DNA of 64,000 nucleotides from Candidatus Terraquivivens yellowstonensis. Its GTDB lineage: Archaea > Thermoproteota > Nitrososphaeria_A > Caldarchaeales > Wolframiiraptoraceae. Where the stretch lies: assembly GCA_023539445.1 (NCBI GenBank), contig JAKCEW010000003.1:62001-126000 (forward strand), given 5' to 3'. The position numbers were made by a program, and so were the translations under genes. This document shows positions 1 through 64,000 of the stretch, one piece after another. Below the pieces are notes generated by a model. The model had not been told where the DNA came from. It made no database searches and saw only the letters and a program-made list of their open reading frames with translations. Within the stretch, counting starts at the first letter, position 1. Each line of letters begins with the position of its first letter.

Positions 1-1263
1 ACCAAGACCGCAACTTGTTATCAATGTTCTTGGTTCGAAGATCTTGAAGCAAAGTTGTACCCACATCTGGTGCTGCCCGACACCAGTAGTAACTATTGCA
101 TTCCTCGGCAATTCCTCCCTTATCACCTTCAAAGCACGCCAAGAGGTCATCCTATTGGGTTCACCGTAGTTGTTCATAAACTCCTCGAACCTTTCGCCTA
201 TTGCTTTAAGCCTCTGGACGAATGGTCTTGCTTCCTTTCTCGCGGTTCTAGATATGATGCAGGCGTAAAGCTCCGACAGCACCTTCTTTGCGTCACCAGC
301 TATGCTTACTGTCGGTGTAACGTTCTTGCCGAGTTCGCTCGCATCTATGTCTACGTGAATCACCTTCCTGCCTTTCTGAAATTCATCGAATCTTCCGACA
401 GATCTATCGGCGAATCTCATACCGACTGCAAGTATTGTGTCCGACTCCATCACGGCAAGATTAGCCTCAATTCTACCATGCATTCCGATAACACCCAGCA
501 TGAGCGGATGGTCGGAAGGCATTGAGCCCAGACCCGGGGTCGTGACTACGACAGGGGCCATGAGGTACTCCGCTAACTTGACCAGCTCTTCCGTTGCATT
601 GCTTAATATTACACCTCCACCAGCTATTATTACCGGCTTATCGGCATTCATCAAAATGTCGGCCGCTCTGGATATGAGTTCTGGGTCCGGCTCCTGAGTC
701 TGCTTCATGACAAGGCCCGATGCGTACTTTATCAGACTTGGTTCATCCTTCCAGTAAGGCTCTACGTCCGCTTGGAACACGTCCCTAGGAACATCAATAA
801 GAACGGGACCTGGCCTACCAGCGGTCGCGATATGGTATGCGTCCACGAAGGTCTGGGCTAGTTTTGATGGTTCTTTAACGATTACGGCATACTTTGTGAC
901 TGGTAGGAGTATGCCGGTTATGTCCGTTTCTTGGAAGGCATCAGTTCCGAGAACCTCCCGCGGTACTTGACCGGTTATCGCAACGACCGGCTGGCTGTCC
1001 ATCATGGCATTAACTATGCCTGTCACTAGGTTCGTCGCACCGGGACCTGAGGTCGCTACGGCCACTCCAGGCCTACCCCTAACCCTTGCATAACCCTCTG
1101 CGGCGTGCGCTGCCTGCTGTTCATGTCTCATCAGTATGGTCCTTATGTTGCTGTCGTAAAGCGCATCGTAGAACGGCAAGATAGAACCGCCGGGTATGCC
1201 AAAGATGACGTCCACACCCTTGGATTCCATAGCCTTGACTAAAGCATCAGCTGCCCTTACCAT
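1..1263 (-). CDS. ilvB: Acetolactate synthase large subunit (3' end outside window)
   Basis: Thiamine-diphosphate enzyme that condenses two pyruvates, or pyruvate and 2-oxobutyrate, at the entry to valine, leucine and isoleucine synthesis. Reading from an ATG at 1261-1263 gives the GIPGGS loop near residue 22, the catalytic-glutamate segment RHEQQAAHAAEGYAR (Glu near 48), the GRPGPVLIDVPRDV stretch of the N-terminal domain, and a last visible ITSCGLG that matches the pyrophosphate-domain ITSGGLG motif. 421 codons are present; the rest of the C-terminal ThDP domain lies before base 1. It is 178 bases downstream of leuA on the same strand. No small regulatory subunit (ilvN) gene is seen in the gap. 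Family call is firm. Confidence 0.93.
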   Translation of the reverse strand, partial: MVRAADALVKAMESKGVDVIFGIPGGSILPFYDALYDSNIRTILMRHEQQAAHAAEGYARVRGRPGVAVATSGPGATNLVTGIVNAMMDSQPVVAITGQVPREVLGTDAFQETDITGILLPVTKYAVIVKEPSKLAQTFVDAYHIATAGRPGPVLIDVPRDVFQADVEPYWKDEPSLIKYASGLVMKQTQEPDPELISRAADILMNADKPVIIAGGGVILSNATEELVKLAEYLMAPVVVTTPGLGSMPSDHPLMLGVIGMHGRIEANLAVMESDTILAVGMRFADRSVGRFDEFQKGRKVIHVDIDASELGKNVTPTVSIAGDAKKVLSELYACIISRTARKEARPFVQRLKAIGERFEEFMNNYGEPNRMTSWRALKVIREELPRNAIVTTGVGQHQMWVQLCFKIFEPRTLITSCGLG

Positions 1264-1386
1264 ATGACTTCACCATACCATGGAGAATCTAGGAATTGGG
1301 GGGAAGTACTGGTACCGCAGATTACATACTGGACGGGGGCGTGTCCGCCTTTGCTTAGAGGACTTGGCGCCTCATTATCACCCTCA

Positions 1387-1424
1387 CGCCTCGAGGCGGA
1401 AAAATATGCAACTATGTTATAAAA
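1387..1424 (-). promoter_or_regulatory. Candidate ilvB promoter with palindrome at the start site
   Basis: In the leuA-ilvB gap the minus strand carries a TATA-like TTTTTATAAC around 1415-1424. About 25 bases downstream is a perfect 12-base palindrome, CGCCTCGAGGCG (1387-1398), where transcription would begin. This would leave a leader of about 130 nt before ilvB. The palindrome could be an operator; that is inference from position only. Confidence 0.4.
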
Positions 1425-1441
1425 ACGTTTCGTGAGAGTTT

Positions 1442-2980
1442 TCATACCATCCCCTCCCCAGCCGCGTGTAGCATGGCCTTTTCGATTCCCGATATTATGG
1501 CGTTCACTACAACAAAAGCAGGATCATGCCCAACTGCCTCGCCAACCAACTCTTGCGAGTCGTTGACCGTTAGCACAACCTCTGCCTCACACGTCAAATC
1601 AGGTGAGTAAGATGTTGCATCAATTTTAAAGTCGATTAACTTGACGTTCATCTTGCTGGATAAGGCATTCAGAAGGGCTGAAAGGGAAGCAGCGACCGGA
1701 CTTTTGTCGAAAGACTCAGCCATGACGATGTCATCACCTATCTTCAGGGATATGCGTGCCATCGCACCATTCATATTGGACGTGATGTCGAGTCCCTTCA
1801 GGGATATTAGCCGATCATCCCTCGGCTTCCCTGCAATTTCTTCAGCTATAGCCTTGAGTTTGGTGTCTGAAACCCTCATGCCCATATCGCCAAGAGTTTT
1901 GACCCTTTCCAGAACTTCCTTAGCCTTCGCCCTGTCCATATCAAGACCGTACTCTTTCAGCATGAAGTCTATACCATGTATGCCCGAGTGCTTCCCAGCC
2001 ACTATCTTCCTTTTCCTTCCGACCGTTTCTGGCATTATTGGTTCGTATGTTTCAGGAGAACCGAGTACACCATGTACGTGTATGCCACTCTCATGCGCAA
2101 ATGCATTCTCGCCGACGATTGCTTTGTTCTTAGGAATCCAGACTCCAGTAAGCTTTGCGACAAGTTTTGATGTCTTGTATATCTCTTGAAGGTTTATGTT
2201 GGTCTTCACACCGTAGAGCGTATGCAACGCCACGACTATCTCCTCTAGGCTTGCGTTACCGGCCCTCTCACCTATACCGTTAACCGTTGCATGTATTATC
2301 TCTGCGCCCGCCTCAACGGCTGAGAGCGAGTTTGCTACTGCAAGTCCCATATCATCATGACAATGGACTGCTATCGGCTTGCCCGTGACGGCCTTTGCGG
2401 ACGACACAATCTTGCGGATCACCATGGGTATCGCAAAACCAACAGTGTCGGGTATGTCTATGCTATCAGCTCCAGCATCGGCTGCCACCTTCAACGCTTT
2501 CATTAAGAAGTCGTGCTCCGTCCTTGTCGCATCTTCGGCTGAATAGTGAACTACTACCCCTCTCGACTTAGCGTACTCCACGGCTTCGGCTATCTTCGTT
2601 AGAGCCTGCTCCCTTGTCATCCTAAGCTTATACTTCAAGTGTATGTCGGAGGTCGCTAAGAATACGTGAACCCAGTCAACGCCAGTATCGACCGCGACGT
2701 CTATGTCGTTCTTCTCGCATCTCGCAAGCGCGCATATCTTTGCCGAAAGGCCGAGCTTGCATATATCCGATACAGCTTTCTGTTCACCCTTCGATGTTAT
2801 CGGGAAGCCTGCTTCTATGATGTCAACACCAAGCTTGTCGAGCTGTATAGCTATCTCGACTTTTTCTTCTGGTGTCAGAGCGACGCCGGGTGTCTGCTCG
2901 CCATCCCTCAACGTTGTGTCGAATATGCTGACCCTTTCGGGAAGATTATATTCTCCTGAGAGGAGGTTCCTCCAAGCCAT
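1442..2980 (-). CDS. leuA: 2-isopropylmalate synthase (LeuA family)
   Basis: Condenses acetyl-CoA with 2-oxoisovalerate, the first committed step to leucine. 512 residues. The HMGL-type TIM barrel shows DTTLRDGEQTPGV from residue 21, the metal-binding HCHDDMG at 206-212 and GIGERAGN at 235-242. The C-terminal part (about 385-510) looks like the LeuA allosteric domain, where leucine normally binds. ATG start; the downstream ilvB follows on the same strand and leuB is divergent. Citramalate synthases and AksA homologues are close relatives, so substrate is not certain, but the full-length LeuA dimer domain and the leuB neighbour favour isopropylmalate synthase. Confidence 0.88.
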   Translation of the reverse strand: MAWRNLLSGEYNLPERVSIFDTTLRDGEQTPGVALTPEEKVEIAIQLDKLGVDIIEAGFPITSKGEQKAVSDICKLGLSAKICALARCEKNDIDVAVDTGVDWVHVFLATSDIHLKYKLRMTREQALTKIAEAVEYAKSRGVVVHYSAEDATRTEHDFLMKALKVAADAGADSIDIPDTVGFAIPMVIRKIVSSAKAVTGKPIAVHCHDDMGLAVANSLSAVEAGAEIIHATVNGIGERAGNASLEEIVVALHTLYGVKTNINLQEIYKTSKLVAKLTGVWIPKNKAIVGENAFAHESGIHVHGVLGSPETYEPIMPETVGRKRKIVAGKHSGIHGIDFMLKEYGLDMDRAKAKEVLERVKTLGDMGMRVSDTKLKAIAEEIAGKPRDDRLISLKGLDITSNMNGAMARISLKIGDDIVMAESFDKSPVAASLSALLNALSSKMNVKLIDFKIDATSYSPDLTCEAEVVLTVNDSQELVGEAVGHDPAFVVVNAIISGIEKAMLHAAGEGMV

Positions 2981-3134
2981 AGCCTAACACCTCAGAGAAG
3001 AAGCAGAGCAAGATCGGGAGAGCAGAAGTTTCGGGATGCTTTGCTAGACGTCAGCTCGAGATTTTTTATTAAGACTAATCGAGTTGGCTCACTTTGCTCA
3101 CCGACCGAGCTTGCATTTTTTTCTTAGCAAATCG

Positions 3135-3150
3135 TATATAAGCATTTCCA
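3135..3150 (-). promoter_or_regulatory. Predicted leuA promoter (BRE/TATA)
   Basis: On the minus strand GGAAATGCTTATATAC combines a purine-rich BRE-like element with a TATA box (TTATATA). A start about 25 bases further on would give a leuA leader of roughly 130 nt. The remaining gap (2981-3130) shows no gene. Position relative to the 45-base palindrome just upstream suggests joint regulation with leuB. Confidence 0.5.
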
Positions 3151-3154
3151 CGAA

Positions 3155-3199
3155 TTAGTTCAGCACGGTGGAAAAATTTTTTCCGCGGTGCTGAACTAA
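3155..3199. repeat. 45-base near-perfect palindrome between leuA and leuB
   Basis: Arms TTAGTTCAGCAC (3155-3166) and GTGCTGAACTAA (3188-3199) are exact inverted copies. The inner part, G/C flanks around an A5-T6 core, continues the symmetry with two mismatches. Outside the arms GAA/TTC continue it with one single-base gap. It lies in the 336-base gap between divergent leuA and leuB, just upstream of the leuA TATA box and about 85 bases before the leuB TATA box. Candidate operator for a dimeric or tetrameric regulator, or a cruciform or hairpin element. No second copy was noticed in the window. Confidence 0.75.
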
Positions 3200-3283
3200 A
3201 TTCACGGCCATTATCGAAAACTAAGACCTTGGTTCCATGGTACCAGCGTCCACCCGCTGAGAGAGGCTGCATTAGCCGAAAAC

Positions 3284-3293
3284 TTTTAAATAC
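3284..3293 (+). promoter_or_regulatory. Predicted leuB TATA box
   Basis: TTTTAAATAC centred near 3288, preceded by GAAAAC as a BRE-like element. The expected start near 3313 lies only a few bases before the leuB ATG at 3317, so the transcript would be nearly leaderless. Confidence 0.6.
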
Positions 3294-3316
3294 GCAGGGA
3301 AAAAACGGGGCAGAAT

Positions 3317-4345
3317 ATGGCGAACGTCATAAGCGTAATACCAGGCGACGGCATAGGTCCGGTCATCGTCAAGTCCGCGATAAAGGTATTGGAGGCTACC
3401 TCAGAGATTTATGGATTCAAGCTGAGTTTCGTAGAGGCACCAGCCGGCGATGCTGCTAAGAGGGATTTTGGCGAGCCTCTACCAAAGAGCTCGTTTGATA
3501 AGATAAGGTCCTCCGATGCATGTTTAAAGGGACCTGTCGGTGAAACGGCAAAGGACGTCATAGTCTTCCTAAGACAGAAGCTAGACCTTTATGCAAACAT
3601 AAGGCCGTTTAAGACGTTGCCCGGTGTTAGCTCAAAGTGGAAGGACGTGGACCTCGTAATAGTCAGGGAGAACACTGAGGATTTGTACAAATGCGTCGAG
3701 GATGTAGGCGAAGAGCACGCAGTTGCTCTTATGGTACTGACCAAGAAGGCATGTTTGAGAATATCGAACGTTGCGTTCCAAATGGCGGAGAGTAGAAGGA
3801 AGAAGGTGACGCTTATCCATAAGATAAATGTGTTGAGGAGCTTTGAACTCTTCAGAAAGGCAGCGCTCGAGGTTGCTAGGTCTTATCCATCCGTAATCAT
3901 AGAGGAAATGCTCGTCGATAATGCGGCGTATCAGCTCGTGACAAACCCGCAGAGGTTTGATGTGATGCTCACCACGAACATGTTCGGCGACATACTGAGC
4001 GATGAGGCGGCGGGCGTAGTCGGTAGCTTAGGCTTAGCGTACTCGGCCAATGTGGGGGACGAGTTCGGCCTGTTCGAGCCAGTCCACGGAACAGCACCAG
4101 ACATTGACCCGCTGTATGCTAACCCCATAGCCCAGATCATGGCTTCAAAGATTATGCTTGAGTGGCTCGGTAGGAAAAAAGGTAACGCGGCCATGATAGA
4201 AGCGGCAAACGGCTTAGAGAATGCTGTGTTCTACTTGCTACAAGACTCGAAGAGCCTGACACCTGATTTAGGCGGTAGGGCAACTGCAGAGGACGTGACA
4301 AAAAGGCTCATTGATGTTTTGCTGAAAGAAAGATGCAAGCTATGA
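3317..4345 (+). CDS. leuB: 3-isopropylmalate dehydrogenase-type (iso)decarboxylating dehydrogenase
   Basis: Oxidative decarboxylation of 3-isopropylmalate to 2-oxoisocaproate in leucine synthesis. 342 residues, usual for archaeal LeuB. GDGIGP at residues 10-15, the substrate and specificity segment VRENTEDLY at 116-124, HKINVLR, then FGDILSDEAAGVVGS (Mg-binding aspartates) and EPVHGTAPDI (NAD-binding). Relatives include isocitrate and homoisocitrate dehydrogenases. The divergent leuA and the presence of leuC-leuD in the window favour LeuB. The 3' end overlaps the convergent tbp gene by 6 bases. Confidence 0.85.
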   Translation: MANVISVIPGDGIGPVIVKSAIKVLEATSEIYGFKLSFVEAPAGDAAKRDFGEPLPKSSFDKIRSSDACLKGPVGETAKDVIVFLRQKLDLYANIRPFKTLPGVSSKWKDVDLVIVRENTEDLYKCVEDVGEEHAVALMVLTKKACLRISNVAFQMAESRRKKVTLIHKINVLRSFELFRKAALEVARSYPSVIIEEMLVDNAAYQLVTNPQRFDVMLTTNMFGDILSDEAAGVVGSLGLAYSANVGDEFGLFEPVHGTAPDIDPLYANPIAQIMASKIMLEWLGRKKGNAAMIEAANGLENAVFYLLQDSKSLTPDLGGRATAEDVTKRLIDVLLKERCKL

Positions 4346-4912
4346 TGTTGTGTTGTATATTATCAAATTTTTCTCTTCCAGTATTTCCCTCAGCTTTTGC
4401 ACGGCTTCATAGACCTCTCGTTCATACTTAGCACCGGTGCAAACAAGCTTGCCGCTGGCGAACATTAGTATGACCACCTTGGGTTGCTCCATCCTGTATA
4501 TTAGACCTGGGAACTGTTCTGGCTCATACATGACGTTCTCCAGCTCCGCAGCAGCTCTCTCCAAGTCTATCCTACCATGAAGGTCGACGCTTGCCACTAT
4601 GTTCTGTATCTCTATTTGTGGCTCTTCCTTAATCAGGAAGCCCTCCTTCTTCAGAAGCTTAACCACGGTCTTAACGGCTTTGATTGACTCCTCCTCGCTC
4701 TCCGCCCCGGTACATACCATCTTACCACTGCTGAAGATCAGCGTGGCTGTCTTAGGTTTCTGAAGTCTGAAGACAAGACCGGGGAATTGCGCCGGCTTGT
4801 ATTCAACATCTGGGAAGCTCCTCTGTATTTGGGATAGGTCAAGCCTCTGGAAAAGCGTCACACTGGCTACAACATTCTCTATCTTTATTGTTGGCTCAGG
4901 CCCCTTTGGCAT
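4340..4912 (-). CDS. tbp: TATA-box-binding protein
   Basis: Archaeal general transcription factor that binds TATA boxes and recruits TFB and RNA polymerase. 190 residues built from two direct repeats of the TBP fold. The repeats show the paired motifs KIENVVASV / EIQNIVASV, AQFPGLVFRL / EQFPGLIYRM, and FSSGKMVCTGA / FASGKLVCTGA. The short acidic or basic tails match archaeal rather than eukaryotic TBP. ATG start. It overlaps the leuB stop on the other strand. Confidence 0.98.
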   Translation of the reverse strand: MPKGPEPTIKIENVVASVTLFQRLDLSQIQRSFPDVEYKPAQFPGLVFRLQKPKTATLIFSSGKMVCTGAESEEESIKAVKTVVKLLKKEGFLIKEEPQIEIQNIVASVDLHGRIDLERAAAELENVMYEPEQFPGLIYRMEQPKVVILMFASGKLVCTGAKYEREVYEAVQKLREILEEKNLIIYNTTS

Positions 4913-4930
4913 TACAATACTCTCCGTGGT

Positions 4931-4950
4931 TATTTAAATAGTATTTAAAA
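4931..4950 (-). promoter_or_regulatory. Tandem TATA boxes upstream of tbp
   Basis: The minus strand reads TTTTAAATAC followed directly by TATTTAAATA, two TATA-like boxes in a row. The first would place the transcript start near 4920 and the second near 4910, almost on the ATG at 4912. A doubled TATA element before the TBP gene could allow TBP to occlude its own promoter; that is inference. Confidence 0.5.
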
Positions 4951-4978
4951 GCTCGGCTTATAAACATTGCTAAGTCCT

Positions 4979-5695
4979 TTATAAGTTGACGGACTCCGCA
5001 ATAGCTTTCCAGCGGTCTTGCGGAAACTGGCTTAATTTTAGGCCGAATTCCGTTTCAAATTCCTTTATAAGGGCCTCCTTTACGTCTTCCATTCCGGGAG
5101 AGGTACCTAAAAGCTCCTTGATGGAGGTCATCACTTCAGGCTGCATGCCGCACGGCCTTATGCATCTAAAATAACTCATGTCTGGGTTTATGTTCAGAGC
5201 AAATCCGTGGAAAGCGACCCAATTTCTGATTGCTATACCTATCGACGCTACCTTCTTTTCGCCGACCCATACGCCCGGATAGCCCTCCTTGGTGCCAGCC
5301 TCTACGTTGAACCTGCGCAAGGTCTTGACCAAAACTTCTTCCAGCTTGTGGACATACTGCTTGACGTCCAATCCCATGAGGTCTAAGTTTATTATCGGAT
5401 AGCCTACAAGTTGTCCCGGACCATGATATGTAACGCCACCACCTCTTTCAACCCTGAAAACCGGCACCTTTGCCTCCATTATGTCGTCCACCGAAGCCCT
5501 TCTGCCAAACGTGAACACATGGTCATGCTCCACGAGCAACAATACATCTGGAATTTCGAGAGAAGATCTTAGCTCTACAAGCTTGAGCTGAAGTCTCCAG
5601 ACGGGCTCGTACTTGCAAAAACCTAGGTCAACAAGGAAACCTTTCCTCAACGTAGGATGCACCGTCCCATAAACATCAAACGTATGACTCCTCAA
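4979..5695 (-). CDS. lipB: Octanoyl-[carrier protein]:protein N-octanoyltransferase
   Basis: Transfers an octanoyl group from acyl carrier protein to lipoate-dependent proteins, before sulfur insertion by LipA. 238 residues. RGGGVTYHGPGQLVGYPI is the LipB signature; KVASIGIAIR carries the conserved lysine; the catalytic cysteine is in the IRPCG motif after NINPDMSYF. Last gene of the lipA-lpd-lipB operon; its ATG overlaps the lpd stop by 4 bases (ATGA). Archaea generally lack classical ACP, so the octanoyl donor is an open point. Confidence 0.92.
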   Translation of the reverse strand: MRSHTFDVYGTVHPTLRKGFLVDLGFCKYEPVWRLQLKLVELRSSLEIPDVLLLVEHDHVFTFGRRASVDDIMEAKVPVFRVERGGGVTYHGPGQLVGYPIINLDLMGLDVKQYVHKLEEVLVKTLRRFNVEAGTKEGYPGVWVGEKKVASIGIAIRNWVAFHGFALNINPDMSYFRCIRPCGMQPEVMTSIKELLGTSPGMEDVKEALIKEFETEFGLKLSQFPQDRWKAIAESVNL

Positions 5696-7095
5696 ATGTT
5701 CAGCGCATGTATAGCTTTCTTCTTCACGGCATCCGCGGCCTCCCCTATTGCCTCTAAGAATGTCGGATGGGGATGAATTACGTTGCTCAACTCATCGACC
5801 GTTATGCCCATTGATATTGCGAGGGCGGCCTCGCCTATGACGTCGGTGGCTCCATGTCCGACTATCTGAACACCAATCACCTTCTCGTTGGATCTATCCA
5901 CCACAACTTTTGCGAAACCTTCTGTATCGCCCGATATCTTCGCCCTTCCCAAGGCCGTAAACGGAAACTTGCCGACAACAACATCGATGCCCAATGCCTT
6001 TGCTTCTTCCTCTGACATTCCCACGACCGCAACCTCTGGGTCCGTGAAAAGTGCAAGCGGCACAGGTGGAAGTCCGAGGTTCGTTTTATGGCCGGCCATC
6101 GTCTCAGCGGCTATCAAACCCTGTCTCGATGCCTTATGCGCAAGGAATGGAGGACCTGTGGCATCGCCGGCTGCGAATATACTATCAACGGAAGTCCTCA
6201 TGGTAGAGTTCACGATTACAAAACCCTTCTTGTCCAACTCCACACCGAGATCTTTCAACTCATAGTTCTGGGACGGTGATTTCTTGCCGACTGTTACGAG
6301 TACATACTCCACGTTGATGGGCAATGTCTCACCATTTTTAATGACGTCCACAGATACCTGTCCATCGGCGTACCTGTATGCCGACACGCGAGAGTTGGTA
6401 TGCACCTCAACACCGAGCTTCTTCAAGTTTCTTTGAACAACGGCTACGACGTCCTTGCTGATTCCTGGGAGTAACTGGTCCATTATCTCGACAATTATGA
6501 CCTTCGTGCCCATCTTTGCGAAGGCCGTTCCAAGCTCAAGGCCTATTGCACCTCCACCTACTATCAGCATACTTTTTGGCACGATTTCCAGGTCGAGCAG
6601 ATCCTTTGAACTTAATATGCGCCTACCATCATACGGGATATTTGGAAGACCTGCATCTTCAGCGCCCACGGCCCAGAGTATGCTATCGGTTTTGATCGTA
6701 GTCTCAGAAACTTCAGTCCTGATCTCAACCTCATTGGGCGATCTCAACTTTGCTGTGCCCTTGATTGTTTGAACACCATTCTCCTTAAGCAGGTAAGATA
6801 TTCCATCCCTCAAACTCGCAACCACTTTCTTCTTCCAATTCTGCAACTGCTTGAATTCCATGGATAGTCCTTGGACCTTTATACCGAATCTATCGAGCCT
6901 CCCAATCTTCCAGAACATGTCAGCCACACTTACAAGAATTTTCGATGGGATGCAACCATAGTTGAGACATACACCGCCCAAGTTGTCCTTTTCCACAAGA
7001 ATTGTCTTTTTATGTAGCTGGCCTAACCTTATCGCCGCAACGTATCCGGCTGGACCTCCACCAATAACTACCGCATCAGCCTCCAAAGGAATCAA
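5692..7095 (-). CDS. lpd: Dihydrolipoamide dehydrogenase
   Basis: FAD flavoprotein that reoxidises dihydrolipoyl groups of the glycine cleavage H protein or 2-oxoacid dehydrogenases using NAD. 467 residues, normal for the family. The FAD motif GGGPAGY is near residue 12, redox-active disulfide GGVCLNYGC (Cys43 and Cys48) follows, NAD motif GGGAIGLELG is in the middle, and the C-terminal catalytic pair is in HPHPTFLEAIGEA. It sits between lipA and lipB with 4-base overlaps on both sides, which supports a lipoyl role rather than another disulfide reductase. Confidence 0.94.
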   Translation of the reverse strand: MIPLEADAVVIGGGPAGYVAAIRLGQLHKKTILVEKDNLGGVCLNYGCIPSKILVSVADMFWKIGRLDRFGIKVQGLSMEFKQLQNWKKKVVASLRDGISYLLKENGVQTIKGTAKLRSPNEVEIRTEVSETTIKTDSILWAVGAEDAGLPNIPYDGRRILSSKDLLDLEIVPKSMLIVGGGAIGLELGTAFAKMGTKVIIVEIMDQLLPGISKDVVAVVQRNLKKLGVEVHTNSRVSAYRYADGQVSVDVIKNGETLPINVEYVLVTVGKKSPSQNYELKDLGVELDKKGFVIVNSTMRTSVDSIFAAGDATGPPFLAHKASRQGLIAAETMAGHKTNLGLPPVPLALFTDPEVAVVGMSEEEAKALGIDVVVGKFPFTALGRAKISGDTEGFAKVVVDRSNEKVIGVQIVGHGATDVIGEAALAISMGITVDELSNVIHPHPTFLEAIGEAADAVKKKAIHALNI

Positions 7096-7964
7096 CCCCT
7101 TGAGACGCTATGGAATAACTCTGCAGCCATATATGAGCTTCTCATTAAAGGTGCCGAGGCCACACCCTTAAAGCCTAAAGAGAGAGCTATGTCCCTCAAC
7201 CTTTCGAATTTTTCAGGAGGGACGTACTCAACGACTGGCATATGCCGCTTGGTAGGTCTAAGATACTGCCCCAAAGTCAAGATGTCAACTCCAACAGATC
7301 TTAAGTCCAACATGGCTTCCACGACCTCCTGCTCGGTCTCGCCAAGGCCGAGCATCAAAGACGATTTCGTGTATATGTTATTGTCTAACTCTTTGACGGT
7401 CTTTAGGACATTAATGGACAGGTCGTAGCTCGCCCTCCTATCCCTGACGATTGGTGTCAACCTCTTAACAGTTTCCAAGTTATGGCCGATAACGTCCGGC
7501 TTCGAGTTCACCACAACCCCAATTGCGTCTTTATCGCCCCTAAAATCAGGTATGAGTACTTCAACCTTTACATTCGGGCTTGTCCTCTTGATGGCTCTGA
7601 CGGTCTCAGCGAATATCCAAGCACCTCCATCACGTAGGTCATCCCTGCAGACAGAGGTTAGGACGACGTAATTCAGGTTTAGTTCACTCACGGCCATGGC
7701 TACCCTCTCCGGCTCAGATGCATCGACGCACCCCATTGGGTTTCCTGCTTTGACTGCGCAGAACCTGCATGAGCGGGTGCACGTATCGCCCAACAACATT
7801 ATCGTCGCTGTACCACGGCTCCAGCACTCTGCAACGTTTGGACATAACGCTTCCTTGCATACTGTAAAGAGGCCTTTGCTTCTCAAAACATAATTTACAC
7901 GATTGTATATGGTGCCTGAGGGAATTTTTGTCTTTATCCATTTGGGCTTTCTTTCTACATACAT
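7092..7964 (-). CDS. lipA: Lipoyl synthase
   Basis: Radical SAM enzyme that inserts two sulfurs into protein-bound octanoyl groups. 290 residues. The auxiliary-cluster cysteines CKEALCPNVAEC (CX4CX5C), the radical SAM motif CTRSCRFC, the PVVEYVPPEKF segment and the C-terminal RSSY motif that ligates the auxiliary cluster are all present, so this is the classical single-polypeptide LipA. First gene of the lipA-lpd-lipB operon. A likely client is the H protein encoded at 56.0 kb. Confidence 0.95.
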   Translation of the reverse strand: MYVERKPKWIKTKIPSGTIYNRVNYVLRSKGLFTVCKEALCPNVAECWSRGTATIMLLGDTCTRSCRFCAVKAGNPMGCVDASEPERVAMAVSELNLNYVVLTSVCRDDLRDGGAWIFAETVRAIKRTSPNVKVEVLIPDFRGDKDAIGVVVNSKPDVIGHNLETVKRLTPIVRDRRASYDLSINVLKTVKELDNNIYTKSSLMLGLGETEQEVVEAMLDLRSVGVDILTLGQYLRPTKRHMPVVEYVPPEKFERLRDIALSLGFKGVASAPLMRSSYMAAELFHSVSRG

Positions 7965-8035
7965 TCTTCTTAACGTGGAGGCTCGAGAATTATTAATGTT
8001 TAATCCGTTCCCAGTTAAACTTAATACGTATTTTT

Positions 8036-8515
8036 GTGAGCAATTTTAACAAAAGATTGCTGAGGGAATGTTGGGGGCATGCGTTCATGCTTCATGAGAG
8101 GTCGGCTGGCGCTGTCGTATTTTACTGCGAGGGTAAATGCATCGAATATCTACTCTTGCTTTACGGCGCTGGACACTGGGATTTTCCTAAGGGAAATATA
8201 GAAGAGGGAGAGGAGGAGGTCGAGACCGTGAGGAGAGAAATTTTTGAGGAGACCGGTATAAAGAACATAGCCTTTGTGTCCGGGTTCAGGCATGAAATAA
8301 GGTACTTCTACAGAAAAATGGGCGACGTTGTCAATAAGAAGGTCGTATTCTATCTTGTTAGGTCTTATGAGAAAGAGGTCAGGCTATCCAGTGAACATAA
8401 GGATTACGTGTGGTTAGACTATGAGAATTCCCTAAAGAGACTCACGTATAATACCGCAAAGGAGACGTTGATTAGGGCTCACGACTTCCTAAAATCCATA
8501 GGCGGGTGTCCGTAA
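8036..8515 (+). CDS. Nudix hydrolase (Ap4A-hydrolase-like)
   Basis: Predicted nucleoside diphosphate-X hydrolase that cleans up dinucleoside polyphosphates or related compounds. The Nudix box runs from the Gly of GNIEEGEEE to REIFEETGI, preceded by the usual GHWDFPKG. The longest frame starts with GTG at 8036 (159 residues). An ATG at 8087, after a G-rich stretch, begins close to the first strand of the fold (ERSAGAVVFY) and is an equally good start (142 residues). It is divergent from lipA and stands alone. Confidence 0.85.
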   Translation: MSNFNKRLLRECWGHAFMLHERSAGAVVFYCEGKCIEYLLLLYGAGHWDFPKGNIEEGEEEVETVRREIFEETGIKNIAFVSGFRHEIRYFYRKMGDVVNKKVVFYLVRSYEKEVRLSSEHKDYVWLDYENSLKRLTYNTAKETLIRAHDFLKSIGGCP

Positions 8516-8562
8516 AATATTATTAACCGCCATATTTCTAAAGGCATAAGGTTGATTCCGCA

Positions 8563-10296
8563 ATGGATGCGGTTTTAAAAAAGCTGGCTTTGTTCGTTGT
8601 CATAACAGTGCTCGTCGCTTACTTAATGCCGACGATTCACGCGCAACAGGACCTCTATGTCCATGTAGTTGATGCTGACGGTAAGCCAAGGGGAAATGTC
8701 GAGGTCAGAGTCGTCAGAGAAGGTTTCAGCCGTATCTTCATAACGAACAGCACAGGCCATGCAGTATTCAAAGATCTAGCAAGCGGCACGTATACCGTCG
8801 AGGCAGTGATCAGAAACGTTGTTGTGGCACAAAAGGTCGTGGAGTTTCCGAGAGAACAGTACGTGGAGCTCGTCCTCGGAGTATCGCCCCTTGAGGTAAT
8901 CGTTCTGGATACAAAGGAAAAGCCCGTTCAGGGCATAACTGTGAAGATAAAGGATTCTGGTGCCCATGTTAGCCTAAGCGGGAAAACTGATGAATTTGGT
9001 AGCATATATTTCTCCGATATACCGTACTCCTCGCTCAGTGGTATAGGAAACTATACAGCTGAGGCTTTCGTGGACAGCATAGCCGTTGCTAAATCTGAGT
9101 TCTCCGTACCGGAGAAAACCTTAGTCAAATTATCAGCAAAGCTCGTGAACCTGAACGTCACGGTTACGAATATGGAGGGCAAGAAGGTCTCGCAGGTAAA
9201 CGTGACGATAAGGTCCGGAAACTTTAGCAGAAGCCTCACTGGGCCTGAGGGGTTCGTATCGTTCCAGAACATCCCATCGTCAGAGCTTGTGCCGACACGC
9301 TCTTACACGATAGAGGTCACGAGAACTGTCCTCACGAAACCAATAACAATCTATAGGGAAAACAGGAGCGTTATACACGACGTAGCTTTGGATGTGGTCG
9401 CTAGCTTAGGCACGCTGAAGCTTAGGGTCGTGGACGATGAGGGGAAACCGGTTAGGGGCGTAAACGTTAAGATAAGTCACGGACTTCTCGCGAACTTTAC
9501 CGTTTTGGAAACCGATGCCGACGGCACCATCACACTCTACAATGCGCCCTTCTCAACACCGCCTAGCAACGTAGGCGATTATACTCTGATGATATTCAGG
9601 GGCAATTCATACATGGGTAAGCTTGTTACGAAAGTAACATCTGCCCTCGTCGAAGAGACGTTTGTGATGAAACTTTCTAGAACGGTACTAACAGTAACGG
9701 ATTATGAGGGTGTACCGCTTGCTGGCGTGGTACTGAAGGCCAGGGATATCACCTCAGGCACTGAGTATGAGAAGACTACGGAAAACGACGGACGTGTAGA
9801 GCTGAAAATACTCCCGGGTCCGTATGAGGTTAAATTCAACTACATGGGAAAGTCCGTTTATTCTAGCGTTATGAATCTGGGCGAAGGTGCCATTAACATA
9901 AGGTTGAATTCGGTCAACTATCCGGTGACGGTTACCGTGGTAGATTCGCTCGGCACTCCAATAGGCGGTCTGACACTCCAAGCTAACTTCGACGGAAAAC
10001 GCGTATATGACGGGGTCATTGATAAAAAAGGCATAAGGCTGAGCGCGCCATATCCGGGTGAACTTGCCATCTCAGTGTTTATGGATGGAAAACTCTTGCA
10101 AAAGCGCATAATTCAGTTAACAGGCCCTGAAGAACTCAGGATAAGAATAGGCGATAAGCTCAGCATAGGCGGGTCGTTGGTGGATGTGGCGTTAATCGTT
10201 CAAGTCATAACACTCGTGTCATTCGTTGCATCCCTATCAGGCCTAGCATACGTACTTTTGAGCTGGTGGAGGGGTAAAGCTTATAGAAAAACCTAG
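8563..10296 (+). CDS. Cell-surface protein with repeated beta-sandwich domains
   Basis: 577 residues, function unknown. It has an N-terminal signal or anchor segment (LALFVVITVLVAYLMPTIHA), a hydrophobic C-terminal membrane span (near 545-567) and a short basic tail, so most of it should face outside. Between these are about six repeats of 80-100 residues, each opening with a strand pattern such as VVDADGKPRGNVEVRV or VVDDEGKPVRGVNVKI. That is the carboxypeptidase-regulatory-like/Ig-like Gly-Lys-Pro turn. Many NVT/NFS/NST sequons suggest N-glycosylation. A likely S-layer-associated or adhesive protein; partner unknown. Confidence 0.75.
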   Translation: MDAVLKKLALFVVITVLVAYLMPTIHAQQDLYVHVVDADGKPRGNVEVRVVREGFSRIFITNSTGHAVFKDLASGTYTVEAVIRNVVVAQKVVEFPREQYVELVLGVSPLEVIVLDTKEKPVQGITVKIKDSGAHVSLSGKTDEFGSIYFSDIPYSSLSGIGNYTAEAFVDSIAVAKSEFSVPEKTLVKLSAKLVNLNVTVTNMEGKKVSQVNVTIRSGNFSRSLTGPEGFVSFQNIPSSELVPTRSYTIEVTRTVLTKPITIYRENRSVIHDVALDVVASLGTLKLRVVDDEGKPVRGVNVKISHGLLANFTVLETDADGTITLYNAPFSTPPSNVGDYTLMIFRGNSYMGKLVTKVTSALVEETFVMKLSRTVLTVTDYEGVPLAGVVLKARDITSGTEYEKTTENDGRVELKILPGPYEVKFNYMGKSVYSSVMNLGEGAINIRLNSVNYPVTVTVVDSLGTPIGGLTLQANFDGKRVYDGVIDKKGIRLSAPYPGELAISVFMDGKLLQKRIIQLTGPEELRIRIGDKLSIGGSLVDVALIVQVITLVSFVASLSGLAYVLLSWWRGKAYRKT

Positions 10297-10366
10297 TTTT
10301 ACGGCAATACGCTGGCATTTTTAACCGACAAACATTATTAAGCCTGTAATGTAGACTATCTATACC

Positions 10367-12907
10367 GTGGCTCAATATTCTTACAGAGCACAACAGACGT
10401 CTTTGGAAGACTGGGCGAATGGTGGAGAGAAGACGTTGTATCTGTTATCGTCAGCCTACGACGGCCATACGGGTAAAGCATACCTTAAGATGCTCGACCC
10501 TGAAAAGAACGAGGTACTTATTCTTTATGATGAAAGCGGGCATAAGCCGTATTGCTATTCGAAACTGAGTATTGAGGAGCTTTCCAACAACCAAGAGCTG
10601 AAGGCTAGAGGGGCCGTAGGGTTCGCTGAAGAAAAGAAGTACGACCTTTTGCATGACAAGGAAGTCACCCTAACAAAGATTATCGCTAACGACCCCCTTG
10701 CAATCGGGGGAAGGTCTAATTCGATAAGGGAGTTCATCATGGCTTGGGAGGCGGACATACCTTACCATCTCTGCTACCTGTACGACAAGGGCTTGATACC
10801 AGGCATGCCCTATACGATTACCGATGGAAGGCTTGACATGGTAACAGCCAACGATTGGACCGTTAACCAAATAATGAGTATGGCCAAACAACTTGCCGAG
10901 GCAAAGGGTGAAGATGCCGAAGAAGTTCGAAGATGGCTCTCGATTCTGGAGGCACAATACCCGAAGATAAAGCATGTTTCCATCGATATAGAAGTCCTAG
11001 CGCCAGTAACTACCAGAGTTCCCTCACCGAGCAAGGCCGAAGACCCTGTCGTGGCAATATCGTTCGTCGGATCCGATGGTTTCAAGGCCGTATTTCTGCT
11101 AAAAAGAGAAAAAACCACTACCAACACTACTACCGATGAGGGGTTCGAATTAAAGCTCTTCGACGATGAAAAGAACATGTTACGTGAGGCGTTCAACGTA
11201 ATAAGCTCGTACCCTATGGTTGCCACGTTCAACGGTGACGACTTTGACTTGCCGTACTTGAAGAACAGGGGCGATAAGCTTGGCATACCTAAGGAAGAGA
11301 ATCCAATAATCATTAGCAGAGAGGGGGCAACATTACGCAAAGGAATACATGTAGATCTTTACAGGCTATTCCTGAACAAGTCCGTACAGGTATACGCTTT
11401 CGACAACAAATATCGGGAGAACACGCTGGAGGCGATCTCAAGAGCGCTTGTAGGAAAAGGCAAGGTGGAGCTAAACAAGCCGATGAGCGAATTGAGTCTA
11501 GAGGAATTAGCTAGGTACAGCTTCTGGGACGCCGCGTTGGTCCATGAGCTACTGACCTTTAATGACTCGCTTCTGATAAAACTACTCATAATCTTGGCGA
11601 GAATAAGTAGAATGCCCATCGAGGACGTATGCAGGCATGGGGTCTCGGGATGGATAAAGAGCCTGCTCTACTATGAGCACAGAAGGAGAGGCTACCTGAT
11701 ACCGAGACAGGATGAATTACTCCAAGAAAAGGGAGCCACCACGACCAAGGCGGTTATTGAGGGCAAGAAGTACAGGGGTGCTTTGGTTGCAGAACCAATG
11801 CCTGGTGTACACTTCGGAGTCACGGTCCTAGACTTTGCAAGCCTGTATCCCTCAGCCCTCAAAGAGTGGAACCTAAGCTACGAAACTGTGAGATGCGTCC
11901 ATGAAGAGTGCAAAGACAACATCATCCCAGAAACTGGCCATTGGGTTTGTAAGAAAAGGCGCGGCCTCCAAAGCCTCGTGATAGGCGCGCTGAGGGATAT
12001 AAGGATTGGCTGGTATAAACCAAAGAGCGGTGACAAGACGCTACAGCCCGAAGTGAGAAGCTGGTACGAGGTCGTCCAGCGCGCTCTGAAGGTTTTGCTT
12101 AATGCCAGCTACGGCGTATTCGGATTCTCCAACTTCCAGCTTTATTGTCCGCCCGTAGCTGAGAGTACTGCGGCGATAGGAAGGTACGCATTCAAGATGA
12201 CTTTGAAGAAGGCCAAAGAGTTGGGAATACAGGTAGTTTACGGTGACACGGATTCCCTCTTCCTGAAGACGAACAATCCGAAGCTCATAGAGGAACTCAT
12301 CTCTTGGGCGAAGAATACGCTAAGGCTGGATCTCGAGGTTGACAAGGTTTACAGGTACGTGGTCTTCTCAACAAGAAAGAAGAACTACCTTGGCGTGACG
12401 ACAAAAGATGTTGTGGATGTCAAGGGTCTGACTGGGAAGAAGAGACATATACCAACATTCATAAAGGAGGCCTTCGATAAAATGCTGGAGGAATTCAAGA
12501 AAGTACAGACAGAAGAGGACTTCGAGCGGGCAAAGCAGAACTTGCAAAACCTCTTGAGAACTTGGTACTATAAGCTGAAGAATGGGCAGTTTGAATTGGA
12601 TGACCTAGCGTTCAGGGTCATGCTCTCTAAGATGCCCGAGAAGTACACGAAAACGACACCCCAGCATGTCAAGGCGGCAAGGAAACTGGAGGCGATCGGC
12701 ATACAGTTGTCGGCCGGAGACGTAATAAGCTTTGTGAAAACCAAGGATAAGGACGGCGTTAGACCGCTCCAGCTTGCAAGACCAGAGCATATTGACGTTG
12801 AAAAGTATATCGACTACATGAGGTCGACATTCGAGCAAGTTCTGGATGCACTCGGCATAGACTTCGATAAGATGGTAGGCGTTAGTAGCTTAGAAAGTTT
12901 CATGTAA
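10367..12907 (+). CDS. polB: Family B DNA polymerase
   Basis: Replicative-type DNA polymerase with proofreading. 846 residues. Exonuclease motifs: SIDIE (Exo I), ATFNGDDFDLPYL (Exo II), YSFWDAALVHE (Exo III, YxxxD). Polymerase motifs: DFASLYPSALKEWN (motif A; usual SLYPSII replaced by SLYPSAL), LLNASYGVFGF (motif B), YGDTDSLFL (motif C). All catalytic aspartates and exonuclease acids are visible, so both activities should be intact. GTG start at 10367 shortly after a TATA-like stretch. The eIF2B-like gene follows 50 bases later on the same strand. Confidence 0.95.
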   Translation: MAQYSYRAQQTSLEDWANGGEKTLYLLSSAYDGHTGKAYLKMLDPEKNEVLILYDESGHKPYCYSKLSIEELSNNQELKARGAVGFAEEKKYDLLHDKEVTLTKIIANDPLAIGGRSNSIREFIMAWEADIPYHLCYLYDKGLIPGMPYTITDGRLDMVTANDWTVNQIMSMAKQLAEAKGEDAEEVRRWLSILEAQYPKIKHVSIDIEVLAPVTTRVPSPSKAEDPVVAISFVGSDGFKAVFLLKREKTTTNTTTDEGFELKLFDDEKNMLREAFNVISSYPMVATFNGDDFDLPYLKNRGDKLGIPKEENPIIISREGATLRKGIHVDLYRLFLNKSVQVYAFDNKYRENTLEAISRALVGKGKVELNKPMSELSLEELARYSFWDAALVHELLTFNDSLLIKLLIILARISRMPIEDVCRHGVSGWIKSLLYYEHRRRGYLIPRQDELLQEKGATTTKAVIEGKKYRGALVAEPMPGVHFGVTVLDFASLYPSALKEWNLSYETVRCVHEECKDNIIPETGHWVCKKRRGLQSLVIGALRDIRIGWYKPKSGDKTLQPEVRSWYEVVQRALKVLLNASYGVFGFSNFQLYCPPVAESTAAIGRYAFKMTLKKAKELGIQVVYGDTDSLFLKTNNPKLIEELISWAKNTLRLDLEVDKVYRYVVFSTRKKNYLGVTTKDVVDVKGLTGKKRHIPTFIKEAFDKMLEEFKKVQTEEDFERAKQNLQNLLRTWYYKLKNGQFELDDLAFRVMLSKMPEKYTKTTPQHVKAARKLEAIGIQLSAGDVISFVKTKDKDGVRPLQLARPEHIDVEKYIDYMRSTFEQVLDALGIDFDKMVGVSSLESFM

Positions 12908-12957
12908 CCTAACACGGCTTAAAGCGCTAGCCTTTAATCCAAGATTGCTATTAGTGA

Positions 12958-13914
12958 TTGAATCGGGGTAAGCGATCTTTGGAGCGAGGGGCTGAGGGCA
13001 TAATTGAGGAGATAAGGAAAGATGTGGAAAGGGGATCAGCAGAACTTGCGGTTAGGGCTATAGATGCCTTTATCGCTCTAGCAGACTATGTACGCGTAGA
13101 TTCTGCAGAAGGTCTCAGACAATCGGTCGTCATGCTGGCACGCCAGATAGCGGACTCCAGACCTTCGATGTTCTCTTTAAGGAATGTCGCGTTTGAGATA
13201 GCTTTCAAGTTTGTTGAGGCTTCACGGTATGTGGATAACCCTCAAATTCTCAAAGAGTTGCTGAAACAGATAGCCGCAACTGTGTTTGAGGAGTATAGGG
13301 TCGCGGTCGAAAGACTCAGGAGGTTTGGGCGTGACCTACTTTCCGGATTTAGCAGCGTTGCAACATTAAGCTATAGCTCAACGGTCTTAGCAGTCCTTAA
13401 GGAGGTCGGGAAGAAGGTTAAGGTTTACGTGGCAGAATCTAGGCCCCTCTTCGAAGGCAGAAAGATGGCTGCAGCCCTAGCGGAATCCGGAATCGAAACC
13501 GTGCTAACGACGGATGCCGCAATCGGCTACATGTTAAAAGAGGCAGATGCAGCACTTGTTGGAGCGGATTCTATCCTCATGAACGGTTCTTTCGCTAATA
13601 AGGTCGGTACGTTTCAGCTAGCATGCACCTCCAAGTTTCTGGGAAAACCGTTCTACGTTATCTCCACCACGTGGAAGGCCCTTCCCACATTAGAGTATTC
13701 GGAGGAGGAGCACGCCGCTGAAGAGGTACTGCCGGCAGAATCACCCCCTAACCAAAAGATAAAGGTAAGGAACCCCTACTTCGAGGTTGTGCCTGCAGAG
13801 CTCGTGACCGCATACATAACAGAGGAAGGTGTGCTAAAGCCGAGCCAGATTGTTGAACTCATAGAAGCCAGGTTCAAAAAGTATAGAGAGATGGAAAAGA
13901 TTGTTTACGGTTAG
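12958..13914 (+). CDS. eIF2B alpha/beta/delta-family protein
   Basis: 318 residues with the eIF2B-like/ribose-1,5-bisphosphate isomerase fold. A helical N-terminal half is followed by a Rossmann-like half with VYVAESRPLFEGRKMA, TTDAAIGYML, LVGADSILMNGSFANKVGT and the terminal NPYFEVVPAELVTAYITEEG. In archaea, family members act either in translation (aIF2B-like) or as ribose-1,5-bisphosphate isomerase in AMP salvage; the sequence alone does not settle which. It starts with TTG at 12958; a second in-frame TTG at 12979 is possible. Downstream genes follow closely. Confidence 0.82.
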   Translation: MNRGKRSLERGAEGIIEEIRKDVERGSAELAVRAIDAFIALADYVRVDSAEGLRQSVVMLARQIADSRPSMFSLRNVAFEIAFKFVEASRYVDNPQILKELLKQIAATVFEEYRVAVERLRRFGRDLLSGFSSVATLSYSSTVLAVLKEVGKKVKVYVAESRPLFEGRKMAAALAESGIETVLTTDAAIGYMLKEADAALVGADSILMNGSFANKVGTFQLACTSKFLGKPFYVISTTWKALPTLEYSEEEHAAEEVLPAESPPNQKIKVRNPYFEVVPAELVTAYITEEGVLKPSQIVELIEARFKKYREMEKIVYG

Positions 13915-13931
13915 TATGCGGGATGTGATGG

Positions 13932-14573
13932 TTGTTGTTACGTGTTGAAAAAGTTATTGTGGGACCACTGTCGAGCAATTCTTACCTCGTGTACGATTCT
14001 GACGTGAGGGAGGGAATTATAATCGATGCTGGTGGCGATGGTGACAAGATAGTAGCGCTTGTGGATAATGCTGGCGTTAGGGTCGGCTATCTATGCGCCA
14101 CACATGCGCATTTTGACCACATACTAGCGGTCGATTATGTTAGGGATGTTCTTGGTTGCAAGTTCTTGATGCATAAGGATGATGTATGGTTGTTGGAGGT
14201 AGCTGCTAAAAGTGCAAGGAAATACATAGGTGATGACGTACCTAACATATCCGAGCCGGACGGTTACCTGTACGATGGATATATGTTGGAGATTGGCCAG
14301 CACTTACTTAGAGTTTTGCATACCCCCGGACACACTCCCGGGAGTGTGTCAATCGTAGGCGATGGGTTCGTGTTCACAGGCGATACACTATTCGCTGGTA
14401 CAGTTGGCAGGACGGATTTTCCCGGCGGCAACGCTGAGCAGTTGGCGGACTCTCTATCCAAAAAGTTGATGTCGCTGCCAGATTATTACGTGGTGTATCC
14501 TGGACACGGAAGACCAACCACGATAGGCGCTGAAAGGAGAGGCAATCCATTCATAAATCTGACCAAGCGTTGA
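13932..14573 (+). CDS. MBL-fold metallohydrolase (glyoxalase II-like)
   Basis: 213 residues. The binuclear zinc site is visible as THAHFDH (57-63), the GHTPGSVS segment, the FTGDTLFAGTVGRTDF aspartate and YPGHGRPT near the C terminus. The overall pattern matches small glyoxalase II/thioesterase-like hydrolases; substrate unknown. TTG start at 13932. Its stop TGA overlaps the TTG start of the next gene, so the two are likely co-translated with uracil-DNA glycosylase. Confidence 0.85.
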   Translation: MLLRVEKVIVGPLSSNSYLVYDSDVREGIIIDAGGDGDKIVALVDNAGVRVGYLCATHAHFDHILAVDYVRDVLGCKFLMHKDDVWLLEVAAKSARKYIGDDVPNISEPDGYLYDGYMLEIGQHLLRVLHTPGHTPGSVSIVGDGFVFTGDTLFAGTVGRTDFPGGNAEQLADSLSKKLMSLPDYYVVYPGHGRPTTIGAERRGNPFINLTKR

Positions 14574-15295
14574 GTAACGGAGAACATCTTATGCTGAACA
14601 GCTTAGAAGAGCTGGCAAAGACGATAATCTCGTGTAAGAAGTGCTCCAGACTCGTACATCATAGGTTATATGTGGCTGAGAACAGGCCAAAGAGGTATTT
14701 GAACGAGGAGTATTGGGCAAAGCCTATACCGGGTTTCGGTGACCCTAACGCAAGACTCTTAGTCGTCGGCCTTGCACCGGCCGCTCATGGGGGAAACAGG
14801 ACCGGGAGGATGTTCACGGGTGATTATTCCGCTGAGACCCTAATGAAAGCCCTGCATTCTGTAGGCTATGCATCTCAGCCCTACAGCATCAATAGGAATG
14901 ATGGACTTAGGCTCGAGGACGTTTACCTCACCGCTATCGTTAGATGCGTACCACCAAAAAACATGCCTTCGAGAGAAGAGATCGAGAATTGTTCAGCATA
15001 CCTAAAGAATGAGTTCTTCCTTCTCAAGAATGTAAGGGTAATGGTCGCGCTCGGCATGATAGCGTTCAATACTTGTGTAAAAATTTTGTCAGAACTTGGT
15101 GTTTCAATACCGAGGCCTGCTCCGAAGTTTTTACACGGAGCCGTTTATAGGTTTGAAGGAGAGTTGTTCGGTAGGACCGCACCGTTGCTCATCGCATCCT
15201 ACCATCCCAGCAGACAAAACACGCAGACAGGTAGGTTGACACAGAGTATGCTGAATGACATATTCAAAAAGGCGAGACGGATGACTCTTGTCTGA
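14570..15295 (+). CDS. Uracil-DNA glycosylase, family 5 (UDGb)
   Basis: Removes uracil and some other deaminated bases from DNA. 241 residues. N-terminal cysteines CKKCSRL plus later cysteines suggest the iron-sulfur cluster of families 4 and 5. The active-site segment GLAPAAHGGNRTGRMFTGD is the family-5 form (no Asp/Asn as in family 4), and ASYHPSRQNTQTGRLT is the second motif. TTG start overlapping the preceding stop; an ATG at 14591 is an alternative. Useful in a hot or slow-growing organism with high cytosine deamination. Confidence 0.9.
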   Translation: MSNGEHLMLNSLEELAKTIISCKKCSRLVHHRLYVAENRPKRYLNEEYWAKPIPGFGDPNARLLVVGLAPAAHGGNRTGRMFTGDYSAETLMKALHSVGYASQPYSINRNDGLRLEDVYLTAIVRCVPPKNMPSREEIENCSAYLKNEFFLLKNVRVMVALGMIAFNTCVKILSELGVSIPRPAPKFLHGAVYRFEGELFGRTAPLLIASYHPSRQNTQTGRLTQSMLNDIFKKARRMTLV

Positions 15296-15324
15296 GTGCT
15301 TAGAATTTTTGCACAATAATCAGG

Positions 15325-16536
15325 GTGAAAAACATTTTAATTGTGGTACACACTCAGGGCAACACGAAATTGAGTGAACCCATATCCAAGGAATCTGCGG
15401 AATTCTTGCGGTTGCTCAGCGTTTCCACCTTCGTCATAGGCCTTGGCATATCTTCAGGCATATACTTCGTCCCGATACAGGCTGAGATTCTTGGCGCATC
15501 TTACATGGAGATAGGTATGCTCGGCTTCGTGAGGGCTTTGCCGTATACTTTCCTACCAGCCCTTCTCGGACATTTTTTAGCAGGTGCCAATAAAGTTAGG
15601 CTATACTTGATTTGTCCCATAATGGCTGTAATTTTTTATACTGTTGTCTCGCTGATTAAGAGCGTACCCGCGATTATTGCGGCTCAAATTCTGATAGGTC
15701 TGGCATTTGTTTTCTACTGGCCTGTAGGGGAAACGATGGTTGCTGCGAGCTCGACTGTTCAGAATAGGGTCAAGGCATTTGCAATCTATAGCATATCGTG
15801 GAACGCTGGTTATCTGCTCGGACCCAGTATCGGAGGCTACGTAGCTGAGAATTTCGGCATATATGCCGCATTCTGGTTATCCTTGGCAATATTGGTGGCC
15901 GCGATACCGATGGTCCTTTTGCTGAGACAGCCGATTGTCTTAGAGCAAAAAGAACCGGGTGAAAAAGGGGATGGAAAAATTTCCCTCCTCAAACTCGCTC
16001 CATTCTACAGCATGCTTGTTATACAGTCTATGGTCTACGCGACGCTCTTAGTAATATTCCCCAATTATGCTTGGGATTTGGGAATAAGTGAGTTTTACGT
16101 CGGAACGATATTCACAGTCTTCAGTATCGCTAGGCTAACATCATTTTTGGTGGTGGGAAAGGTGTTTAGGTCACAACCAAGGTTTGCCTTCACGATGTCT
16201 TCCGTATTTTTTGCTATTCCAATGCTCTTGATAGCATGTTTCCCGTCTTTGGTCGTTTTTTACGTCGCCGTTGCGATGTATGCTGCAACGTTGAGTTACT
16301 TTACGTCCTTACTCTTTAACACGCTAACTTGTAATGTGCCCGCCGAGAAGTATGGCTTTGTTGTAGGCCTTTACGAGGGGATTTTCGGCTTCGGTTTCGC
16401 ATTCGGTCCGTTGCTGGCCGGATACGTGTCCGAGGTCATAGGTTTACGGGAAAGCTTCCTCTTACAAGCAGTCATGGCCGCAGCGATGTCATGTATCGCA
16501 ATCGCCTCAGGAGCCGAAAGGAGGCAAAAAGGATAG
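15325..16536 (+). CDS. MFS transporter
   Basis: 403 residues with about 12 hydrophobic spans and short charged loops. GFVRALPYTFLPALLGHFLAG after span 2 is the region of the MFS loop motif, and GYLLGPSIGGYVAENFG is the motif C-like span. A polar loop (about 205-225) separates the two six-helix halves. Substrate cannot be told. GTG start at 15325. The luciferase-like gene lies 45 bases downstream on the same strand, so the two could share a transcript. Confidence 0.85.
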   Translation: MKNILIVVHTQGNTKLSEPISKESAEFLRLLSVSTFVIGLGISSGIYFVPIQAEILGASYMEIGMLGFVRALPYTFLPALLGHFLAGANKVRLYLICPIMAVIFYTVVSLIKSVPAIIAAQILIGLAFVFYWPVGETMVAASSTVQNRVKAFAIYSISWNAGYLLGPSIGGYVAENFGIYAAFWLSLAILVAAIPMVLLLRQPIVLEQKEPGEKGDGKISLLKLAPFYSMLVIQSMVYATLLVIFPNYAWDLGISEFYVGTIFTVFSIARLTSFLVVGKVFRSQPRFAFTMSSVFFAIPMLLIACFPSLVVFYVAVAMYAATLSYFTSLLFNTLTCNVPAEKYGFVVGLYEGIFGFGFAFGPLLAGYVSEVIGLRESFLLQAVMAAAMSCIAIASGAERRQKG

Positions 16537-16581
16537 AAAATCTTATTAAACCAATTGACTGGTTACTTTTTTGAGGGGGCC

Positions 16582-17670
16582 ATGGTAAAGTTTGGTTTAC
16601 ACCTAACTGTCCTACCCGTGGCGGATCTGGTACATGCCGGCGTGCTTGCCGAAAAATACGGCTTTACGTCCGCATGGGTTCCAGATCACTACACGGATAT
16701 GCCACCTTCAGGTGATAAAGTCGACCCTTGGGTAACCCTAACCGCCATAGGTGTGCAGACAAAGAACATGAGGCTTGCAACTGATGTGACGGACGTTATC
16801 AGGGCACATCCGACAAAAGTTGCGCATATTGCGGCTACGCTCGACGAATTGACCGGCGGCAGGGTAATACTCGGGCTTGGAGCCGGTGAAGCGATGAACA
16901 TAGTGGCTTACGGTTTACCATGGGAAGATCCAGAAACGAGGGTTTCGAGGTTAAAGGAGGCAATCGAGGTAATCAGACTCTGCTGGAAGTCCAGCAGGGC
17001 AAGCCCTGTCAACTTTGAAGGGAAGTTCTACAAACTTAAGAACGCTTGGATAGATCAAGTTCCTGTACAGAAGCCTGCCCCGCCAATATACGTGGGCGCA
17101 TTGGGATCTCCAAGATCTCTCAGTTTGGTGGGGGAGGTTGCTGATGGTTGGAAGCCTTGGCTTGCCACACCTGAGCTCTACCAGAAAAGGCTAGAGATAA
17201 TAAAGGATGCCGCAAAGAGGGCGGGAAGGGATTTCGAGAGCATAGACAAGATTGCCTTCATCTACACTGCCGTAACAGACGACCCGGGAATGAGGAAAGC
17301 TGTGGTTGACGCCATAAAGCCAGAGATCATAATGTTAACACATAGAAAGACTTTGAAGGAGCTTGGATTTGAGGTGCCGGTACCCGAGACCGTAGATTAC
17401 TCCTACCAGAGGGCACCACCCATCGAGCAGGTTGTCGAGTATCCAAGAAAGGCTGCCGAGGCCATGCCTGACAAAATAGCTGAGAAGTTCTTGGCTGTAG
17501 GAACACCAGATGAGGTGATTGCGGGCATAGAGAAGTTCCTAAAGGCTGGAGCGAAGAACGTTGTCATAAAGGACTTGGTCGGCCTCTACGTAACTGGCGA
17601 CGTTAGGAAGCTGGAGGAGCAGATAAAGCTCATAGGCGAGAAGGTCATACCATACTTCAAAGAAAAGTAG
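16582..17670 (+). CDS. Luciferase-like (F420-dependent) oxidoreductase
   Basis: 362 residues, TIM-barrel luciferase-like family that includes methylene-tetrahydromethanopterin reductase and F420-dependent dehydrogenases. Seen: KFGLHLTVLPVADLVHAGVLAE, SAWVPDHY, LATDVTDVIRAHPTKVA, LDELTGGRVILGLGAGE and the barrel-end YVGALGSPRSLSLVGEVADGW. Start set at ATG 16582 because a GAGGGGG ribosome-binding site lies just before it; a TTG at 16555 would add 9 residues. The cofactor (F420 or FMN) and substrate are not shown by the sequence. Confidence 0.8.
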   Translation: MVKFGLHLTVLPVADLVHAGVLAEKYGFTSAWVPDHYTDMPPSGDKVDPWVTLTAIGVQTKNMRLATDVTDVIRAHPTKVAHIAATLDELTGGRVILGLGAGEAMNIVAYGLPWEDPETRVSRLKEAIEVIRLCWKSSRASPVNFEGKFYKLKNAWIDQVPVQKPAPPIYVGALGSPRSLSLVGEVADGWKPWLATPELYQKRLEIIKDAAKRAGRDFESIDKIAFIYTAVTDDPGMRKAVVDAIKPEIIMLTHRKTLKELGFEVPVPETVDYSYQRAPPIEQVVEYPRKAAEAMPDKIAEKFLAVGTPDEVIAGIEKFLKAGAKNVVIKDLVGLYVTGDVRKLEEQIKLIGEKVIPYFKEK

Positions 17671-17697
17671 CAACGGTCCACCTTCTTTTTTATTTTT
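17671..17697 (+). terminator. T-rich terminator between convergent genes
   Basis: After the stop of the luciferase-like gene the plus strand has TTCTTTTTTATTTTTTTATT, the T-tract form of archaeal terminator, before the convergent radical SAM gene. Confidence 0.65.
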
Positions 17698-18546
17698 TTA
17701 TTTACGCATACTATTCGGAAGAGAGCAGCATGCCTCGATTGTCGGTCCTGGAATTGATGTGTAAGGCACAGTGATCCTGTCAACCAGACCTCTGCGCATC
17801 AGCTCGTTTTCAAGGGTTTGCGTATAACTGCCCCTGACCCTCATGCAACCTAGAGCAAGTTCCGTGTTCTCCAACTTTTTCCTAGCAGTAGCAAAAAGGT
17901 TCACTAAATCGCTGATTGATGGTGGCTTGACATGAGCCATGGGCGTACCTTCTATCGGAACCAGTATCAAAAATATTAAAACGTAAGGGTCGTAATCCCT
18001 CAGCACATCAATGGCCTCGTATTCCCAAGAAATTTTACCATAATCCGAGCCTACAGTTATATGTGGCGAGACGTAACGCGGACCGTACGTGTAAATCGTA
18101 TCAAGGGCTTTCAATACGTCATCCTTGCTTAACTTTGTATGCATGACTTTCCTTAGAACGCTATCGCTGAGAACGACGTAGAATTCTGTTATATCTATTC
18201 CGGAGTCCTTTAGCTGGGTCGCACCGTCTTTATCTAAAACACCAGGATGTATGCTGAGCGTCAGACCCAAATCTCTCTTCGCATACTTTATGGCCTCGAT
18301 GTAAGATTCAAACGGCAACCTACCTTCCTTATTAAAACCGCCGCTGATTAGGCATCCTATACCACCTCTTTCCTTCAACCTTTTACAAAAGGACAGAAAC
18401 CTGTCAGGATTCTCTATCTGTACCATCGTCCTCAAGACAAGACCGCGGCAATAGTCGCATTTCAGATCACATTTACTGCCAGTTATGGACACCGTAGGGT
18501 ATTTCGGGTGGGGTACGTATACCTTAGGCACGGCACATAAACCCAT
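17698..18546 (-). CDS. Radical SAM protein, COG1856 type (LipS2-like)
   Basis: 282 residues. The radical SAM cysteines are in CDLKCDYC (CX3CX2C) after PTVSITGSK. GCLISGGFNKEGRLPFE, SPHITVG, LVPIEGTPMAHVKPPSISD, LGCMRVRG and a C-terminal ACC pair match the biotin-synthase-like COG1856 group as I remember it. That group includes, I believe, the LipS2 subunit of the two-part archaeal lipoyl synthase. No LipS1-like partner is visible here, and a full LipA is encoded at 7.1 kb, so its role may differ. It follows the nitrilase gene by 7 bases, implying one transcript. Radical SAM call firm; LipS2 call tentative. Confidence 0.8.
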   Translation of the reverse strand: MGLCAVPKVYVPHPKYPTVSITGSKCDLKCDYCRGLVLRTMVQIENPDRFLSFCKRLKERGGIGCLISGGFNKEGRLPFESYIEAIKYAKRDLGLTLSIHPGVLDKDGATQLKDSGIDITEFYVVLSDSVLRKVMHTKLSKDDVLKALDTIYTYGPRYVSPHITVGSDYGKISWEYEAIDVLRDYDPYVLIFLILVPIEGTPMAHVKPPSISDLVNLFATARKKLENTELALGCMRVRGSYTQTLENELMRRGLVDRITVPYTSIPGPTIEACCSLPNSMRK

Positions 18547-18553
18547 CTTCCAT

Positions 18554-19396
18554 CTAAAAACCTTTTTCTAGCTTGTTGAATTTTAACCGTCTATTCCTGA
18601 AGAAGGCTTTCCATCTGAACTCGGAGTATCGCTTCAGGTCTATGTCTGCGACCAATATCTCTTCTTCCTTACCTGCCTTCGCCTTTATCAGCCTCTCTTC
18701 CGTGAACATGTTTTCGCCACTATAAGGTCTCACGATAAACTCATCCATGTTCGCAACGTCTTCGGGCACGACAATTATGCTGTGTCCTCCGTATCTCGGT
18801 TCCAACTCAAAATCTGCGTAAACTAATCGTGATTTAACCCATTCGGCAGTGTTAACACCCACTATGGGCATCCAATTCTCCCAAGAGCGAACTAAAATTA
18901 TGCGATGCCAAAGATGGATTACATTCGCGTTCCAATTTGAGACAACGAATATTATATCGGCCCCCATCATACTCAGCATCGACATGGGTTCTGGGTAGAT
19001 TATCTCGGAGCATCTCAATATTCCTACTTTACCATGAAAGGTATCGTGTAACGGTAAAGAATCTACTGGTTCAAAAAGCCCTTCCTCGAAAACCCAAAGG
19101 AGTGTGGTCTTGCCCTGCCTACCTATCACTTCACCCTCAGGGCTTATGAGTATGCATGCGCTCCCATACTTGCCGGCCTGTGTTTTTTGGAGCATCGTGG
19201 CTATAACGTAAGAGTTTATTTCTCGAGCCTTCTTGCAGAGCTCCTTCTCGCCTGTTGATGGATATCCCTCTGGAAAAGCAGCTATATCGACCTCCAACTT
19301 CGCCACACTATCGAGCAGCTCAAGCGCTCGAGGCAAGTTCTTTTCGGTGAATAGCGCTCCGGCGGGTTTAGCCTGTATTGCAGCCACTCTGACCAA
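18554..19396 (-). CDS. Nitrilase-superfamily carbon-nitrogen hydrolase
   Basis: 280 residues. The Glu-Lys-Cys catalytic triad is visible: Glu43 in AFPEGYPSTG, Lys96 in GRQGKTTLLW, Cys129 in GILRCSEIIYPEP. This fold hydrolyses amides, N-carbamoyl amines or nitriles; no substrate marker is recognised. TTG start at 19396 (an internal GTG three codons on is also possible). It is upstream of the COG1856 radical SAM gene in the same transcript, an unusual pairing. Confidence 0.85.
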   Translation of the reverse strand: MVRVAAIQAKPAGALFTEKNLPRALELLDSVAKLEVDIAAFPEGYPSTGEKELCKKAREINSYVIATMLQKTQAGKYGSACILISPEGEVIGRQGKTTLLWVFEEGLFEPVDSLPLHDTFHGKVGILRCSEIIYPEPMSMLSMMGADIIFVVSNWNANVIHLWHRIILVRSWENWMPIVGVNTAEWVKSRLVYADFELEPRYGGHSIIVVPEDVANMDEFIVRPYSGENMFTEERLIKAKAGKEEEILVADIDLKRYSEFRWKAFFRNRRLKFNKLEKGF

Positions 19397-19455
19397 ACAC
19401 CATCAGCCGGTTCCTTTTTGAATGAATCTTTTATAAAAATTTGAGTAAACTTATT

Positions 19456-19794
19456 ATGAAGTGTTTACCCCCTATACCTAACAGGAGTGTGTATATTATG
19501 GGCGTTCTACCAGGTCAGAAATTCGTATGGCTCAAAGCAAAAAGCGACCCGAACGTACCGTCTGATTCCGTCGTAATAAACAATAAGTACATGGCGTTGC
19601 TCAAAGTACCCGAGAACGAAGCTGTGGAGGTAGTGTACGAGGGCGAGCTTCTATTCAAAGCCAACGTTAAATACGATGCTAACGTGCAAAGAGGTTACGC
19701 GTTCATAAACAAAAATAAAATGGTTGAATTCAAGATACCGGAAGAAGAGGCCGTCATCATCGCAGAGCCGAGGGAAAAAGCTGAGTCCGAGTGA
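19456..19794 (+). CDS. Hypothetical protein, beta-rich with internal repeat
   Basis: Not recognised. 112 residues from ATG 19456, or 117 from TTG 19441. A TATA box at 19430-19438 predicts transcription starting near 19457, so a leaderless ATG start is preferred. The protein has two similar halves: INNKYMALLKVPENEAVEVV and INKNKMVEFKIPEEEAVIIA, each an NK-x-M-x-x-x-K-x-P-E-x-E-A-V pattern followed by strands. It ends in an acidic tail. It is convergent with the saccharopine-dehydrogenase-like gene, two bases apart. Confidence 0.7.
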   Translation: MKCLPPIPNRSVYIMGVLPGQKFVWLKAKSDPNVPSDSVVINNKYMALLKVPENEAVEVVYEGELLFKANVKYDANVQRGYAFINKNKMVEFKIPEEEAVIIAEPREKAESE

Positions 19795-19796
19795 CG

Positions 19797-20957
19797 TCAT
19801 AATTCTGCTGAAGTTTGATACGTCTCTTGTATCACAACACCATTTTCTTTAATTTCTTTTAAGAAGATCTCCGGTTCTATGCATCCCTCTGGTGCGAAGA
19901 CACCTTTTGCTTTCACTTGTCCGCGTCCTAACATTATGGCACCTATCACAGCGGATATGGCGGTAGCAAACTCATGTCCGACGTCGGAGAATTTGTACAC
20001 GTATTTCGTTGGATTTTTGCCCTTCTTTCCGCTAACCGCTATCCTCATCTCGAAGAGGGGTTCCGCGGCATCGAACTTGAAGAGTTCCATAGCGATGTCC
20101 ATCGGCAATGATGCAAAACGCGCCATGATGAAGTCTCTTGGTGATACCTTAACACCTTTAACGTTTATGGGCTCGAGCTGCACGAGCTGCAGTTTGTTCA
20201 GCATCCTGTAAATCTCGACAACCTCACCGGGCACCATTCCGGCTTTGCACGTTACTTTCTTTGCCTTTATGTATCTTGGGATAGTTACGGGCTCCGGGTG
20301 GCCTACATGGTAGACCTCCACGTTACCGAGCTCGAGAAAGTCCTGAACCTCCCTTCCGTCAACCATTGGTACGACTTCCTTCCAGTCTCCGTTTTCATAA
20401 GTTAACACCTTTCCGCTAGTGACGTTGAACATGTGAGCAGTAACCGCCTCAGAGGCAACTCCGGCTGCTGTCGTGAAGATCCAAGAGACGTCTATACTTT
20501 CAACTTCGTCAAGCTTCGATGCACCGTATTTTGCCAGAACGTTCGAAAGACCGGGTGTCGAGCCCAGACCTATAACGACGCTAATGTTCTTCCTCTTTGC
20601 TTCATCGAAAAGTGCTTTGTCCTCAAGAACTTCCTTAGAGGGTAGCGGGTCGTCCATTATATCCACAAAGTTAACACCAGCCTCAACCGCAGCCTTCACT
20701 ATCGGCACGCCGAATTTATAGTAAGGACCTACACAACCCACAACCACATCTGCCTTCTGCATCTGGGCAATCAGCGATGGGCGGTCTGTTACGTCCACCT
20801 TCAGGGCTTTGGCCTTCTTTATTTTGCTGGCCAGCTTCTCAGCCTTGTCTACGAGTATGTCTCCTAGAACCACTTCGTCCACGTCTGGATATTTTGCTAG
20901 GTGTTCGGCTACTTCAGAACCTATTATCCCCGCTCCGCCCAGTACAAGTACACGCAT
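19797..20957 (-). CDS. Saccharopine dehydrogenase-like oxidoreductase
   Basis: 386 residues. The N-terminal Rossmann domain has GGAGIIGSEVAEHLAKY, the acidic residue D33 after strand 2 (VLGDI) suggesting NAD, ADVVVGCVGPYYKFG and NFVDIMDD. The C-terminal part carries a catalytic-domain pattern ending in YVYKFSDVGHEFATAISAV. Family members act in lysine breakdown or synthesis (saccharopine or lysine dehydrogenase), and some are unassigned. A class III aminotransferase gene lies just upstream on the same strand (34-base gap), so the pair may degrade or make a diamine or lysine-type compound. Confidence 0.8.
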   Translation of the reverse strand: MRVLVLGGAGIIGSEVAEHLAKYPDVDEVVLGDILVDKAEKLASKIKKAKALKVDVTDRPSLIAQMQKADVVVGCVGPYYKFGVPIVKAAVEAGVNFVDIMDDPLPSKEVLEDKALFDEAKRKNISVVIGLGSTPGLSNVLAKYGASKLDEVESIDVSWIFTTAAGVASEAVTAHMFNVTSGKVLTYENGDWKEVVPMVDGREVQDFLELGNVEVYHVGHPEPVTIPRYIKAKKVTCKAGMVPGEVVEIYRMLNKLQLVQLEPINVKGVKVSPRDFIMARFASLPMDIAMELFKFDAAEPLFEMRIAVSGKKGKNPTKYVYKFSDVGHEFATAISAVIGAIMLGRGQVKAKGVFAPEGCIEPEIFLKEIKENGVVIQETYQTSAEL

Positions 20958-20991
20958 ATCTCATCACTCAACAAAAAATAAAAAAATTGTT

Positions 20992-22437
20992 TTATATCAT
21001 TTTGTCGACTTCTTCGATGGCTTTGTCCAGTATGTCGATTGCCCTGTCTACCTCGTCTTCAGTCACGACAAGCGGCGGCATCAGCGTTATGTTGTTGGCA
21101 GCGAATGTGGATACTAGCAACCTCCTCTCAATACATTTAACGGCCACGATCTTACTCGGTATCTTAGCACCCTCCTCATGCCAGAAGTAGAACCTGTCCT
21201 GTGGGAATATCGGCTCTTTCGTCTCCTTGTTCTTTACCAGCTCTATACCCCATATGAGTCCCATTCCGCTTACATTTCCTACAGATTTGTGTCTGTCTTG
21301 GATACCTTTGAGTCCCTCTTCGAGTCTCTTGGCAATCTTCCTTGCGTGATCAGGTATGAGCTTCTCCTCCTTGTATACGTTTAGTGTTGCGTAGGCTGCG
21401 GCCATACCGAGCGGATGGGATGCAAACGTACTCGCGTGCCACCACTTTTTCTCATCAAACCACTTTGCTATTTCAGGGCTAACAGCGACACCTCCAACAG
21501 GGATGTGAGAGCTTGTTACACCTTTAGCGAATGTAACTATGTCCGGCTTGATGTCCCAGTTCTGGTATCCAAACCAAGGCACAGTCCTTCCGAAACCGCA
21601 GATAACCTCGTCATCTATCCAGAGGACTCCAAGTTCCTTCGTTATTTGTCTCAACTGTGGGTTGTACTCAGGCGGCGGGGCGAAAACACCACAGCTTCCC
21701 TGCACAACCTCTGTTATGACTGCGGCGACATATGGTTGATAAGCAAGTATCAACTCCTTGAGTACATTGATGCAAGCCAGCATTCCTTTTCTATCCTTGC
21801 AGTCAGGGTACGTGTGTCCTATTGGGCATCGGTAGCAGTAGGGCGGCGGGGCTATCGCAGTGTACGGAAGTATACCACCAACCGGCGTATGAATCTCTGG
21901 TGCTTCACCCGGCTTCGTTGGCTTTATTGCCAAGTCTCTCAGGTACGGTATTATGGTGTTAGCAACCGCACCGGCGGTCCAGCCGTGATAGTCATACCAC
22001 CTAGTAATCACGTAAGGTTTGCCTGTGTAAACCCTAGCTATCATCAGCGCATACTCGACGGCTTCGCTTCCGCTGTTCACGAAGCCGACCCTAGCCATAT
22101 CTCCCTTGAAAGCTTCCTCTATGAGGAATTTGCAGACCTTCGGCCTCATCTGCTCTAAGAAACCACCTTCATACAGATAGCCGAAGTGGTCGGCGTATTC
22201 CTTTATTGCTTGGGCTATCTTAGGATGGTAGGCGCCTGCGTTCGCACAGTGCAGAACCGACATAAAGTCTAGAATCTTAACGTTCTCAGAAGTCACCAGA
22301 TAGGCGCCCTCTGCTCTCGCTATCGGTAAGGGGGAATATTCCTTCGCCGTTGATATTGGTCTCAGGAAGTACTTCTTGTCTATCTCTATTAGTTCTTCCC
22401 AATTTACTTCATCAGGTGGTGTTACAAATTTTGACAT
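20992..22437 (-). CDS. Class III pyridoxal-phosphate aminotransferase
   Basis: 481 residues. PLP lysine at 305 in TFAKGVTSSHIPVGG, phosphate-pocket GSEAVEYA near 123, IDDEVICGFGR at 274-284. A loop with CYRCPIGHTYPDC (Cys201, 204, 213) is a feature of the omega-amino-acid aminotransferase branch that handles taurine, beta-amino acids or 5-aminovalerate. The true amino donor is unknown. A minus-strand TATA box near 22470 and a GAGGGAG ribosome site precede the ATG. Likely co-transcribed with the saccharopine-dehydrogenase-like gene. Confidence 0.87.
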   Translation of the reverse strand: MSKFVTPPDEVNWEELIEIDKKYFLRPISTAKEYSPLPIARAEGAYLVTSENVKILDFMSVLHCANAGAYHPKIAQAIKEYADHFGYLYEGGFLEQMRPKVCKFLIEEAFKGDMARVGFVNSGSEAVEYALMIARVYTGKPYVITRWYDYHGWTAGAVANTIIPYLRDLAIKPTKPGEAPEIHTPVGGILPYTAIAPPPYCYRCPIGHTYPDCKDRKGMLACINVLKELILAYQPYVAAVITEVVQGSCGVFAPPPEYNPQLRQITKELGVLWIDDEVICGFGRTVPWFGYQNWDIKPDIVTFAKGVTSSHIPVGGVAVSPEIAKWFDEKKWWHASTFASHPLGMAAAYATLNVYKEEKLIPDHARKIAKRLEEGLKGIQDRHKSVGNVSGMGLIWGIELVKNKETKEPIFPQDRFYFWHEEGAKIPSKIVAVKCIERRLLVSTFAANNITLMPPLVVTEDEVDRAIDILDKAIEEVDKMI

Positions 22438-22541
22438 ATTACTCCCTCGGAGGTAGGATAGCCCCGGGGCGTATAAAAATCTTACGGGATTCTGTAAAAC
22501 AATTTATAAAAATTCTCGTGCTTAAAAATGATGAAAACGTG

Positions 22542-24218
22542 TTATTTACACACAGCGCCTTCTGATGCTGAGGATGCGTACTTTGCGTATCTTGCTAGCA
22601 CACCCTTTCCGTACTTAGGCACAGGCCTCTTCCAAGATGCGAGTCTCTTCCTTATTTCGTCCTCGTCAAGCTCAACGTCCAATATCTTCCGCTCCGCGTC
22701 AATCTTTACCCAGTCGCCATTCCTAATAACCGCTATCGGCCCTCCCTCGAAAGCCTCGGGAGACACGTGCCCAACCATTAAGCCCCTAGTGGCACCCGAG
22801 AATCTACCATCAGTCACTAACGCCACAGATTCTCCCATACCCCTACCCACTATCGCAGACGTGACGCTTAACATCTCCCTCATGCCGGGGCCCCCTTTTG
22901 GACCCTCATACCTTATCACGACGACATCTCCCTCTTTGATGTCTCCTTGCTTAACTGCAGCATAAGCATCTTCCTCACAATCAAAGACCTTTGCGGGTCC
23001 TTCGTGCTTGAGTTTCTTTACGCCAGAAATTTTCACGACTGCACCATCCGGTGCCAGACTTCCCTTAAGGATTACTATACTTCCCGTTGGGCGTACCGGA
23101 TCCTCGACTGGCCTTATGACTTTCACGTTCGTAGGTTGGGTAAATTCTTTCAAATTCTCTGCTAAAGTTTTGCCCGTTATCGTTGTAACAGACCCATCGA
23201 TTAAGCCAGCATCGAGTAACTTCTTCATTATGGCTGGAACGCCACCAGCCATATCCAAATCCTGCATTGCATAAGTTCCCCCTGGAATCAGCTCCACGAG
23301 TTGTGGCGTCCTGCTACTGATTTCGTCGAAATCATCGAGCGTCAGCTTTATGTCAAGTTCTTTAGCTATTGCCATCAAATGCAGCACAGCATTCGTCGAT
23401 CCGCCTATTGCTGCATCAACCGCTATGGCATTTCTAAAAGCTTCGTATGTCATGATGTCGCTGGGTTTCAAATCGGTCTCTAAAGCCTTCATGACGGTCT
23501 CGCCGGTCTTTTCTGCTATGTATAACCTCCTTACGTCAATCGCAGGTATCGTAGAGCTACCCGGTAGACTCATTCCTAAGGCCTCTATCAGAACCGCCAT
23601 CGTGTTAGCGGTGTAAAGACCAGCACAAGAGCCAGGGCCCGGGCATGCAACCTTTTCAATTTCATAAAGTTCTTCAAGCGTAATTTGACCCTTGTAATAA
23701 GCACCTAAAGCCTCAAACACGCTACCCGTAGCAAAACGCTTACCTTTGCTTTCGCCCACCAGCATGGGGCCGCCGTTTATGAAGATCGATGGAAGGTTCA
23801 ACCTTGCTAGGGCCATCATCATGCCTGGCTCTATCTTGTCGCAACTGGCAATTGCCACGATGGCGTCGTACTGATGCGCCATGACCATCAGCTCTACGGA
23901 GTCCGCTATCACATCACGGCTTGGAAGGGATGCTCTCATGCCCTCATGCGCCATTGCTATGCCGTCACATATCGCTATCGTGTTAAATTCAAAGGGCCTA
24001 CCGCCTGCGCGTCTCACCCCCACCTTCACCCTCTCAGCCAACTCTCTTAGATGTATATGCCCGGGCACTATCTCGTTCCAGCTGTTCGCGATGGCTATGA
24101 ATGGTCTCGAAATTTCTTCATCTGTCAGCCCTAAGGCCTTAAGCAGCGCCCTATGCGGTGCCCTATCCACACCCTCCGATATTTGTCGACTTCTGTGCTT
24201 TAACATAACACTGTCCAA
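22542..24218 (-). CDS. ilvD: Dihydroxy-acid dehydratase
   Basis: Dehydrates dihydroxy-isovalerate and -methylvalerate in branched-chain amino acid synthesis. 558 residues, normal length. Cluster cysteines are Cys126 in [12 protein letters not shown] and Cys198 in [36 protein letters not shown] and [12 protein letters not shown] are also classic. At the N-terminal site where some family members have a third cysteine this protein has [13 protein letters not shown] start. It stands apart from ilvB and leu genes but completes the same pathway. Confidence 0.95.
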
Positions 24219-24236
24219 CCTAAATTCCCTTCAAAA

Positions 24237-25286
24237 TCAAGCTTTCTCAATCGATATAATGTTTGAGGTGGTTCTCGTAAGTCTGTTGAAAGCTACTTCA
24301 GCTATTACCTCGCAGTTACGCACTATACACATAAAGCCCCAGATGACAGTTTTAAGTGATGATGCGAGTCTCTCTCCATTTACCGTCAGTAGCACGTCAT
24401 CGGTCAGCCTGTCCTGTTGCTCCAGCACATATGAAATGTTATTTAGGATGTCGTTCAGCAGGTCTGCGTCTAGGTTGAGGAGCGCTTTCATCGTCTTGCT
24501 AAATAGCGTCTGGATCGTCATGCCAAGCTCTTCCAACTTCTTAGCAATCTCAGGACTTATTTTGAGGGGAGGCTTATATATTGAATTCAACCCCTTTGCT
24601 ATACTTTCAATTATATCGCCCATCTCTTCAAGCGCTTTTGCTACAAGTCGCACACCAGCTGCGTAAATTGGACTATCTATTCCAAGAGCCATACTGAGGT
24701 GCCATTTACGTAACGCTAGGAATATTTGCCTAATCGTTAAAAAGTACAGCTCGTCCACCTTGCTCTCCTGTCTGGTTATCTCGCTGATGTTCATGGGGGT
24801 GCCTTCGGATATCGAAGAAACGACCTGATTTAGCATGGAGGCCACTAATATCTGCAACCTTTTCAACATAACCTCGACGGGGAACTTTGATGGGTCTATG
24901 AAACTTTGGATGGTCACCATCCTGTATGTCTGCTCTGTGATTTCGAGGCCGGGCAGTCTATCGACGGTCGCTTGAATCTCATTAACCGTATCCGTCGTCA
25001 GGGCGTTGTTCGAGATTATCTTTATAACGTCCGCTCCTTGCAGGTACGCACCTATTATAAGTCGTGATAACATACGGTTAGAGTTGCAGAGGTCGTAATT
25101 GATCGTGAATATTGTATTTTCTGCTTTTTTGGCCTCGCCTACATCCAAGCGCAAAGAGCCGTCCTCATTCTCTATTAGCGTAACAATGTCCCCGGGCTTT
25201 AGGCCCTTTTTCAGCACCCACCTCTTGGGCAAGGATACCGTTAAGGTGGCCGCACCCACTTTTTGCAATTTCCTTATCTCAATCAA
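24237..25286 (-). CDS. AbrB-PhoU phosphate-uptake-type regulator
   Basis: 349 residues. The N terminus (1-45, RKLQKVGAATLTVSLPKRW) is an AbrB/SpoVT-like swapped-hairpin DNA-binding domain. The remainder (about 110-340) is helical with two PhoU-like bundles. Archaeal proteins of this type probably tie phosphate transport to transcription. TTG start at 25286; a TATA element with an inverted repeat (25295-25318) lies just upstream, so the start is near-leaderless. ilvD follows 18 bases downstream on the same strand. No pst transporter genes are nearby. Confidence 0.82.
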   Translation of the reverse strand: MIEIRKLQKVGAATLTVSLPKRWVLKKGLKPGDIVTLIENEDGSLRLDVGEAKKAENTIFTINYDLCNSNRMLSRLIIGAYLQGADVIKIISNNALTTDTVNEIQATVDRLPGLEITEQTYRMVTIQSFIDPSKFPVEVMLKRLQILVASMLNQVVSSISEGTPMNISEITRQESKVDELYFLTIRQIFLALRKWHLSMALGIDSPIYAAGVRLVAKALEEMGDIIESIAKGLNSIYKPPLKISPEIAKKLEELGMTIQTLFSKTMKALLNLDADLLNDILNNISYVLEQQDRLTDDVLLTVNGERLASSLKTVIWGFMCIVRNCEVIAEVAFNRLTRTTSNIISIEKA

Positions 25287-25294
25287 CCCATCTG

Positions 25295-25318
25295 TATATA
25301 TAGCAATTACTATATATA
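25295..25318. promoter_or_regulatory. Inverted repeat over TATA boxes before the AbrB-PhoU gene
   Basis: Exact arms TATATATAG (25295-25303) and CTATATATA (25310-25318) with a 6-base spacer. The right arm, read on the minus strand, is the TATA box expected for a transcript starting near 25289. The site could be an autoregulatory target for the AbrB domain, or just a symmetric promoter between divergent genes. Confidence 0.55.
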
Positions 25319-25362
25319 GATAACGTTTAATAATCGTAATTTTTACGAATATTTGATAAAAA

Positions 25363-25560
25363 ATGAGCGCGACAAGAAAAGTCAGGAGAAGTTACGCAAA
25401 TGGGTACAAGTACTGTTCGAGGTGCAGGACATATCATCTCACTGACAAGGTTAGGTGTCCCTATTGCGGGACATTGCTGAGGAACTCGCCGAGGAAGAAG
25501 AAGCAGAGTAGCAACGAAAAGTACGTTGAGGTACCTGCTGAGATACTCCTGACGGTCTAA
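25363..25560 (+). CDS. Small zinc-ribbon protein
   Basis: 65 residues. CSRCRTYHL and CPYCGTLL supply the two CxxC knuckles of a zinc ribbon, flanked by basic stretches (KVRRS near the start, PRKKK after the ribbon) and a short C-terminal tail, VEVPAEILLTV. It probably binds nucleic acid or a ribosomal or transcription partner; role unknown. A TATA-like TTTAATAATC at 25327 predicts a near-leaderless transcript at the ATG. Divergent from the AbrB-PhoU gene. Confidence 0.78.
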   Translation: MSATRKVRRSYANGYKYCSRCRTYHLTDKVRCPYCGTLLRNSPRKKKQSSNEKYVEVPAEILLTV

Positions 25561-25584
25561 ACTTAAAGGGGTAACAAGTCAGTT

Positions 25585-25600
25585 AACCTTATTTAAGGTT
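25585..25600. promoter_or_regulatory. Inverted repeat at the M20 peptidase promoter
   Basis: AACCTTA-TT-TAAGGTT, exact 7-base arms. Its core TTATTTAAGG doubles as a TATA box about 25-30 bases before the predicted start of the peptidase transcript. Candidate operator or symmetric promoter. Confidence 0.45.
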
Positions 25601-25628
25601 ATATCGATGATGTTTCATTGAATGTCTA

Positions 25629-26804
25629 ATGTCTATGGATGTACATATAGATAGGGAATTTTTGCTGAGCTTAGCCTCTGCGCTCGTGCGGATAAATACG
25701 GAGAACCCACCCGGTAGGGAGCTGGAGGCCGCTAGTTTTTTAGCGGAACGGTTAGCGGATCTTGGCATAAAGTCCACAATAGATAGGCTAGACGGTGTTA
25801 GGGCGAATGCTGTTTGTATTCTGGAAGGGGGAAGCGCGGGGCCCACCCTACTTTTCAACTCCCACCTAGATACCGTACCCGTAGGTGAGCGGGATAAGTG
25901 GCAGGTGGAGCCTCTTGGTGGCCTTATTAGGGATGGCAGGCTCTATGGTAGGGGCTCAGCCGATGCGAAAGGTTCGATAGCGGCGATGGCGGCAAGCCTG
26001 AAGGCTCTTCTTAACGTTCAGGACAGGATATGCGGTAAAGTTGTGCTCGCTGCGGTCGCCGATGAGGAGGTCAGCAGTATCGGCACTAAGGCGCTTCTAT
26101 CAAAGTACGGCAAATTCGACTTTGCGGTCGTGGGCGAGCCGACAGGGTTGAGGGTCTGTACCGCCCATAAGGGCAGGCTGGAGGTAAAGGTTAGGGTAAA
26201 GGGCAAGCCCGCACATGCCAGCATGCCCCAAGAGGGGATTAACGCCATAATTGCAGCCGTCTCTTACTGTAACGAAATAGAGCAGATGGCTGAGTCGCTA
26301 TCAAGGGGCAACGGGCACCCCTTGCTAGGTAAGCCAACAGTGGCCGTTACCATGATAAGCGGCGGTATAAAACCCAATGTCATCCCCGATGAATGTGTGC
26401 TGATTATCGACCGGAGGCTGATACCGGGCGAGGACCCCGAGGTAGTTAAGGCATCCTTTGAGGGGGTCGCATCCAAGCTTATGGCAGAGAGACGCGGCAC
26501 AGAGTTTATAATATCTATCACACAGTACCATAGGGCTACCGAGGTTAGCGTTTCTGAGCCGATAGCCCAAGCGGCCTTGGAGGCCGTTTCGAGGACGCTT
26601 AAGGTTAAGGCTGAGCCGTCCGGCCTTCCGGCCTATACGGACCTCGGATGGATAGTTGCTGCCGGAACGCCAGGTGTCGTGTTGGGGCCAGGAGATCTTT
26701 CCCAAGCGCATACCTACAACGAGAGCGTTCCGATCGATGAGCTTGAGGCAGCCGCAAAAATTTACTACGATATAGCCCTGAGGCTTTTAGGTAAGCGAGA
26801 ATAG
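25629..26804 (+). CDS. M20-family metallopeptidase (ArgE/DapE/ACY1 type)
   Basis: 391 residues. Zinc ligands and catalytic acids are visible: His79 in FNSHLDTVP with Asp81, Asp112 in GRGSADAKG, DEE near 147-149, GEPT near 171 and the C-terminal His in SQAHTYNE. The inserted dimerisation domain lies at about 180-290 (VRVKGKPAHASMPQEG). Members deacylate N-acyl amino acids, diaminopimelate intermediates or dipeptides; this sequence does not settle which. ATG start at 25629. Confidence 0.88.
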   Translation: MSMDVHIDREFLLSLASALVRINTENPPGRELEAASFLAERLADLGIKSTIDRLDGVRANAVCILEGGSAGPTLLFNSHLDTVPVGERDKWQVEPLGGLIRDGRLYGRGSADAKGSIAAMAASLKALLNVQDRICGKVVLAAVADEEVSSIGTKALLSKYGKFDFAVVGEPTGLRVCTAHKGRLEVKVRVKGKPAHASMPQEGINAIIAAVSYCNEIEQMAESLSRGNGHPLLGKPTVAVTMISGGIKPNVIPDECVLIIDRRLIPGEDPEVVKASFEGVASKLMAERRGTEFIISITQYHRATEVSVSEPIAQAALEAVSRTLKVKAEPSGLPAYTDLGWIVAAGTPGVVLGPGDLSQAHTYNESVPIDELEAAAKIYYDIALRLLGKRE

Positions 26805-26934
26805 ACGTATTTCCAGAGTCATATACTAGCGATATGTACTTTAACAAACTAAAGCACGGTTATGGTCACGCTTATCTTTTGCCGCGGAATATATTACAGC
26901 AGTATGCCTGAAGCCGGCGCATAGGTCGGAGTTG

Positions 26935-28149
26935 ATGCAGGGCATGCCTGCCGCTTCTAACACGGTCCACCGAGGCTCTAATGCGGATTATAGAAAATAC
27001 TTTGACGAACTTAAAAGGGCCAGCGACCTTTTTAGATCATCGACCAGCAGGGCTCTTGTAATACATCATGACGATGCTGATGGCATATGCTCAGCGGCGA
27101 TTGCGTTATCAGCCTTTGAGTCTTTAGGCATCAAGACGGACAGGGTTTGTATCGAAAAGGTGCATCCAACAATACTATTTAAGATTCACAGCATCGATTA
27201 CGACGCATATGTTTATACAGACATAGGCTCGGGAAAGGCCGAGCTGATAGAGAAATTGGCTGGTGATAAACTCGTTATAATACTAGACCATCATGACCCG
27301 GTTATGGTTAGCAAGCCTAATGTCCTGAATCTTAATCCCGAGCTTTATGGCTTCAGTGGTGAGAAAGATGTAAGCGGCGCTACAGCCACGTACCTTTTTG
27401 CGGAGAAGCTTACGGATGTAAAACATGTCGCATGGGCATCCGTAGTAGGTTCGGCAGAGCTTGGGGGGAGTTTGACATCACTGAACAGAATACCACTTGA
27501 ACATGCGATTGAGGTTGGCGATGTTGAGATTAGAGAGTCGGCAGGAAGGGAAAGGTATTATGTGATACCTTTCGGGGAATCTTGGGATAAGTTATCAACA
27601 ATGCTGACAATACTCGGAAGCGTAGGCTATTATGCCGATGGTCCGAGAAAGGCGGTAGAGTCATGTATCAAAAAGAGTCTGGATAAAAATGAAGTAGAGG
27701 TTTTGGAGGAGCGCAGGAAGCAGATTTTCAGCAGGGTCATGGCTAATTTAAGAAGGTATGGCATCAATCGTGGTGATAAGGTTCAGTGGTTCTCTGTCGG
27801 CGATAGTTTTGCAGGTATGGGAACTAAGGTCTTAGGAACGTTTACATCCATTCTGGTGTATCGGGGATTCATCGACCAAAAGAAGTATCTTGTTGGCTTC
27901 ATGAACTTTCCACGAATGATACCTGAGTTGGGTGAGGTGGAAGGCGAATGGATTAAGGTTTCCGCAAGGGCGCCTAAATTGCTGACGGAACTCATAAACA
28001 GAGGGGTGATGCCCCCTGTATCAAAGTTGGTCGTAGAAGCTGCCGACTACGTCGGAGGTTACGGCGACGGGCATTCAACTGCCGCATCAGGTTTGATACC
28101 AAAAGGTGCTGAAGATTATTTTTTGAAAAAGATGGAAGAACTCATCTAA
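26935..28149 (+). CDS. DHH-family phosphoesterase (archaeal RecJ/GAN-like)
   Basis: 404 residues from ATG 26935 (a TTG one codon earlier is possible). IHHDDADGICSA near residues 44-54 is DHH motif I and ILDHHDP near 124 is the DHH motif that names the family. The C-terminal DHHA1-like part ends with VEAADYVGGYGDGHSTAASG. Archaeal relatives are the GINS-associated nuclease related to eukaryotic Cdc45 and single-strand nucleases; a nanoRNase role is also possible. No GINS gene is in the window. Confidence 0.85.
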   Translation: MQGMPAASNTVHRGSNADYRKYFDELKRASDLFRSSTSRALVIHHDDADGICSAAIALSAFESLGIKTDRVCIEKVHPTILFKIHSIDYDAYVYTDIGSGKAELIEKLAGDKLVIILDHHDPVMVSKPNVLNLNPELYGFSGEKDVSGATATYLFAEKLTDVKHVAWASVVGSAELGGSLTSLNRIPLEHAIEVGDVEIRESAGRERYYVIPFGESWDKLSTMLTILGSVGYYADGPRKAVESCIKKSLDKNEVEVLEERRKQIFSRVMANLRRYGINRGDKVQWFSVGDSFAGMGTKVLGTFTSILVYRGFIDQKKYLVGFMNFPRMIPELGEVEGEWIKVSARAPKLLTELINRGVMPPVSKLVVEAADYVGGYGDGHSTAASGLIPKGAEDYFLKKMEELI

Positions 28150-28180
28150 AAATAAAAAAATTGATTTTGTGATACATGGG

Positions 28181-28235
28181 ATTACTTTTTCTTCTTACAT
28201 CGTGAGCTCTTTTTCTTTGAACGTTTTTTAGCCTT
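28181..28235 (+). terminator. T-tract region after the DHH gene
   Basis: Several T-rich runs (CTTTTTCTTCTT, CTTTTTCTTT, GTTTTTTAG) follow the DHH gene on the plus strand and probably terminate it before the convergent leu genes. The same bases on the minus strand encode a Lys-rich micro-frame, discussed separately. Confidence 0.45.
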
Positions 28236-28282
28236 AGCCAATTCTACTCAAACTCTTATTGAAAAGTTTAGGGTATATAACT

Positions 28283-28432
28283 TTAACTCATCGGCGACTG
28301 CCACTTTCTTCTATCGCCCTCTAGCAATCCCTTACCTATGTGGGCCATATCGATGTGTTTTGAGAGAGATTCTTCCGTATCGAAGGATTGCTCGCAATAA
28401 GGGCATCTGTACTTTTTCTGTTCCATTCTCAT
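28283..28432 (-). CDS. C2H2 zinc-finger microprotein coupled to leuD
   Basis: 49 residues, found by reading the gap after leuD. One finger: YRCPYCEQSF followed by HIDMAH gives Cys-x2-Cys and a His-x4-His pair. The usual 12-residue loop pattern is present (Phe at the conserved place, Leu before the first His). Short basic ends (EGDRRKWQ). Its ATG overlaps the leuD TGA (ATGA), the same coupling seen between leuC and leuD, so it should be translated from the leuC-leuD message. Function not known; DNA, RNA or protein binding is likely. The overlap and intact finger make this a real gene in my view. Confidence 0.75.
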   Translation of the reverse strand: MRMEQKKYRCPYCEQSFDTEESLSKHIDMAHIGKGLLEGDRRKWQSPMS

Positions 28433-28944
28433 ACACCTTCCGTTTCGTATCTAAACATGAATATGCCGCCGGCCTTGATTATCTTCATCACCAACTCTGG
28501 TATTGGTCGTATATTGTAGAACTCATTCTTAGTCAAGTTTCTGATGATTCCTTTCGATACATCAACTTCGATCTCGTCACCGTCAGATAACTTCTCGTAA
28601 ACGCTGTCGTCTATTTCGATTGGTATAAGGTGACCTCCGTCGATGGCGTTCCTGTAGAATATTCTAGCGAAGGATTTTGCTAAGACCGCCTTGATGCCGG
28701 CATATCTAAGGGCGATAGGTGCATGCTCTCTGCTAGAGCCGCAACCGAAGTTCCTACCAGCAACAACGAAGTCTCCTGGCTTTACTTTCTTAACAAAGTT
28801 CGGGTCAATGCCCTCCATGGCATGTTCGGCGAGTTTCTTTGGGTCCATCTCCTTTAGGAATCTTCCTGGTATTATGCTGTCTGTGTCAACATTGTCGCCG
28901 TATTTGTGGACGCGCCCCCTTAATATTTCTTCCAAACCACTCAC
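28429..28944 (-). CDS. leuD: 3-isopropylmalate dehydratase small subunit
   Basis: 171 residues, the swivel domain that pairs with LeuC to isomerise 2- to 3-isopropylmalate. NVDTDSIIPGRFLKE at the N terminus, then GRNFGCGSSREHAPIAL, the signature loop, and SFARIFYRNAIDGG. Archaeal-size subunit (about 170 residues). Its ATG overlaps the end of leuC. Homologues also serve homoaconitase or citramalate isomerase; leuA and leuB in the window support the leucine role. Confidence 0.93.
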   Translation of the reverse strand: MSGLEEILRGRVHKYGDNVDTDSIIPGRFLKEMDPKKLAEHAMEGIDPNFVKKVKPGDFVVAGRNFGCGSSREHAPIALRYAGIKAVLAKSFARIFYRNAIDGGHLIPIEIDDSVYEKLSDGDEIEVDVSKGIIRNLTKNEFYNIRPIPELVMKIIKAGGIFMFRYETEGV

Positions 28945-30221
28945 CCACCCAAGTCTCTGGGGTCTGTTATCTTACCGGTTACCGCCGTCGCCGCAGCCGT
29001 TAAGGGCGATGCTAAGTATGTCTTAGATTCTCTGTCACCCATTCTGCCTGGGAAGTTCCTATTAGTCGTCGAGATGCAAACCTCATCCTTCCTAAGCACA
29101 CCCATGTGACCCCCAAAGCAAAGGCCGCATGTTGGCGCACCAACCAATGCACCAGATTGCAGGAATATCTCTATCAATCCTTCTCTTAGAGCTTGCATGT
29201 ATGTTTTTTGGGTTGCTGGAACTATTTCAGTCCTAACCTTCACCTTCCTCCCCTTCAGGATGCTTGCGGCCATTCTCAAATCCGTTATCTTGCCTCCTGT
29301 GCATGAGCCTATGTAAACCCTGTTAACCTCTACATCGCTAAGCTCCCTTGCAGACGATACGTTTCCAGGAGAGTATGGTTTTGCGACGAGGGGTTCTATA
29401 GTCCTCGCATCTATGTCATAGACTTCAAAGAATTCGGCATCCTCATCACCGTAAACAGGCTTTAGTTGGGAGCTTGTTCTACTTCTCAAGTATTGAAGCA
29501 GGCGCTCATCCGGCTCGATTATGGCGTTCTTGGCTCCTGCCTCCGTTGACATATTGGTTAAGGTAGCCCTTTCATCCACATCCATCGCCTTAATGGCGGA
29601 GCCGGAAAACTGCATCGCCTTATAGTTAGCACCATCCGTTCCGATTTCGCGTATTATGGCAAGCGACAGGTCTTTAGCCGTAGAGTAAGGCTGAAGCTCG
29701 CCTTCAACCCTGAATAGCAGAGTTTCTGGAACCCTGAACCAAGTTTTTCCATGGACTAGCACGTATGCTATGTCGGTGTGGCCCAAGCCCGCTGCGAATG
29801 CGCCGACCACCCCTGCCGTATTCGTATGAGAGTCTGTGCCTACGTACACCTCACCGGGCAACACCAGCGCCTCCTCATAAGAGAGCGTGTGACAGACGCC
29901 GTACTGACCCAAGCCGTATTTGAAATACTTGCGTATTCCATACTTCTTGGCAAAGTCTTCGAGTATCTTTATGTTTTCAGCGGATTGCTTATCTATCGGA
30001 GGAACGAAATGGTCCTCGGTCAGCCACACCTTATCTGGGTCCCATATCTTTTCAACCTCGCCTATGATCGGTTTTAGGTCCTGAAATACTGCCCAAACGC
30101 CTGGACCACCGACGTCATGCATCATGACTTTATCAACGTTCGCAAAAACCACGTCGCCTGGGCTCACATTACGCTTGCCGCTTGCCCTAGCCAATATCTT
30201 CTCGGTTATTGTCATGCCCAC
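28941..30221 (-). CDS. leuC: 3-isopropylmalate dehydratase large subunit
   Basis: 426 residues, aconitase-family iron-sulfur subunit. VGTDSHTNTAGVVGAFAAG, the cluster cysteine in YIGSCTGGKITDL, CGLCFGGHMG with the other two cysteines, and NRNFPGRMG. The GTG at 30221 has a GGAGG ribosome-binding site 10 bases before it; an ATG two codons on is less well spaced. A minus-strand TATA (GAATATATAAG, near 30280) gives a leader of about 35-60 nt. Operon: leuC, leuD, C2H2 microprotein. Confidence 0.94.
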   Translation of the reverse strand: MGMTITEKILARASGKRNVSPGDVVFANVDKVMMHDVGGPGVWAVFQDLKPIIGEVEKIWDPDKVWLTEDHFVPPIDKQSAENIKILEDFAKKYGIRKYFKYGLGQYGVCHTLSYEEALVLPGEVYVGTDSHTNTAGVVGAFAAGLGHTDIAYVLVHGKTWFRVPETLLFRVEGELQPYSTAKDLSLAIIREIGTDGANYKAMQFSGSAIKAMDVDERATLTNMSTEAGAKNAIIEPDERLLQYLRSRTSSQLKPVYGDEDAEFFEVYDIDARTIEPLVAKPYSPGNVSSARELSDVEVNRVYIGSCTGGKITDLRMAASILKGRKVKVRTEIVPATQKTYMQALREGLIEIFLQSGALVGAPTCGLCFGGHMGVLRKDEVCISTTNRNFPGRMGDRESKTYLASPLTAAATAVTGKITDPRDLGG

Positions 30222-30288
30222 TTTTGTAAAACCTCCTTTAAAGTAATGAACTATGCATGGCTTGGTTAAATTTTTTACTTATATATTC

Positions 30289-30315
30289 AAAAAAAATTGG
30301 AGGTGGCAACCCACC
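30289..30315 (-). terminator. Hairpin plus T8 terminator after malate dehydrogenase
   Basis: On the minus strand, 20 bases after the mdh stop, GGTGG-GTTG-CCACC forms a 5-bp stem. It is followed within five bases by eight T residues (A8 at 30289-30296 on plus). An outer AGCTC/GAGCT pair is also possible. This resembles a bacterial-type intrinsic terminator. Confidence 0.6.
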
Positions 30316-30334
30316 AGCTCATCGGGACGGGGCG

Positions 30335-31249
30335 TCAGAATTGGAGCTGAGATATTGCTGATTTAATAGTCTCGATGCTCTTGAGGAATGCTGTCCTCTC
30401 CTCATCATTTAATGGAAGCTCTAAGATTTTCTCAACACCGTTCTTACCGATTATGGTCGGAACGACTGCGCAGACGTCTGAAACACCATACTCTCCCTGC
30501 AAGTAAGTCGAAACTGGTATGACGGACTTTGTATCCTTGATGATTGCCTCTGCCATCATGGCAACACCAGCGCCAACCGCATGCGATGCTGACCACTTTT
30601 TCAGCTTTATGATTTCGGCACCCATTTTCTTTGTGCGCTCTATTATTTGCTGGATTTTCTCTTTTGGCATCAAGGATTCTAACGGAACACCACCGACCGT
30701 CGTGAAACGCGGCAAAAGAACCATAGTGTCTCCATGCTCTCCGATTATCGTTGTGTAAACAGATGAAGCTGCAACGCCCAACTCTTTGGCTATCAGGCTC
30801 CTATACCTCGATGTATCGAGTAGGCCGCTAAACCCGAACACCCTATTCCTCTCGAAACCCGTGACCTTATAGGCAAGATAGGTCATAACGTCAAGCGGAT
30901 TTGTTACTATGATGACTTTTGAGTTTGGTGCGTACTCCTTAATGCCCTTTGAGACCGTCTTTATAACCTCTGAGTTTTTATTGAGTAAGTCAAGCCTGCT
31001 CATATCTGCTGTCCTTATGAAGCCTGCGGGAACTATCACGAGCTCGGATCCGCTCATGTCCCTATAATCATTCGACCCGGAGATGTCTATATCGATGCCA
31101 AGCGTGGTACACATGTGGGTAAGGTCTAAAGCCTCACCTTGTGGCAAACCTTCAATGATGTCTATCAACATAAGATCATCCAGTCCCTTGATGGCTAGGT
31201 GGGTTGCTACTGCAACGCCAACCCTTCCAGTACCCACTATCGTTATCAT
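30335..31249 (-). CDS. mdh: Malate dehydrogenase (LDH/MDH family)
   Basis: Interconverts malate and oxaloacetate. About 304 residues from ATG 31249, which puts the GTGRVG NAD loop at the usual N-terminal spot; a TTG three codons earlier gives 307. MLIDI has the NAD-selecting aspartate. The substrate loop reads AGFIRTADMSRLDLL: an Arg at the 102-like position (Gln in lactate dehydrogenases) indicates malate. VTNPLDVMTYL, GEHGDTMV (catalytic His) and Arg in SRYRSLIAKEL are present. Confidence 0.92.
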   Translation of the reverse strand: MITIVGTGRVGVAVATHLAIKGLDDLMLIDIIEGLPQGEALDLTHMCTTLGIDIDISGSNDYRDMSGSELVIVPAGFIRTADMSRLDLLNKNSEVIKTVSKGIKEYAPNSKVIIVTNPLDVMTYLAYKVTGFERNRVFGFSGLLDTSRYRSLIAKELGVAASSVYTTIIGEHGDTMVLLPRFTTVGGVPLESLMPKEKIQQIIERTKKMGAEIIKLKKWSASHAVGAGVAMMAEAIIKDTKSVIPVSTYLQGEYGVSDVCAVVPTIIGKNGVEKILELPLNDEERTAFLKSIETIKSAISQLQF

Positions 31250-31343
31250 AAGGGTCAAAATCTTTGCATGACGATCTCTGTTAAAAAGTTTGTGTGCCCA
31301 GCATAGTTAAATAATCGCGGGAGACTTTTGTAGATGAAAGAGC

Positions 31344-32252
31344 TTGATAGAACGGGTTCAAGAAGGTGTTTACCTCATAGATACGATGGCACTGGGTGTC
31401 AGGAAATTTGTCGCTGCGTATCTTCTGGTTGACGAAAAGGCAGCTCTTATCGATACTGGTTATGCCTCATCCCTAGGTGTTCTCTTATCCAGTATTAGGA
31501 GTGCGGGTTTGGAGCCGTCAATGCTTGATTACATCATAGTTACGCACGTTCATTTGGACCATGCAGGCGCCGCCGGCTCGTTGATAAAAACTGCTGAAAA
31601 TGCAAAGGTCATCGCTCACCCAAGGGGTATAAAGCACCTCATAGACCCAACGAGGCTAGTTTCCAGCGTAGAAGAAATCTACGGTCAGGCGGCAGTTCAC
31701 TTTGGAAAGGTCGAGCCCATACCTCCCGAGCGGATATCTGGTGTTGAGGATTGTGCTCATATATCTTTGGGGAAGTTACGGCTTAGGTTTGTGTACACAC
31801 AAGGTCACGCGCCTCATCACCTTTGCGTTTACGAGGAGACGAACTCTTTACTATTCACGGGTGATTCCGTATCTGGGACGTATCAGGGATTCCCGGTATT
31901 TGTACCACCCTCCGTCCCTCCGAGCTTTGACCATCTTGTTTTAATAGAGGACCTCAAGCGCTTGATGATGCTGGAACCGAAGCTTTTGATGACACCACAC
32001 TTTGGCGTCAGGCAAGGCTCTAAAAAACTCTTTGAGGATGAAATCTCCTTGCTGAACTGGTGGAAAGATTTTATCTCTTCTGAAAAGGAAAAGGGTGGTG
32101 ACATTAAGTCGATTACTGATGCGGCCCTTGAGGCTCTAGTTAAAAAGTTCGGCGTGAAAGTAAAGGAAGTACCGGATTATGTGAAGGTGAGCATAAGGCT
32201 GGCGGTCGAGGGCATGTTAGGATACTTGGAAAGGTCAGCTACCAAAGGCTGA
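31344..32252 (+). CDS. MBL-fold metallohydrolase
   Basis: 302 residues. IDTGY, then THVHLDHAGAAGSL (67-77) for the zinc site, AHPRGIKHLIDP, YTQGHAPHHLC, LFTGDSVSG and MTPHFG. The C-terminal 80 residues are helical. This looks like the broad RNase Z/glyoxalase-like group with unknown substrate. TTG start at 31344 preceded by GAAAGAG. Its 3' end overlaps the convergent PPP phosphatase gene by 14 bases. Confidence 0.82.
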   Translation: MIERVQEGVYLIDTMALGVRKFVAAYLLVDEKAALIDTGYASSLGVLLSSIRSAGLEPSMLDYIIVTHVHLDHAGAAGSLIKTAENAKVIAHPRGIKHLIDPTRLVSSVEEIYGQAAVHFGKVEPIPPERISGVEDCAHISLGKLRLRFVYTQGHAPHHLCVYEETNSLLFTGDSVSGTYQGFPVFVPPSVPPSFDHLVLIEDLKRLMMLEPKLLMTPHFGVRQGSKKLFEDEISLLNWWKDFISSEKEKGGDIKSITDAALEALVKKFGVKVKEVPDYVKVSIRLAVEGMLGYLERSATKG

Positions 32253-33039
32253 GTATCTTGATTTCGCTTTCCTTCAGAAGTGCGGCAGCAGGTTTTATCC
32301 CATAGTATCTGCAGGAGAATAGGGAAAGCAGCTTATTCCCGAACATGAACCTGAACCCTTCAGGCTGTGGCTCATGCGCCCTTACGAGCATCTTAAGCCC
32401 ATTCCTATTCAGGAAATTTTCAAGAACCGATGCGCCGAAGAGTCTGATGCCCGGACCCCTGTAACTTGGAGCGAAATCCATAACGTTCTCGTCCGGGTCG
32501 TTCCATAACACCTGAACGTATATCGGGTCCACAGGGTCCTCATCACCCTTTGGAAGTCTCCTTAATTGTTCTATGCTTTCCAGACCCTCGGCTATGCCTC
32601 CGTGGAGACATATTATCTTTCCGTCGAGTATCGCGCAAACTGGCATTTTGGAAAAAACGTCAATAAAGAGCTCGTAGAGGGCTTGTGAGTACCTATTCAA
32701 CACGACGTTATAGAACCCATAGTAAAGGTTCATGCTCCTCGATTCATGGTTTCCCCTAAGCAGGACGAGTCTCGATGGATTCTCTATTTTTGCTTTCAGT
32801 AATGCAGATATGCTTTCTAGTTGGTACGGTCCTCTGTCAACGTAGTCTCCTAAAAAGACTAGGACTCTATTTTGCTCGAGCAGATTCAGCGCCTTAATGA
32901 CCGAGTCCTTATCGCCGTGTATATCGCCGATGGCTACACATTCACCCTCTACATCCAACACTTGGGGTTCGCTCTCGAATATTTCCGAGGATTTTACGAG
33001 GAGTTTTATGAGTTCCCTTTCGTCCAATGGTTCATCCAT
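32239..33039 (-). CDS. PPP-family serine/threonine protein phosphatase
   Basis: 266 residues, the eukaryote-like PP1/PP2A catalytic core. All metal and phosphate motifs are visible: GDIHGD (38-43), GDYVDRG (about 64-70), RGNHES (about 94-99), LHGG (about 150) and RAHEPQPEGF near the C terminus. Archaeal PPP phosphatases dephosphorylate Ser/Thr (and sometimes Tyr) proteins. It lies next to sucCD (9-base gap, same strand) but no kinase gene is seen in the window. Confidence 0.92.
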   Translation of the reverse strand: MDEPLDERELIKLLVKSSEIFESEPQVLDVEGECVAIGDIHGDKDSVIKALNLLEQNRVLVFLGDYVDRGPYQLESISALLKAKIENPSRLVLLRGNHESRSMNLYYGFYNVVLNRYSQALYELFIDVFSKMPVCAILDGKIICLHGGIAEGLESIEQLRRLPKGDEDPVDPIYVQVLWNDPDENVMDFAPSYRGPGIRLFGASVLENFLNRNGLKMLVRAHEPQPEGFRFMFGNKLLSLFSCRYYGIKPAAALLKESEIKILSLW

Positions 33040-33048
33040 TCTGCAGCC

Positions 33049-33927
33049 CTAACCTTTCAAAACATCCTTCAGCAGCTTAGCGACCTCTACCGGTGTTGAC
33101 GCAACCTTTACGCCACTCGCCTCGAGTGCCCTTATCTTGCTCTCAGCATCGCCAGTACCCATGGAAATTATGGCGCCCGCGTGTCCCATTCTCTTCCCGG
33201 GCGGCGCGGTCCTGCCCGCGACGAATGCTACAACTGGCTTCTCGTAGTTGATTCTCCTTATGTATTCTGCAGCTCTTTCCTCCATGTCCCCACCTATCTC
33301 ACCTATCAGAACGATTGCCTCGGTTTCGTCATCTTCTCTGAACCGCTCTAACATATCGATCATGTTCATGCCGGTGATTGGATCACCGCCGATACCCACT
33401 GCGGTAGATTGTCCCAGCCCTGCTTTTGTTATGGCATAGGCTATCTCGTAAGTTAGGGTGCCGCTCCTCGACACTATACCGACCTTCCCCTTGGAGAATA
33501 CGTGACCGGGCATTATGCCTACCTTAGACTCTCCCGGCGATATTATTCCTGGGCAGTTGGGGCCGATTATAGAAACACCCCTCAGCTTTGCATATCTTAT
33601 GAACCTCATGGAATCATGAACCGGTATGTGCTCCGTTATGAGCACAATGACGTCTATTCCTGCCTCTATGGCTTCATAAACGGCATCTGGGGCGTACGGT
33701 GATGGCACGAATATAATCGACGTGTTAATCTCGGGGTGCTTGCTCACGGCCTCGTAAACAGAGTCGTAGACTGGGACACCGTAGACGCTCTGGCCACCTT
33801 TACCAGGTGTGACGCCCGCTACAACTTTAGTGCCGTAATCCAGCATCGCCTTGGTGTGGAAGCTACCTTCCCTTCCGGTTATGCCTTGAACGACGACGTG
33901 CGTATTTTTGTCCACCAGCACAGTCAT
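33049..33927 (-). CDS. sucD: Succinyl-CoA ligase alpha subunit
   Basis: 292 residues. CoA-binding domain with [39 protein letters not shown], and the phosphohistidine loop [17 protein letters not shown] in the C-terminal half. Works with SucC to interconvert succinyl-CoA and succinate with ATP. Two bases separate it from sucC, so the subunits are co-translated. It could serve an oxidative cycle or, in a carbon-fixation cycle, succinate activation. Confidence 0.96.
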
Positions 33928-33929
33928 TC

Positions 33930-35063
33930 TTACATCACCTTAACAAGTGCGACCGCATTTTTGGCCGCATCTTCCATGGAGTCGAACGCTGATATGCCGG
34001 CATCACTTAATATCCTCTTTCCTTCTTCTTCGTTGGTCCCCGTGAGCCTAACGACTAGTTTTTTGTCCTTACCGTAGGTCTTTAGGGCGTTTACGAGGCC
34101 CTTTGCAACTTCATCGCACCTCGTTATTCCACCTAAGACGTTGACGAGTAGGACCTTTACCTTTGGATGCTTCAATAGTAAGGACGCGGCTTTCTCCACG
34201 ACTTCCGCTCTAGCACCACCACCTATGTCCAAAAAGTTGGCCGGCTTTCCGCCGTACAGTTTGACGAGGTCCATCGTCGCCATGGTCAGACCAGCACCGT
34301 TTCCGATTATCCCGATGTTACCATCAAGCTCAACGTAACTAAAGCCATGCTTCTTTGCTTCTAACTCAAAATCACTTAACTCTGCAGACACGCGCTCAGC
34401 AAACTCCTTCCTTCGGAACAAGGCGTTATCGTCTATTATGACCTTAGCATCTACCGGGACGAGTTTGCCTTCTTTATCCACAGCCAAAGGATTTATCTCC
34501 GCAAGCTCGCAGTCAAAGTCCACGAACAATCTGTAGAGGTTCAGTATGATGTCTTGGAGTACTTTCTTCTGCTCATCAGAAAGATTGATCGTCTCAGTTA
34601 TCCTTCTAACGTGGTAGGGCTTTAAGCCTACCAACGGGTCCACGTAGACCCTTATAATCTTCTCTGGGGACTTGGCCGCGAGCTCCTCGATGTCTATGCC
34701 TCCCTCAGAAGATGCCAGTATCGATGCTGCACCAACAGACCTGTCTATCACAATGCTGAGGTAAAGCTCCCTATCTATACCCACGATTTTACTTACGAGT
34801 AAAGAGTTAACCTTCTCGCCCTTTATCTCCGTGCCCAAAAGCTCCTTGGCAAGCTCGTACGCTTCCTGCGGACTTTCGGCGAATTTTATGCCACCTGCCT
34901 TCCCCCTTCCCGCCACCAATACCTGAGCCTTTAGGACGGATTTGCCGCCCAGCCTCTCGGTGATATCTCTCGCCTCTTCTGGCGTTCTCGCTAACCCATA
35001 CTCCGGCACCGGGATGCTATATAGGGAGAACAGCTGCTTTGCCTCATACTCGTACAGCTTCAA
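33930..35063 (-). CDS. sucC: Succinyl-CoA ligase beta subunit
   Basis: 377 residues. N-terminal ATP-grasp domain ([39 protein letters not shown]), catalytic [10 protein letters not shown] acidic pair, and the CoA-ligase half with [19 protein letters not shown] and [20 protein letters not shown] start; a minus-strand TATA (GTTTATAC near 35097) suggests a short leader. Partner SucD follows two bases later. Confidence 0.96.
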
Positions 35064-35184
35064 CTTTTTCTCATAATGCCGTCCATGTTGTTAGGTATAA
35101 ACGTTAATTTTTTTATGTAAGACGCGCCAACGTCGGATAGCCAAAGTTTAAAAACCTTGCGATAAATCATCTTGGTGGAATCCG

Positions 35185-35496
35185 ATGAGCGAATGGGGAA
35201 GGTTCTGGGTTAAGCTGCACCATTCAAAGACTGGGGAGGTAGTTGCGGCGATCTGCGACGAGGAGCTTCTCGGCAAGAGAATAACTACAGAGAAGGGTTT
35301 CGAGATAAAGGTTGACAACTCGTTTTATGGGGGCGTCTTGGTTGAGGGTGAGGGGGTTATCCGCTACATAGAGCAAGCCACAATAATAAACCTCCTTGGA
35401 AATAGGATAGTCGGCATGCTGATAAGCAAGGGCCTCATCCGTGAGAGCGCCACAATAAGGGTCGGCGGCATAATGCATGTGCAGATGTTCTACTAA
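35185..35496 (+). CDS. DUF424-family archaeal protein
   Basis: 103 residues, small conserved archaeal family of unknown function. WVKLHHSKTGEVVAAICDEELLGK at the start, FYGGVLVEGE, then INLLGNRIVGMLISKGLI and a C-terminal IRVGGIMHVQMFY are the family pattern. TATA box (AGTTTAAAAACC) near 35150 gives a near-leaderless transcript at the ATG. Convergent with LarC, overlapping by 4 bases. In many archaea the family sits near translation genes; here it does not. Confidence 0.8.
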   Translation: MSEWGRFWVKLHHSKTGEVVAAICDEELLGKRITTEKGFEIKVDNSFYGGVLVEGEGVIRYIEQATIINLLGNRIVGMLISKGLIRESATIRVGGIMHVQMFY

Positions 35497-36707
35497 TTCA
35501 GTTGTTTCTTTACGATGTTCTCTACCTCTCTTATGGATAGCCCAGTTTCCCGTGCTATCGTTCTGAGGTCTTCAAACTCCGGCTTCAAGGTTAAGGGCTC
35601 TCCCCCGGGAAGGAAGGACCTCTTGACCCTCACCTTAAAAATTCTGCCAGCCACACATACGTCAACCAAGGATTCTTCCCTCGCGGCTACAAACCTTCCA
35701 ACTGTTAAGAACCTAACACCTAACGTACCGAGCTCCCGCATTATCATACGTGCAAAGTTCGCCTCGTAACCCTTTTTGCTCAATACCCTAAGTATGCTGG
35801 TAGGTCTTCCCTTCTTGCCGATTGCCTGTATAACGCTCACGTCCAAGGCGCCCTCAGACAACAACTTCTCTGCAACGTAAGCGAGTGATTCGCCGGGAAC
35901 GTCGTCGACGTTCGTCTCGAGCATCATTATCTCCTCAACATTTCCACGAACCTCCTGCTCCTGACCGAGTAACAAGCGTAGCACAGATGGTCTTCCAGCA
36001 TGCAACATCGAGCCTGCTCCGTAGCCTATTTTCTCCACGACCATCGGCGGATAATCTTGGATTATTCTGCTTGATATGGATGCCAAAAGTGCCACACCAG
36101 TGGGCGTAGCCAGCTCACCCTCAACAGGACCGCCGCTGAAAGGGATTCCAGAAAGCCTAAGGAGCTCCAAAGTGACCGGGGCTGGTGCCGGAAAAGTTCC
36201 ATGGGACATTCTTAAAATCCCACTACCTACCGCCACCCTCGTCGTCGCTATCATTTCTCTGCTCAAACCAAGAGAGTCTAAAGCAACTGCCACGCCGATT
36301 ATGTCCGCAACGGTGTCTGCCATTCCGAGCTCATGAAGGTGTACGGATTCGATGGGTTCACCATGGACGTTGGCCTCGGCCCTTGCGAGAAGCTCTATGG
36401 CATCGATGGCGATGGTGGCTGTACGCTTTGACAGGTTTAGGTCAGATACGCAGCCCTTAACAGCATCGAGTAGCGCGGTGGCTGGTCTTGAATCCACAAC
36501 ATCCTCGACAATTATCTTGACCCTTTTCGCCCTTAATTCGTCAACGTAAACATCCTCCGACCTGAACGTCACATTCTTGCAACCGTCCAAGAATTTAGGA
36601 ATACGTTCGATAGCTCGCTTGACAGCTTCTTCATCCGCGCCGATATCTAGCAAAGCTGCTAGAAGCATATCGCCAGATATGCCGGAAAATGAGCAATCAA
36701 CGATCAT
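35493..36707 (-). CDS. larC: LarC-like nickel-insertion protein (DUF111)
   Basis: 404 residues from ATG 36707 (407 from a TTG). CSFSGISGDMLLAALLDIG, EPIESVHLHELGMADTVADIIG, PVEGELATPTGVALL and METNVDDVPGESL are the LarC family signatures. LarC inserts nickel into the pincer cofactor of lactate racemase and related enzymes. LarB, LarE and LarA are not in this window, so the client is unknown. In LarC of lactobacilli the gene is split by a frameshift; here it is one continuous frame. Confidence 0.85.
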   Translation of the reverse strand: MIVDCSFSGISGDMLLAALLDIGADEEAVKRAIERIPKFLDGCKNVTFRSEDVYVDELRAKRVKIIVEDVVDSRPATALLDAVKGCVSDLNLSKRTATIAIDAIELLARAEANVHGEPIESVHLHELGMADTVADIIGVAVALDSLGLSREMIATTRVAVGSGILRMSHGTFPAPAPVTLELLRLSGIPFSGGPVEGELATPTGVALLASISSRIIQDYPPMVVEKIGYGAGSMLHAGRPSVLRLLLGQEQEVRGNVEEIMMLETNVDDVPGESLAYVAEKLLSEGALDVSVIQAIGKKGRPTSILRVLSKKGYEANFARMIMRELGTLGVRFLTVGRFVAAREESLVDVCVAGRIFKVRVKRSFLPGGEPLTLKPEFEDLRTIARETGLSIREVENIVKKQLN

Positions 36708-36774
36708 GAGTTTCAAGGTCTTTCAATCTTCGAGTTTTATCGTCTTCCTCGTTAATAATATTTGTCACGTAACT

Positions 36775-37791
36775 TCAAGGTTTTAGAAGCAGCCTACCGA
36801 CAGATTCTTTCCGGCGCATCTTTTCCATAGCATCATAGATTTTCTCGAGTGGATAGACAGTTACCACAGGCCTTACCTTTCCATCTGCAGTGAGCTTGAG
36901 CGCATCCTCCAAATCCTTCTTTGTGGCGGCTATCGTGCCTGCTATGGAATTCGCCTTTAAGATTATCAGCCCAAGCGGAACCTCAACGGATGACGCAGTT
37001 ACATTGCCCACTACGACCATCCTGCCACCCCATGCCAAACACCTCAGGCTCTTTTCAAAGGTAGGCTGACCAACCGCCTCCAGTACGACATCTACACCAT
37101 CATCGCCAGTAAGCCTTTTGACCTTCTCGACCATCTTGTCGTCAGAGAGTAGAACCTCGTCAGCTCCCGCTTCCATTATATACTTGAACTTTTCTTCCGA
37201 GCTCGTTGCTGCTATTACCTTACAGCCAAGGGCCTTTGCGACTTGAACCGCATGGATTCCTACACCGCCACCAGCACCCGTTATTAGCACAGATTCGTCC
37301 TGCTTGACCTTTGCTACATGTCTGAACGCGCGCAGCACCATGCCCGTCACGCATGATGCTATCGCCGCTCCCTCTGGAGTGACGTTATCCGGCACCTTCA
37401 CTAGGCTCCTCTCATGGACCTTCACCATCTGGGCAAACGAGCCATTTATCTCCTCGCCGAATGTGAGCCTTTGCTTGCATAGGTTCTCATTTCCAGATTT
37501 GCAATACTTGCACTTGCCACACGGAATGTACGTCAGCGATGCAACCCTGTCGCCAGGCTTGAAGTCCACGACGTCTTCACCGACCGCTAACACCTTTCCG
37601 GCTATCTCGTGGCCCAAGATTATTGGAAGCTTCGTTCTTGGGAAATATCCATCAATCGTTAGCAAGTCCCTGTAACAAAGACCAGACATCTCAACTTCTA
37701 GCAGAACCTCATTAGAACCTAAAGACGGGTCGAGCTCAAGATCCGTTAATTCAGGCAACTCCTTAAACTTCTTGAGAAGGACTGCCCTCAA
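36775..37791 (-). CDS. Zinc-type dehydrogenase, acryloyl-CoA reductase-like
   Basis: 338 residues, medium-chain dehydrogenase. Catalytic zinc: Cys39 (LCYRDLL), His61-Glu62 (GHE). Structural zinc: Cys91, 94, 97, 105. NAD(P) loop GAGGGVGIHAVQVAKALG. LCYRDLL..GYFPR, SCVTGMVLRAFRHV and ATKKDLEDALKL resemble the acryloyl-CoA reductase (NADPH) of the Sulfolobales 3-hydroxypropionate/4-hydroxybutyrate cycle as I recall it. A plain quinone or alcohol dehydrogenase is the alternative. TTG start at 37791. Confidence 0.82.
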   Translation of the reverse strand: MRAVLLKKFKELPELTDLELDPSLGSNEVLLEVEMSGLCYRDLLTIDGYFPRTKLPIILGHEIAGKVLAVGEDVVDFKPGDRVASLTYIPCGKCKYCKSGNENLCKQRLTFGEEINGSFAQMVKVHERSLVKVPDNVTPEGAAIASCVTGMVLRAFRHVAKVKQDESVLITGAGGGVGIHAVQVAKALGCKVIAATSSEEKFKYIMEAGADEVLLSDDKMVEKVKRLTGDDGVDVVLEAVGQPTFEKSLRCLAWGGRMVVVGNVTASSVEVPLGLIILKANSIAGTIAATKKDLEDALKLTADGKVRPVVTVYPLEKIYDAMEKMRRKESVGRLLLKP

Positions 37792-37840
37792 TATTCATCA
37801 GACGGTTTTCTTAACATGGCCATATATATGTTGACCGGTT

Positions 37841-38470
37841 CTAACGTTCCTTTCCCAAAAGCTCGTAAGCAGCTGCCAACGCACCATACAATGCCTTAAT
37901 CCTATCGTTCGAGCCTGCTATGAGTACGACATCACCATCGGATGGTTTAAAGGAAGACATTATCATCGATGCAAAGTTCGGTTGCTCCTCGCTCAGATTG
38001 CTGACGCCTGGCATTAGCAGATTCCCTTCTTGCATAGCTATTACCATGGCGGCATCCGCGCCTGCCCTTATCGCGGCATCCCTCTCTTCCAAACCCGTCC
38101 TCAATAGTTTGGCCATGCCCTTCACTTTTACACCAATGCTGTACCGATAGTTCCAAGGCATATTCCCATTAAGCTCAACGAATTCGCCTATCTTTTTCCT
38201 CAATGCTTCATAAAGCTCCCTACCTTTCTCGGTTAAGCTACAACCCGAGCGGTCTACCTTGACGAGAGAGTGTTTCTTAAGCCTATTGATAACTGTCCTG
38301 ATAGCACCCTCGCCTATACCGAGCTCTTCTGTGAACCTTTTCCTACCGAGGCTCCCCTTATCTCCCAAAACAAGGAGCGCCATGATAATGTGCGGAGCTG
38401 TGAAGGATGGTGATGGGCCTGGTGCTTTTCCTCTAGCGAGCTGACCTATCTGCTCGTGAATGCTCAGCAC
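37841..38470 (-). CDS. Winged-helix archaeal regulator (DUF4443-like)
   Basis: 209 residues. The N-terminal 80 residues form a winged helix (FTEELGIGEGAIRTVINRLKKHSLVKV.. SLTEKGRELY). The C-terminal half (about 105-205) looks like a small ligand-binding or dimer domain with RDAAIRAGADAAMVI and DGDVVLIAGSNDRIKALYGAL. This matches DUF4443 proteins of archaea, of unknown target. It lies between the Zn dehydrogenase gene (downstream) and ftsY. Autoregulation or control of the dehydrogenase is possible but unshown. Confidence 0.7.
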   Translation of the reverse strand: MLSIHEQIGQLARGKAPGPSPSFTAPHIIMALLVLGDKGSLGRKRFTEELGIGEGAIRTVINRLKKHSLVKVDRSGCSLTEKGRELYEALRKKIGEFVELNGNMPWNYRYSIGVKVKGMAKLLRTGLEERDAAIRAGADAAMVIAMQEGNLLMPGVSNLSEEQPNFASMIMSSFKPSDGDVVLIAGSNDRIKALYGALAAAYELLGKER

Positions 38471-38534
38471 GTCAGAGATTATTTTGACCCGAAATATAGA
38501 GATTTAATGCCGCGGTAGAGGAATTTGTAGCATT

Positions 38535-39452
38535 TTAGGAGGCGCGGCCGAGCACCATGTTAATCAGCCTTTTTTTATTCAAGGGTTCGAGATCGCCTAG
38601 CCCTTGCCCGGTTCCTACGAACAGTATCGGCTTCCCCGTCATGTAGCTGACGGATATCGCAGAACCTCCCTTCGTGTCAGCATCCAACTTCGCCAGAATT
38701 ATATAATCTATACCGACGTACTCATTGAACCTCCTAACCTGCTCGACGACGACGTTGCCTGCGAGAGCGTCACCTACGTATATTACCACATCCGGATTTG
38801 ATACCTTCTTGATTTTCCTCATCTCTTCGAGAAGGTTCTTGTCGACCTCCGTCCTGCCCGCAGTATCTATTAGAACTGTGCTGACTTTCGCCGCCTTTGC
38901 GGCTTCTATAGCATCCAAAGCTACGGCCGCCGGGTCTCCGCCATATTTATGGCTTACAACCCTTACTCCAACCCTTTCGGCAAGACCCTTTAGCTGTTCG
39001 ACTGCTCCAGCCCTGTATGTATCGCTGCATGCTATTATCGAATTCAGACCCTTAGACTTCAGGTAGTTCGATACCTTTACAACGCTCGTCGTCTTTCCGC
39101 CACCGTTCGGGCCGACGAAGAGTACGACTGTAGGCTTGCCCGAGCGGTAATTGGACATGACCAAGTTTACGAAGGAGCTGTCCGGATCAACCTCCAATAT
39201 CACTGAGCTGATGCTCTCTTCTAAAACTTGCATGACTGCTTCCTTGTGTTCCGAGAATCTAGGAACCTTCAACGTTCTCAGACGTTCTACGACTTCCATC
39301 GCCAACTTCTCGGCAACCTCAACAGCCACATCGCTAGCAATCAGTTGTAGCTTGAAGTCCTCGACATACTTTTTTATATCGCCTTCTGAAAGTGTGGTCG
39401 TCTTTATCCTATCCGCAAGGCTTGCGAACGCTCTCTTAACGCCCTCCAGCAT
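38535..39452 (-). CDS. ftsY: Signal recognition particle receptor FtsY
   Basis: 305 residues, compact archaeal form without the long acidic N-terminal domain. NG domain: helical N part (1-90), G1 GPNGGGKTTSVVK, YRAGAVEQLKG, DTAGRTEVDK (G3), LAKLDADTKGG (G4), GTGQGLGDLEP. The GTPase docks SRP-ribosome complexes at the membrane. It overlaps pfdA by one base at the start, the classic archaeal pfdA-ftsY pairing. Confidence 0.97.
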   Translation of the reverse strand: MLEGVKRAFASLADRIKTTTLSEGDIKKYVEDFKLQLIASDVAVEVAEKLAMEVVERLRTLKVPRFSEHKEAVMQVLEESISSVILEVDPDSSFVNLVMSNYRSGKPTVVLFVGPNGGGKTTSVVKVSNYLKSKGLNSIIACSDTYRAGAVEQLKGLAERVGVRVVSHKYGGDPAAVALDAIEAAKAAKVSTVLIDTAGRTEVDKNLLEEMRKIKKVSNPDVVIYVGDALAGNVVVEQVRRFNEYVGIDYIILAKLDADTKGGSAISVSYMTGKPILFVGTGQGLGDLEPLNKKRLINMVLGRAS

Positions 39453-39862
39453 TACTCGGTCCTCACACTCTCCAAAAACCTTCTAAGCTCTGCAGCTCTA
39501 TTGAGATGTTCCTGAAGCCTTTGCAAATATGCTTCCTTCATGCGTATCAGGTTGTCCTTTCTCTTCAGCATTATTTGATAACCCTCGTCCAAGGACTTTG
39601 TAATAATGACGTCGGCGCCCACGCTCACCTCCATCTTATCAGTAGACGTTATGATACCATGTACGAAGTTTCCGCCACCTATCGGTATCAAGACCTCCAT
39701 ACTGCCCTCAGCCTTCTTCATTTCTTCTATGAATGATATAGCGTTCTCATGCTCCCTCAGCGCCGCATCAAGTGTTGCTAATCTTAGCTGAAATTCGTTG
39801 ACTATCTGCTCTATTATCTGAAGTTCTGCAATCGCCCTAGCAACTTGCTCCTTAGACGCCAC
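39452..39862 (-). CDS. pfdA: Prefoldin alpha subunit
   Basis: 136 residues. Two coiled-coil arms (about 1-45 and 90-136) flank the beta-hairpin middle with VLIPIGGGNFVHGII and VSVGADVIITKSL, the prefoldin alpha pattern. Forms a hexamer with prefoldin beta and hands unfolded proteins to the thermosome. Its stop is joined to the ftsY ATG. Confidence 0.93.
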   Translation of the reverse strand: MASKEQVARAIAELQIIEQIVNEFQLRLATLDAALREHENAISFIEEMKKAEGSMEVLIPIGGGNFVHGIITSTDKMEVSVGADVIITKSLDEGYQIMLKRKDNLIRMKEAYLQRLQEHLNRAAELRRFLESVRTE

Positions 39863-39939
39863 AACCTAAACCTCCAACAGCGATACATAACCCGATTTAT
39901 TTCTTATTTTTAAATGTGTTTGATAACTTTTTAGCCATC

Positions 39940-40977
39940 TCATGCTATATAATAGAGCTTTTGTCTCGCATCCCGAAGAAGCGGCTTCCTTTTTACCATT
40001 CCCTTGCCTATCAACAGCGCCAAGGCCTGCCTCATCGTCCTGTCGGGCAACATTGTCTTCCTTACCAGCTCCCTATGCGTAAGGGGTCCTTCGTACTCGA
40101 GTGTCTTAAGGATCAGTTTAGCACTTGGAGGTATTTTTAATAACTCCTCGGCGAGCTGCACCTTCTTCGCCATCTTCTCCAAAACGTAGGAGCTGCCCGG
40201 TAACCTCACCAGCCGTGCCGGGACGTCATGCTTTTTGATGCACACTTTGTTACTGACTTTGAGTCTAATCGTGCCGTCTATGACCACCTCGCACCTCGCT
40301 CTTGCATGTATGCCATTTATGAAGATTTTAGAGTCATCCGGTACGATCAACGGTCTTCTTGTGACGTCTAAGGAGTTAACGGGCACTATCACGAGCACCT
40401 TTGACCTGTGAGCAACCATAGGCCCACCGGCGGATAATGCGTAAGCGCTCGAGCCTAAAGGTGTCGATATTATCACACCATCGCTATAATCCCTCCACAC
40501 GATTTCATCATCGACCGTCAATGTGTACTCCATTATTGTAGCACTCTTCGAGGGGAAGATTGCAGCTTCATTCACCGCAGGCAGAACGTTTTTGTCATCC
40601 ACAGAGACCGAGAGACGTGTGTTCTCCTCAACGACGAATCTCTTTTTTTGTAAATTCTCGAGTGCACGCGGTAGGTCCTTTACTGATATCTCTGTTAAGA
40701 ACCCCCTAGTCTCCGTTTCGCATACGCCAAGCACGGGCACGTGCCTTGAGCCGAGCTCATGGAAAGCCTTTAGGACGTCGCTATCCGTTCCGACAACGAT
40801 TGCTATATCATCCTCCGTGTACTCGGCGTCTGCTAGACTTTTCAAGGCCCTGTATTCCATGTTGAATGTCTCTATGGTTGCGCATACCTCCGCGGCCAGC
40901 TTTTCAGATCTGTTCGGTATCCTAATGTAGAGCAAAGACACGCACCGGCTTCCAACCAAGAATGGAGTTTTAACCAA
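39940..40977 (-). CDS. NAD kinase-like protein with C-terminal winged helix
   Basis: 345 residues. Residues 1-265 follow the ATP-NAD kinase fold: AVNEAAIFPS (NE motif), STPLGSSAYALSAGGPMV (the family TPTGSTAYSLSAGGP motif) and a beta-rich C-lobe ending with a DG-I segment (VVIDGT). The usual GGDGT loop is altered to VGTDSD (62-67), so ATP binding could be changed. Residues about 277-345 add a winged helix (LILKTLEYEGPLTHRELVRK, DRTMRQALALLIGKGMV), a DNA-binding type. It may be a kinase fused to, or turned into, an NADP-responsive regulator. Confidence 0.78.
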   Translation of the reverse strand: MVKTPFLVGSRCVSLLYIRIPNRSEKLAAEVCATIETFNMEYRALKSLADAEYTEDDIAIVVGTDSDVLKAFHELGSRHVPVLGVCETETRGFLTEISVKDLPRALENLQKKRFVVEENTRLSVSVDDKNVLPAVNEAAIFPSKSATIMEYTLTVDDEIVWRDYSDGVIISTPLGSSAYALSAGGPMVAHRSKVLVIVPVNSLDVTRRPLIVPDDSKIFINGIHARARCEVVIDGTIRLKVSNKVCIKKHDVPARLVRLPGSSYVLEKMAKKVQLAEELLKIPPSAKLILKTLEYEGPLTHRELVRKTMLPDRTMRQALALLIGKGMVKRKPLLRDARQKLYYIA

Positions 40978-40991
40978 TCGTTATAAAAGCC

Positions 40992-41258
40992 TTATACCAC
41001 TAAAGCTTCAGCCATACTGACAGACCCTTTACCGGCACCCACCACGCATATATTTCGAATCCTTGAGAGGTCTTACTTTAAACGGCCGACATTCAACGTC
41101 TGACCTTTAATAAAAACAATTCTCCTGACGAGTTCATAGGAGTTCACGGCCTTGATGGCATACTCAATTATATCCAGCGCAATCCTCCTTCCTTCCACAT
41201 TACCATGGGAAAGTAATGCCTGCTTGTTCTTAATAACAGATTGACTTTGCCACTGCAT
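40992..41258 (-). pseudogene. Decayed N-terminal fragment of glycerate 2-kinase
   Basis: The minus-strand frame reads GNVEGRRIALDIIEYAIKAV, which matches the start of MOFRL/DUF4147 glycerate 2-kinases. It then meets an in-frame TAA (41073-41075), and continues in the same frame with DLSRIRNICVVGAGKGSVSM. That last stretch is the GaGKA nucleotide-loop pattern of the same family. A second stop follows at 40992-40994 and nothing of the remaining 350 or so residues is present. So the gene was truncated and carries a nonsense mutation. It fills most of the NAD kinase-L15e gap (40978-41294). Confidence 0.75.
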
Positions 41259-41294
41259 CTTTAAAGACGTTTAGAAATTTCGTGATCGATGCTC

Positions 41295-41756
41295 TTACTT
41301 AATCTTTGCTGGTAAGGACAGGTTTCTGTCGGATACGACCGATGGATGGTGGGGATCGACCATTATAACTTCGTACCATTTGTAAAGGCCGTCGCTCGCT
41401 ACCCAGTAGGCTCCGAGCGGGTAGAGGTTCGGATACTTCTTCCTAGCTCTGTTTATGGCCTCTTCTTTCATGGATACGTTGACTTTGTGCTTCACGACAC
41501 CGAGTGCCTTCGGCCTTCTGCCGGACCTCGGCCTCGGTCTTGCGAAGCCTCCCTTTCTTACCCTAACCCTTAAGACCACATAGCCTTGCTTGTCCCTATA
41601 GCCGAGACTCCTCGCCCTGTCAAGTCTCAAAGGTTTATCGATTCTCATGACCGCGGGCTGCCTGCGCCACTCTATCAGCCTCTTTCTCATGAGCTGCTTT
41701 AGCTCTTCTGGTTTCTCCCTCCAAAGTTTTGAAAGGTGCGCGTACAAGCCCGTCAT
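41295..41756 (-). CDS. rpl15e: Ribosomal protein L15e
   Basis: 153 residues, archaeal/eukaryotic large-subunit protein. MTGLYAHLSKLWREKP begins as L15e proteins do, then RARSLGYRDKQGYVVLRVRVRKGG, RPRSGRRPKALGV and YPNLYPLGAYWVASDG. I prefer ATG 41756. A frame extension to an ATG at 41795 would add 13 residues, but a TATA-like CTTATTAAA lies right at that point. Divergent from the COG1325-rnp3-rnp2 genes. Confidence 0.93.
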   Translation of the reverse strand: MTGLYAHLSKLWREKPEELKQLMRKRLIEWRRQPAVMRIDKPLRLDRARSLGYRDKQGYVVLRVRVRKGGFARPRPRSGRRPKALGVVKHKVNVSMKEEAINRARKKYPNLYPLGAYWVASDGLYKWYEVIMVDPHHPSVVSDRNLSLPAKIK

Positions 41757-41838
41757 GCCGGTACCCAACCGTTTGTAGGTCTGGTAGTGTTCCATTTAAT
41801 AAGCTTATCAGTAGCTTCTACCATCACATAATCCGGTT

Positions 41839-42252
41839 ATGAGGGTTTTAGGCGTAACCGCTAGGGTCTTATGCCACGCCACAGAAGACGAGAAAAAGGT
41901 ACTAAGAGCTCTCGAGAACGTTTTGGGTAGCATAGAAGGAGGGAGGCTTAAGAGGGAGCAGCTGGTCGGCCATTATGGAGACCCCATAATCCTGCTAACT
42001 TTAGAGTTAAGCGATGAGGAGAGGGCCAAAGCCGTGCTGGAGAAATTGAAGAAAGGCTTGAGCGTCGTCGAGAAGTTAACGCTGGTCTCCGAGGCGTTCG
42101 AAGAAAAAGGTCAGGAGGGCATACTCTACGTAAGGCTTGATAAGCAGAGCGCATACCTTGGAAACTTGAAGCTCTCGGAGAGAGATTCCATAAAGCTCGA
42201 GTTTAGAATTGCTGGGAGTTTAAACGATTTGAAGTATGAGATGGGTGTGTAG
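41839..42252 (+). CDS. COG1325 RNA-binding protein (exosome/RNase P neighbour)
   Basis: 137 residues. GVTARVLCHATEDEKKVLRALENVL, EGGRLKREQLVGHYGDPIILL and a C-terminal YVRLDKQSAYLGNLKL... KLEFRI match the archaeal COG1325 family, predicted as an exosome- or RNase P-associated RNA-binding protein and long known as a neighbour of L15e and RNase P genes. Exact role unknown. Two bases before rnp3, clearly one operon. Confidence 0.82.
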   Translation: MRVLGVTARVLCHATEDEKKVLRALENVLGSIEGGRLKREQLVGHYGDPIILLTLELSDEERAKAVLEKLKKGLSVVEKLTLVSEAFEEKGQEGILYVRLDKQSAYLGNLKLSERDSIKLEFRIAGSLNDLKYEMGV

Positions 42253-42254
42253 CG

Positions 42255-42932
42255 GTGGGTAGTAGGACCTTCGTCGACTTTTGGATAAGGCCCCCCGATG
42301 TTACCATTGCAAAGGAGATGTGTAAAAGGGCATCCGAATTGGGATATTCAGCGCTTGTCGTCGAGGCACCCAAATCCATGCTCGATGAGCTAAAGGGGAT
42401 CGCCAAGGAATACGGTTTAGAGCTTTACAGCAAAGCCGTCATATCCGCTAAGACTAGGAGCGATGTGCTTAAGATGGTAACAAAACTTAGGCACTCTTAC
42501 GACGCGATTGCTGTGCATTGTTTGACAAGGGATGCTGCTTTGGTGGCCTTAAGGGATGGAAGGGTTGATACTGTTGTGTTCAGGGCAAACGGTTTCATGA
42601 CAATCGATAAGCACATGTTATCCGTAACGCGGAACTCCATAGAGCTCACACTCATAGATGCCATTTCTGATAGAGTGGCGCTCCAAAAGATGAGGGGCAT
42701 TGTACGGTTGATCGATGCAAAAGGTCTAAGCGTCATTTTCTCCTCCTGCGCCTCCAATCCTGTGGAACAGAGGGGGCCGTTCGAGACCTCATGCATAATC
42801 AACGCATTTGGCCTCAACTTCGAGCGCTCGCTCGATGCAATCTCGACCGTACCGCTGAACATACTGCTTAGAAACAGAGCCAAGCTATCCGGCGAGATTG
42901 TGCAGGAGGGTGTGTGGCTTGTTAAGGGCTAG
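42255..42932 (+). CDS. rnp3: RNase P protein component 3 (Rpp30)
   Basis: 225 residues, TIM-barrel protein subunit of archaeal RNase P. TFVDFWIRPPDVTIAKEMC.. LGYSALVVEAPK at the start, AIAVHCLTRDAALVALRDGRVDTV, then VIFSSCASNPVEQRG in the later barrel. Pairs with the Pop5 homologue encoded next; the two overlap. GTG start at 42255. Confidence 0.9.
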   Translation: MGSRTFVDFWIRPPDVTIAKEMCKRASELGYSALVVEAPKSMLDELKGIAKEYGLELYSKAVISAKTRSDVLKMVTKLRHSYDAIAVHCLTRDAALVALRDGRVDTVVFRANGFMTIDKHMLSVTRNSIELTLIDAISDRVALQKMRGIVRLIDAKGLSVIFSSCASNPVEQRGPFETSCIINAFGLNFERSLDAISTVPLNILLRNRAKLSGEIVQEGVWLVKG

Positions 42933-43239
42933 GTACCGCTACGTTTTCGTAAAACCCTTTCCGGGAGATGTTAGACTTGATAAACTTGAAATATGGAAGG
43001 CCGTACAATCGAGTCTTCAGTATCTTGTCGGCGCTTTGGGCTATGCGGATGTCAATCCGTATCTGGTCAGGGTTCAGAAGGATTTGGACGGCCTTGTGAT
43101 GAGATGCAATTCAAAGCACATTAGAACGTTTGTAGCGGCCATCGCCCTCGTCAATAATGTCGGAGGGGAGCGCGTAGCTTTGGATATTAAAAAGGTATCG
43201 GGCACGTTAAAAGCGTTGCTTAGAAAATTAAAATGCTAA
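42919..43239 (+). CDS. rnp2: RNase P protein component 2 (Pop5)
   Basis: 106 residues from TTG 42919 (a TTG at 42898 would add 7). RARYRYVFVKPFPGD is the conserved start, EIWKAVQSSLQYLVGALGYADVN and CNSKHIRTFVAAIALVNNV the core. It binds RNase P RNA with Rpp30. A GGAGG site lies before the chosen start, within the end of rnp3, so the two are translationally coupled. Confidence 0.88.
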   Translation: MLRARYRYVFVKPFPGDVRLDKLEIWKAVQSSLQYLVGALGYADVNPYLVRVQKDLDGLVMRCNSKHIRTFVAAIALVNNVGGERVALDIKKVSGTLKALLRKLKC

Positions 43240-43267
43240 ATACGGCTCGCCTAATTTTATACATAGG

Positions 43268-43717
43268 ATGAGGATAGCAGTAGGAAGCGATGAGAGGACT
43301 AAGCTGACAGACTTCGTTATCGAGGAGCTGAAAAGGAGGGGACATACCGTCAAGCTTTACGGCGCCCTTGTCAGGGACGTAGCTCCATGGCCAGACGTGG
43401 CACTCGAAGTTGCCGAGAGCATCTTAAAGAAAGAGGCGGACGAGGGGATATTATTCTGTTGGACCGGTACCGGTGTAACGATAGCGGCCAACAAGGTTCC
43501 AGGCATAAGGGCAGCCCTTTGTAGCAGTGGAGAAATAGCCAAGGGTGCGAGGAAGTGGAATAAGCCCAACATTCTAGTGATGAGCCTTTCTGAGACGACC
43601 GAGGAGAAGGCAAAGGAGATACTGGATGCGTGGTTCTCAACAGACTTCGACCCCTCCGAAGAGGAGAACATAAAGAGGTTGGAGGAGATAGAGAGGAGGT
43701 TTCTAAGAAAAGAATGA
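43268..43717 (+). CDS. rpiB: RpiB/LacAB-family sugar isomerase
   Basis: 149 residues. RIAVGSDERTKLTDFVIEELKRRGH, then LKKEADEGILFCWTGTGVTIAANKVPGIRAALC, the catalytic cysteine/GTG loop of ribose-5-phosphate isomerase B. The related phosphopentose or galactose-6-phosphate isomerases are alternatives. It follows rnp2 by 28 bases and ends three bases before the convergent prenyl synthase gene. Confidence 0.85.
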   Translation: MRIAVGSDERTKLTDFVIEELKRRGHTVKLYGALVRDVAPWPDVALEVAESILKKEADEGILFCWTGTGVTIAANKVPGIRAALCSSGEIAKGARKWNKPNILVMSLSETTEEKAKEILDAWFSTDFDPSEEENIKRLEEIERRFLRKE

Positions 43718-43719
43718 AG

Positions 43720-44694
43720 CTATCTCAGCCCGCTTAGCATAGAATTGACGCAGTATCTTGGAAACTCCATCAGCATAGATTTGTAGCGGGAGTCCGGTAT
43801 CGCTGGATTGGAGATTAGTTCTTTTGCCCTAGTTATGTAATCATTTATTTCCTTTACGAATATGTCGCTTCTTCTTATGTCGAATAGGGATTTTGGTATG
43901 ATTGCGCGAAGGTTACCAGTCTTGGTCGCTATATAAAACTGCTTTATCATATCCTCGAATTGCCTGAGTACGAAGATTGGAAAGTTCAAGCGTCTTCTGT
44001 CGCTCAATATATCAACATAGTCGTCAGCAAGCTGGTATGCCATACCAACCGTCTCGCCATACTCTCTCATCAGCTCTCTTACCTTCCCATCAGCGTGCGC
44101 AAGCACAGCAGCGCTCTCGGTTGCCGCCGCGAAGAGCGAGGCAGTCTTCTCTTTGACTATCCTTGTATAGAGCTTCTTGGAGAATTCTTCTCCCGAAAAT
44201 ATCTCTTCCAGAATCCCTGTTGAGGCATCGTCCCATGCCTTTAAAAATATTCTAGCAAGCTCGACTCCCTTCTCGAGCACTGTCTGGAACGCGAGGTTAA
44301 TAATCCTGTGCCCTTGTATGATAGCATTCGCCACACCTATCCGCCTCCAAAGCGCTGGCCTACCCCTTCTCTCCATATCGCCGTCGATTATATCATCATG
44401 AATCAAGCTCGCATTATGCGCAAGCTCTAAGGCACAGGCAACCTCAAGCGCCGCATCCCTATCTTTACCCCCAAGGGCATCGTAGGCGAGTAGAAGCAGT
44501 ATAGACCTTAATCTCTTACCACCGGATAATGCGTTTTTTATGATCGCCCTATCGCTCCTGCTCTTAATCTTCTCTGAGAGCTTTTCATCTATCTCTGCCC
44601 TCGCTAACTTCACGTACTCGATTAGATCAGCCCATGCCAAGGAGGTCAAATTTTTGCGACCAGCCTTCTTTCTATCCCGGCTATTGTAAGGCAC
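43720..44694 (-). CDS. Geranylgeranyl/farnesyl-type polyprenyl diphosphate synthase
   Basis: 324 residues. First Asp-rich motif HDDIIDGDMERRGRPALW, second QLADDYVDILSD in the place of the usual GxxDDxxD. KTASLFAAATESAAVLAHADG and SGGKRLRSILLLLAYDALG are standard. It makes isoprenoid chains for archaeal lipids, probably geranylgeranyl or longer. The exact chain length cannot be read. ATG start. Confidence 0.85.
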   Translation of the reverse strand: MPYNSRDRKKAGRKNLTSLAWADLIEYVKLARAEIDEKLSEKIKSRSDRAIIKNALSGGKRLRSILLLLAYDALGGKDRDAALEVACALELAHNASLIHDDIIDGDMERRGRPALWRRIGVANAIIQGHRIINLAFQTVLEKGVELARIFLKAWDDASTGILEEIFSGEEFSKKLYTRIVKEKTASLFAAATESAAVLAHADGKVRELMREYGETVGMAYQLADDYVDILSDRRRLNFPIFVLRQFEDMIKQFYIATKTGNLRAIIPKSLFDIRRSDIFVKEINDYITRAKELISNPAIPDSRYKSMLMEFPRYCVNSMLSGLR

Positions 44695-44749
44695 AAGCTT
44701 CTTATTAAAGCGTATTTTGTGAATTGTCGTCTTTCTGGCAGATATTGTT

Positions 44750-45166
44750 TTAAAGGTAACTGTTCAGCCTCGCTTCTATCTGCCTTTTCGGCATCGCGCC
44801 GATTATCCTATCAACCGGCTGCCCATTCTTAAAAACTATCAGGGTCGGTATGCCCATTATCCCGAACTTTGCCGTGGTCATTGGATTCTCATCCACGTTG
44901 AGCTTCCCAAAAACTATCTTCCCGGCATATTCCTTCGCAAGTTCTTCAATGACCGGTGCGAGCATCCTGCAAGGCATACACCATTCTGCCCAAAAGTCTA
45001 CGACCACCAGCTTGTTGCTCGAGACGAAGTCGTCAAAGTTTTCGTCGGTAAGTGTAACAGGCTCAGAAGGAGCGTGCGTTACAGAACCGCTCCCTACTCC
45101 TGACGTCTTCTTCATAAGCTCGGCAAGTTTACGCTGCTTTATTTTTTCCAATTCATCGTCTTGCAT
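44750..45166 (-). CDS. Thioredoxin with basic N-terminal helix
   Basis: 138 residues. Thioredoxin fold from about residue 38 with the active site WAEWCMPCRMLAP and cis-Pro loop GIPTLIVFKNG. The first 20 residues, DDELEKIKQRKLAELMKK, form an amphipathic charged helix like that at the start of PDCD5 proteins (one is encoded at 55.6 kb). This extension is common in archaeal thioredoxins. It lies between the prenyl synthase and homoserine kinase genes on the same strand. Confidence 0.9.
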   Translation of the reverse strand: MQDDELEKIKQRKLAELMKKTSGVGSGSVTHAPSEPVTLTDENFDDFVSSNKLVVVDFWAEWCMPCRMLAPVIEELAKEYAGKIVFGKLNVDENPMTTAKFGIMGIPTLIVFKNGQPVDRIIGAMPKRQIEARLNSYL

Positions 45167-45203
45167 GACGCGTTGATGTAAAACATCCCCATTAATAAAC
45201 CGT

Positions 45204-46199
45204 TTATTCGTACTGCTCCGACGTTTTATACGCGCCTATTTCGGATGGATATGTCTTGAAAATCGCTTCCGCTTCATATCCGAGTTCTTTTAAGCGGTCT
45301 AAAACGTATCCCAAGGCCTCGTCTATTACCTGAGAATGCCGCGATATGCTGTACCACAAGATCCTTGACGGGCCGGCACCGCTTATCGTCTCTGCGATGC
45401 CGTACTTTTTGAATAGGTATAACTTCTCCTCCTCCAAAAACTTCCAGTCTATACCGCTTCCGTACACTTGAGAGTCTGCTCTAGACCTCTCAACGACGGT
45501 ATCCCATGCTATATTTCTCAGGATACAATCCACGTCACCCGTGACGAAGCCTACAGATACCGCAGCAACCCTAGAAACGTTCCCAACCATATCGCTCTTG
45601 TGGACGAAGTCGGGGACAGCCTTCCTTGCATCCCTCGTGGATTTCTTCTCGACGTTCGGAACTATGACGACGGTACCTAGGTCGGATGGTGGTCTGAAAC
45701 TATAAACGCGTGGCATACCGGTGATGTAATCCCTTACCACGATGTTAAACCCTCCGCATACCGAGGCAGAAACATTGTCCATATGCCCTTCTGGCTCACC
45801 ATATGATGCATAATGAACCATATCATCTTTTGAGAGGCCCAAAGATAACAACTCGTTCGCCGCTACAACAGCACCAGCAGCCTCCGCGCCGGATAGTCCG
45901 AGGCCTTTCTTCGGAGGTATGTCAACATACACTACCATCTCAAGCCCTTCATTGATGTCGTACTTGGCCATAAGTGCCCTGAGGGCCCTGCAACCGGAGT
46001 GGGTTTCTGGATCGGCATTGACAGATCCTCCATACTTGCCCTTGAGTAAAACCCTTATCCCATCGCCGTCGCTGAGCGACAGGCTCACCCTTAGGGACGG
46101 TTCCCTGAGCGCTATGGAAAGCACGTCGAAACCCGGCCCGAGGTTGGCAGAGCTAGAAGGGACCCATACGGTTACGGCGTTCCACCTTCTCATACGCAT
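45204..46199 (-). CDS. thrB: Homoserine kinase
   Basis: 331 residues, GHMP kinase that phosphorylates homoserine for threonine synthesis. VPSSSANLGPGFDVLSIAL is the N-terminal motif; PPKKGLGLSGAEAAGAVVAA is the nucleotide loop; ISGAGPSRILWY the C-terminal motif. Start set at ATG 46199, two codons before another Met. A TATA-like CTTAGATAC about 25 bases upstream fits a leaderless start; a TTG-initiated 20-residue extension to 46259 looks unlike any family member. Confidence 0.9.
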   Translation of the reverse strand: MRMRRWNAVTVWVPSSSANLGPGFDVLSIALREPSLRVSLSLSDGDGIRVLLKGKYGGSVNADPETHSGCRALRALMAKYDINEGLEMVVYVDIPPKKGLGLSGAEAAGAVVAANELLSLGLSKDDMVHYASYGEPEGHMDNVSASVCGGFNIVVRDYITGMPRVYSFRPPSDLGTVVIVPNVEKKSTRDARKAVPDFVHKSDMVGNVSRVAAVSVGFVTGDVDCILRNIAWDTVVERSRADSQVYGSGIDWKFLEEEKLYLFKKYGIAETISGAGPSRILWYSISRHSQVIDEALGYVLDRLKELGYEAEAIFKTYPSEIGAYKTSEQYE

Positions 46200-46360
46200 G
46201 CATAACAGCTTATGGGCAGTATCTAAGCATAACCGTGAGGCCGTCTCCGAATATGACAAAAATGTGCATTCAGGAGGGGGTGTTTGAATTATTCCGGGTT
46301 AGAAAGTTGCTTTTTGAGACGTATCCTCGGTTTTACGTTGAGCATTTTTGTGCACCAATT

Positions 46361-46422
46361 ATTAAATACAATCGATTTTTGTAAAAACCCCAAGGTTGTG
46401 GGGCATGTGCCTTTGGCAGTAA
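46361..46422 (+). promoter_or_regulatory. trp operon promoter and putative Trp-rich leader with frameshift site
   Basis: TATA box ATTAAATA at 46361-46368 predicts a start near 46390. Just downstream a short reading frame, TTG at 46396 or ATG at 46405, ends with TAA at 46420-46422. It reads Met/Leu-Trp-Gly-Met-Cys-Leu-Trp-Gln and has two Trp codons in eight. The last part is CTT-TGG-C; slipping +1 there joins the trpE frame. A small stem CCCCA/TGGGG (46388-46403) overlaps the leader. See the finding on this site. Confidence 0.5.
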
Positions 46423-47782
46423 CCAAGAATATGAATGCCCGAAGTTTAAGGACGTATACACAGAATTATCACCGATTGAAGTCTTCATAAACCTGAGCGA
46501 GCATTACGAGTACGCATATCTCATAGAGTTTGCAAATTCAAAAAGCAGAGTTGCTCGGCATTGCTTAGTAGGCTTTGACCCTCTGAAGACCATCGTATTC
46601 AAGGATAGCGAGTGTATCGTTAAGTCGCCTGATGGGGTATTACGTAAAAGAACGTTTGAACCCTTGCAAAGCCTGAGAGAGTTTGCGAGTCCGATACGCC
46701 GCGACAGAATGCGGTTAGGTTTTGCTGGCGGTGCTGTTGGTTACGTGTCCTATGATTTGGTTAGATACTTAGAAAGGTTGCCTCGGAGAAGTATTGACGA
46801 TCATGGATTTCCAGATATGGAATTTGGAGTATATTACGATGGGCTGTTGTTCGATGGAAAGAACGGAAAGGTATGCTACTACTATCTTGGAAAGGATAGA
46901 CTTGACGATGTTATGCATTTACTCGTAAAAAGACCCGACCGACAATTCTTTTCGCATACAGAGCTTAGGCCCAATGTCAGAAAGGAAGAATTCATGTCCA
47001 TGGTAGAGGTTACTAAAGAATACATAGCCGCTGGCGATGTGTTCCAAGTTGTCTTATCAAAAAAATACAGTTTTAATGTTGAAGGAAACGTTGTAGCGTT
47101 TTATTCAGCACTGCGCAATCTCAATCCCTCTCCGTACATGTACATCCTAAAGATGGGGAAGAGGTACATCGTCGGCTCCAGTCCAGAGGCGCTCTTCAGG
47201 TTACATGACGGTTTTGTCGAAACGATGCCCATCGCTGGTACGAGACCGCGTGGAAATGATAGGAAGTTGAGAAAAGATTTGCTTAGTGATCCGAAAGAAC
47301 TTTCAGAACACATGATGCTCGTCGACCTTGCAAGGAACGATCTGGGCAAGATTTCAAAGTTTGGTAGCGTACGGGTCTTGGAGTTGAAGAAGGTCTACAA
47401 GTACAGTCATGTGCTCCATATGGTTTCAAGGGTCGTTGGTGAGCTTAGGGAGGGTTACGATTGTTACGATGCGCTCAGAGCCGTGTTTCCAGCAGGCACA
47501 GTAACGGGGGCACCAAAGGTGAGGGCCATGGAAATCATAGAAGAGTTAGAACCTACGAGAAGAGGACCTTATGCTGGCGCAGTCGGTTACGTATCCTTTA
47601 ACGGCGATTCCAACTTTGCAATAACAATCAGGACGATGTTCGTTAACGATGGTAGGGCCTACATTCAAGCAGGCGCAGGCATAGTTGCGGACTCGAATCC
47701 AGAAAAAGAATGGATGGAGACTGAGCATAAACTTGCCCCACTTGTGGAGGCGTTAAAAATATCCAGCGGTGAGAAGTTATGA
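46405..47782 (+). CDS. trpE: Anthranilate synthase component I (5' end needs +1 shift or correction)
   Basis: Uses chorismate and ammonia from TrpG to make anthranilate. The catalytic half is complete: GGAVGYVSYDLVR, SSPEALFRL, PIAGTRPRG, EHMMLVDLARNDLG, YSHVLHMVSRV, PAGTVTGAPKVRAMEI and GAGIVADSNP. The first canonical in-frame start is TTG 46664 (372 residues). Yet the same frame carries clear TrpE N-terminal sequence upstream (TELSPIEVFINLSEHYEYAY.., then CLVGFDPLKT) back to about 46415 with no ATG, GTG or TTG. A +1 shift at 46413-46415 from the ATG at 46405 gives a protein of about 458 residues, a normal length. TrpG overlaps its stop (ATGA). Confidence 0.85.
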
Positions 47783-48360
47783 AGGTCCTTATCATAGACA
47801 ACTACGACTCTTTCGTTTACAACTTAGTCCAGTACGTCGGCGAATTGGGTGGAAACCCCATCGTGTACAGAAACGATGAAATAACTTTAGAGCACGTTAG
47901 GATTCTGGAACCTGATAGGATAATCATATCACCAGGCCCTGGATGTCCCCAAGACCCAAAGTACATCGGTTCATGTATTGATATAATCAGAGAACTAGGT
48001 CCCAAGATACCTATACTAGGCGTTTGCTTAGGACATCAGAGCATAATCTACGCTTTCGGCGGTAAGATTGTAAAGGCAAAAAGGCTCATGCATGGAAAGA
48101 CCAGCCTTATCAAGCACGATGGTACGGGTCTTTTCAGAAACGTTAAGAATCCTTTAAGGGTCGCTCGATATCACTCTCTCTGCGGAGATAGAGAATCTCT
48201 ACCCTCATGCCTCGTAATTACGGCTGAATCGATCGAGGACCATGAAATCATGGGCGTTCGTCATGTAGAGTATCCCATAGAGGGCGTACAGTTCCATCCA
48301 GAATCCGTGATGAGCGAGGAAGGGAAAAAGATTCTGAAGAATTTCTTGGAGGGTTTTTGA
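47779..48360 (+). CDS. trpG: Anthranilate synthase component II (glutamine amidotransferase)
   Basis: 193 residues. NYDSFVYNLVQYVGELGG at the start, SPGPGCPQDP, nucleophile Cys in LGVCLGHQSI, and His-Glu of the triad in VQFHPESVMS. It supplies ammonia to TrpE. Overlaps trpE by 4 bases and ends one base before trpD. Confidence 0.96.
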   Translation: MKVLIIDNYDSFVYNLVQYVGELGGNPIVYRNDEITLEHVRILEPDRIIISPGPGCPQDPKYIGSCIDIIRELGPKIPILGVCLGHQSIIYAFGGKIVKAKRLMHGKTSLIKHDGTGLFRNVKNPLRVARYHSLCGDRESLPSCLVITAESIEDHEIMGVRHVEYPIEGVQFHPESVMSEEGKKILKNFLEGF

Positions 48361-48361
48361 T

Positions 48362-49411
48362 ATGTTTACGGAAATTCTTAGAAAGCTTGTTGAAGGTTAC
48401 GACTTACGCTATGATGAAGCCGAGGGTGCTATGAGGAGCATAATGGATGGAAATGTTACTAATGCTCAGCTCGCAAGTTTCTTGACAGCTATCAGAATGA
48501 AAGGAGAGACCGTCACGGAGCTCACAGCATTCATAAAAGTTATGAAAGAATACTGTCGCAAGGTTAGACCTAAGATAAACGAGAGACTTGTAGACGTATG
48601 CGGAACCGGCGGTGACAGGATTAAAACATTCAACATAAGCACCGTCGCGGCTTTCGTTATCGCTGGGGCGGGCGTCAAGGTAGCAAAGCATGGAAATAGA
48701 GCGGTTTCCGGGAAATGCGGCAGCGCCGATTTGCTTGAAATGTTTGGCTTAAACCTTGAGCAAGATCCTAAATCGGTCGAAAGGGCTATCGAAGAGATCG
48801 GTATAGGTTTCATGTACGCCCCGCATTTCCATCCAGCTATGAGTAACGCTCAACAAGTAAGAAAGGAGATAGGTATAAGGACCGTATTCAACCTTATCGG
48901 GCCGCTTGCGAACCCGGCTGATGTGAAAGCACAGTTATTGGGTGTATGCGATGAGAGAGTCATGGATACGCTAATACGTGTCATGATGAACCTAGGATGC
49001 GAGGAGGCCTTTGTCGTACACGGTCTTAATGGTTTGGACGAGGTTTCGATAATTGGTAAAACGAAGGTCATTTGGTTAAGGAACAAAGATGTAAGGACGC
49101 TAGAGTTGATGCCAAAGGATTTTGGCGTCGAGTCCTGCAAACAGGAAGAGCTAGAAATCAGAACACGAGAAGAGGCAGCACAGGTAGCTTTCATGGTTCT
49201 GAATGGTGAGAATGGCCCTAAAAAAGATGCGGTCTTAGTCAATGCGGCTTTAGGCATAATATTGGGGGGACGGGCTGACGACTTTCTTGAAGGCATGGAG
49301 TTGGCGAGAGAATCCTTGGACAGCGGTAGGGCATACAAAAAGCTGAAGGATTTGATAAAACTCAACGGCGATCCGTCAAAACTTGAGAGGATGGAGGAGA
49401 TTTATGGGTAA
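48362..49411 (+). CDS. trpD: Anthranilate phosphoribosyltransferase
   Basis: 349 residues. Joins anthranilate to PRPP. VCGTGGDRIKTFNISTVAAFVIAG (PRPP loop), KHGNRAVSGKCGSADLLE, GIGFMYAPHFHPAM and VFNLIGPLANP are the family motifs. ATG start at 48362 directly after trpG. The trpC start lies inside its last codons. Confidence 0.96.
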   Translation: MFTEILRKLVEGYDLRYDEAEGAMRSIMDGNVTNAQLASFLTAIRMKGETVTELTAFIKVMKEYCRKVRPKINERLVDVCGTGGDRIKTFNISTVAAFVIAGAGVKVAKHGNRAVSGKCGSADLLEMFGLNLEQDPKSVERAIEEIGIGFMYAPHFHPAMSNAQQVRKEIGIRTVFNLIGPLANPADVKAQLLGVCDERVMDTLIRVMMNLGCEEAFVVHGLNGLDEVSIIGKTKVIWLRNKDVRTLELMPKDFGVESCKQEELEIRTREEAAQVAFMVLNGENGPKKDAVLVNAALGIILGGRADDFLEGMELARESLDSGRAYKKLKDLIKLNGDPSKLERMEEIYG

Positions 49412-50198
49412 TTTCCTTAAAGTCTTGGTCGAAAAGGCCATCGAGCGTGTAAAGAATGGTTATTATGATATACTCCCATCAATAACTTTTTCAAGAGCTC
49501 CGAGTTTAAAAGGCGCGATACTCTCTTGCAAAGCCATACCCATCATAGCTGAGCTGAAACAAGCATCACCGACTATGGGATGGCGTGTGTATGGGGATGT
49601 TAAAGCCATAGTTAAGGCCATGGAGCATGGTGGAGCCGTAGGCATATCGGTTTTGACTGAGAAAGAGTTTTTTGATGGCTCGTTGGAGAAGTTAAGGGTC
49701 GTCAGAGAAACCGTCAGCATACCCATACTTATGAAGGATATAATCGTTAACGAGATACAATTGAGGGCAGCATCAAGGCTGGGAGCGAGTGCCGTCCTTC
49801 TAATCAAAAAGGTTTACGACCAAAGGATGTGTGGCGAAGATTTGGACGAGATGATAAAAATTGCTCACTCATTAGGTCTTGAGGTGCTTTTGGAGACGCA
49901 TACTGAAGAAGAATTTCTTTCGGGTATGGATACGGAGGCGGACATGCTGGGAATAAACAATCGCGATTTGGAGACGCTAAGGGTCGACGTCGGTGTTTCC
50001 GAGCGCATACTTAGTAACGTGAAGGCCAAACGTAAACCGGTCGTATGCGAGAGCGGTATAAGCAGTCCTGACCAAGTTATTCTTCTAAAAAATCTTGGAG
50101 CGGATGCGTTCTTGATTGGGACGTCCATAATGACATCAGTCGATATCGAGAGCAAGGTAAGGGAATTTGTGAGGGCCTATGACTTACGTCAAGGTTAA
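49404..50198 (+). CDS. trpC: Indole-3-glycerol phosphate synthase
   Basis: 264 residues from ATG 49404, which overlaps the trpD stop by 8 bases; a TTG at 49383 is less likely. TIM barrel: IAELKQASPTMGWR (catalytic Glu/Lys), SVLTEKEFFDGSLE, LMKDIIVNEIQLRAASRLGASAVLLI, LEVLLETHTEEE, GINNRDLETL and VCESGISS. Closes the indole ring. The next gene, trpF, starts 20 bases before its end. Confidence 0.95.
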   Translation: MGNFLKVLVEKAIERVKNGYYDILPSITFSRAPSLKGAILSCKAIPIIAELKQASPTMGWRVYGDVKAIVKAMEHGGAVGISVLTEKEFFDGSLEKLRVVRETVSIPILMKDIIVNEIQLRAASRLGASAVLLIKKVYDQRMCGEDLDEMIKIAHSLGLEVLLETHTEEEFLSGMDTEADMLGINNRDLETLRVDVGVSERILSNVKAKRKPVVCESGISSPDQVILLKNLGADAFLIGTSIMTSVDIESKVREFVRAYDLRQG

Positions 50199-50823
50199 AA
50201 TCTGTGGTATAACGCGTGAACAAGACTTGGCGGCCGCTGTGGATGCTGGTGCCGATGCTGTAGGGTTCGTTGTAGCCTCGCCATTATCACCAAGAAATTT
50301 GACATATGAAATGGCCAAGGATTTGATAAAGAGCGTGCCACTATTCGTGGATAGCGTGGTAGTGACTGTTACGTCAAACATCGATGAGCTGCTTAGAATT
50401 TGTAATGTGCTTAGACCCTCTGCGCTACAGGTACACAGCAATAATCTTCCGGATGCAGAAAAATTGCGGAGTATGTTACGTGGTATCAGGTTGATAAAAG
50501 CGGTTAACGTCCGTGAAATCTTCGATATCGAATATCTGAAGCATTCGGTCAGCGAATTCGACGCCATATTGCTCGATTCTCTCGCCGGAGGATATGGTGG
50601 CCAAGGTAAGGTTCACGACTGGGAGCTAAGTAGGAAGATCGTTGAATATCTTTATCCTAAACCTGTGATGCTAGCCGGTGGCCTAACGCCTGAAAACGTG
50701 GCGGATGCCGTACGGATTGTGAGACCTTATGCCGTTGACGTATCGTCTGGCGTAGAAACAGATCCCGGAATAAAGGACAAAAGGAAGATTTTTGAATTCG
50801 TAAAGAATGCGAGGCGGTGTTGA
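50179..50823 (+). CDS. trpF: Phosphoribosylanthranilate isomerase
   Basis: 214 residues. VKICGITREQDLAAAVDAGADAVGFV (catalytic Cys), SPRNLT, LQVHSNN, LLDSLAGGYGGQGKVHDW (catalytic Asp region) and MLAGGLTPENVADAV. ATG at 50179 inside the end of trpC. Its TGA (50821-50823) is directly followed by frame-matched trpA sequence; see trpA. Confidence 0.95.
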   Translation: MTYVKVKICGITREQDLAAAVDAGADAVGFVVASPLSPRNLTYEMAKDLIKSVPLFVDSVVVTVTSNIDELLRICNVLRPSALQVHSNNLPDAEKLRSMLRGIRLIKAVNVREIFDIEYLKHSVSEFDAILLDSLAGGYGGQGKVHDWELSRKIVEYLYPKPVMLAGGLTPENVADAVRIVRPYAVDVSSGVETDPGIKDKRKIFEFVKNARRC

Positions 50824-50877
50824 GGTACGTTAGGCACACAAGAAATTACGAAAAAGAAGAAATTTCTGGTCGCATAC

Positions 50878-51597
50878 ATGACTTTGGGTTATCCGACGCC
50901 CGACGCATTCATGGAATATTCTGACATACTCAAAAGCTCCGGTGCCGATATATTGGAGCTCGGCATACCACCAAAAATTGCCATTTACGACGGTACGAGC
51001 ATAAGGTTGTCGTACTGGAGAGTAAGGGAGCAAGGCATAGAGAAGGATACAGCATTAGAAATAGCTAGAAACGTAAGCGCAAGAAAGATCCTCTTGTCTT
51101 ACCTAAACACCGCTGGACAGTTAACGGAATTCATGTACTCTGTGGCAAAGAGCGGGGCTTTAGGTGCTCTCATACCGGATCTGGGCATGATGGGGGTTGT
51201 GGCCTTAGAGGAATATGCGAAAGCATGCGATGCTGCATCTCTTGAAAAATTCTTCTTCGCAAACTACAACTATCCAGATAACATAATTAGGAGCATGGCG
51301 AGCTACAACCCTGCGTTCGTCTATATTGGGATATCATCCATTACGGGCGAGGTAGCTTACATAGAGCCAGCCAAGTCCATCAGTAGGGCTAGGGAATTAA
51401 TCGGCAACACACCTCTGGCGGTCGGTTTCGGTATAAGGGATCCGTCCTATGCGAAAAAGTTAGCGAGTATTGTCGATGGGATAGTCGTAGGTAGCGAAAT
51501 CGTCAACATAATAGAAGAGAATGCTGCTGCAGTTGCAAAAAAGAAAGTATCAGACTTTGTAGCTTCGCTTAAGTCCGTTTTGGAAGACGTATCCTAA
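50878..51597 (+). CDS. trpA: Tryptophan synthase alpha chain (start unclear)
   Basis: 239 residues from the first canonical in-frame ATG. TrpA cleaves indole-glycerol phosphate and passes indole to TrpB. GADILELGIPPKIAIYDG keeps the catalytic Glu and Asp and closely resembles Sulfolobus TrpA (YMTLGYP, LELGIPPK). But this ATG falls within the first core strand, KFLVAYMTLGYP, and the frame continues upstream to the trpF stop without any ATG/GTG/TTG. A TTG at 50819 overlapping the trpF stop is in the frame one base off, so a one-base indel in the A-rich stretch near 50850 or a non-standard start is likely. No trpB is present here. Confidence 0.85.
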   Translation: MTLGYPTPDAFMEYSDILKSSGADILELGIPPKIAIYDGTSIRLSYWRVREQGIEKDTALEIARNVSARKILLSYLNTAGQLTEFMYSVAKSGALGALIPDLGMMGVVALEEYAKACDAASLEKFFFANYNYPDNIIRSMASYNPAFVYIGISSITGEVAYIEPAKSISRARELIGNTPLAVGFGIRDPSYAKKLASIVDGIVVGSEIVNIIEENAAAVAKKKVSDFVASLKSVLEDVS

Positions 51598-52313
51598 AGC
51601 TTGATTCTCGAAAGCGCTTTTAGGACTGCCTTTCCTGCCTTCTCGACGTAGGGCTTGAGGTACTCAGCATTTACCATGGGCGTCATCTCTGCCAAGTTAT
51701 CGCTTATGATAAGCATAGCACCTGTCTTGACACCGCGCAGCATCCCGAGGCCGAAAATCGTCGCGCACTCCATCTCGACTGATATGTAGCCTTTACTCGC
51801 CCACCTTTTGACGAACTCCGGGTCCTCGGCGTAAAATGCGTCGCTGGAGAACACAGGGCCGATATGGTACGTCAAACCCTCTTCCTTTGCGGCATTCACC
51901 AATTCGTTCATCACGTCAAAGCTGGGAACGGGGGTTATGTGAGCGTCGGGTATGTACTGCGCAAGCGTCCCTCCCAAATACGCCGCTCCAGTTGGGATGA
52001 CCACCTCGCCGATCTTCATGTGCTTTAGGAATGCCCCGGTCGTGCCAAGCCTAATGATGGCCTTAGCACCCAGCATCACAAGCTCCTCGAAAACTATCGC
52101 GGAGGATGGACCGCCAACACCGTGGCAAGAAACGGTTATTGGCGTGCCATTAAAGTAACCCGTGTAGGTCAAAAAACCGCGGTTTTCGTTAACGAGTTTC
52201 GGCCTTTCTAACATTCTAGAAAGTTGAACAACCCTTGCCGGGTCTCCCGCAACCACAACCCTCTCTGCGATGTCGCCTTTTGCGGATTTTATATGCTGTG
52301 GCTGGCCTATCAT
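51594..52313 (-). CDS. Nucleoside phosphorylase (PNP/UDP family)
   Basis: 239 residues from ATG 52313; a TTG at 52328 adds five. VVVAGDPARVVQLSRML, SCHGVGGPSSAIVFEEL, IIRLGTTGAF, SDAFYAED and SVEMECATIFGLG (ribose-binding Glu region) are the PNP/uridine phosphorylase signatures. A TATA box (TATAAATC near 52350) predicts transcription starting close to the chosen ATG. Substrate could be uridine, inosine or methylthioadenosine. Convergent overlap of 4 bases with trpA. Confidence 0.9.
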   Translation of the reverse strand: MIGQPQHIKSAKGDIAERVVVAGDPARVVQLSRMLERPKLVNENRGFLTYTGYFNGTPITVSCHGVGGPSSAIVFEELVMLGAKAIIRLGTTGAFLKHMKIGEVVIPTGAAYLGGTLAQYIPDAHITPVPSFDVMNELVNAAKEEGLTYHIGPVFSSDAFYAEDPEFVKRWASKGYISVEMECATIFGLGMLRGVKTGAMLIISDNLAEMTPMVNAEYLKPYVEKAGKAVLKALSRIKL

Positions 52314-52432
52314 GTCCCGCTTGACCAAAGGATTGGCGGAGCAGATTTATAAAAGCTTTGCAATTATGTCGCAAGTTTATGCAACATTAGGAAAACCCTT
52401 TAATAGACATGTTTTTGGAACTATATTGAGGG

Positions 52433-52717
52433 ATGGGTTCAGCTCGTATGAGCGCTACGCTCGCAGACATCGAGGAAGAGCTGAAGTTTTGCCAGATGTC
52501 CGTGGAGAGCGAGAGTAGGCTCGAGTTTGTAGTGGGGGTCCTTCAGGAGGTAAGCTCAAAGCTGGAGGATCTCATGCTCGGGCAAAAGCTCTCGGAGAGC
52601 GAGATGGAGCTAGCTAAGAGCCTCTATCAAAAGGCAAGGTTGCTTCTACATAGAGCCCAAGCCATACTTAGCATAAGGGATAAAGAGCAGGAGAAGTTCC
52701 TTCCGAAGAGGGTTTAA
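52433..52717 (+). CDS. Hypothetical coiled-coil protein
   Basis: Not recognised. 94 residues from ATG 52433 (89 from ATG 52448). Almost wholly helical by composition: TLADIEEELKFCQMSVESES.. EVSSKLEDLM.. LSESEMELAKSLYQKARLLLHRA, so two long amphipathic helices. It precedes tldD by 30 bases on the same strand and may be co-transcribed. Confidence 0.65.
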   Translation: MGSARMSATLADIEEELKFCQMSVESESRLEFVVGVLQEVSSKLEDLMLGQKLSESEMELAKSLYQKARLLLHRAQAILSIRDKEQEKFLPKRV

Positions 52718-52747
52718 AAGATAATTAAAAATTTTGGGTGTTAAGTC

Positions 52748-54196
52748 ATGGTAATGGAGGATGTTCTAAATTATGCGGTCAATTATGCGATGAAGTTGGG
52801 TGCTACCTATGCGGAGGCAAGGTATCAGTCGGATACTTTTGAGGAGTTCACTCTAAGGAACGGAGTGCCTGAGGCGCCTGCGTTCGGCACGAGTAGGGGC
52901 CTGTCCGTAAGGGTCATAGTTTCTGGCTCCATGGGTTTTGCTTCAACAAATCTGACAAGAAAGACGGATGTAAGAGATGCCGTCAATAGGGCTATAACAC
53001 TCGCGAAAGCTTCCTCGAAAGCCGTCAAAAACCCCATCAGGATGGCTGATGTAAAGACAGTAAGAGCGGAGTGCGTGATTAAGCCGAGAATAAAACCCGA
53101 GTATGTCGATCCCGACTCTAAGGTCGAGCTGCTTAAGGATGTTGATGAGAGAAGCGTTGCGATAACTTCTCGGGACGATGTAAAGCTTCCTTCAAGGGTT
53201 TTAAGCGTAGGTTACCTAATGACAGAGAAGCAAATAATCACGTCCGAGGGGTCGAGCGTTTATAGCCGCATACCAAGGGTTATGTTCTCTTACATGCTAA
53301 CAGCGGCAAAGGCCGGGAAGGGAACGGCACAAAGGTTCGAGAACATGGGAGAGTCTGGAGGTTGGGAAAGGGTTGAGAGGTGGCTCCTCGAGGATAAGGT
53401 TTCGGAAGAGGCGAGCAAGCTCGCTAATATTTTGACAGAGGCAACGGAGCCGCCTACGGACACGCTCGACGTCGTGCTGGGACCTGAGCTCGTTGGGATA
53501 ATCTGTCACGAGTCTGCCGGACATCCATTAGAAGCCGATAGGGTCTTGGGAAGGGAGGCGGCACAAGGCGGCGAGACGTACGTGAGTCGTGAGCTCATCG
53601 GTGAGCGCATAGGCTCGGAGCACGTTACGATCGTGGATGACCCAAGATTGCCGAATTCCTTCGGTTACTATCTTTACGATGATGAGTGTGTCGAAGCTAG
53701 AGAAAGAGTGCTCATCGAGAATGGAAGGATAAATGAATTGTTGCACAACAGGGAAACGGCTACCGAGTTTGGCACGGTCAGCAACGGTTCCTCGAGGGCG
53801 AGCCTTTATGGTGTCGAGCCGATAGTGCGCATGGCAAACACTTACATGAAGCCAGGAGATTATTCGCTCGAAGAACTGATAGAGGGTATAAGGTATGGTG
53901 TATACATAAGCTCGTACATGGAGTGGAACATCGATGACAGAAGATGGAATCAGAGATACGTTGGGCTGGAGGCATATCTGATAAAGAATGGCAAGCTTGA
54001 TGCCATGCTAAGGAATCCGACGATCGAGCTGACCACGAAAGGTCTTTACTCGTCAGTAGATGCCGTGGGCAAAGAGGTTAAGTTTTATGCAGGCTACTGT
54101 GGTAAAAGCGAGCCCATGCAGAGCATGCCTGTCTGGTTCGGCGGTCCGGCCATAAGGCTCAGAAACGTAAGACTCGGCAGGTCACCAGTTTCTTAA
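52748..54196 (+). CDS. tldD: TldD-type zinc metalloprotease
   Basis: 482 residues. The zinc motif HESAGHPLEADRVLGREAA (HExxxH) identifies the active TldD half of the TldD/TldE protease, which trims peptides and modified-peptide precursors. EFGTVSNGSSRASLYGVEPIVRMANT and YVGLEAYLIKNGKL belong to the C-terminal domain. The inactive partner TldE (PmbA) usually adjoins it but is not in this window. ATG at 52748; the OMPDC-OPRT gene starts 4 bases after its stop. Confidence 0.92.
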   Translation: MVMEDVLNYAVNYAMKLGATYAEARYQSDTFEEFTLRNGVPEAPAFGTSRGLSVRVIVSGSMGFASTNLTRKTDVRDAVNRAITLAKASSKAVKNPIRMADVKTVRAECVIKPRIKPEYVDPDSKVELLKDVDERSVAITSRDDVKLPSRVLSVGYLMTEKQIITSEGSSVYSRIPRVMFSYMLTAAKAGKGTAQRFENMGESGGWERVERWLLEDKVSEEASKLANILTEATEPPTDTLDVVLGPELVGIICHESAGHPLEADRVLGREAAQGGETYVSRELIGERIGSEHVTIVDDPRLPNSFGYYLYDDECVEARERVLIENGRINELLHNRETATEFGTVSNGSSRASLYGVEPIVRMANTYMKPGDYSLEELIEGIRYGVYISSYMEWNIDDRRWNQRYVGLEAYLIKNGKLDAMLRNPTIELTTKGLYSSVDAVGKEVKFYAGYCGKSEPMQSMPVWFGGPAIRLRNVRLGRSPVS

Positions 54197-54199
54197 ACT

Positions 54200-55585
54200 A
54201 TGACGGAACAAAAGGTTCACAATATAGATAATATAAGGGTCCTGTATCCATATGAGCGAAGAGATGGTGTGCTGATGTCGTTCTTAGGGAAGTATGCTGA
54301 GCTTAGGAGGCGAAAGGGTAGCATAATGTGCATCTCGCTGGACGTGAAAAGGAAAGGGGAGAGTAGGAAGGAGTATTTGGAAAGATTGAGGCAGCTCGTT
54401 GAGCGGACGGCACCTTATGTTGTAGCATTCAAGATAAACGAGAATTACACCAGGCACTTGAGTGTGGAGGATCATCAAGAGATCACGCAGCTTTGTAAAT
54501 CGCTCGGTACGCTAACCATATACGACTGCAAACTCTCGGACATAACGAGTACGGCTACGGCCGGTATCAATATAGTCAAGGACATGGGCTACGATGGTCT
54601 CACGGTAAACCCAATATTCGGGAACCTAAGCCAAATCGCCGAAGTGGCTCATGGACTAGGGATGGCCCTGTTCTCAGTTACCTTGCCATCAAACCCTGAG
54701 TCCGCGAGGCTTTTCAAGCTGGACGTAGGAGGTAAAAAGCTATTTGAAGTATTTGCAGAGGATGCAAAGATTTCGAGGGTGGATGGTCTCGTCGTCAGCG
54801 CTACGGAGACGGCCTCTGCAGACGACATAAACACTATAAGGAAAATTGTCGGTGAGGAGCCAATAATTCTCTTTCCCGGCATAGGAGCGCAAAGCGGCGA
54901 TATAGAGAAGGCAATAATTTATGGTGGCTGGAACGTGCTATTGAACGTTGGCAGGTCCATAGTCGAATCCCCTGAGCCAGAAAAAGCGGCGGCCGAGTAC
55001 AGGAACGTTTTAACAGATTCTTGGATACGCGTGAACGCTGCCTTGGAAATTATTAGAACTCCTGGTGTCTACCACTACTCGCCAGAAAAACCGTTCATAT
55101 TATCGAGCGGAAAGGAGAGCGACTACTACGTTGATATTAGAGCCCTTTACTCGCACCCGGAGCCGAGGGGCAAGATAGCTGAGCTCATGCTTGTGAAGAT
55201 AAGCATGGAAGGGAACGTGAATGTCGATAAGGTGGCCACGACGGAGACCGCCGGCATACCCATAGCTTCGATAGTTGCCGATAGGTTATGCAAAGGTCTG
55301 GTGTACGTCAGGCATAAGGAGAAGGGCTACGGGACTGGAAGAAAGGTCGAGGGGATTGTGCAACGCGGTGATAGGGTGATTTGTGTCGACGACCTGACGA
55401 CGACTGGTGAGACCGCGGAAGCTTGTGTCAAGGCAGTGTCGGAGCTTGGCGGGAAAGTGCTGGCATATTATGTGGTATTCGACAGGGAAGAGGGCGCGGC
55501 GGATAGACTTAGCCGTATCGGTGTGAGGCTAAGCTACCTTACCAACACTTCCACGCTTAAAGGTCTAATGAAAAAGGCCGCTTAG
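54200..55585 (+). CDS. Bifunctional OMP decarboxylase-orotate phosphoribosyltransferase
   Basis: 461 residues, both last steps to UMP in one chain. N-terminal half: Asp48 in CISLDVKR, Lys78 in FKINENY, and the catalytic YDCKLSDI (Asp109, Lys111, Asp114) of OMP decarboxylase, ending with LLNVGRSIV. C-terminal half from about 275: ILSSGKESDYYVDIRAL and the PRPP loop CVDDLTTTGETAEA of orotate phosphoribosyltransferase. Domain order (decarboxylase first) is opposite to animal and plant UMP synthase. PDCD5 gene follows. Confidence 0.93.
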   Translation: MTEQKVHNIDNIRVLYPYERRDGVLMSFLGKYAELRRRKGSIMCISLDVKRKGESRKEYLERLRQLVERTAPYVVAFKINENYTRHLSVEDHQEITQLCKSLGTLTIYDCKLSDITSTATAGINIVKDMGYDGLTVNPIFGNLSQIAEVAHGLGMALFSVTLPSNPESARLFKLDVGGKKLFEVFAEDAKISRVDGLVVSATETASADDINTIRKIVGEEPIILFPGIGAQSGDIEKAIIYGGWNVLLNVGRSIVESPEPEKAAAEYRNVLTDSWIRVNAALEIIRTPGVYHYSPEKPFILSSGKESDYYVDIRALYSHPEPRGKIAELMLVKISMEGNVNVDKVATTETAGIPIASIVADRLCKGLVYVRHKEKGYGTGRKVEGIVQRGDRVICVDDLTTTGETAEACVKAVSELGGKVLAYYVVFDREEGAADRLSRIGVRLSYLTNTSTLKGLMKKAA

Positions 55586-55638
55586 AGCGTATAAACCGGA
55601 AAAGCCTATATGTAGATTATGGCACCTCTGCATCGGCT

Positions 55639-56001
55639 ATGTCCGGAAATGACTTGGAACTCAAGAGGATACAGATGAGGAAGTTACGCCAGCTGATGCA
55701 AAGTGCTCAGAAGATTGAGCAACCCAAGGCCGAAGCGACGCCTATGGAAAAGCTCAGACCGTTCCTCGGTGATAGGGCAGAAGAAGTGCTTAACGCCGCC
55801 CTTGAGCAATACCCCGAGCAGGCAAGGGTCGTGATAAATAAACTGGCAGAGCTAGCAGACAAAGGCGCTCTGCAAGATAAGATCGATGGGGGAACGCTCC
55901 TCCAGCTATTCAGAAGGCTGGGCATGCGGGTAAAGCTTGAGACTGAGATCCTGTTTTATAAAGAAGGCGAGTATAAAAGGCTCAGCGAGATGCTAAAATA
56001 A
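55639..56001 (+). CDS. PDCD5-family DNA-binding protein
   Basis: 120 residues. A basic helical N terminus (LELKRIQMRKLRQLM) followed by a three-helix core: EKLRPFLGDRAEEVLNAAL, ARVVINKLAELADKG, DGGTLLQLFRRLG. Conserved archaeal/eukaryotic PDCD5 protein; in archaea it is assumed to bind nucleic acid. ATG start. Lies between the UMP synthase and gcvH genes on the same strand. Confidence 0.9.
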   Translation: MSGNDLELKRIQMRKLRQLMQSAQKIEQPKAEATPMEKLRPFLGDRAEEVLNAALEQYPEQARVVINKLAELADKGALQDKIDGGTLLQLFRRLGMRVKLETEILFYKEGEYKRLSEMLK

Positions 56002-56047
56002 GGTATTAGGAAATTTTAAATACAAGATTCTATTGCGGGCGCTTTAG

Positions 56048-56485
56048 GTGGCACCGTGCGTGTCTGAAAGTTTTGAGGTACCGGAAGACTTGATATATAG
56101 TAAGGACCACCTATGGATTAAGATCGTCAAGAAAAAGGTAGCGATGCTCGGCATAACGGACTACGCGCAAAAGAAGCTACGTGACATAATGTATCTCGAG
56201 TTGCCGAACGTTAACCAGAAGATCAGGCAGGGAGATACTCTCTGCACAATAGAATCAGTAAAGGCAGTGACGGAAGTATATTCCCCAATTACAGGAAAGG
56301 TTGTTGAGGTAAACAGCAACTTAATCGATAAGCCGGAGTTGATAAACGATTCACCGTACGAAGATGGTTGGATAGTGAAGGTAGAGATTTCTGACCCTAG
56401 CGAGTTAGAGAAGTTGATGGATGCCGACGAATACAGGCGGTATATTGAGGGCTTGGAAGAGGAAGCGAGAGGAGAGGAAGAATAA
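56048..56485 (+). CDS. gcvH: Glycine cleavage system H protein
   Basis: 145 residues, a lipoyl carrier. WIKIVKKKVAMLGITDYAQKKL is the N-terminal sheet, IESVKAVTEVYSPITG holds the lipoylated lysine, and NDSPYEDGWIVKVEI the C-terminal part. GTG start at 56048. The P and T proteins are not nearby. It is the visible substrate for the LipA/LipB products encoded at 5-8 kb. Some archaeal H-like proteins serve other lipoate systems, so GcvH role is likely, not proven. Confidence 0.92.
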   Translation: MAPCVSESFEVPEDLIYSKDHLWIKIVKKKVAMLGITDYAQKKLRDIMYLELPNVNQKIRQGDTLCTIESVKAVTEVYSPITGKVVEVNSNLIDKPELINDSPYEDGWIVKVEISDPSELEKLMDADEYRRYIEGLEEEARGEEE

Positions 56486-56528
56486 GATTCCTAGGAAGTT
56501 TTTATAGCCGTACGGCATCCAGACTTCC

Positions 56529-58628
56529 GTGAAAGGTTTAGAATACCTCATAAGGCCTCGCACCGTAGCTGTCGTTGGAGCCTCGAGGGAGCCGACAAAG
56601 ATCGGCCACGTAATACTCAAAAACATAATCGAGAACGGTTTCCCGAGTGAACGTGTCTTTCCGATCAACCCGAATGTTGATGAGGTGCTTGGTCTCAAGT
56701 GCTATCCGAGTCTGAAAGACGTACCATTTGAGGTTGACCTAGCGGTAATTGTTGTGCCTGCCAGCATCGTTCCAAGGATTGTTGAGGATTGTGTCGAAAA
56801 AGGTGTGAAATTTGCGGCCATAATATCCTCTGGATTTAAAGAGGTCGGGAACGTTGAGGCTGAGAAGAAGCTGGTAGAGATTGCCAGAAAGGGTGGCGTT
56901 AGGATACTAGGGCCCAACATAGTGGGCCTGATAGACACCGTAGTCAACCTGAACGCGAGCTTCTTGCCATACCTTCCAGACAAGGGAGAGATCGTCATGA
57001 TATCCCAGAGCGGTGCCTTGGCTTCAGGACTGCTCACTTGGACGAAGGTCAGGGGCATAGGCCTTTTGGACATCGTAAGCTTAGGAAACAGGGCTGATAT
57101 TGATGAGTGCGAGCTTCTCGAGTTCTTCTCCAAAGACCCCTACACCAAAGCCATAACACTTTACCTAGAAAGTGTCGAGGATGGAAAAAAGTTCATGGAA
57201 GTTGCTAAGAAAGTTGGCAAGGAAAAACCCATAATCATCTTGAAGGCTGGGAAGGGCAAGAAGGCGGCTGAGGCTGTAAAATCGCATACCGGCTCGCTGG
57301 CAGGTTCTGATGTTGCCTACGATGCGGCGTTCAAACAGTGTGGAGTCATAAGGGCGAGCGATATACGAACGCTTTTCGACTATGCATTGTCTTTGGCCAT
57401 GCTACCAGACCCAAAAGGGGAGAATGTCGTGATAGTGACGAATGGCGGCGGTGTAGGAATCATGTGCGCGGATGCCTGCGAGGAGCTAAACCTCCATTTG
57501 ATGGGCATACCTGAGGATTTAGCTTCGGCTCTAAGGGAGTGGATGCCGAGTTTCGGCTCGGTTCTCAACCCAATAGACCTAACAGGCATGGCCACCGAAA
57601 AAGAATACTACGGAGCCCTATCGGTCTTGTTGAATGATGAAAGGGTCCATGCCGTCATAGCACTTTTTTCGCATCCGGCCATGCTCAATCCCATGAACGT
57701 CGCTGAGGCCATAGCGAGCTGTGTGAATAATGCGGGTAAAAACAAACCAGTAGTTGCGGTATTCATAGGTGGAAAAGAGTGCGAGGATGCTACAAGGTTT
57801 CTCATAAAAAACGGCATACCTACCTTTGACACACCGGAAAGGGGGGCGGTTGCTCTCGCGACGAAGTACAGATACGCCTATTACAAAAGCAGGCCGGTGG
57901 GCAAGTATCTCGAAGTTAAGGGGGAAAAGGAGAAGGCATATGAGATCATAGCAAGAGCCTTAAGGGAAGGTAGGAATCTCACACAATCCGAGTCGTGCGA
58001 AGTTGCAAGACTCTATGGAATACCCACACCGAAGAAATTCGTTGCGAAAAGTTTGGAGGAGGCCATAATGTTGGCGGAGCAAGTGGGATATCCCGTTGTC
58101 CTGGAGGTTGAGTCCCCGGACATAGTGCACAAGACTGACGTGGGAGCGATAAAGCTCAACATAAAAGACAGAAAAGAGTTGGAGTGCGCTTATCATGAGA
58201 TCATCGATTCTGTTAGGGAGAAAGTTCCGAGTGCTAGGATAGAGGGCATCGTGGTCAGGTCGTTCATTAAAGAGGGCGTACAGGTTGCCGTGGGAATGCA
58301 TAGGGACGACGTTTTTGGACCAATCATTATGTTCGGCTCTGGGGGTGTTCTAGTAGAACTATACAAAGACGTGTCCTTCAGGGTCGCTCCACTCACGGAT
58401 GTTGATGTTGAAGAGATTATGAATGAGACGAAGGTCTATCAGATATTGAAAGGCTTTAGAGGCCCTCCGAAGGACGTGCAATCCGTGAAGAATGTCTTGG
58501 CGGCGGTGGGCCAACTCGCACTGGACTTTGATGTTATAAGCGATGTCGATATAAACCCGCTATTCGTCTACGAAAGCGGTTGTATGGCCTTTGACGTAAA
58601 GATACTGTTGAGGCACGCTGTCGCATAG
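56529..58628 (+). CDS. ADP-forming acyl-CoA ligase, fused alpha-beta (copy 1)
   Basis: 699 residues. N-terminal CoA-binding domain (VAVVGASREPTKIGHVILKN), Succ-CoA-ligase-like middle with MISQSGALASGL and the phospho-His loop VKSHTGSLAGSD, then an ATP-grasp C-terminal half with VGYPVVLEVESPDIVHKTDVGAI, FGPIIMFGSGGVLVELYKDVSFRVAPL and DVDINPLFVYE. It links acyl-CoA to ATP from ADP or the reverse. Acetate is the classic substrate; thaumarchaeal relatives use 3-hydroxypropionate or 4-hydroxybutyrate. GTG start. Close paralogue at 59.8 kb. Confidence 0.93.
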   Translation: MKGLEYLIRPRTVAVVGASREPTKIGHVILKNIIENGFPSERVFPINPNVDEVLGLKCYPSLKDVPFEVDLAVIVVPASIVPRIVEDCVEKGVKFAAIISSGFKEVGNVEAEKKLVEIARKGGVRILGPNIVGLIDTVVNLNASFLPYLPDKGEIVMISQSGALASGLLTWTKVRGIGLLDIVSLGNRADIDECELLEFFSKDPYTKAITLYLESVEDGKKFMEVAKKVGKEKPIIILKAGKGKKAAEAVKSHTGSLAGSDVAYDAAFKQCGVIRASDIRTLFDYALSLAMLPDPKGENVVIVTNGGGVGIMCADACEELNLHLMGIPEDLASALREWMPSFGSVLNPIDLTGMATEKEYYGALSVLLNDERVHAVIALFSHPAMLNPMNVAEAIASCVNNAGKNKPVVAVFIGGKECEDATRFLIKNGIPTFDTPERGAVALATKYRYAYYKSRPVGKYLEVKGEKEKAYEIIARALREGRNLTQSESCEVARLYGIPTPKKFVAKSLEEAIMLAEQVGYPVVLEVESPDIVHKTDVGAIKLNIKDRKELECAYHEIIDSVREKVPSARIEGIVVRSFIKEGVQVAVGMHRDDVFGPIIMFGSGGVLVELYKDVSFRVAPLTDVDVEEIMNETKVYQILKGFRGPPKDVQSVKNVLAAVGQLALDFDVISDVDINPLFVYESGCMAFDVKILLRHAVA

Positions 58629-58689
58629 CTGTTGGATTTTTATTCTTTCTCGACAAGCTAATATACTTCTGAGTTCCTCCTATTGTCAA

Positions 58690-59022
58690 ATGGTTCTGGT
58701 GAAGGTTTACAGGATTTCCAGCACTAGCGACCCCGAGACAGGCAGGCCTGGAAGAATCATAGAGTTGGTCGAGGTCAGACGACAGAATGAAAGATCCACC
58801 GGACTTACCGAGGAAAGTTTGATGCTACAAAGGTTGATGCAAGGCGTATTTCTTCAGATGCAATCTATGGGCTTGTTGCCCCATGCAAGAGAGATCATTA
58901 TACCAAAGATGACGCTGTTTCTTACGGAGGAAGAGTACGAGATGCTCAACGTGAAGCTCGAAGTGAACTACATTTACGAACTGCAATTTAAGGACGGAAA
59001 AATAACGTTCATTCCTGTCTAA
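58690..59022 (+). CDS. Hypothetical archaeal protein (possibly arcadin-1-like)
   Basis: 110 residues, not firmly recognised. VKVYRISSTSDPETGRPGRIIELVEVRRQ at the start and IIIPKMTLFLTEEEYEMLNVKLEVNYIYEL near the end suggest a beta-rich fold with a helical middle (EESLMLQRLMQGVFLQMQ). The start vaguely recalls arcadin-1, a small partner of crenactin, but I cannot test that and no crenactin gene is in view. Sits 62 bases after the first acyl-CoA ligase. Confidence 0.65.
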   Translation: MVLVKVYRISSTSDPETGRPGRIIELVEVRRQNERSTGLTEESLMLQRLMQGVFLQMQSMGLLPHAREIIIPKMTLFLTEEEYEMLNVKLEVNYIYELQFKDGKITFIPV

Positions 59023-59023
59023 C

Positions 59024-59650
59024 TCAGCGATTCCCTTTCAATCTAGACCTAACGTGTAAGACTCTTTGGACGATCACTAAGACGTTTATTGCTACCAGTG
59101 CGATGGATACAAGCATTATACTGCAGGGAAAGAAGTATTCGGCTATCGATGCGGCGAATATTACAAGAATCCTCTCGGCCCTCTCGAACAACCCTATGCC
59201 CTTCATTTCTACGCCAAGTCCTTCCGCCCTCGCCCTTGAATAGCTAACTAAGTACGAAGACAGCAACAGGAGCATACCTAGCAAGACATTTAGGAAGTTT
59301 GCGAGGGTCATCGCAACGATTATTGCTGCATCCTCTATCCTGTCGAGCATTGAGTCCGTGAATGCACCAAAGGCAGTAACTTTGCCTGCTGCTCTCGCTA
59401 CTGCACCATCTATTGCGTCGAAGAAACCGGATACTAGCAGAGCGATGGCCGCTAAGATTATCAGCTCGCGTACGCTGGCGGCTAAAACGTAAAGAGAGGC
59501 CGAAACGATGGCAAAGGCGAGGCCAGACAGGCTTAGCGCTGTGGGGCTTACGCCGCATCTGGCCATATAGCTGACAAGCCTACCTACAACTGCTTCAAAG
59601 AGTTCCCTTCCCTTTCTTCCTAGCAACGATGTGTTTCCCAAGCGCACCAT
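59024..59650 (-). CDS. CDP-alcohol phosphatidyltransferase family membrane enzyme
   Basis: 208 residues with about 6 hydrophobic spans. The catalytic motif DAIDGAVARAAGKVTAFGAF plus TDSMLDR matches DxxDGxxAR-x8-GxxxDxxxD. In archaea this family makes archaetidylinositol phosphate, archaetidylglycerol or archaetidylserine; the head group cannot be told. Convergent with the preceding small gene, with one base between stops. Confidence 0.88.
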   Translation of the reverse strand: MVRLGNTSLLGRKGRELFEAVVGRLVSYMARCGVSPTALSLSGLAFAIVSASLYVLAASVRELIILAAIALLVSGFFDAIDGAVARAAGKVTAFGAFTDSMLDRIEDAAIIVAMTLANFLNVLLGMLLLLSSYLVSYSRARAEGLGVEMKGIGLFERAERILVIFAASIAEYFFPCSIMLVSIALVAINVLVIVQRVLHVRSRLKGNR

Positions 59651-59822
59651 GCTGACTTCTGAGAAAATCCTTTAATAACTTATTCTCCTGAATGGATTTT
59701 GCAGATTCGGCATCTGTAATCTTGAAAAAAACTAAGTATCCGTATTTAACTTTAACTCACTAATGCTTCGATGCTTCTGAAAAAAGGTTTTTTATTGAGA
59801 GAAAACACGTCACTTCGAGAGA

Positions 59823-61952
59823 ATGAGCGCACTAACCGAAGTTTTAACACAACTTCTCAGGCCAAACAGCATTGCAGTCATAGGAGCCGCGAGGGAGCCG
59901 ACCAAAATCGGTCACGTCGTGCTAAAAAACATCTTGGAGTGCTCTTTTCCAAAGGAAAAGGTTTTCCCCGTAAATCCAAATGCTGAGGAGATTCTGGGCT
60001 TAAAGTGTTACAAGTCCATCAAGGATGTCCCGAATAACGTTGAGTTAGCTGTCATAACTGTTCCAGCGAAAATAGTGCCCCAAGTACTTAGGGAAAGTGT
60101 GGAGAAGGGTGTTAAAGCAATCGCCATAATCTCTGCAGGGTTTAAAGAGGTAGGCAACGTAAAAGAAGAGCTGGAGCTCGTTGAGATTGCGAGGAAAGGG
60201 AACGCAAGGATTTTGGGGCCAAACATAATTGGGATAGCAGACACCGTAAAAAAGGTAAACGCGAGCTTCATGCAGCAATTACCTAAGGAGGGAAGGATCG
60301 CGTTTGTTAGTCAAAGTGGGGCTCTTGCAATAGGTTTGGCTGGCTGGACTTCATTAAAGCAGATCGGGCTGTCCGACCTAGTAAGCATAGGTAACAAAGC
60401 AGATCTAAACGAGACAGACTTCATAGAGTACTTCGGGGACGACAAGTATACGAAGGTCATAACTCTTTACTTGGAAGGTGTGGACGATGGAAGGAGGTTC
60501 TTGGAGGTTTCCAAGAAAGTAAGCAAAAAGAAGCCGATAATAGCGCTAAAGCCAGGGAAGTCCGAAAGAACCACGCAAGCAATAAAGTCCCACACAGGCT
60601 CCTTGGCCGGTTCAGACATAGCCTACGAGGTGGCCTTTAAGCAAGCCGGGATAATAAGGGCGCCTACGATTATCGAGCTCTTTGACTGGGCTGTGGCTTT
60701 CGATCTGCTTCCATTACCTCGCGGTGAAAACTCCGTAATCTTAACAAACGGAGGAGGAGCCGGAGTCATGGCAACAGATGCTGCAGAAGAGTTTAAAGTA
60801 AAGCTCATGGATATTCCGAAAGATCTGGCGGAGAAGCTCAGGAATTTCATGCCTCCCTTTGGTAGCGTATACAACCCGGTTGATCTAACTGGGATGGCCT
60901 CTCCGAGCGATTATGAGGGGGCATTAAAAACGCTACTAGAAGATGATAACGTCCACAACGTAATAGTGCTGTACTGTCACACGGCGCAAACAAACCCAAT
61001 AGACTTGGCAAACGCCCTCATAAGGGCAAAAAGATCTGTTAACAAAGAAAAGCCGATAACCGCATGCCTCATCGGAGGAAAGGAATGCGAGGAGGCCATA
61101 AGGCTGCTCATCTCAAACGGTATCCCAGCATACGATACGCCTGAGAAGGCAGTTGCCGCTCTCGGTCAACTGCTAAAGTATCGCAGGTTCTTGGAGAGGC
61201 AAAAGAAGGAAGAAGGTTTGCAAGATATCAAAGTGGACAAAGATAAAGCAGAGAAGGTAATAAGGGCTGTTATAGAGGAAAAAAGGAACATACTTCTGCC
61301 CTCCGAGGCTGCTGAGGTTGCAAAATCTTACGGAATACCAGTTGTTGAGAAGATTAGAGTCACCAGTGCGGAGGAGGCCGTAAGGGCAGCTAATAGCGTT
61401 GGTTACCCGGTAGTCTTAGAGGTAGAGTCTCCGAACATACTCCACAAGGTCGACGTAGGCGGGATAATACTCAACATCAAGAGTCAAGACGAGGTAAGGC
61501 AGGCTTATGAAAAGATCATGAAGAGCGTGAGGGAGAAGGCTCCAAACGCCGAGATAAGGGGGATAATCGTCAGGAAGATGGCGCCACAGGGAAGAGAGGT
61601 GGCCGTAGGCATGCACAGAGACCCCATCTTCGGCCCACTGATAATGTTTGGAAGCGGCGGTACTCTGATTGAACTATACAAAGACGTGTCCTTCAGAGTC
61701 GCACCGTTGACAAAAGAGGATGCGGAAGAGATGATAAACGAGACAAAGGCGTCGAAACTTATTGAGGGCATAAGGGGCGAGAAGCCATCTGATAAGGAAA
61801 AGGTTAAGGAGATCATCATTAGGCTCGCAAAGCTTGCGGAAGATTTTCCAGAGATAGAGGATATTGACATAAACCCGCTATTCGTTTACGGCGTTGGCGA
61901 TTATGAAACCCCGGCTCTTGCCGCTGACGTAAAGATAGTTTTGCGACGCTAA
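59823..61952 (+). CDS. ADP-forming acyl-CoA ligase, fused alpha-beta (copy 2)
   Basis: 709 residues, strongly similar to the copy at 56.5 kb throughout: IAVIGAAREPTKIGHVVLKN, IKSHTGSLAGSDIAYE, ILTNGGGAGVMATDAAEEF, FGPLIMFGSGGTLIELYKDV and DIDINPLFVYGVG. The alignable spacing and shared loops point to a duplication followed by divergence, presumably with a new acyl substrate. ATG start; a T-rich TATA-like stretch (about 59789) makes a near-leaderless transcript possible. Confidence 0.93.
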   Translation: MSALTEVLTQLLRPNSIAVIGAAREPTKIGHVVLKNILECSFPKEKVFPVNPNAEEILGLKCYKSIKDVPNNVELAVITVPAKIVPQVLRESVEKGVKAIAIISAGFKEVGNVKEELELVEIARKGNARILGPNIIGIADTVKKVNASFMQQLPKEGRIAFVSQSGALAIGLAGWTSLKQIGLSDLVSIGNKADLNETDFIEYFGDDKYTKVITLYLEGVDDGRRFLEVSKKVSKKKPIIALKPGKSERTTQAIKSHTGSLAGSDIAYEVAFKQAGIIRAPTIIELFDWAVAFDLLPLPRGENSVILTNGGGAGVMATDAAEEFKVKLMDIPKDLAEKLRNFMPPFGSVYNPVDLTGMASPSDYEGALKTLLEDDNVHNVIVLYCHTAQTNPIDLANALIRAKRSVNKEKPITACLIGGKECEEAIRLLISNGIPAYDTPEKAVAALGQLLKYRRFLERQKKEEGLQDIKVDKDKAEKVIRAVIEEKRNILLPSEAAEVAKSYGIPVVEKIRVTSAEEAVRAANSVGYPVVLEVESPNILHKVDVGGIILNIKSQDEVRQAYEKIMKSVREKAPNAEIRGIIVRKMAPQGREVAVGMHRDPIFGPLIMFGSGGTLIELYKDVSFRVAPLTKEDAEEMINETKASKLIEGIRGEKPSDKEKVKEIIIRLAKLAEDFPEIEDIDINPLFVYGVGDYETPALAADVKIVLRR

Positions 61953-62053
61953 ACGCCCTTAACATAACTGAATCGCGTTTGCTCTTTTAGTTAGGAAATT
62001 TCGCATATTTTTAACAACAGTTTTTAAACCCACGACGTATTCGTGAGACTTAT

Positions 62054-62063
62054 CGTTTAAATA
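62054..62063 (+). promoter_or_regulatory. Predicted TATA box for the chorismate mutase-aminotransferase gene
   Basis: GTTTAAATAC before the gene predicts a transcript start near 62085, 8 bases before the ATG at 62093. The gap 61953-62092 otherwise shows no gene. Confidence 0.5.
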
Positions 62064-62092
62064 CACGGGCTAGCCGTTATTCATGAGACAAA

Positions 62093-63505
62093 ATGTCTTG
62101 TGTAAAAGATAACGAGCTCGATAGGATGAGGAGCGAAGTTTTGGAGATTACAAAGGAAATCCTTAGGCTCGTCGCGAAACGACAGTCCCTTTGTGCTGAG
62201 ATAGGAAAGCTGAAGCAATCAAAGGGTCTGAGCATCGAGGACCCGAGCGCCGAGAGGATTTTGAGGGAGGCTATCACCAAGGAAGCTCTGGCTCTCGGTA
62301 TAGAGGAGGATTTTGCACAAAGGTTAACGACGCAACTTATTGAGGAGTGTATCAAAGTCCAGCCAAAGCCGCCAGAGAAGAAGGTCCTTACGCACAGGGA
62401 TATAGCTAGGATGGCGGAGGCTCTCGAGAGGCAAGGCGTAAGGGTCATCAGGATGGACGTAGGCGAGCCCGACTTCAGGGCACCAAGCGTCGTCGTGGAA
62501 AGGGCATACCAAGAGATGAAGGCGGGAAGGTCAAGGTACACGGAGCCGAAGGGAAAGCAGGAGTTGAGACAAGCAATCGCCGATTATGTAAAGATGAGGT
62601 TCGATGCGGATGTCAAGGCAGACCAGGTGATAGCAACTATGGGCGGCGCATTCGGCGTGTACTTAGCCCTCGCATCAACGGTATCTCCTGGCGACGAGGT
62701 CATAGTTATCGACCCATCGTGGCCGATTTACAAGTCTTGCGTCAGATATGTAGGTGGGAGGCCAATCGTGTTGGAGACGCGGTTGGAGGATGGTTGGGAG
62801 CCGAACCTTGATGAGCTTAATGAAAAGATAAGCGCGGCCACGAAGGCCATAATTATGAACTACCCAAGCAACCCAACTGGCAAGGCCTTAGGCAAGAAGA
62901 CGTTCAAGGGAATTGTGGAGATAGCGCAGGACAGAAAGCTGACGCTGATAAGTGACGAGGTCTATGCGGACTACAACTTCACGGGCTCTGAGCACAATAC
63001 GGTCCTTAACTATCCTGAAGTGAGTTATGTTCTGATATCTTCCTTCTCCAAGAGCTGGGGTATGACAGGCTTTAGGGTCGGGTTCGTCATCTCCGACCTT
63101 GATAGAGCGAACAAGATGGCCGCAATACAGTCCATGCTCATAACCTGCATCCCGGAGTTCATACAATATGCAGCTATTGAGGCTCTGAAGTGCTTGGACG
63201 AAGCGAAGAAGAACTCGGAGGTGATGAGGGAGAGGGCCGAGGCTGTGTGTAAGGCCCTTGAACCATTACCCGTATCCTTCTACAAGCCAGACGGGGCTAT
63301 GTACGTTTTTCCAAGGATTGACGTGAAGGGTATCGACGGGTCAGAATTTGCCGTGAAACTCCTAGAGAATAAGAACGTTAGCGTGGCGCCCGGTGGTGCA
63401 TTTGGCAACTACTTCAACTACTTCAGGATGTCACTCGGGCAACCGAAGGAAGTCCTAGTCGAGGGTGTGAAAAGGATAGGCGAGTTCCTTAGCACTCTGT
63501 CCTAA
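62093..63505 (+). CDS. Fused chorismate mutase-aminotransferase
   Basis: 470 residues. Residues about 8-92 are an AroQ-type helical chorismate mutase: LDRMRSEVLEITKEILRLVA, RQSLCAEIGKLKQSKGL, and a third helix. From about 100 on is a fold-type I aminotransferase: MDVGEPDF, TEPKGKQELRQAIADY, NYPSNPTGKALGKKT, SDEVYADYNF and PLP lysine in SSFSKSWGMTGFRVG. The pair would make prephenate and transaminate prephenate or 4-hydroxyphenylpyruvate. A prephenate dehydrogenase gene follows, supporting tyrosine synthesis. ATG start. Confidence 0.92.
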   Translation: MSCVKDNELDRMRSEVLEITKEILRLVAKRQSLCAEIGKLKQSKGLSIEDPSAERILREAITKEALALGIEEDFAQRLTTQLIEECIKVQPKPPEKKVLTHRDIARMAEALERQGVRVIRMDVGEPDFRAPSVVVERAYQEMKAGRSRYTEPKGKQELRQAIADYVKMRFDADVKADQVIATMGGAFGVYLALASTVSPGDEVIVIDPSWPIYKSCVRYVGGRPIVLETRLEDGWEPNLDELNEKISAATKAIIMNYPSNPTGKALGKKTFKGIVEIAQDRKLTLISDEVYADYNFTGSEHNTVLNYPEVSYVLISSFSKSWGMTGFRVGFVISDLDRANKMAAIQSMLITCIPEFIQYAAIEALKCLDEAKKNSEVMRERAEAVCKALEPLPVSFYKPDGAMYVFPRIDVKGIDGSEFAVKLLENKNVSVAPGGAFGNYFNYFRMSLGQPKEVLVEGVKRIGEFLSTLS

Positions 63506-63583
63506 AACCGGCCGTAAAATTACAGCAAGCCTTACCTAGGGAAAGTTATTTTAGCCTAATCTTTCTTTAGACGTCGGAATCGT

Positions 63584-64000
63584 ATGAAGGCGGCTATTAT
63601 CGGAGCAGGAAGGATGGGCAGCTGGTTCGCCAAATATTTTTACAAAAAAGGATACGAGGTAAAAGTTTTCGATAAAAGACAGAGCGCCGCATCCAAATTG
63701 GCAAAAGAAATCGGGGCGAGTACGAACAGAAGCATTGAGGGGGCGGTACATGACGCTGATGTCACACTAGTCGCTGTTCCGCTAGATGTCACGACGTCTG
63801 TCGTTAAAGAGGTTTTAAAGTATGCAAAGCAAGGTAGCGTTATCGTCGAGGTCTCGTCATTAAAGGCGCATGTAGTTACATCGTTAAAGAGACTGAGACG
63901 TACACGTGCTGAGATACTTTCTGTTCATCCGCTATTCGGGCCGGGTGCAAGTGACATGAAGGGAAAGGTTATGGCATTGGTACCGATAAAGAGTAGAGGT
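63584..64000 (+). CDS. tyrA: Prephenate/arogenate dehydrogenase, N-terminal part (cut by window end)
   Basis: 139 codons visible from ATG 63584. Rossmann motif IIGAGRMGSWFAKYF, acidic residue after strand 2 (VFDKRQ), VAVPLDVT, EVSSLKAHV and the catalytic-His segment SVHPLFGPG. Oxidative decarboxylation of prephenate or arogenate in tyrosine synthesis. 78 bases after the fused chorismate mutase-aminotransferase, same strand. The C-terminal helical domain lies beyond 64000. Confidence 0.88.
   Translation, partial: MKAAIIGAGRMGSWFAKYFYKKGYEVKVFDKRQSAASKLAKEIGASTNRSIEGAVHDADVTLVAVPLDVTTSVVKEVLKYAKQGSVIVEVSSLKAHVVTSLKRLRRTRAEILSVHPLFGPGASDMKGKVMALVPIKSRG

Follow-up and report, generated by a model that had tools for sequence, protein, structure and literature searches.

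The trp operon and the trpE gene

The window analyzed here, a 64,000-nucleotide stretch of the Candidatus Terraquivivens yellowstonensis genome, carries a tryptophan operon in the order trpE-G-D-C-F-A (Table 1). Candidatus Wolframiiraptor allenii (L039) belongs to the family of this genome. A homoserine kinase (thrB-like) gene on the reverse strand (45204-46160) is divergent from the operon, and the trp promoter lies within the intergenic region common to both. The start of trpG overlaps the stop of trpE (ATGA), so the two genes are likely translationally coupled. There is no trpB between trpF and trpA (50823-50878), and it must therefore be located elsewhere or be missing. For trpA, the region 50824-50880 offers no standard start ahead of the conserved N-terminus KKKKFLVAYMTLGYP, while relatives have a TTG nearby and an ATA or ATG codon where the window reads ACA. 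When the other trp genes were checked, this weak trpA start was noted in the window, and no conserved shift was seen.

Table 1. Features of the trpE leader region and the trp operon; positions are those of the window.
Feature	Position	Strand	Basis
TATA box TATTAAATAC, trp operon promoter	46360-46369	+	invariant in six genus genomes
AAGGTT, likely Shine-Dalgarno (SD) sequence for ATG 46405	46392-46397	+	invariant in the genus
TTG, alternative upstream start	46396-46398	+	five of six genus genomes; TTA in L004
GGGGCATG, putative internal SD-like stimulator overlapping the start codon	46400-46407	+	GGGG and ATG invariant in the genus
Leader ORF (frame 0), ATG TGC CTT TGG CAG TAA (MCLWQ*)	46405-46422	+	
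Putative slip site CTT-TGG-C (P site, CTT to TTT; A site, Trp codon TGG to Gly codon GGC)	46411-46417	+	
trpE body, +1 frame (anthranilate synthase component I)	46415-47782	+	Pfam and NCBIfam matches
trpG	47779-48360	+	TIGR00566 above cut-off; sequence
trpD, trpC, trpF, trpA (operon remainder)	48362-51597	+	NCBIfam matches; ORFs

The trpE frame is open from 46385, directly after a TAA (46382-46384), to the TGA at 47780-47782. Its product has both the Anth_synt_I_N (PF04715, 1.9e-26) and the chorismate-binding domain (PF00425, 4.2e-93) and, together with the trp operon context, qualifies as TrpE, albeit the best NCBIfam match, TIGR01820 (TrpE-arch; 5.5e-144, 480.8 bits), did not reach the curated cut-off of 512. 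This match begins at residue 21 counted from the TTT at 46412. Recognizable homology thus extends back only to about 46472, not to about 46415 as the sequence-only reading had it, and positions 46415-46471 form an open, variable N-terminal extension.

The same reading had pointed out that this frame has no ATG, GTG, or TTG where the protein should begin, and indeed the first such codon is at 46664, well within the enzyme. The distance from the preceding stop to the first possible start is 93 codons, compared to a median of 7 for the 53 long ORFs of the window, with 35 as the next-highest value. Across 717 kb of the genome (622 ORFs), this was the longest start-less stretch for any supported gene; only two ORFs, themselves 135-191 codons in length, had longer ones, and both were judged spurious. 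A screen of the same 717 kb for a second gene of this design found the combination of motif (see below) and long start-less frame only at trpE.

The remaining start-less ORFs of the 717 kb were unsupported, had plausible downstream starts, or were candidates for an ATA start. One such case is a homologue of metE (cobalamin-independent methionine synthase; L257:19003-19300, G000:C5, ORF at C5:95006), which has no ATG, GTG, or TTG start: at one position, shortly after a GGAGGTG, four of the six genus genomes read ATA and two read ATG. AUA is thereby suggested as a natural start codon of metE. In an FtsX/MacB-like permease gene (L271:7293-8612, reverse strand), the domain begins before the first ATG, GTG, or TTG, so this gene of the same genome is likewise a candidate for non-standard initiation.

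The leader frame and its conservation in the genus

Immediately upstream of the enzyme body, one base off the trpE frame, the sequence reads TTG46396 TGG GGC ATG46405 TGC CTT46411 TGG46414 CAG TAA46420. The coordinates proposed earlier for this short leader, with its CTT-TGG-C and its stop, and for the GGGG at 46400-46403, proved correct. Two starts had been offered for it, and ATG 46405 is the likelier one, because TTG 46396 is replaced by TTA in a related genome (L004). The TATA box ends 36 nt upstream of this ATG in the window's genus. Such a distance leaves room for a short leader with AAGGTT included, and transcription is predicted to start near 46391, an inference from related loci of the leaderless kind, where the spacing is 22 nt (see below). 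AAGGTT is complementary to the 16S rRNA tail GGATCACCTCC of the same genome, and a gene for tRNA-Leu(GAG) is present as well (L252). As judged from its layout, the leader ORF would serve as the beginning of trpE and would also terminate a non-shifted product.

The string ATG-TGY-CTT-TGG-CA was kept in all six genomes of the genus, the TrpE proteins of which are 78-81% identical. The five other genomes retain AAGGTT..GGGG.ATGTG.CTTTGGCA without exception, and their leader frame ends 3-7 codons after the start of the slip codon. Alignment of relatives thus bore out the expectation that CTT-TGG is kept and that the leader frame closes soon after it; the single conserved stop codon also expected was not found, as either TAA or TGA is used at a varying distance. 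Conservation of one particular leader stop is not needed.

When codons beyond the site were compared pairwise, 264 of 541 differences in the trpE frame were synonymous and 277 non-synonymous, compared to 49/482 (of 531) and 102/443 (of 545) in the other two frames. The enzyme body is intact, and by this measure purifying selection acts on it. The null explanation given earlier, namely one extra T in the assembled CTTT, would account for the arrangement in a single genome, but six independent genomes of the genus and 122 loci in total (see below) carry the site. A decayed trpE, in turn, is contradicted by the intact body and by a synonymous excess specific to the trpE frame. Error or decay can therefore be dismissed for practical purposes.

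Occurrence of the motif across the phylum

The sample comprised 132 trpE loci from 20 families of Thermoproteota; Asgard archaea and most Euryarchaeota were outside it. A locus was counted if a start codon was followed in frame by a slip codon NTT and then TGG, with trpE lying one base ahead (TTT-GGN). This layout was present in 122 of the 132 loci and in 19 of the 20 families, in 68 distinct leader sequences, with Nitrosopumilus sp. b1, Candidatus Wolframiiraptor allenii, and Bathyarchaeota as named examples (L036, L039, L034, L037). In comparison, when the 150 nt upstream of the TrpE body were shuffled 100 times with dinucleotides kept, a mean of only 1.15 and a maximum of 4 matches per 132 loci were obtained.

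Typical leaders are MCLW, MGGHLW, MGEHLW, MGNRLW, MRDxVW, MGDLVW, and MNGGYLW, starting with ATG in 115 loci, TTG in 5, and GTG in 2. The slip codon is codon 3 to 7, and the one to five intervening codons pair with the 16S anti-SD tail. CTT is the most common slip codon (68 loci), followed by GTT (26), ATT (21), and TTT (7). The invariant TTTGG within the 122 loci is a product of the search criterion itself; the base 3' of TGG varies freely (C in 53, A in 44, G in 14, and T in 11 loci). A slip by +1 from NTT keeps the second and third anticodon pairs, and CUU also keeps the first, by wobble. Since NTT is followed by T in all 122 loci, at least two of the three pairs survive the slip, and the site qualifies as a conserved slippery site that allows re-pairing one base forward. 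GTT and ATT lose the first base pair on UUU, which counts against the mechanism proposed below.

Between the slip site and the TrpE body (2,322 codons over all loci), the trpE frame contains no stop codon, whereas the other two frames contain 170 and 218. The leader frame stops 2-48 codons beyond the slip codon, at a point that bears no constant relation to trpE. A test of single substitutions in the leader did not clearly separate the frames, probably because the SD-like element constrains the leader as well. Altogether, the locus has the overlapping frames, the start-less product frame, and the opening of that frame at the shift site which define a programmed +1 frameshift. A change of frame at trpE can be regarded as almost certain, although the trans-frame protein has not been demonstrated; the comparison of genomes supports it through the conservation of the arrangement, the slip site, the anti-SD pairing with its spacing, and the apparent absence of alternative starts.

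Starts in the trpE frame and promoter geometry

The trpE frame has no ATG, GTG, or TTG at all ahead of the enzyme body in 41 loci, and seven loci, three of them in the window's genus, also lack CTG, ATT, ATC, and ATA. In 11 loci, a stop codon stands directly 5' of the TTT (TAG-TTT-GG), so that translation of the trpE frame cannot enter from upstream in that frame. A check of ATG, GTG, TTG, CTG, ATT, ATC, and ATA as non-canonical trpE-frame starts gave no start common to the loci and none in three genus genomes.

Two promoter geometries were found outside the window's genus. In 43 loci, mainly of the MGGHLW type, a TATA box is located 22 nt before the leader-frame ATG; the bathyarchaeal type has it at about 42 nt. 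The 22-nt spacing implies that the mRNA of these Nitrosopumilaceae-type loci is probably leaderless, its 5' end being the leader-frame AUG itself.

These data bear on the possibility that TrpE simply starts in its own frame at a GTG or another weak codon, the ATG..LW of the leader frame being a coincidence or a regulatory mini-ORF. A GTG does occur three codons before the TTT in 59 of the 122 loci, for which the sequence by itself does not rule out a plain GTG start, and the ATA used for ATG in metE of the window's genus indicates that weak starts occur. However, that GTG is missing from the window's genus, and elsewhere it is a by-product of GGT-GGN or GGT-GAN in the SD-like element; where the leaderless mRNA would begin at the leader-frame AUG, a GTG four bases downstream is, by inference, an unlikely start. 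Taken with the 41, 7, and 11 loci described above, this makes an own-frame start very unlikely as the general explanation.

The putative stimulator and RNA structure

The 16S rRNA of the window genome ends with the anti-SD tail GGATCACCTCCT. Over the 122 loci, the mean energy of pairing between the anti-SD and 7-mers that end 3-4 nt upstream of the slip codon is -6.4 to -6.5 kcal/mol, in comparison with -0.2 kcal/mol in the downstream control. In the window's genus, the best pairing stretch, GGGGYATG, ends 4-5 nt before the CTT. The frameshift site of bacterial prfB is preceded by an AGGGGG element ending 3 nt before its CTTT (PMC12421855). An SD-like element some 3 nt upstream of the slip codon is thus present at trpE as well, and the analogy with prfB drawn in the sequence-only reading has gained support, in that the G-rich element pairs with the genome's own rRNA tail and stands at the prfB distance throughout the phylum.

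No conserved RNA structure was seen downstream of the site (mean z of -0.22 over 122 loci), and searches for a terminator hairpin, a riboswitch, or an Rfam element at the trp leader gave no matches, so the locus does not qualify as an attenuator. The remaining interest of attenuation is that a short peptide with a Trp codon does precede trpE and that the logic of Trp sensing would be alike: the leader peptide would terminate, and trpE would be expressed by re-initiation or by trpL-like control of transcription. Yet re-initiation has no start codon to use, the leader stop is not fixed in relation to trpE, and the trpE frame stays open exactly from the TTT, which leaves this explanation hardly any room.

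Loci without the motif and the possible role of TGG

Nearly all of the motif-less loci begin with an ordinary in-frame start: ATG in L135, L172, L193, and L194, and GTG in L009, L133, and probably L192. L147 is a simple in-frame fusion (MRNHLDNQTTK). L211 keeps MGEYLW-TTTGG but carries a further shift downstream. Genome G251 has two copies of trpE, one with an ordinary ATG (L135, G251:C34) and a second (L154, G251:C40) which reads ATG-GGT-GAT-CCA-CTT-TAG-C, with a stop codon in place of TGG. The F-G residues encoded at the shift site are missing from the non-shifted versions of TrpE and are therefore dispensable for the enzyme. The conserved element, as far as comparison can tell, is the TGG in the leader frame.

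The motif was also absent from 23 of 24 more distant Thermoproteota genomes (sulfolobus-type and others), most of which have an ordinary start near the N-terminus; the remaining one, G282, has MGDLVW*. Moreover, it was not found in two euryarchaeal-type TrpE genes (Methanocellales and Hadesarchaea), in archaeon L038, or in nine bacterial trpE genes.

These loci are relevant to the question of whether the shift responds to tryptophan or is constitutive, the NTT-T and the SD-like element causing slippage at a fixed rate with TGG merely as a slow codon. The CTT-TAG of the second copy in G251 is compatible with a constitutive shift, as is the example of Ty1, which uses CUU-AGG-C with a slow A-site codon, as given in a 2016 review (PMC5009743). 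On the other hand, every one of the 122 loci that meet the criterion has the Trp codon in the A site, in a gene for making Trp, and L211 and L298 share it. Where the shift was lost, the F-G residues went with it, so the Gly is not retained for the sake of the enzyme, and a constitutive shift, we infer, would not need TGG to be kept across so many families. A shift without sensing is thus possible but unlikely.

Proposed mechanism

We favor the reading that a programmed +1 frameshift, responsive to charged tRNA-Trp, governs the expression of trpE. This reading is very probably correct, albeit without support so far from experiment, proteomics, or ribosome profiling. The sensing of Trp, for which we hold the same high confidence, is inferred. 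So are the route (P-site slippage), the signal (Trp-tRNA), and the direction in which regulation works.

The ribosome would initiate at ATG 46405 and read three codons; at that point, tRNA-Leu would occupy the P site on CUU, and UGG would stand in the A site. Pairing of the internal SD-like stretch with the 16S tail a few nucleotides behind the slip codon would strain the complex and favor forward slippage. With Trp-tRNA scarce, the P-site tRNA would re-pair from CUU to UUU, GGC would enter the A site, and trpE would be translated (MCL-GSNQ...). The predicted product begins with MCL followed by GSNQEYECPKFKDVYTELSPIEVF, and the trans-frame N-terminal peptide predicted for the window species is MCLGSNQEYECPK. 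With ample Trp-tRNA, UGG would be decoded, and the ribosome would stop at the UAA two codons later. Expression of trpG would follow that of trpE by coupling through the ATGA overlap. The committed enzyme of the pathway would thereby come under direct negative feedback.

Comparison with known systems

The closest parallel is prfB. In prfB, and by inference in trpE, a +1 P-site slip takes place near the 5' end of the gene on an NTT codon followed by T (CTT in more than half of the trpE loci), with an SD-like element about 3 nt upstream and a slow A-site as the trigger, and the product corrects the shortage by negative feedback. In trpE, however, the A-site codon is the sense codon TGG, the factor sensed would be Trp-tRNA rather than RF2, and the hosts are archaea, not bacteria. 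Moreover, the slip codon may be GTT, ATT, or TTT, the leader has 2-6 codons before it, and the mRNA is sometimes probably leaderless. Since a member of the prfB family has RF2 as its product and an in-frame stop codon as its A-site codon, the trpE device does not belong to that family, though it works alike.

With Ty1 (CUU-AGG-C) and with hungry-codon shifts in the laboratory, it shares the CUU to UUU movement by +1 while an undersupplied sense codon waits. Ty1 uses a constitutively rare tRNA to set the ratio of two products, whereas trpE would sense an end product; hungry-codon shifts are known as errors of starvation, whereas the trpE site would be a conserved sensor. The trpL, T-box, and TRAP systems of bacteria likewise control trpE by the supply of Trp or charged tRNA-Trp. 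Unlike these, the archaeal trpE has no terminator, riboswitch, or binding protein that could be found; the switching would be done by the reading frame itself, with the leader codons forming the enzyme's N-terminus.

Archaea are already known to leave the triplet frame in a programmed way, from a -1 shift in the Saccharolobus alpha-fucosidase and from putative viral and magnesium chelatase cases (PMC8211752, PMC5009743). The known cases are -1, isolated or only predicted (one viral +1 has been suggested), and without amino-acid sensing, whereas the trpE shift is of the +1 kind, has the build of a regulatory device, and is retained in much of the phylum. Among the cases in a 2021 review of archaeal recoding, a single -1 frameshift counts as demonstrated, and none is a +1 shift in a cellular gene (PMC8211752). 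The available part of the 2016 review treats hungry-codon shifts mainly as effects of starvation and has no case from trpE or the trp operon (PMC5009743), and trpE does not appear in a survey covering 1106 prokaryotic genomes (PMC3711429). Overall, no published precedent for a Trp-sensing trpE frameshift was found in the open literature, most subscription papers and preprints being outside the search.

Significance

We know of no earlier natural amino-acid-sensing programmed frameshift of a biosynthetic gene, and, if true, this would to our knowledge be the first, as well as the first regulatory +1 frameshift in a cellular archaeal gene. Where gene callers choose an in-frame start, the annotated beginning of TrpE is probably wrong, and the frameshift is directly testable with reporters and in existing proteomes. 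If borne out, it would extend the principle of prfB from stop to sense codons, with charged tRNA-Trp as the signal, and add a deeply conserved cellular +1 frameshift to the archaea. It is likely, with slightly less assurance than the sensing itself, that this is an ancient archaeal device of Nitrososphaeria and Bathyarchaeia-type lineages, in which the reading frame of a biosynthetic enzyme acts as the sensor through a +1 shift at the codon for the end product. It would then show how Trp synthesis is controlled in abundant archaea, including the ammonia oxidizers of sea and soil.
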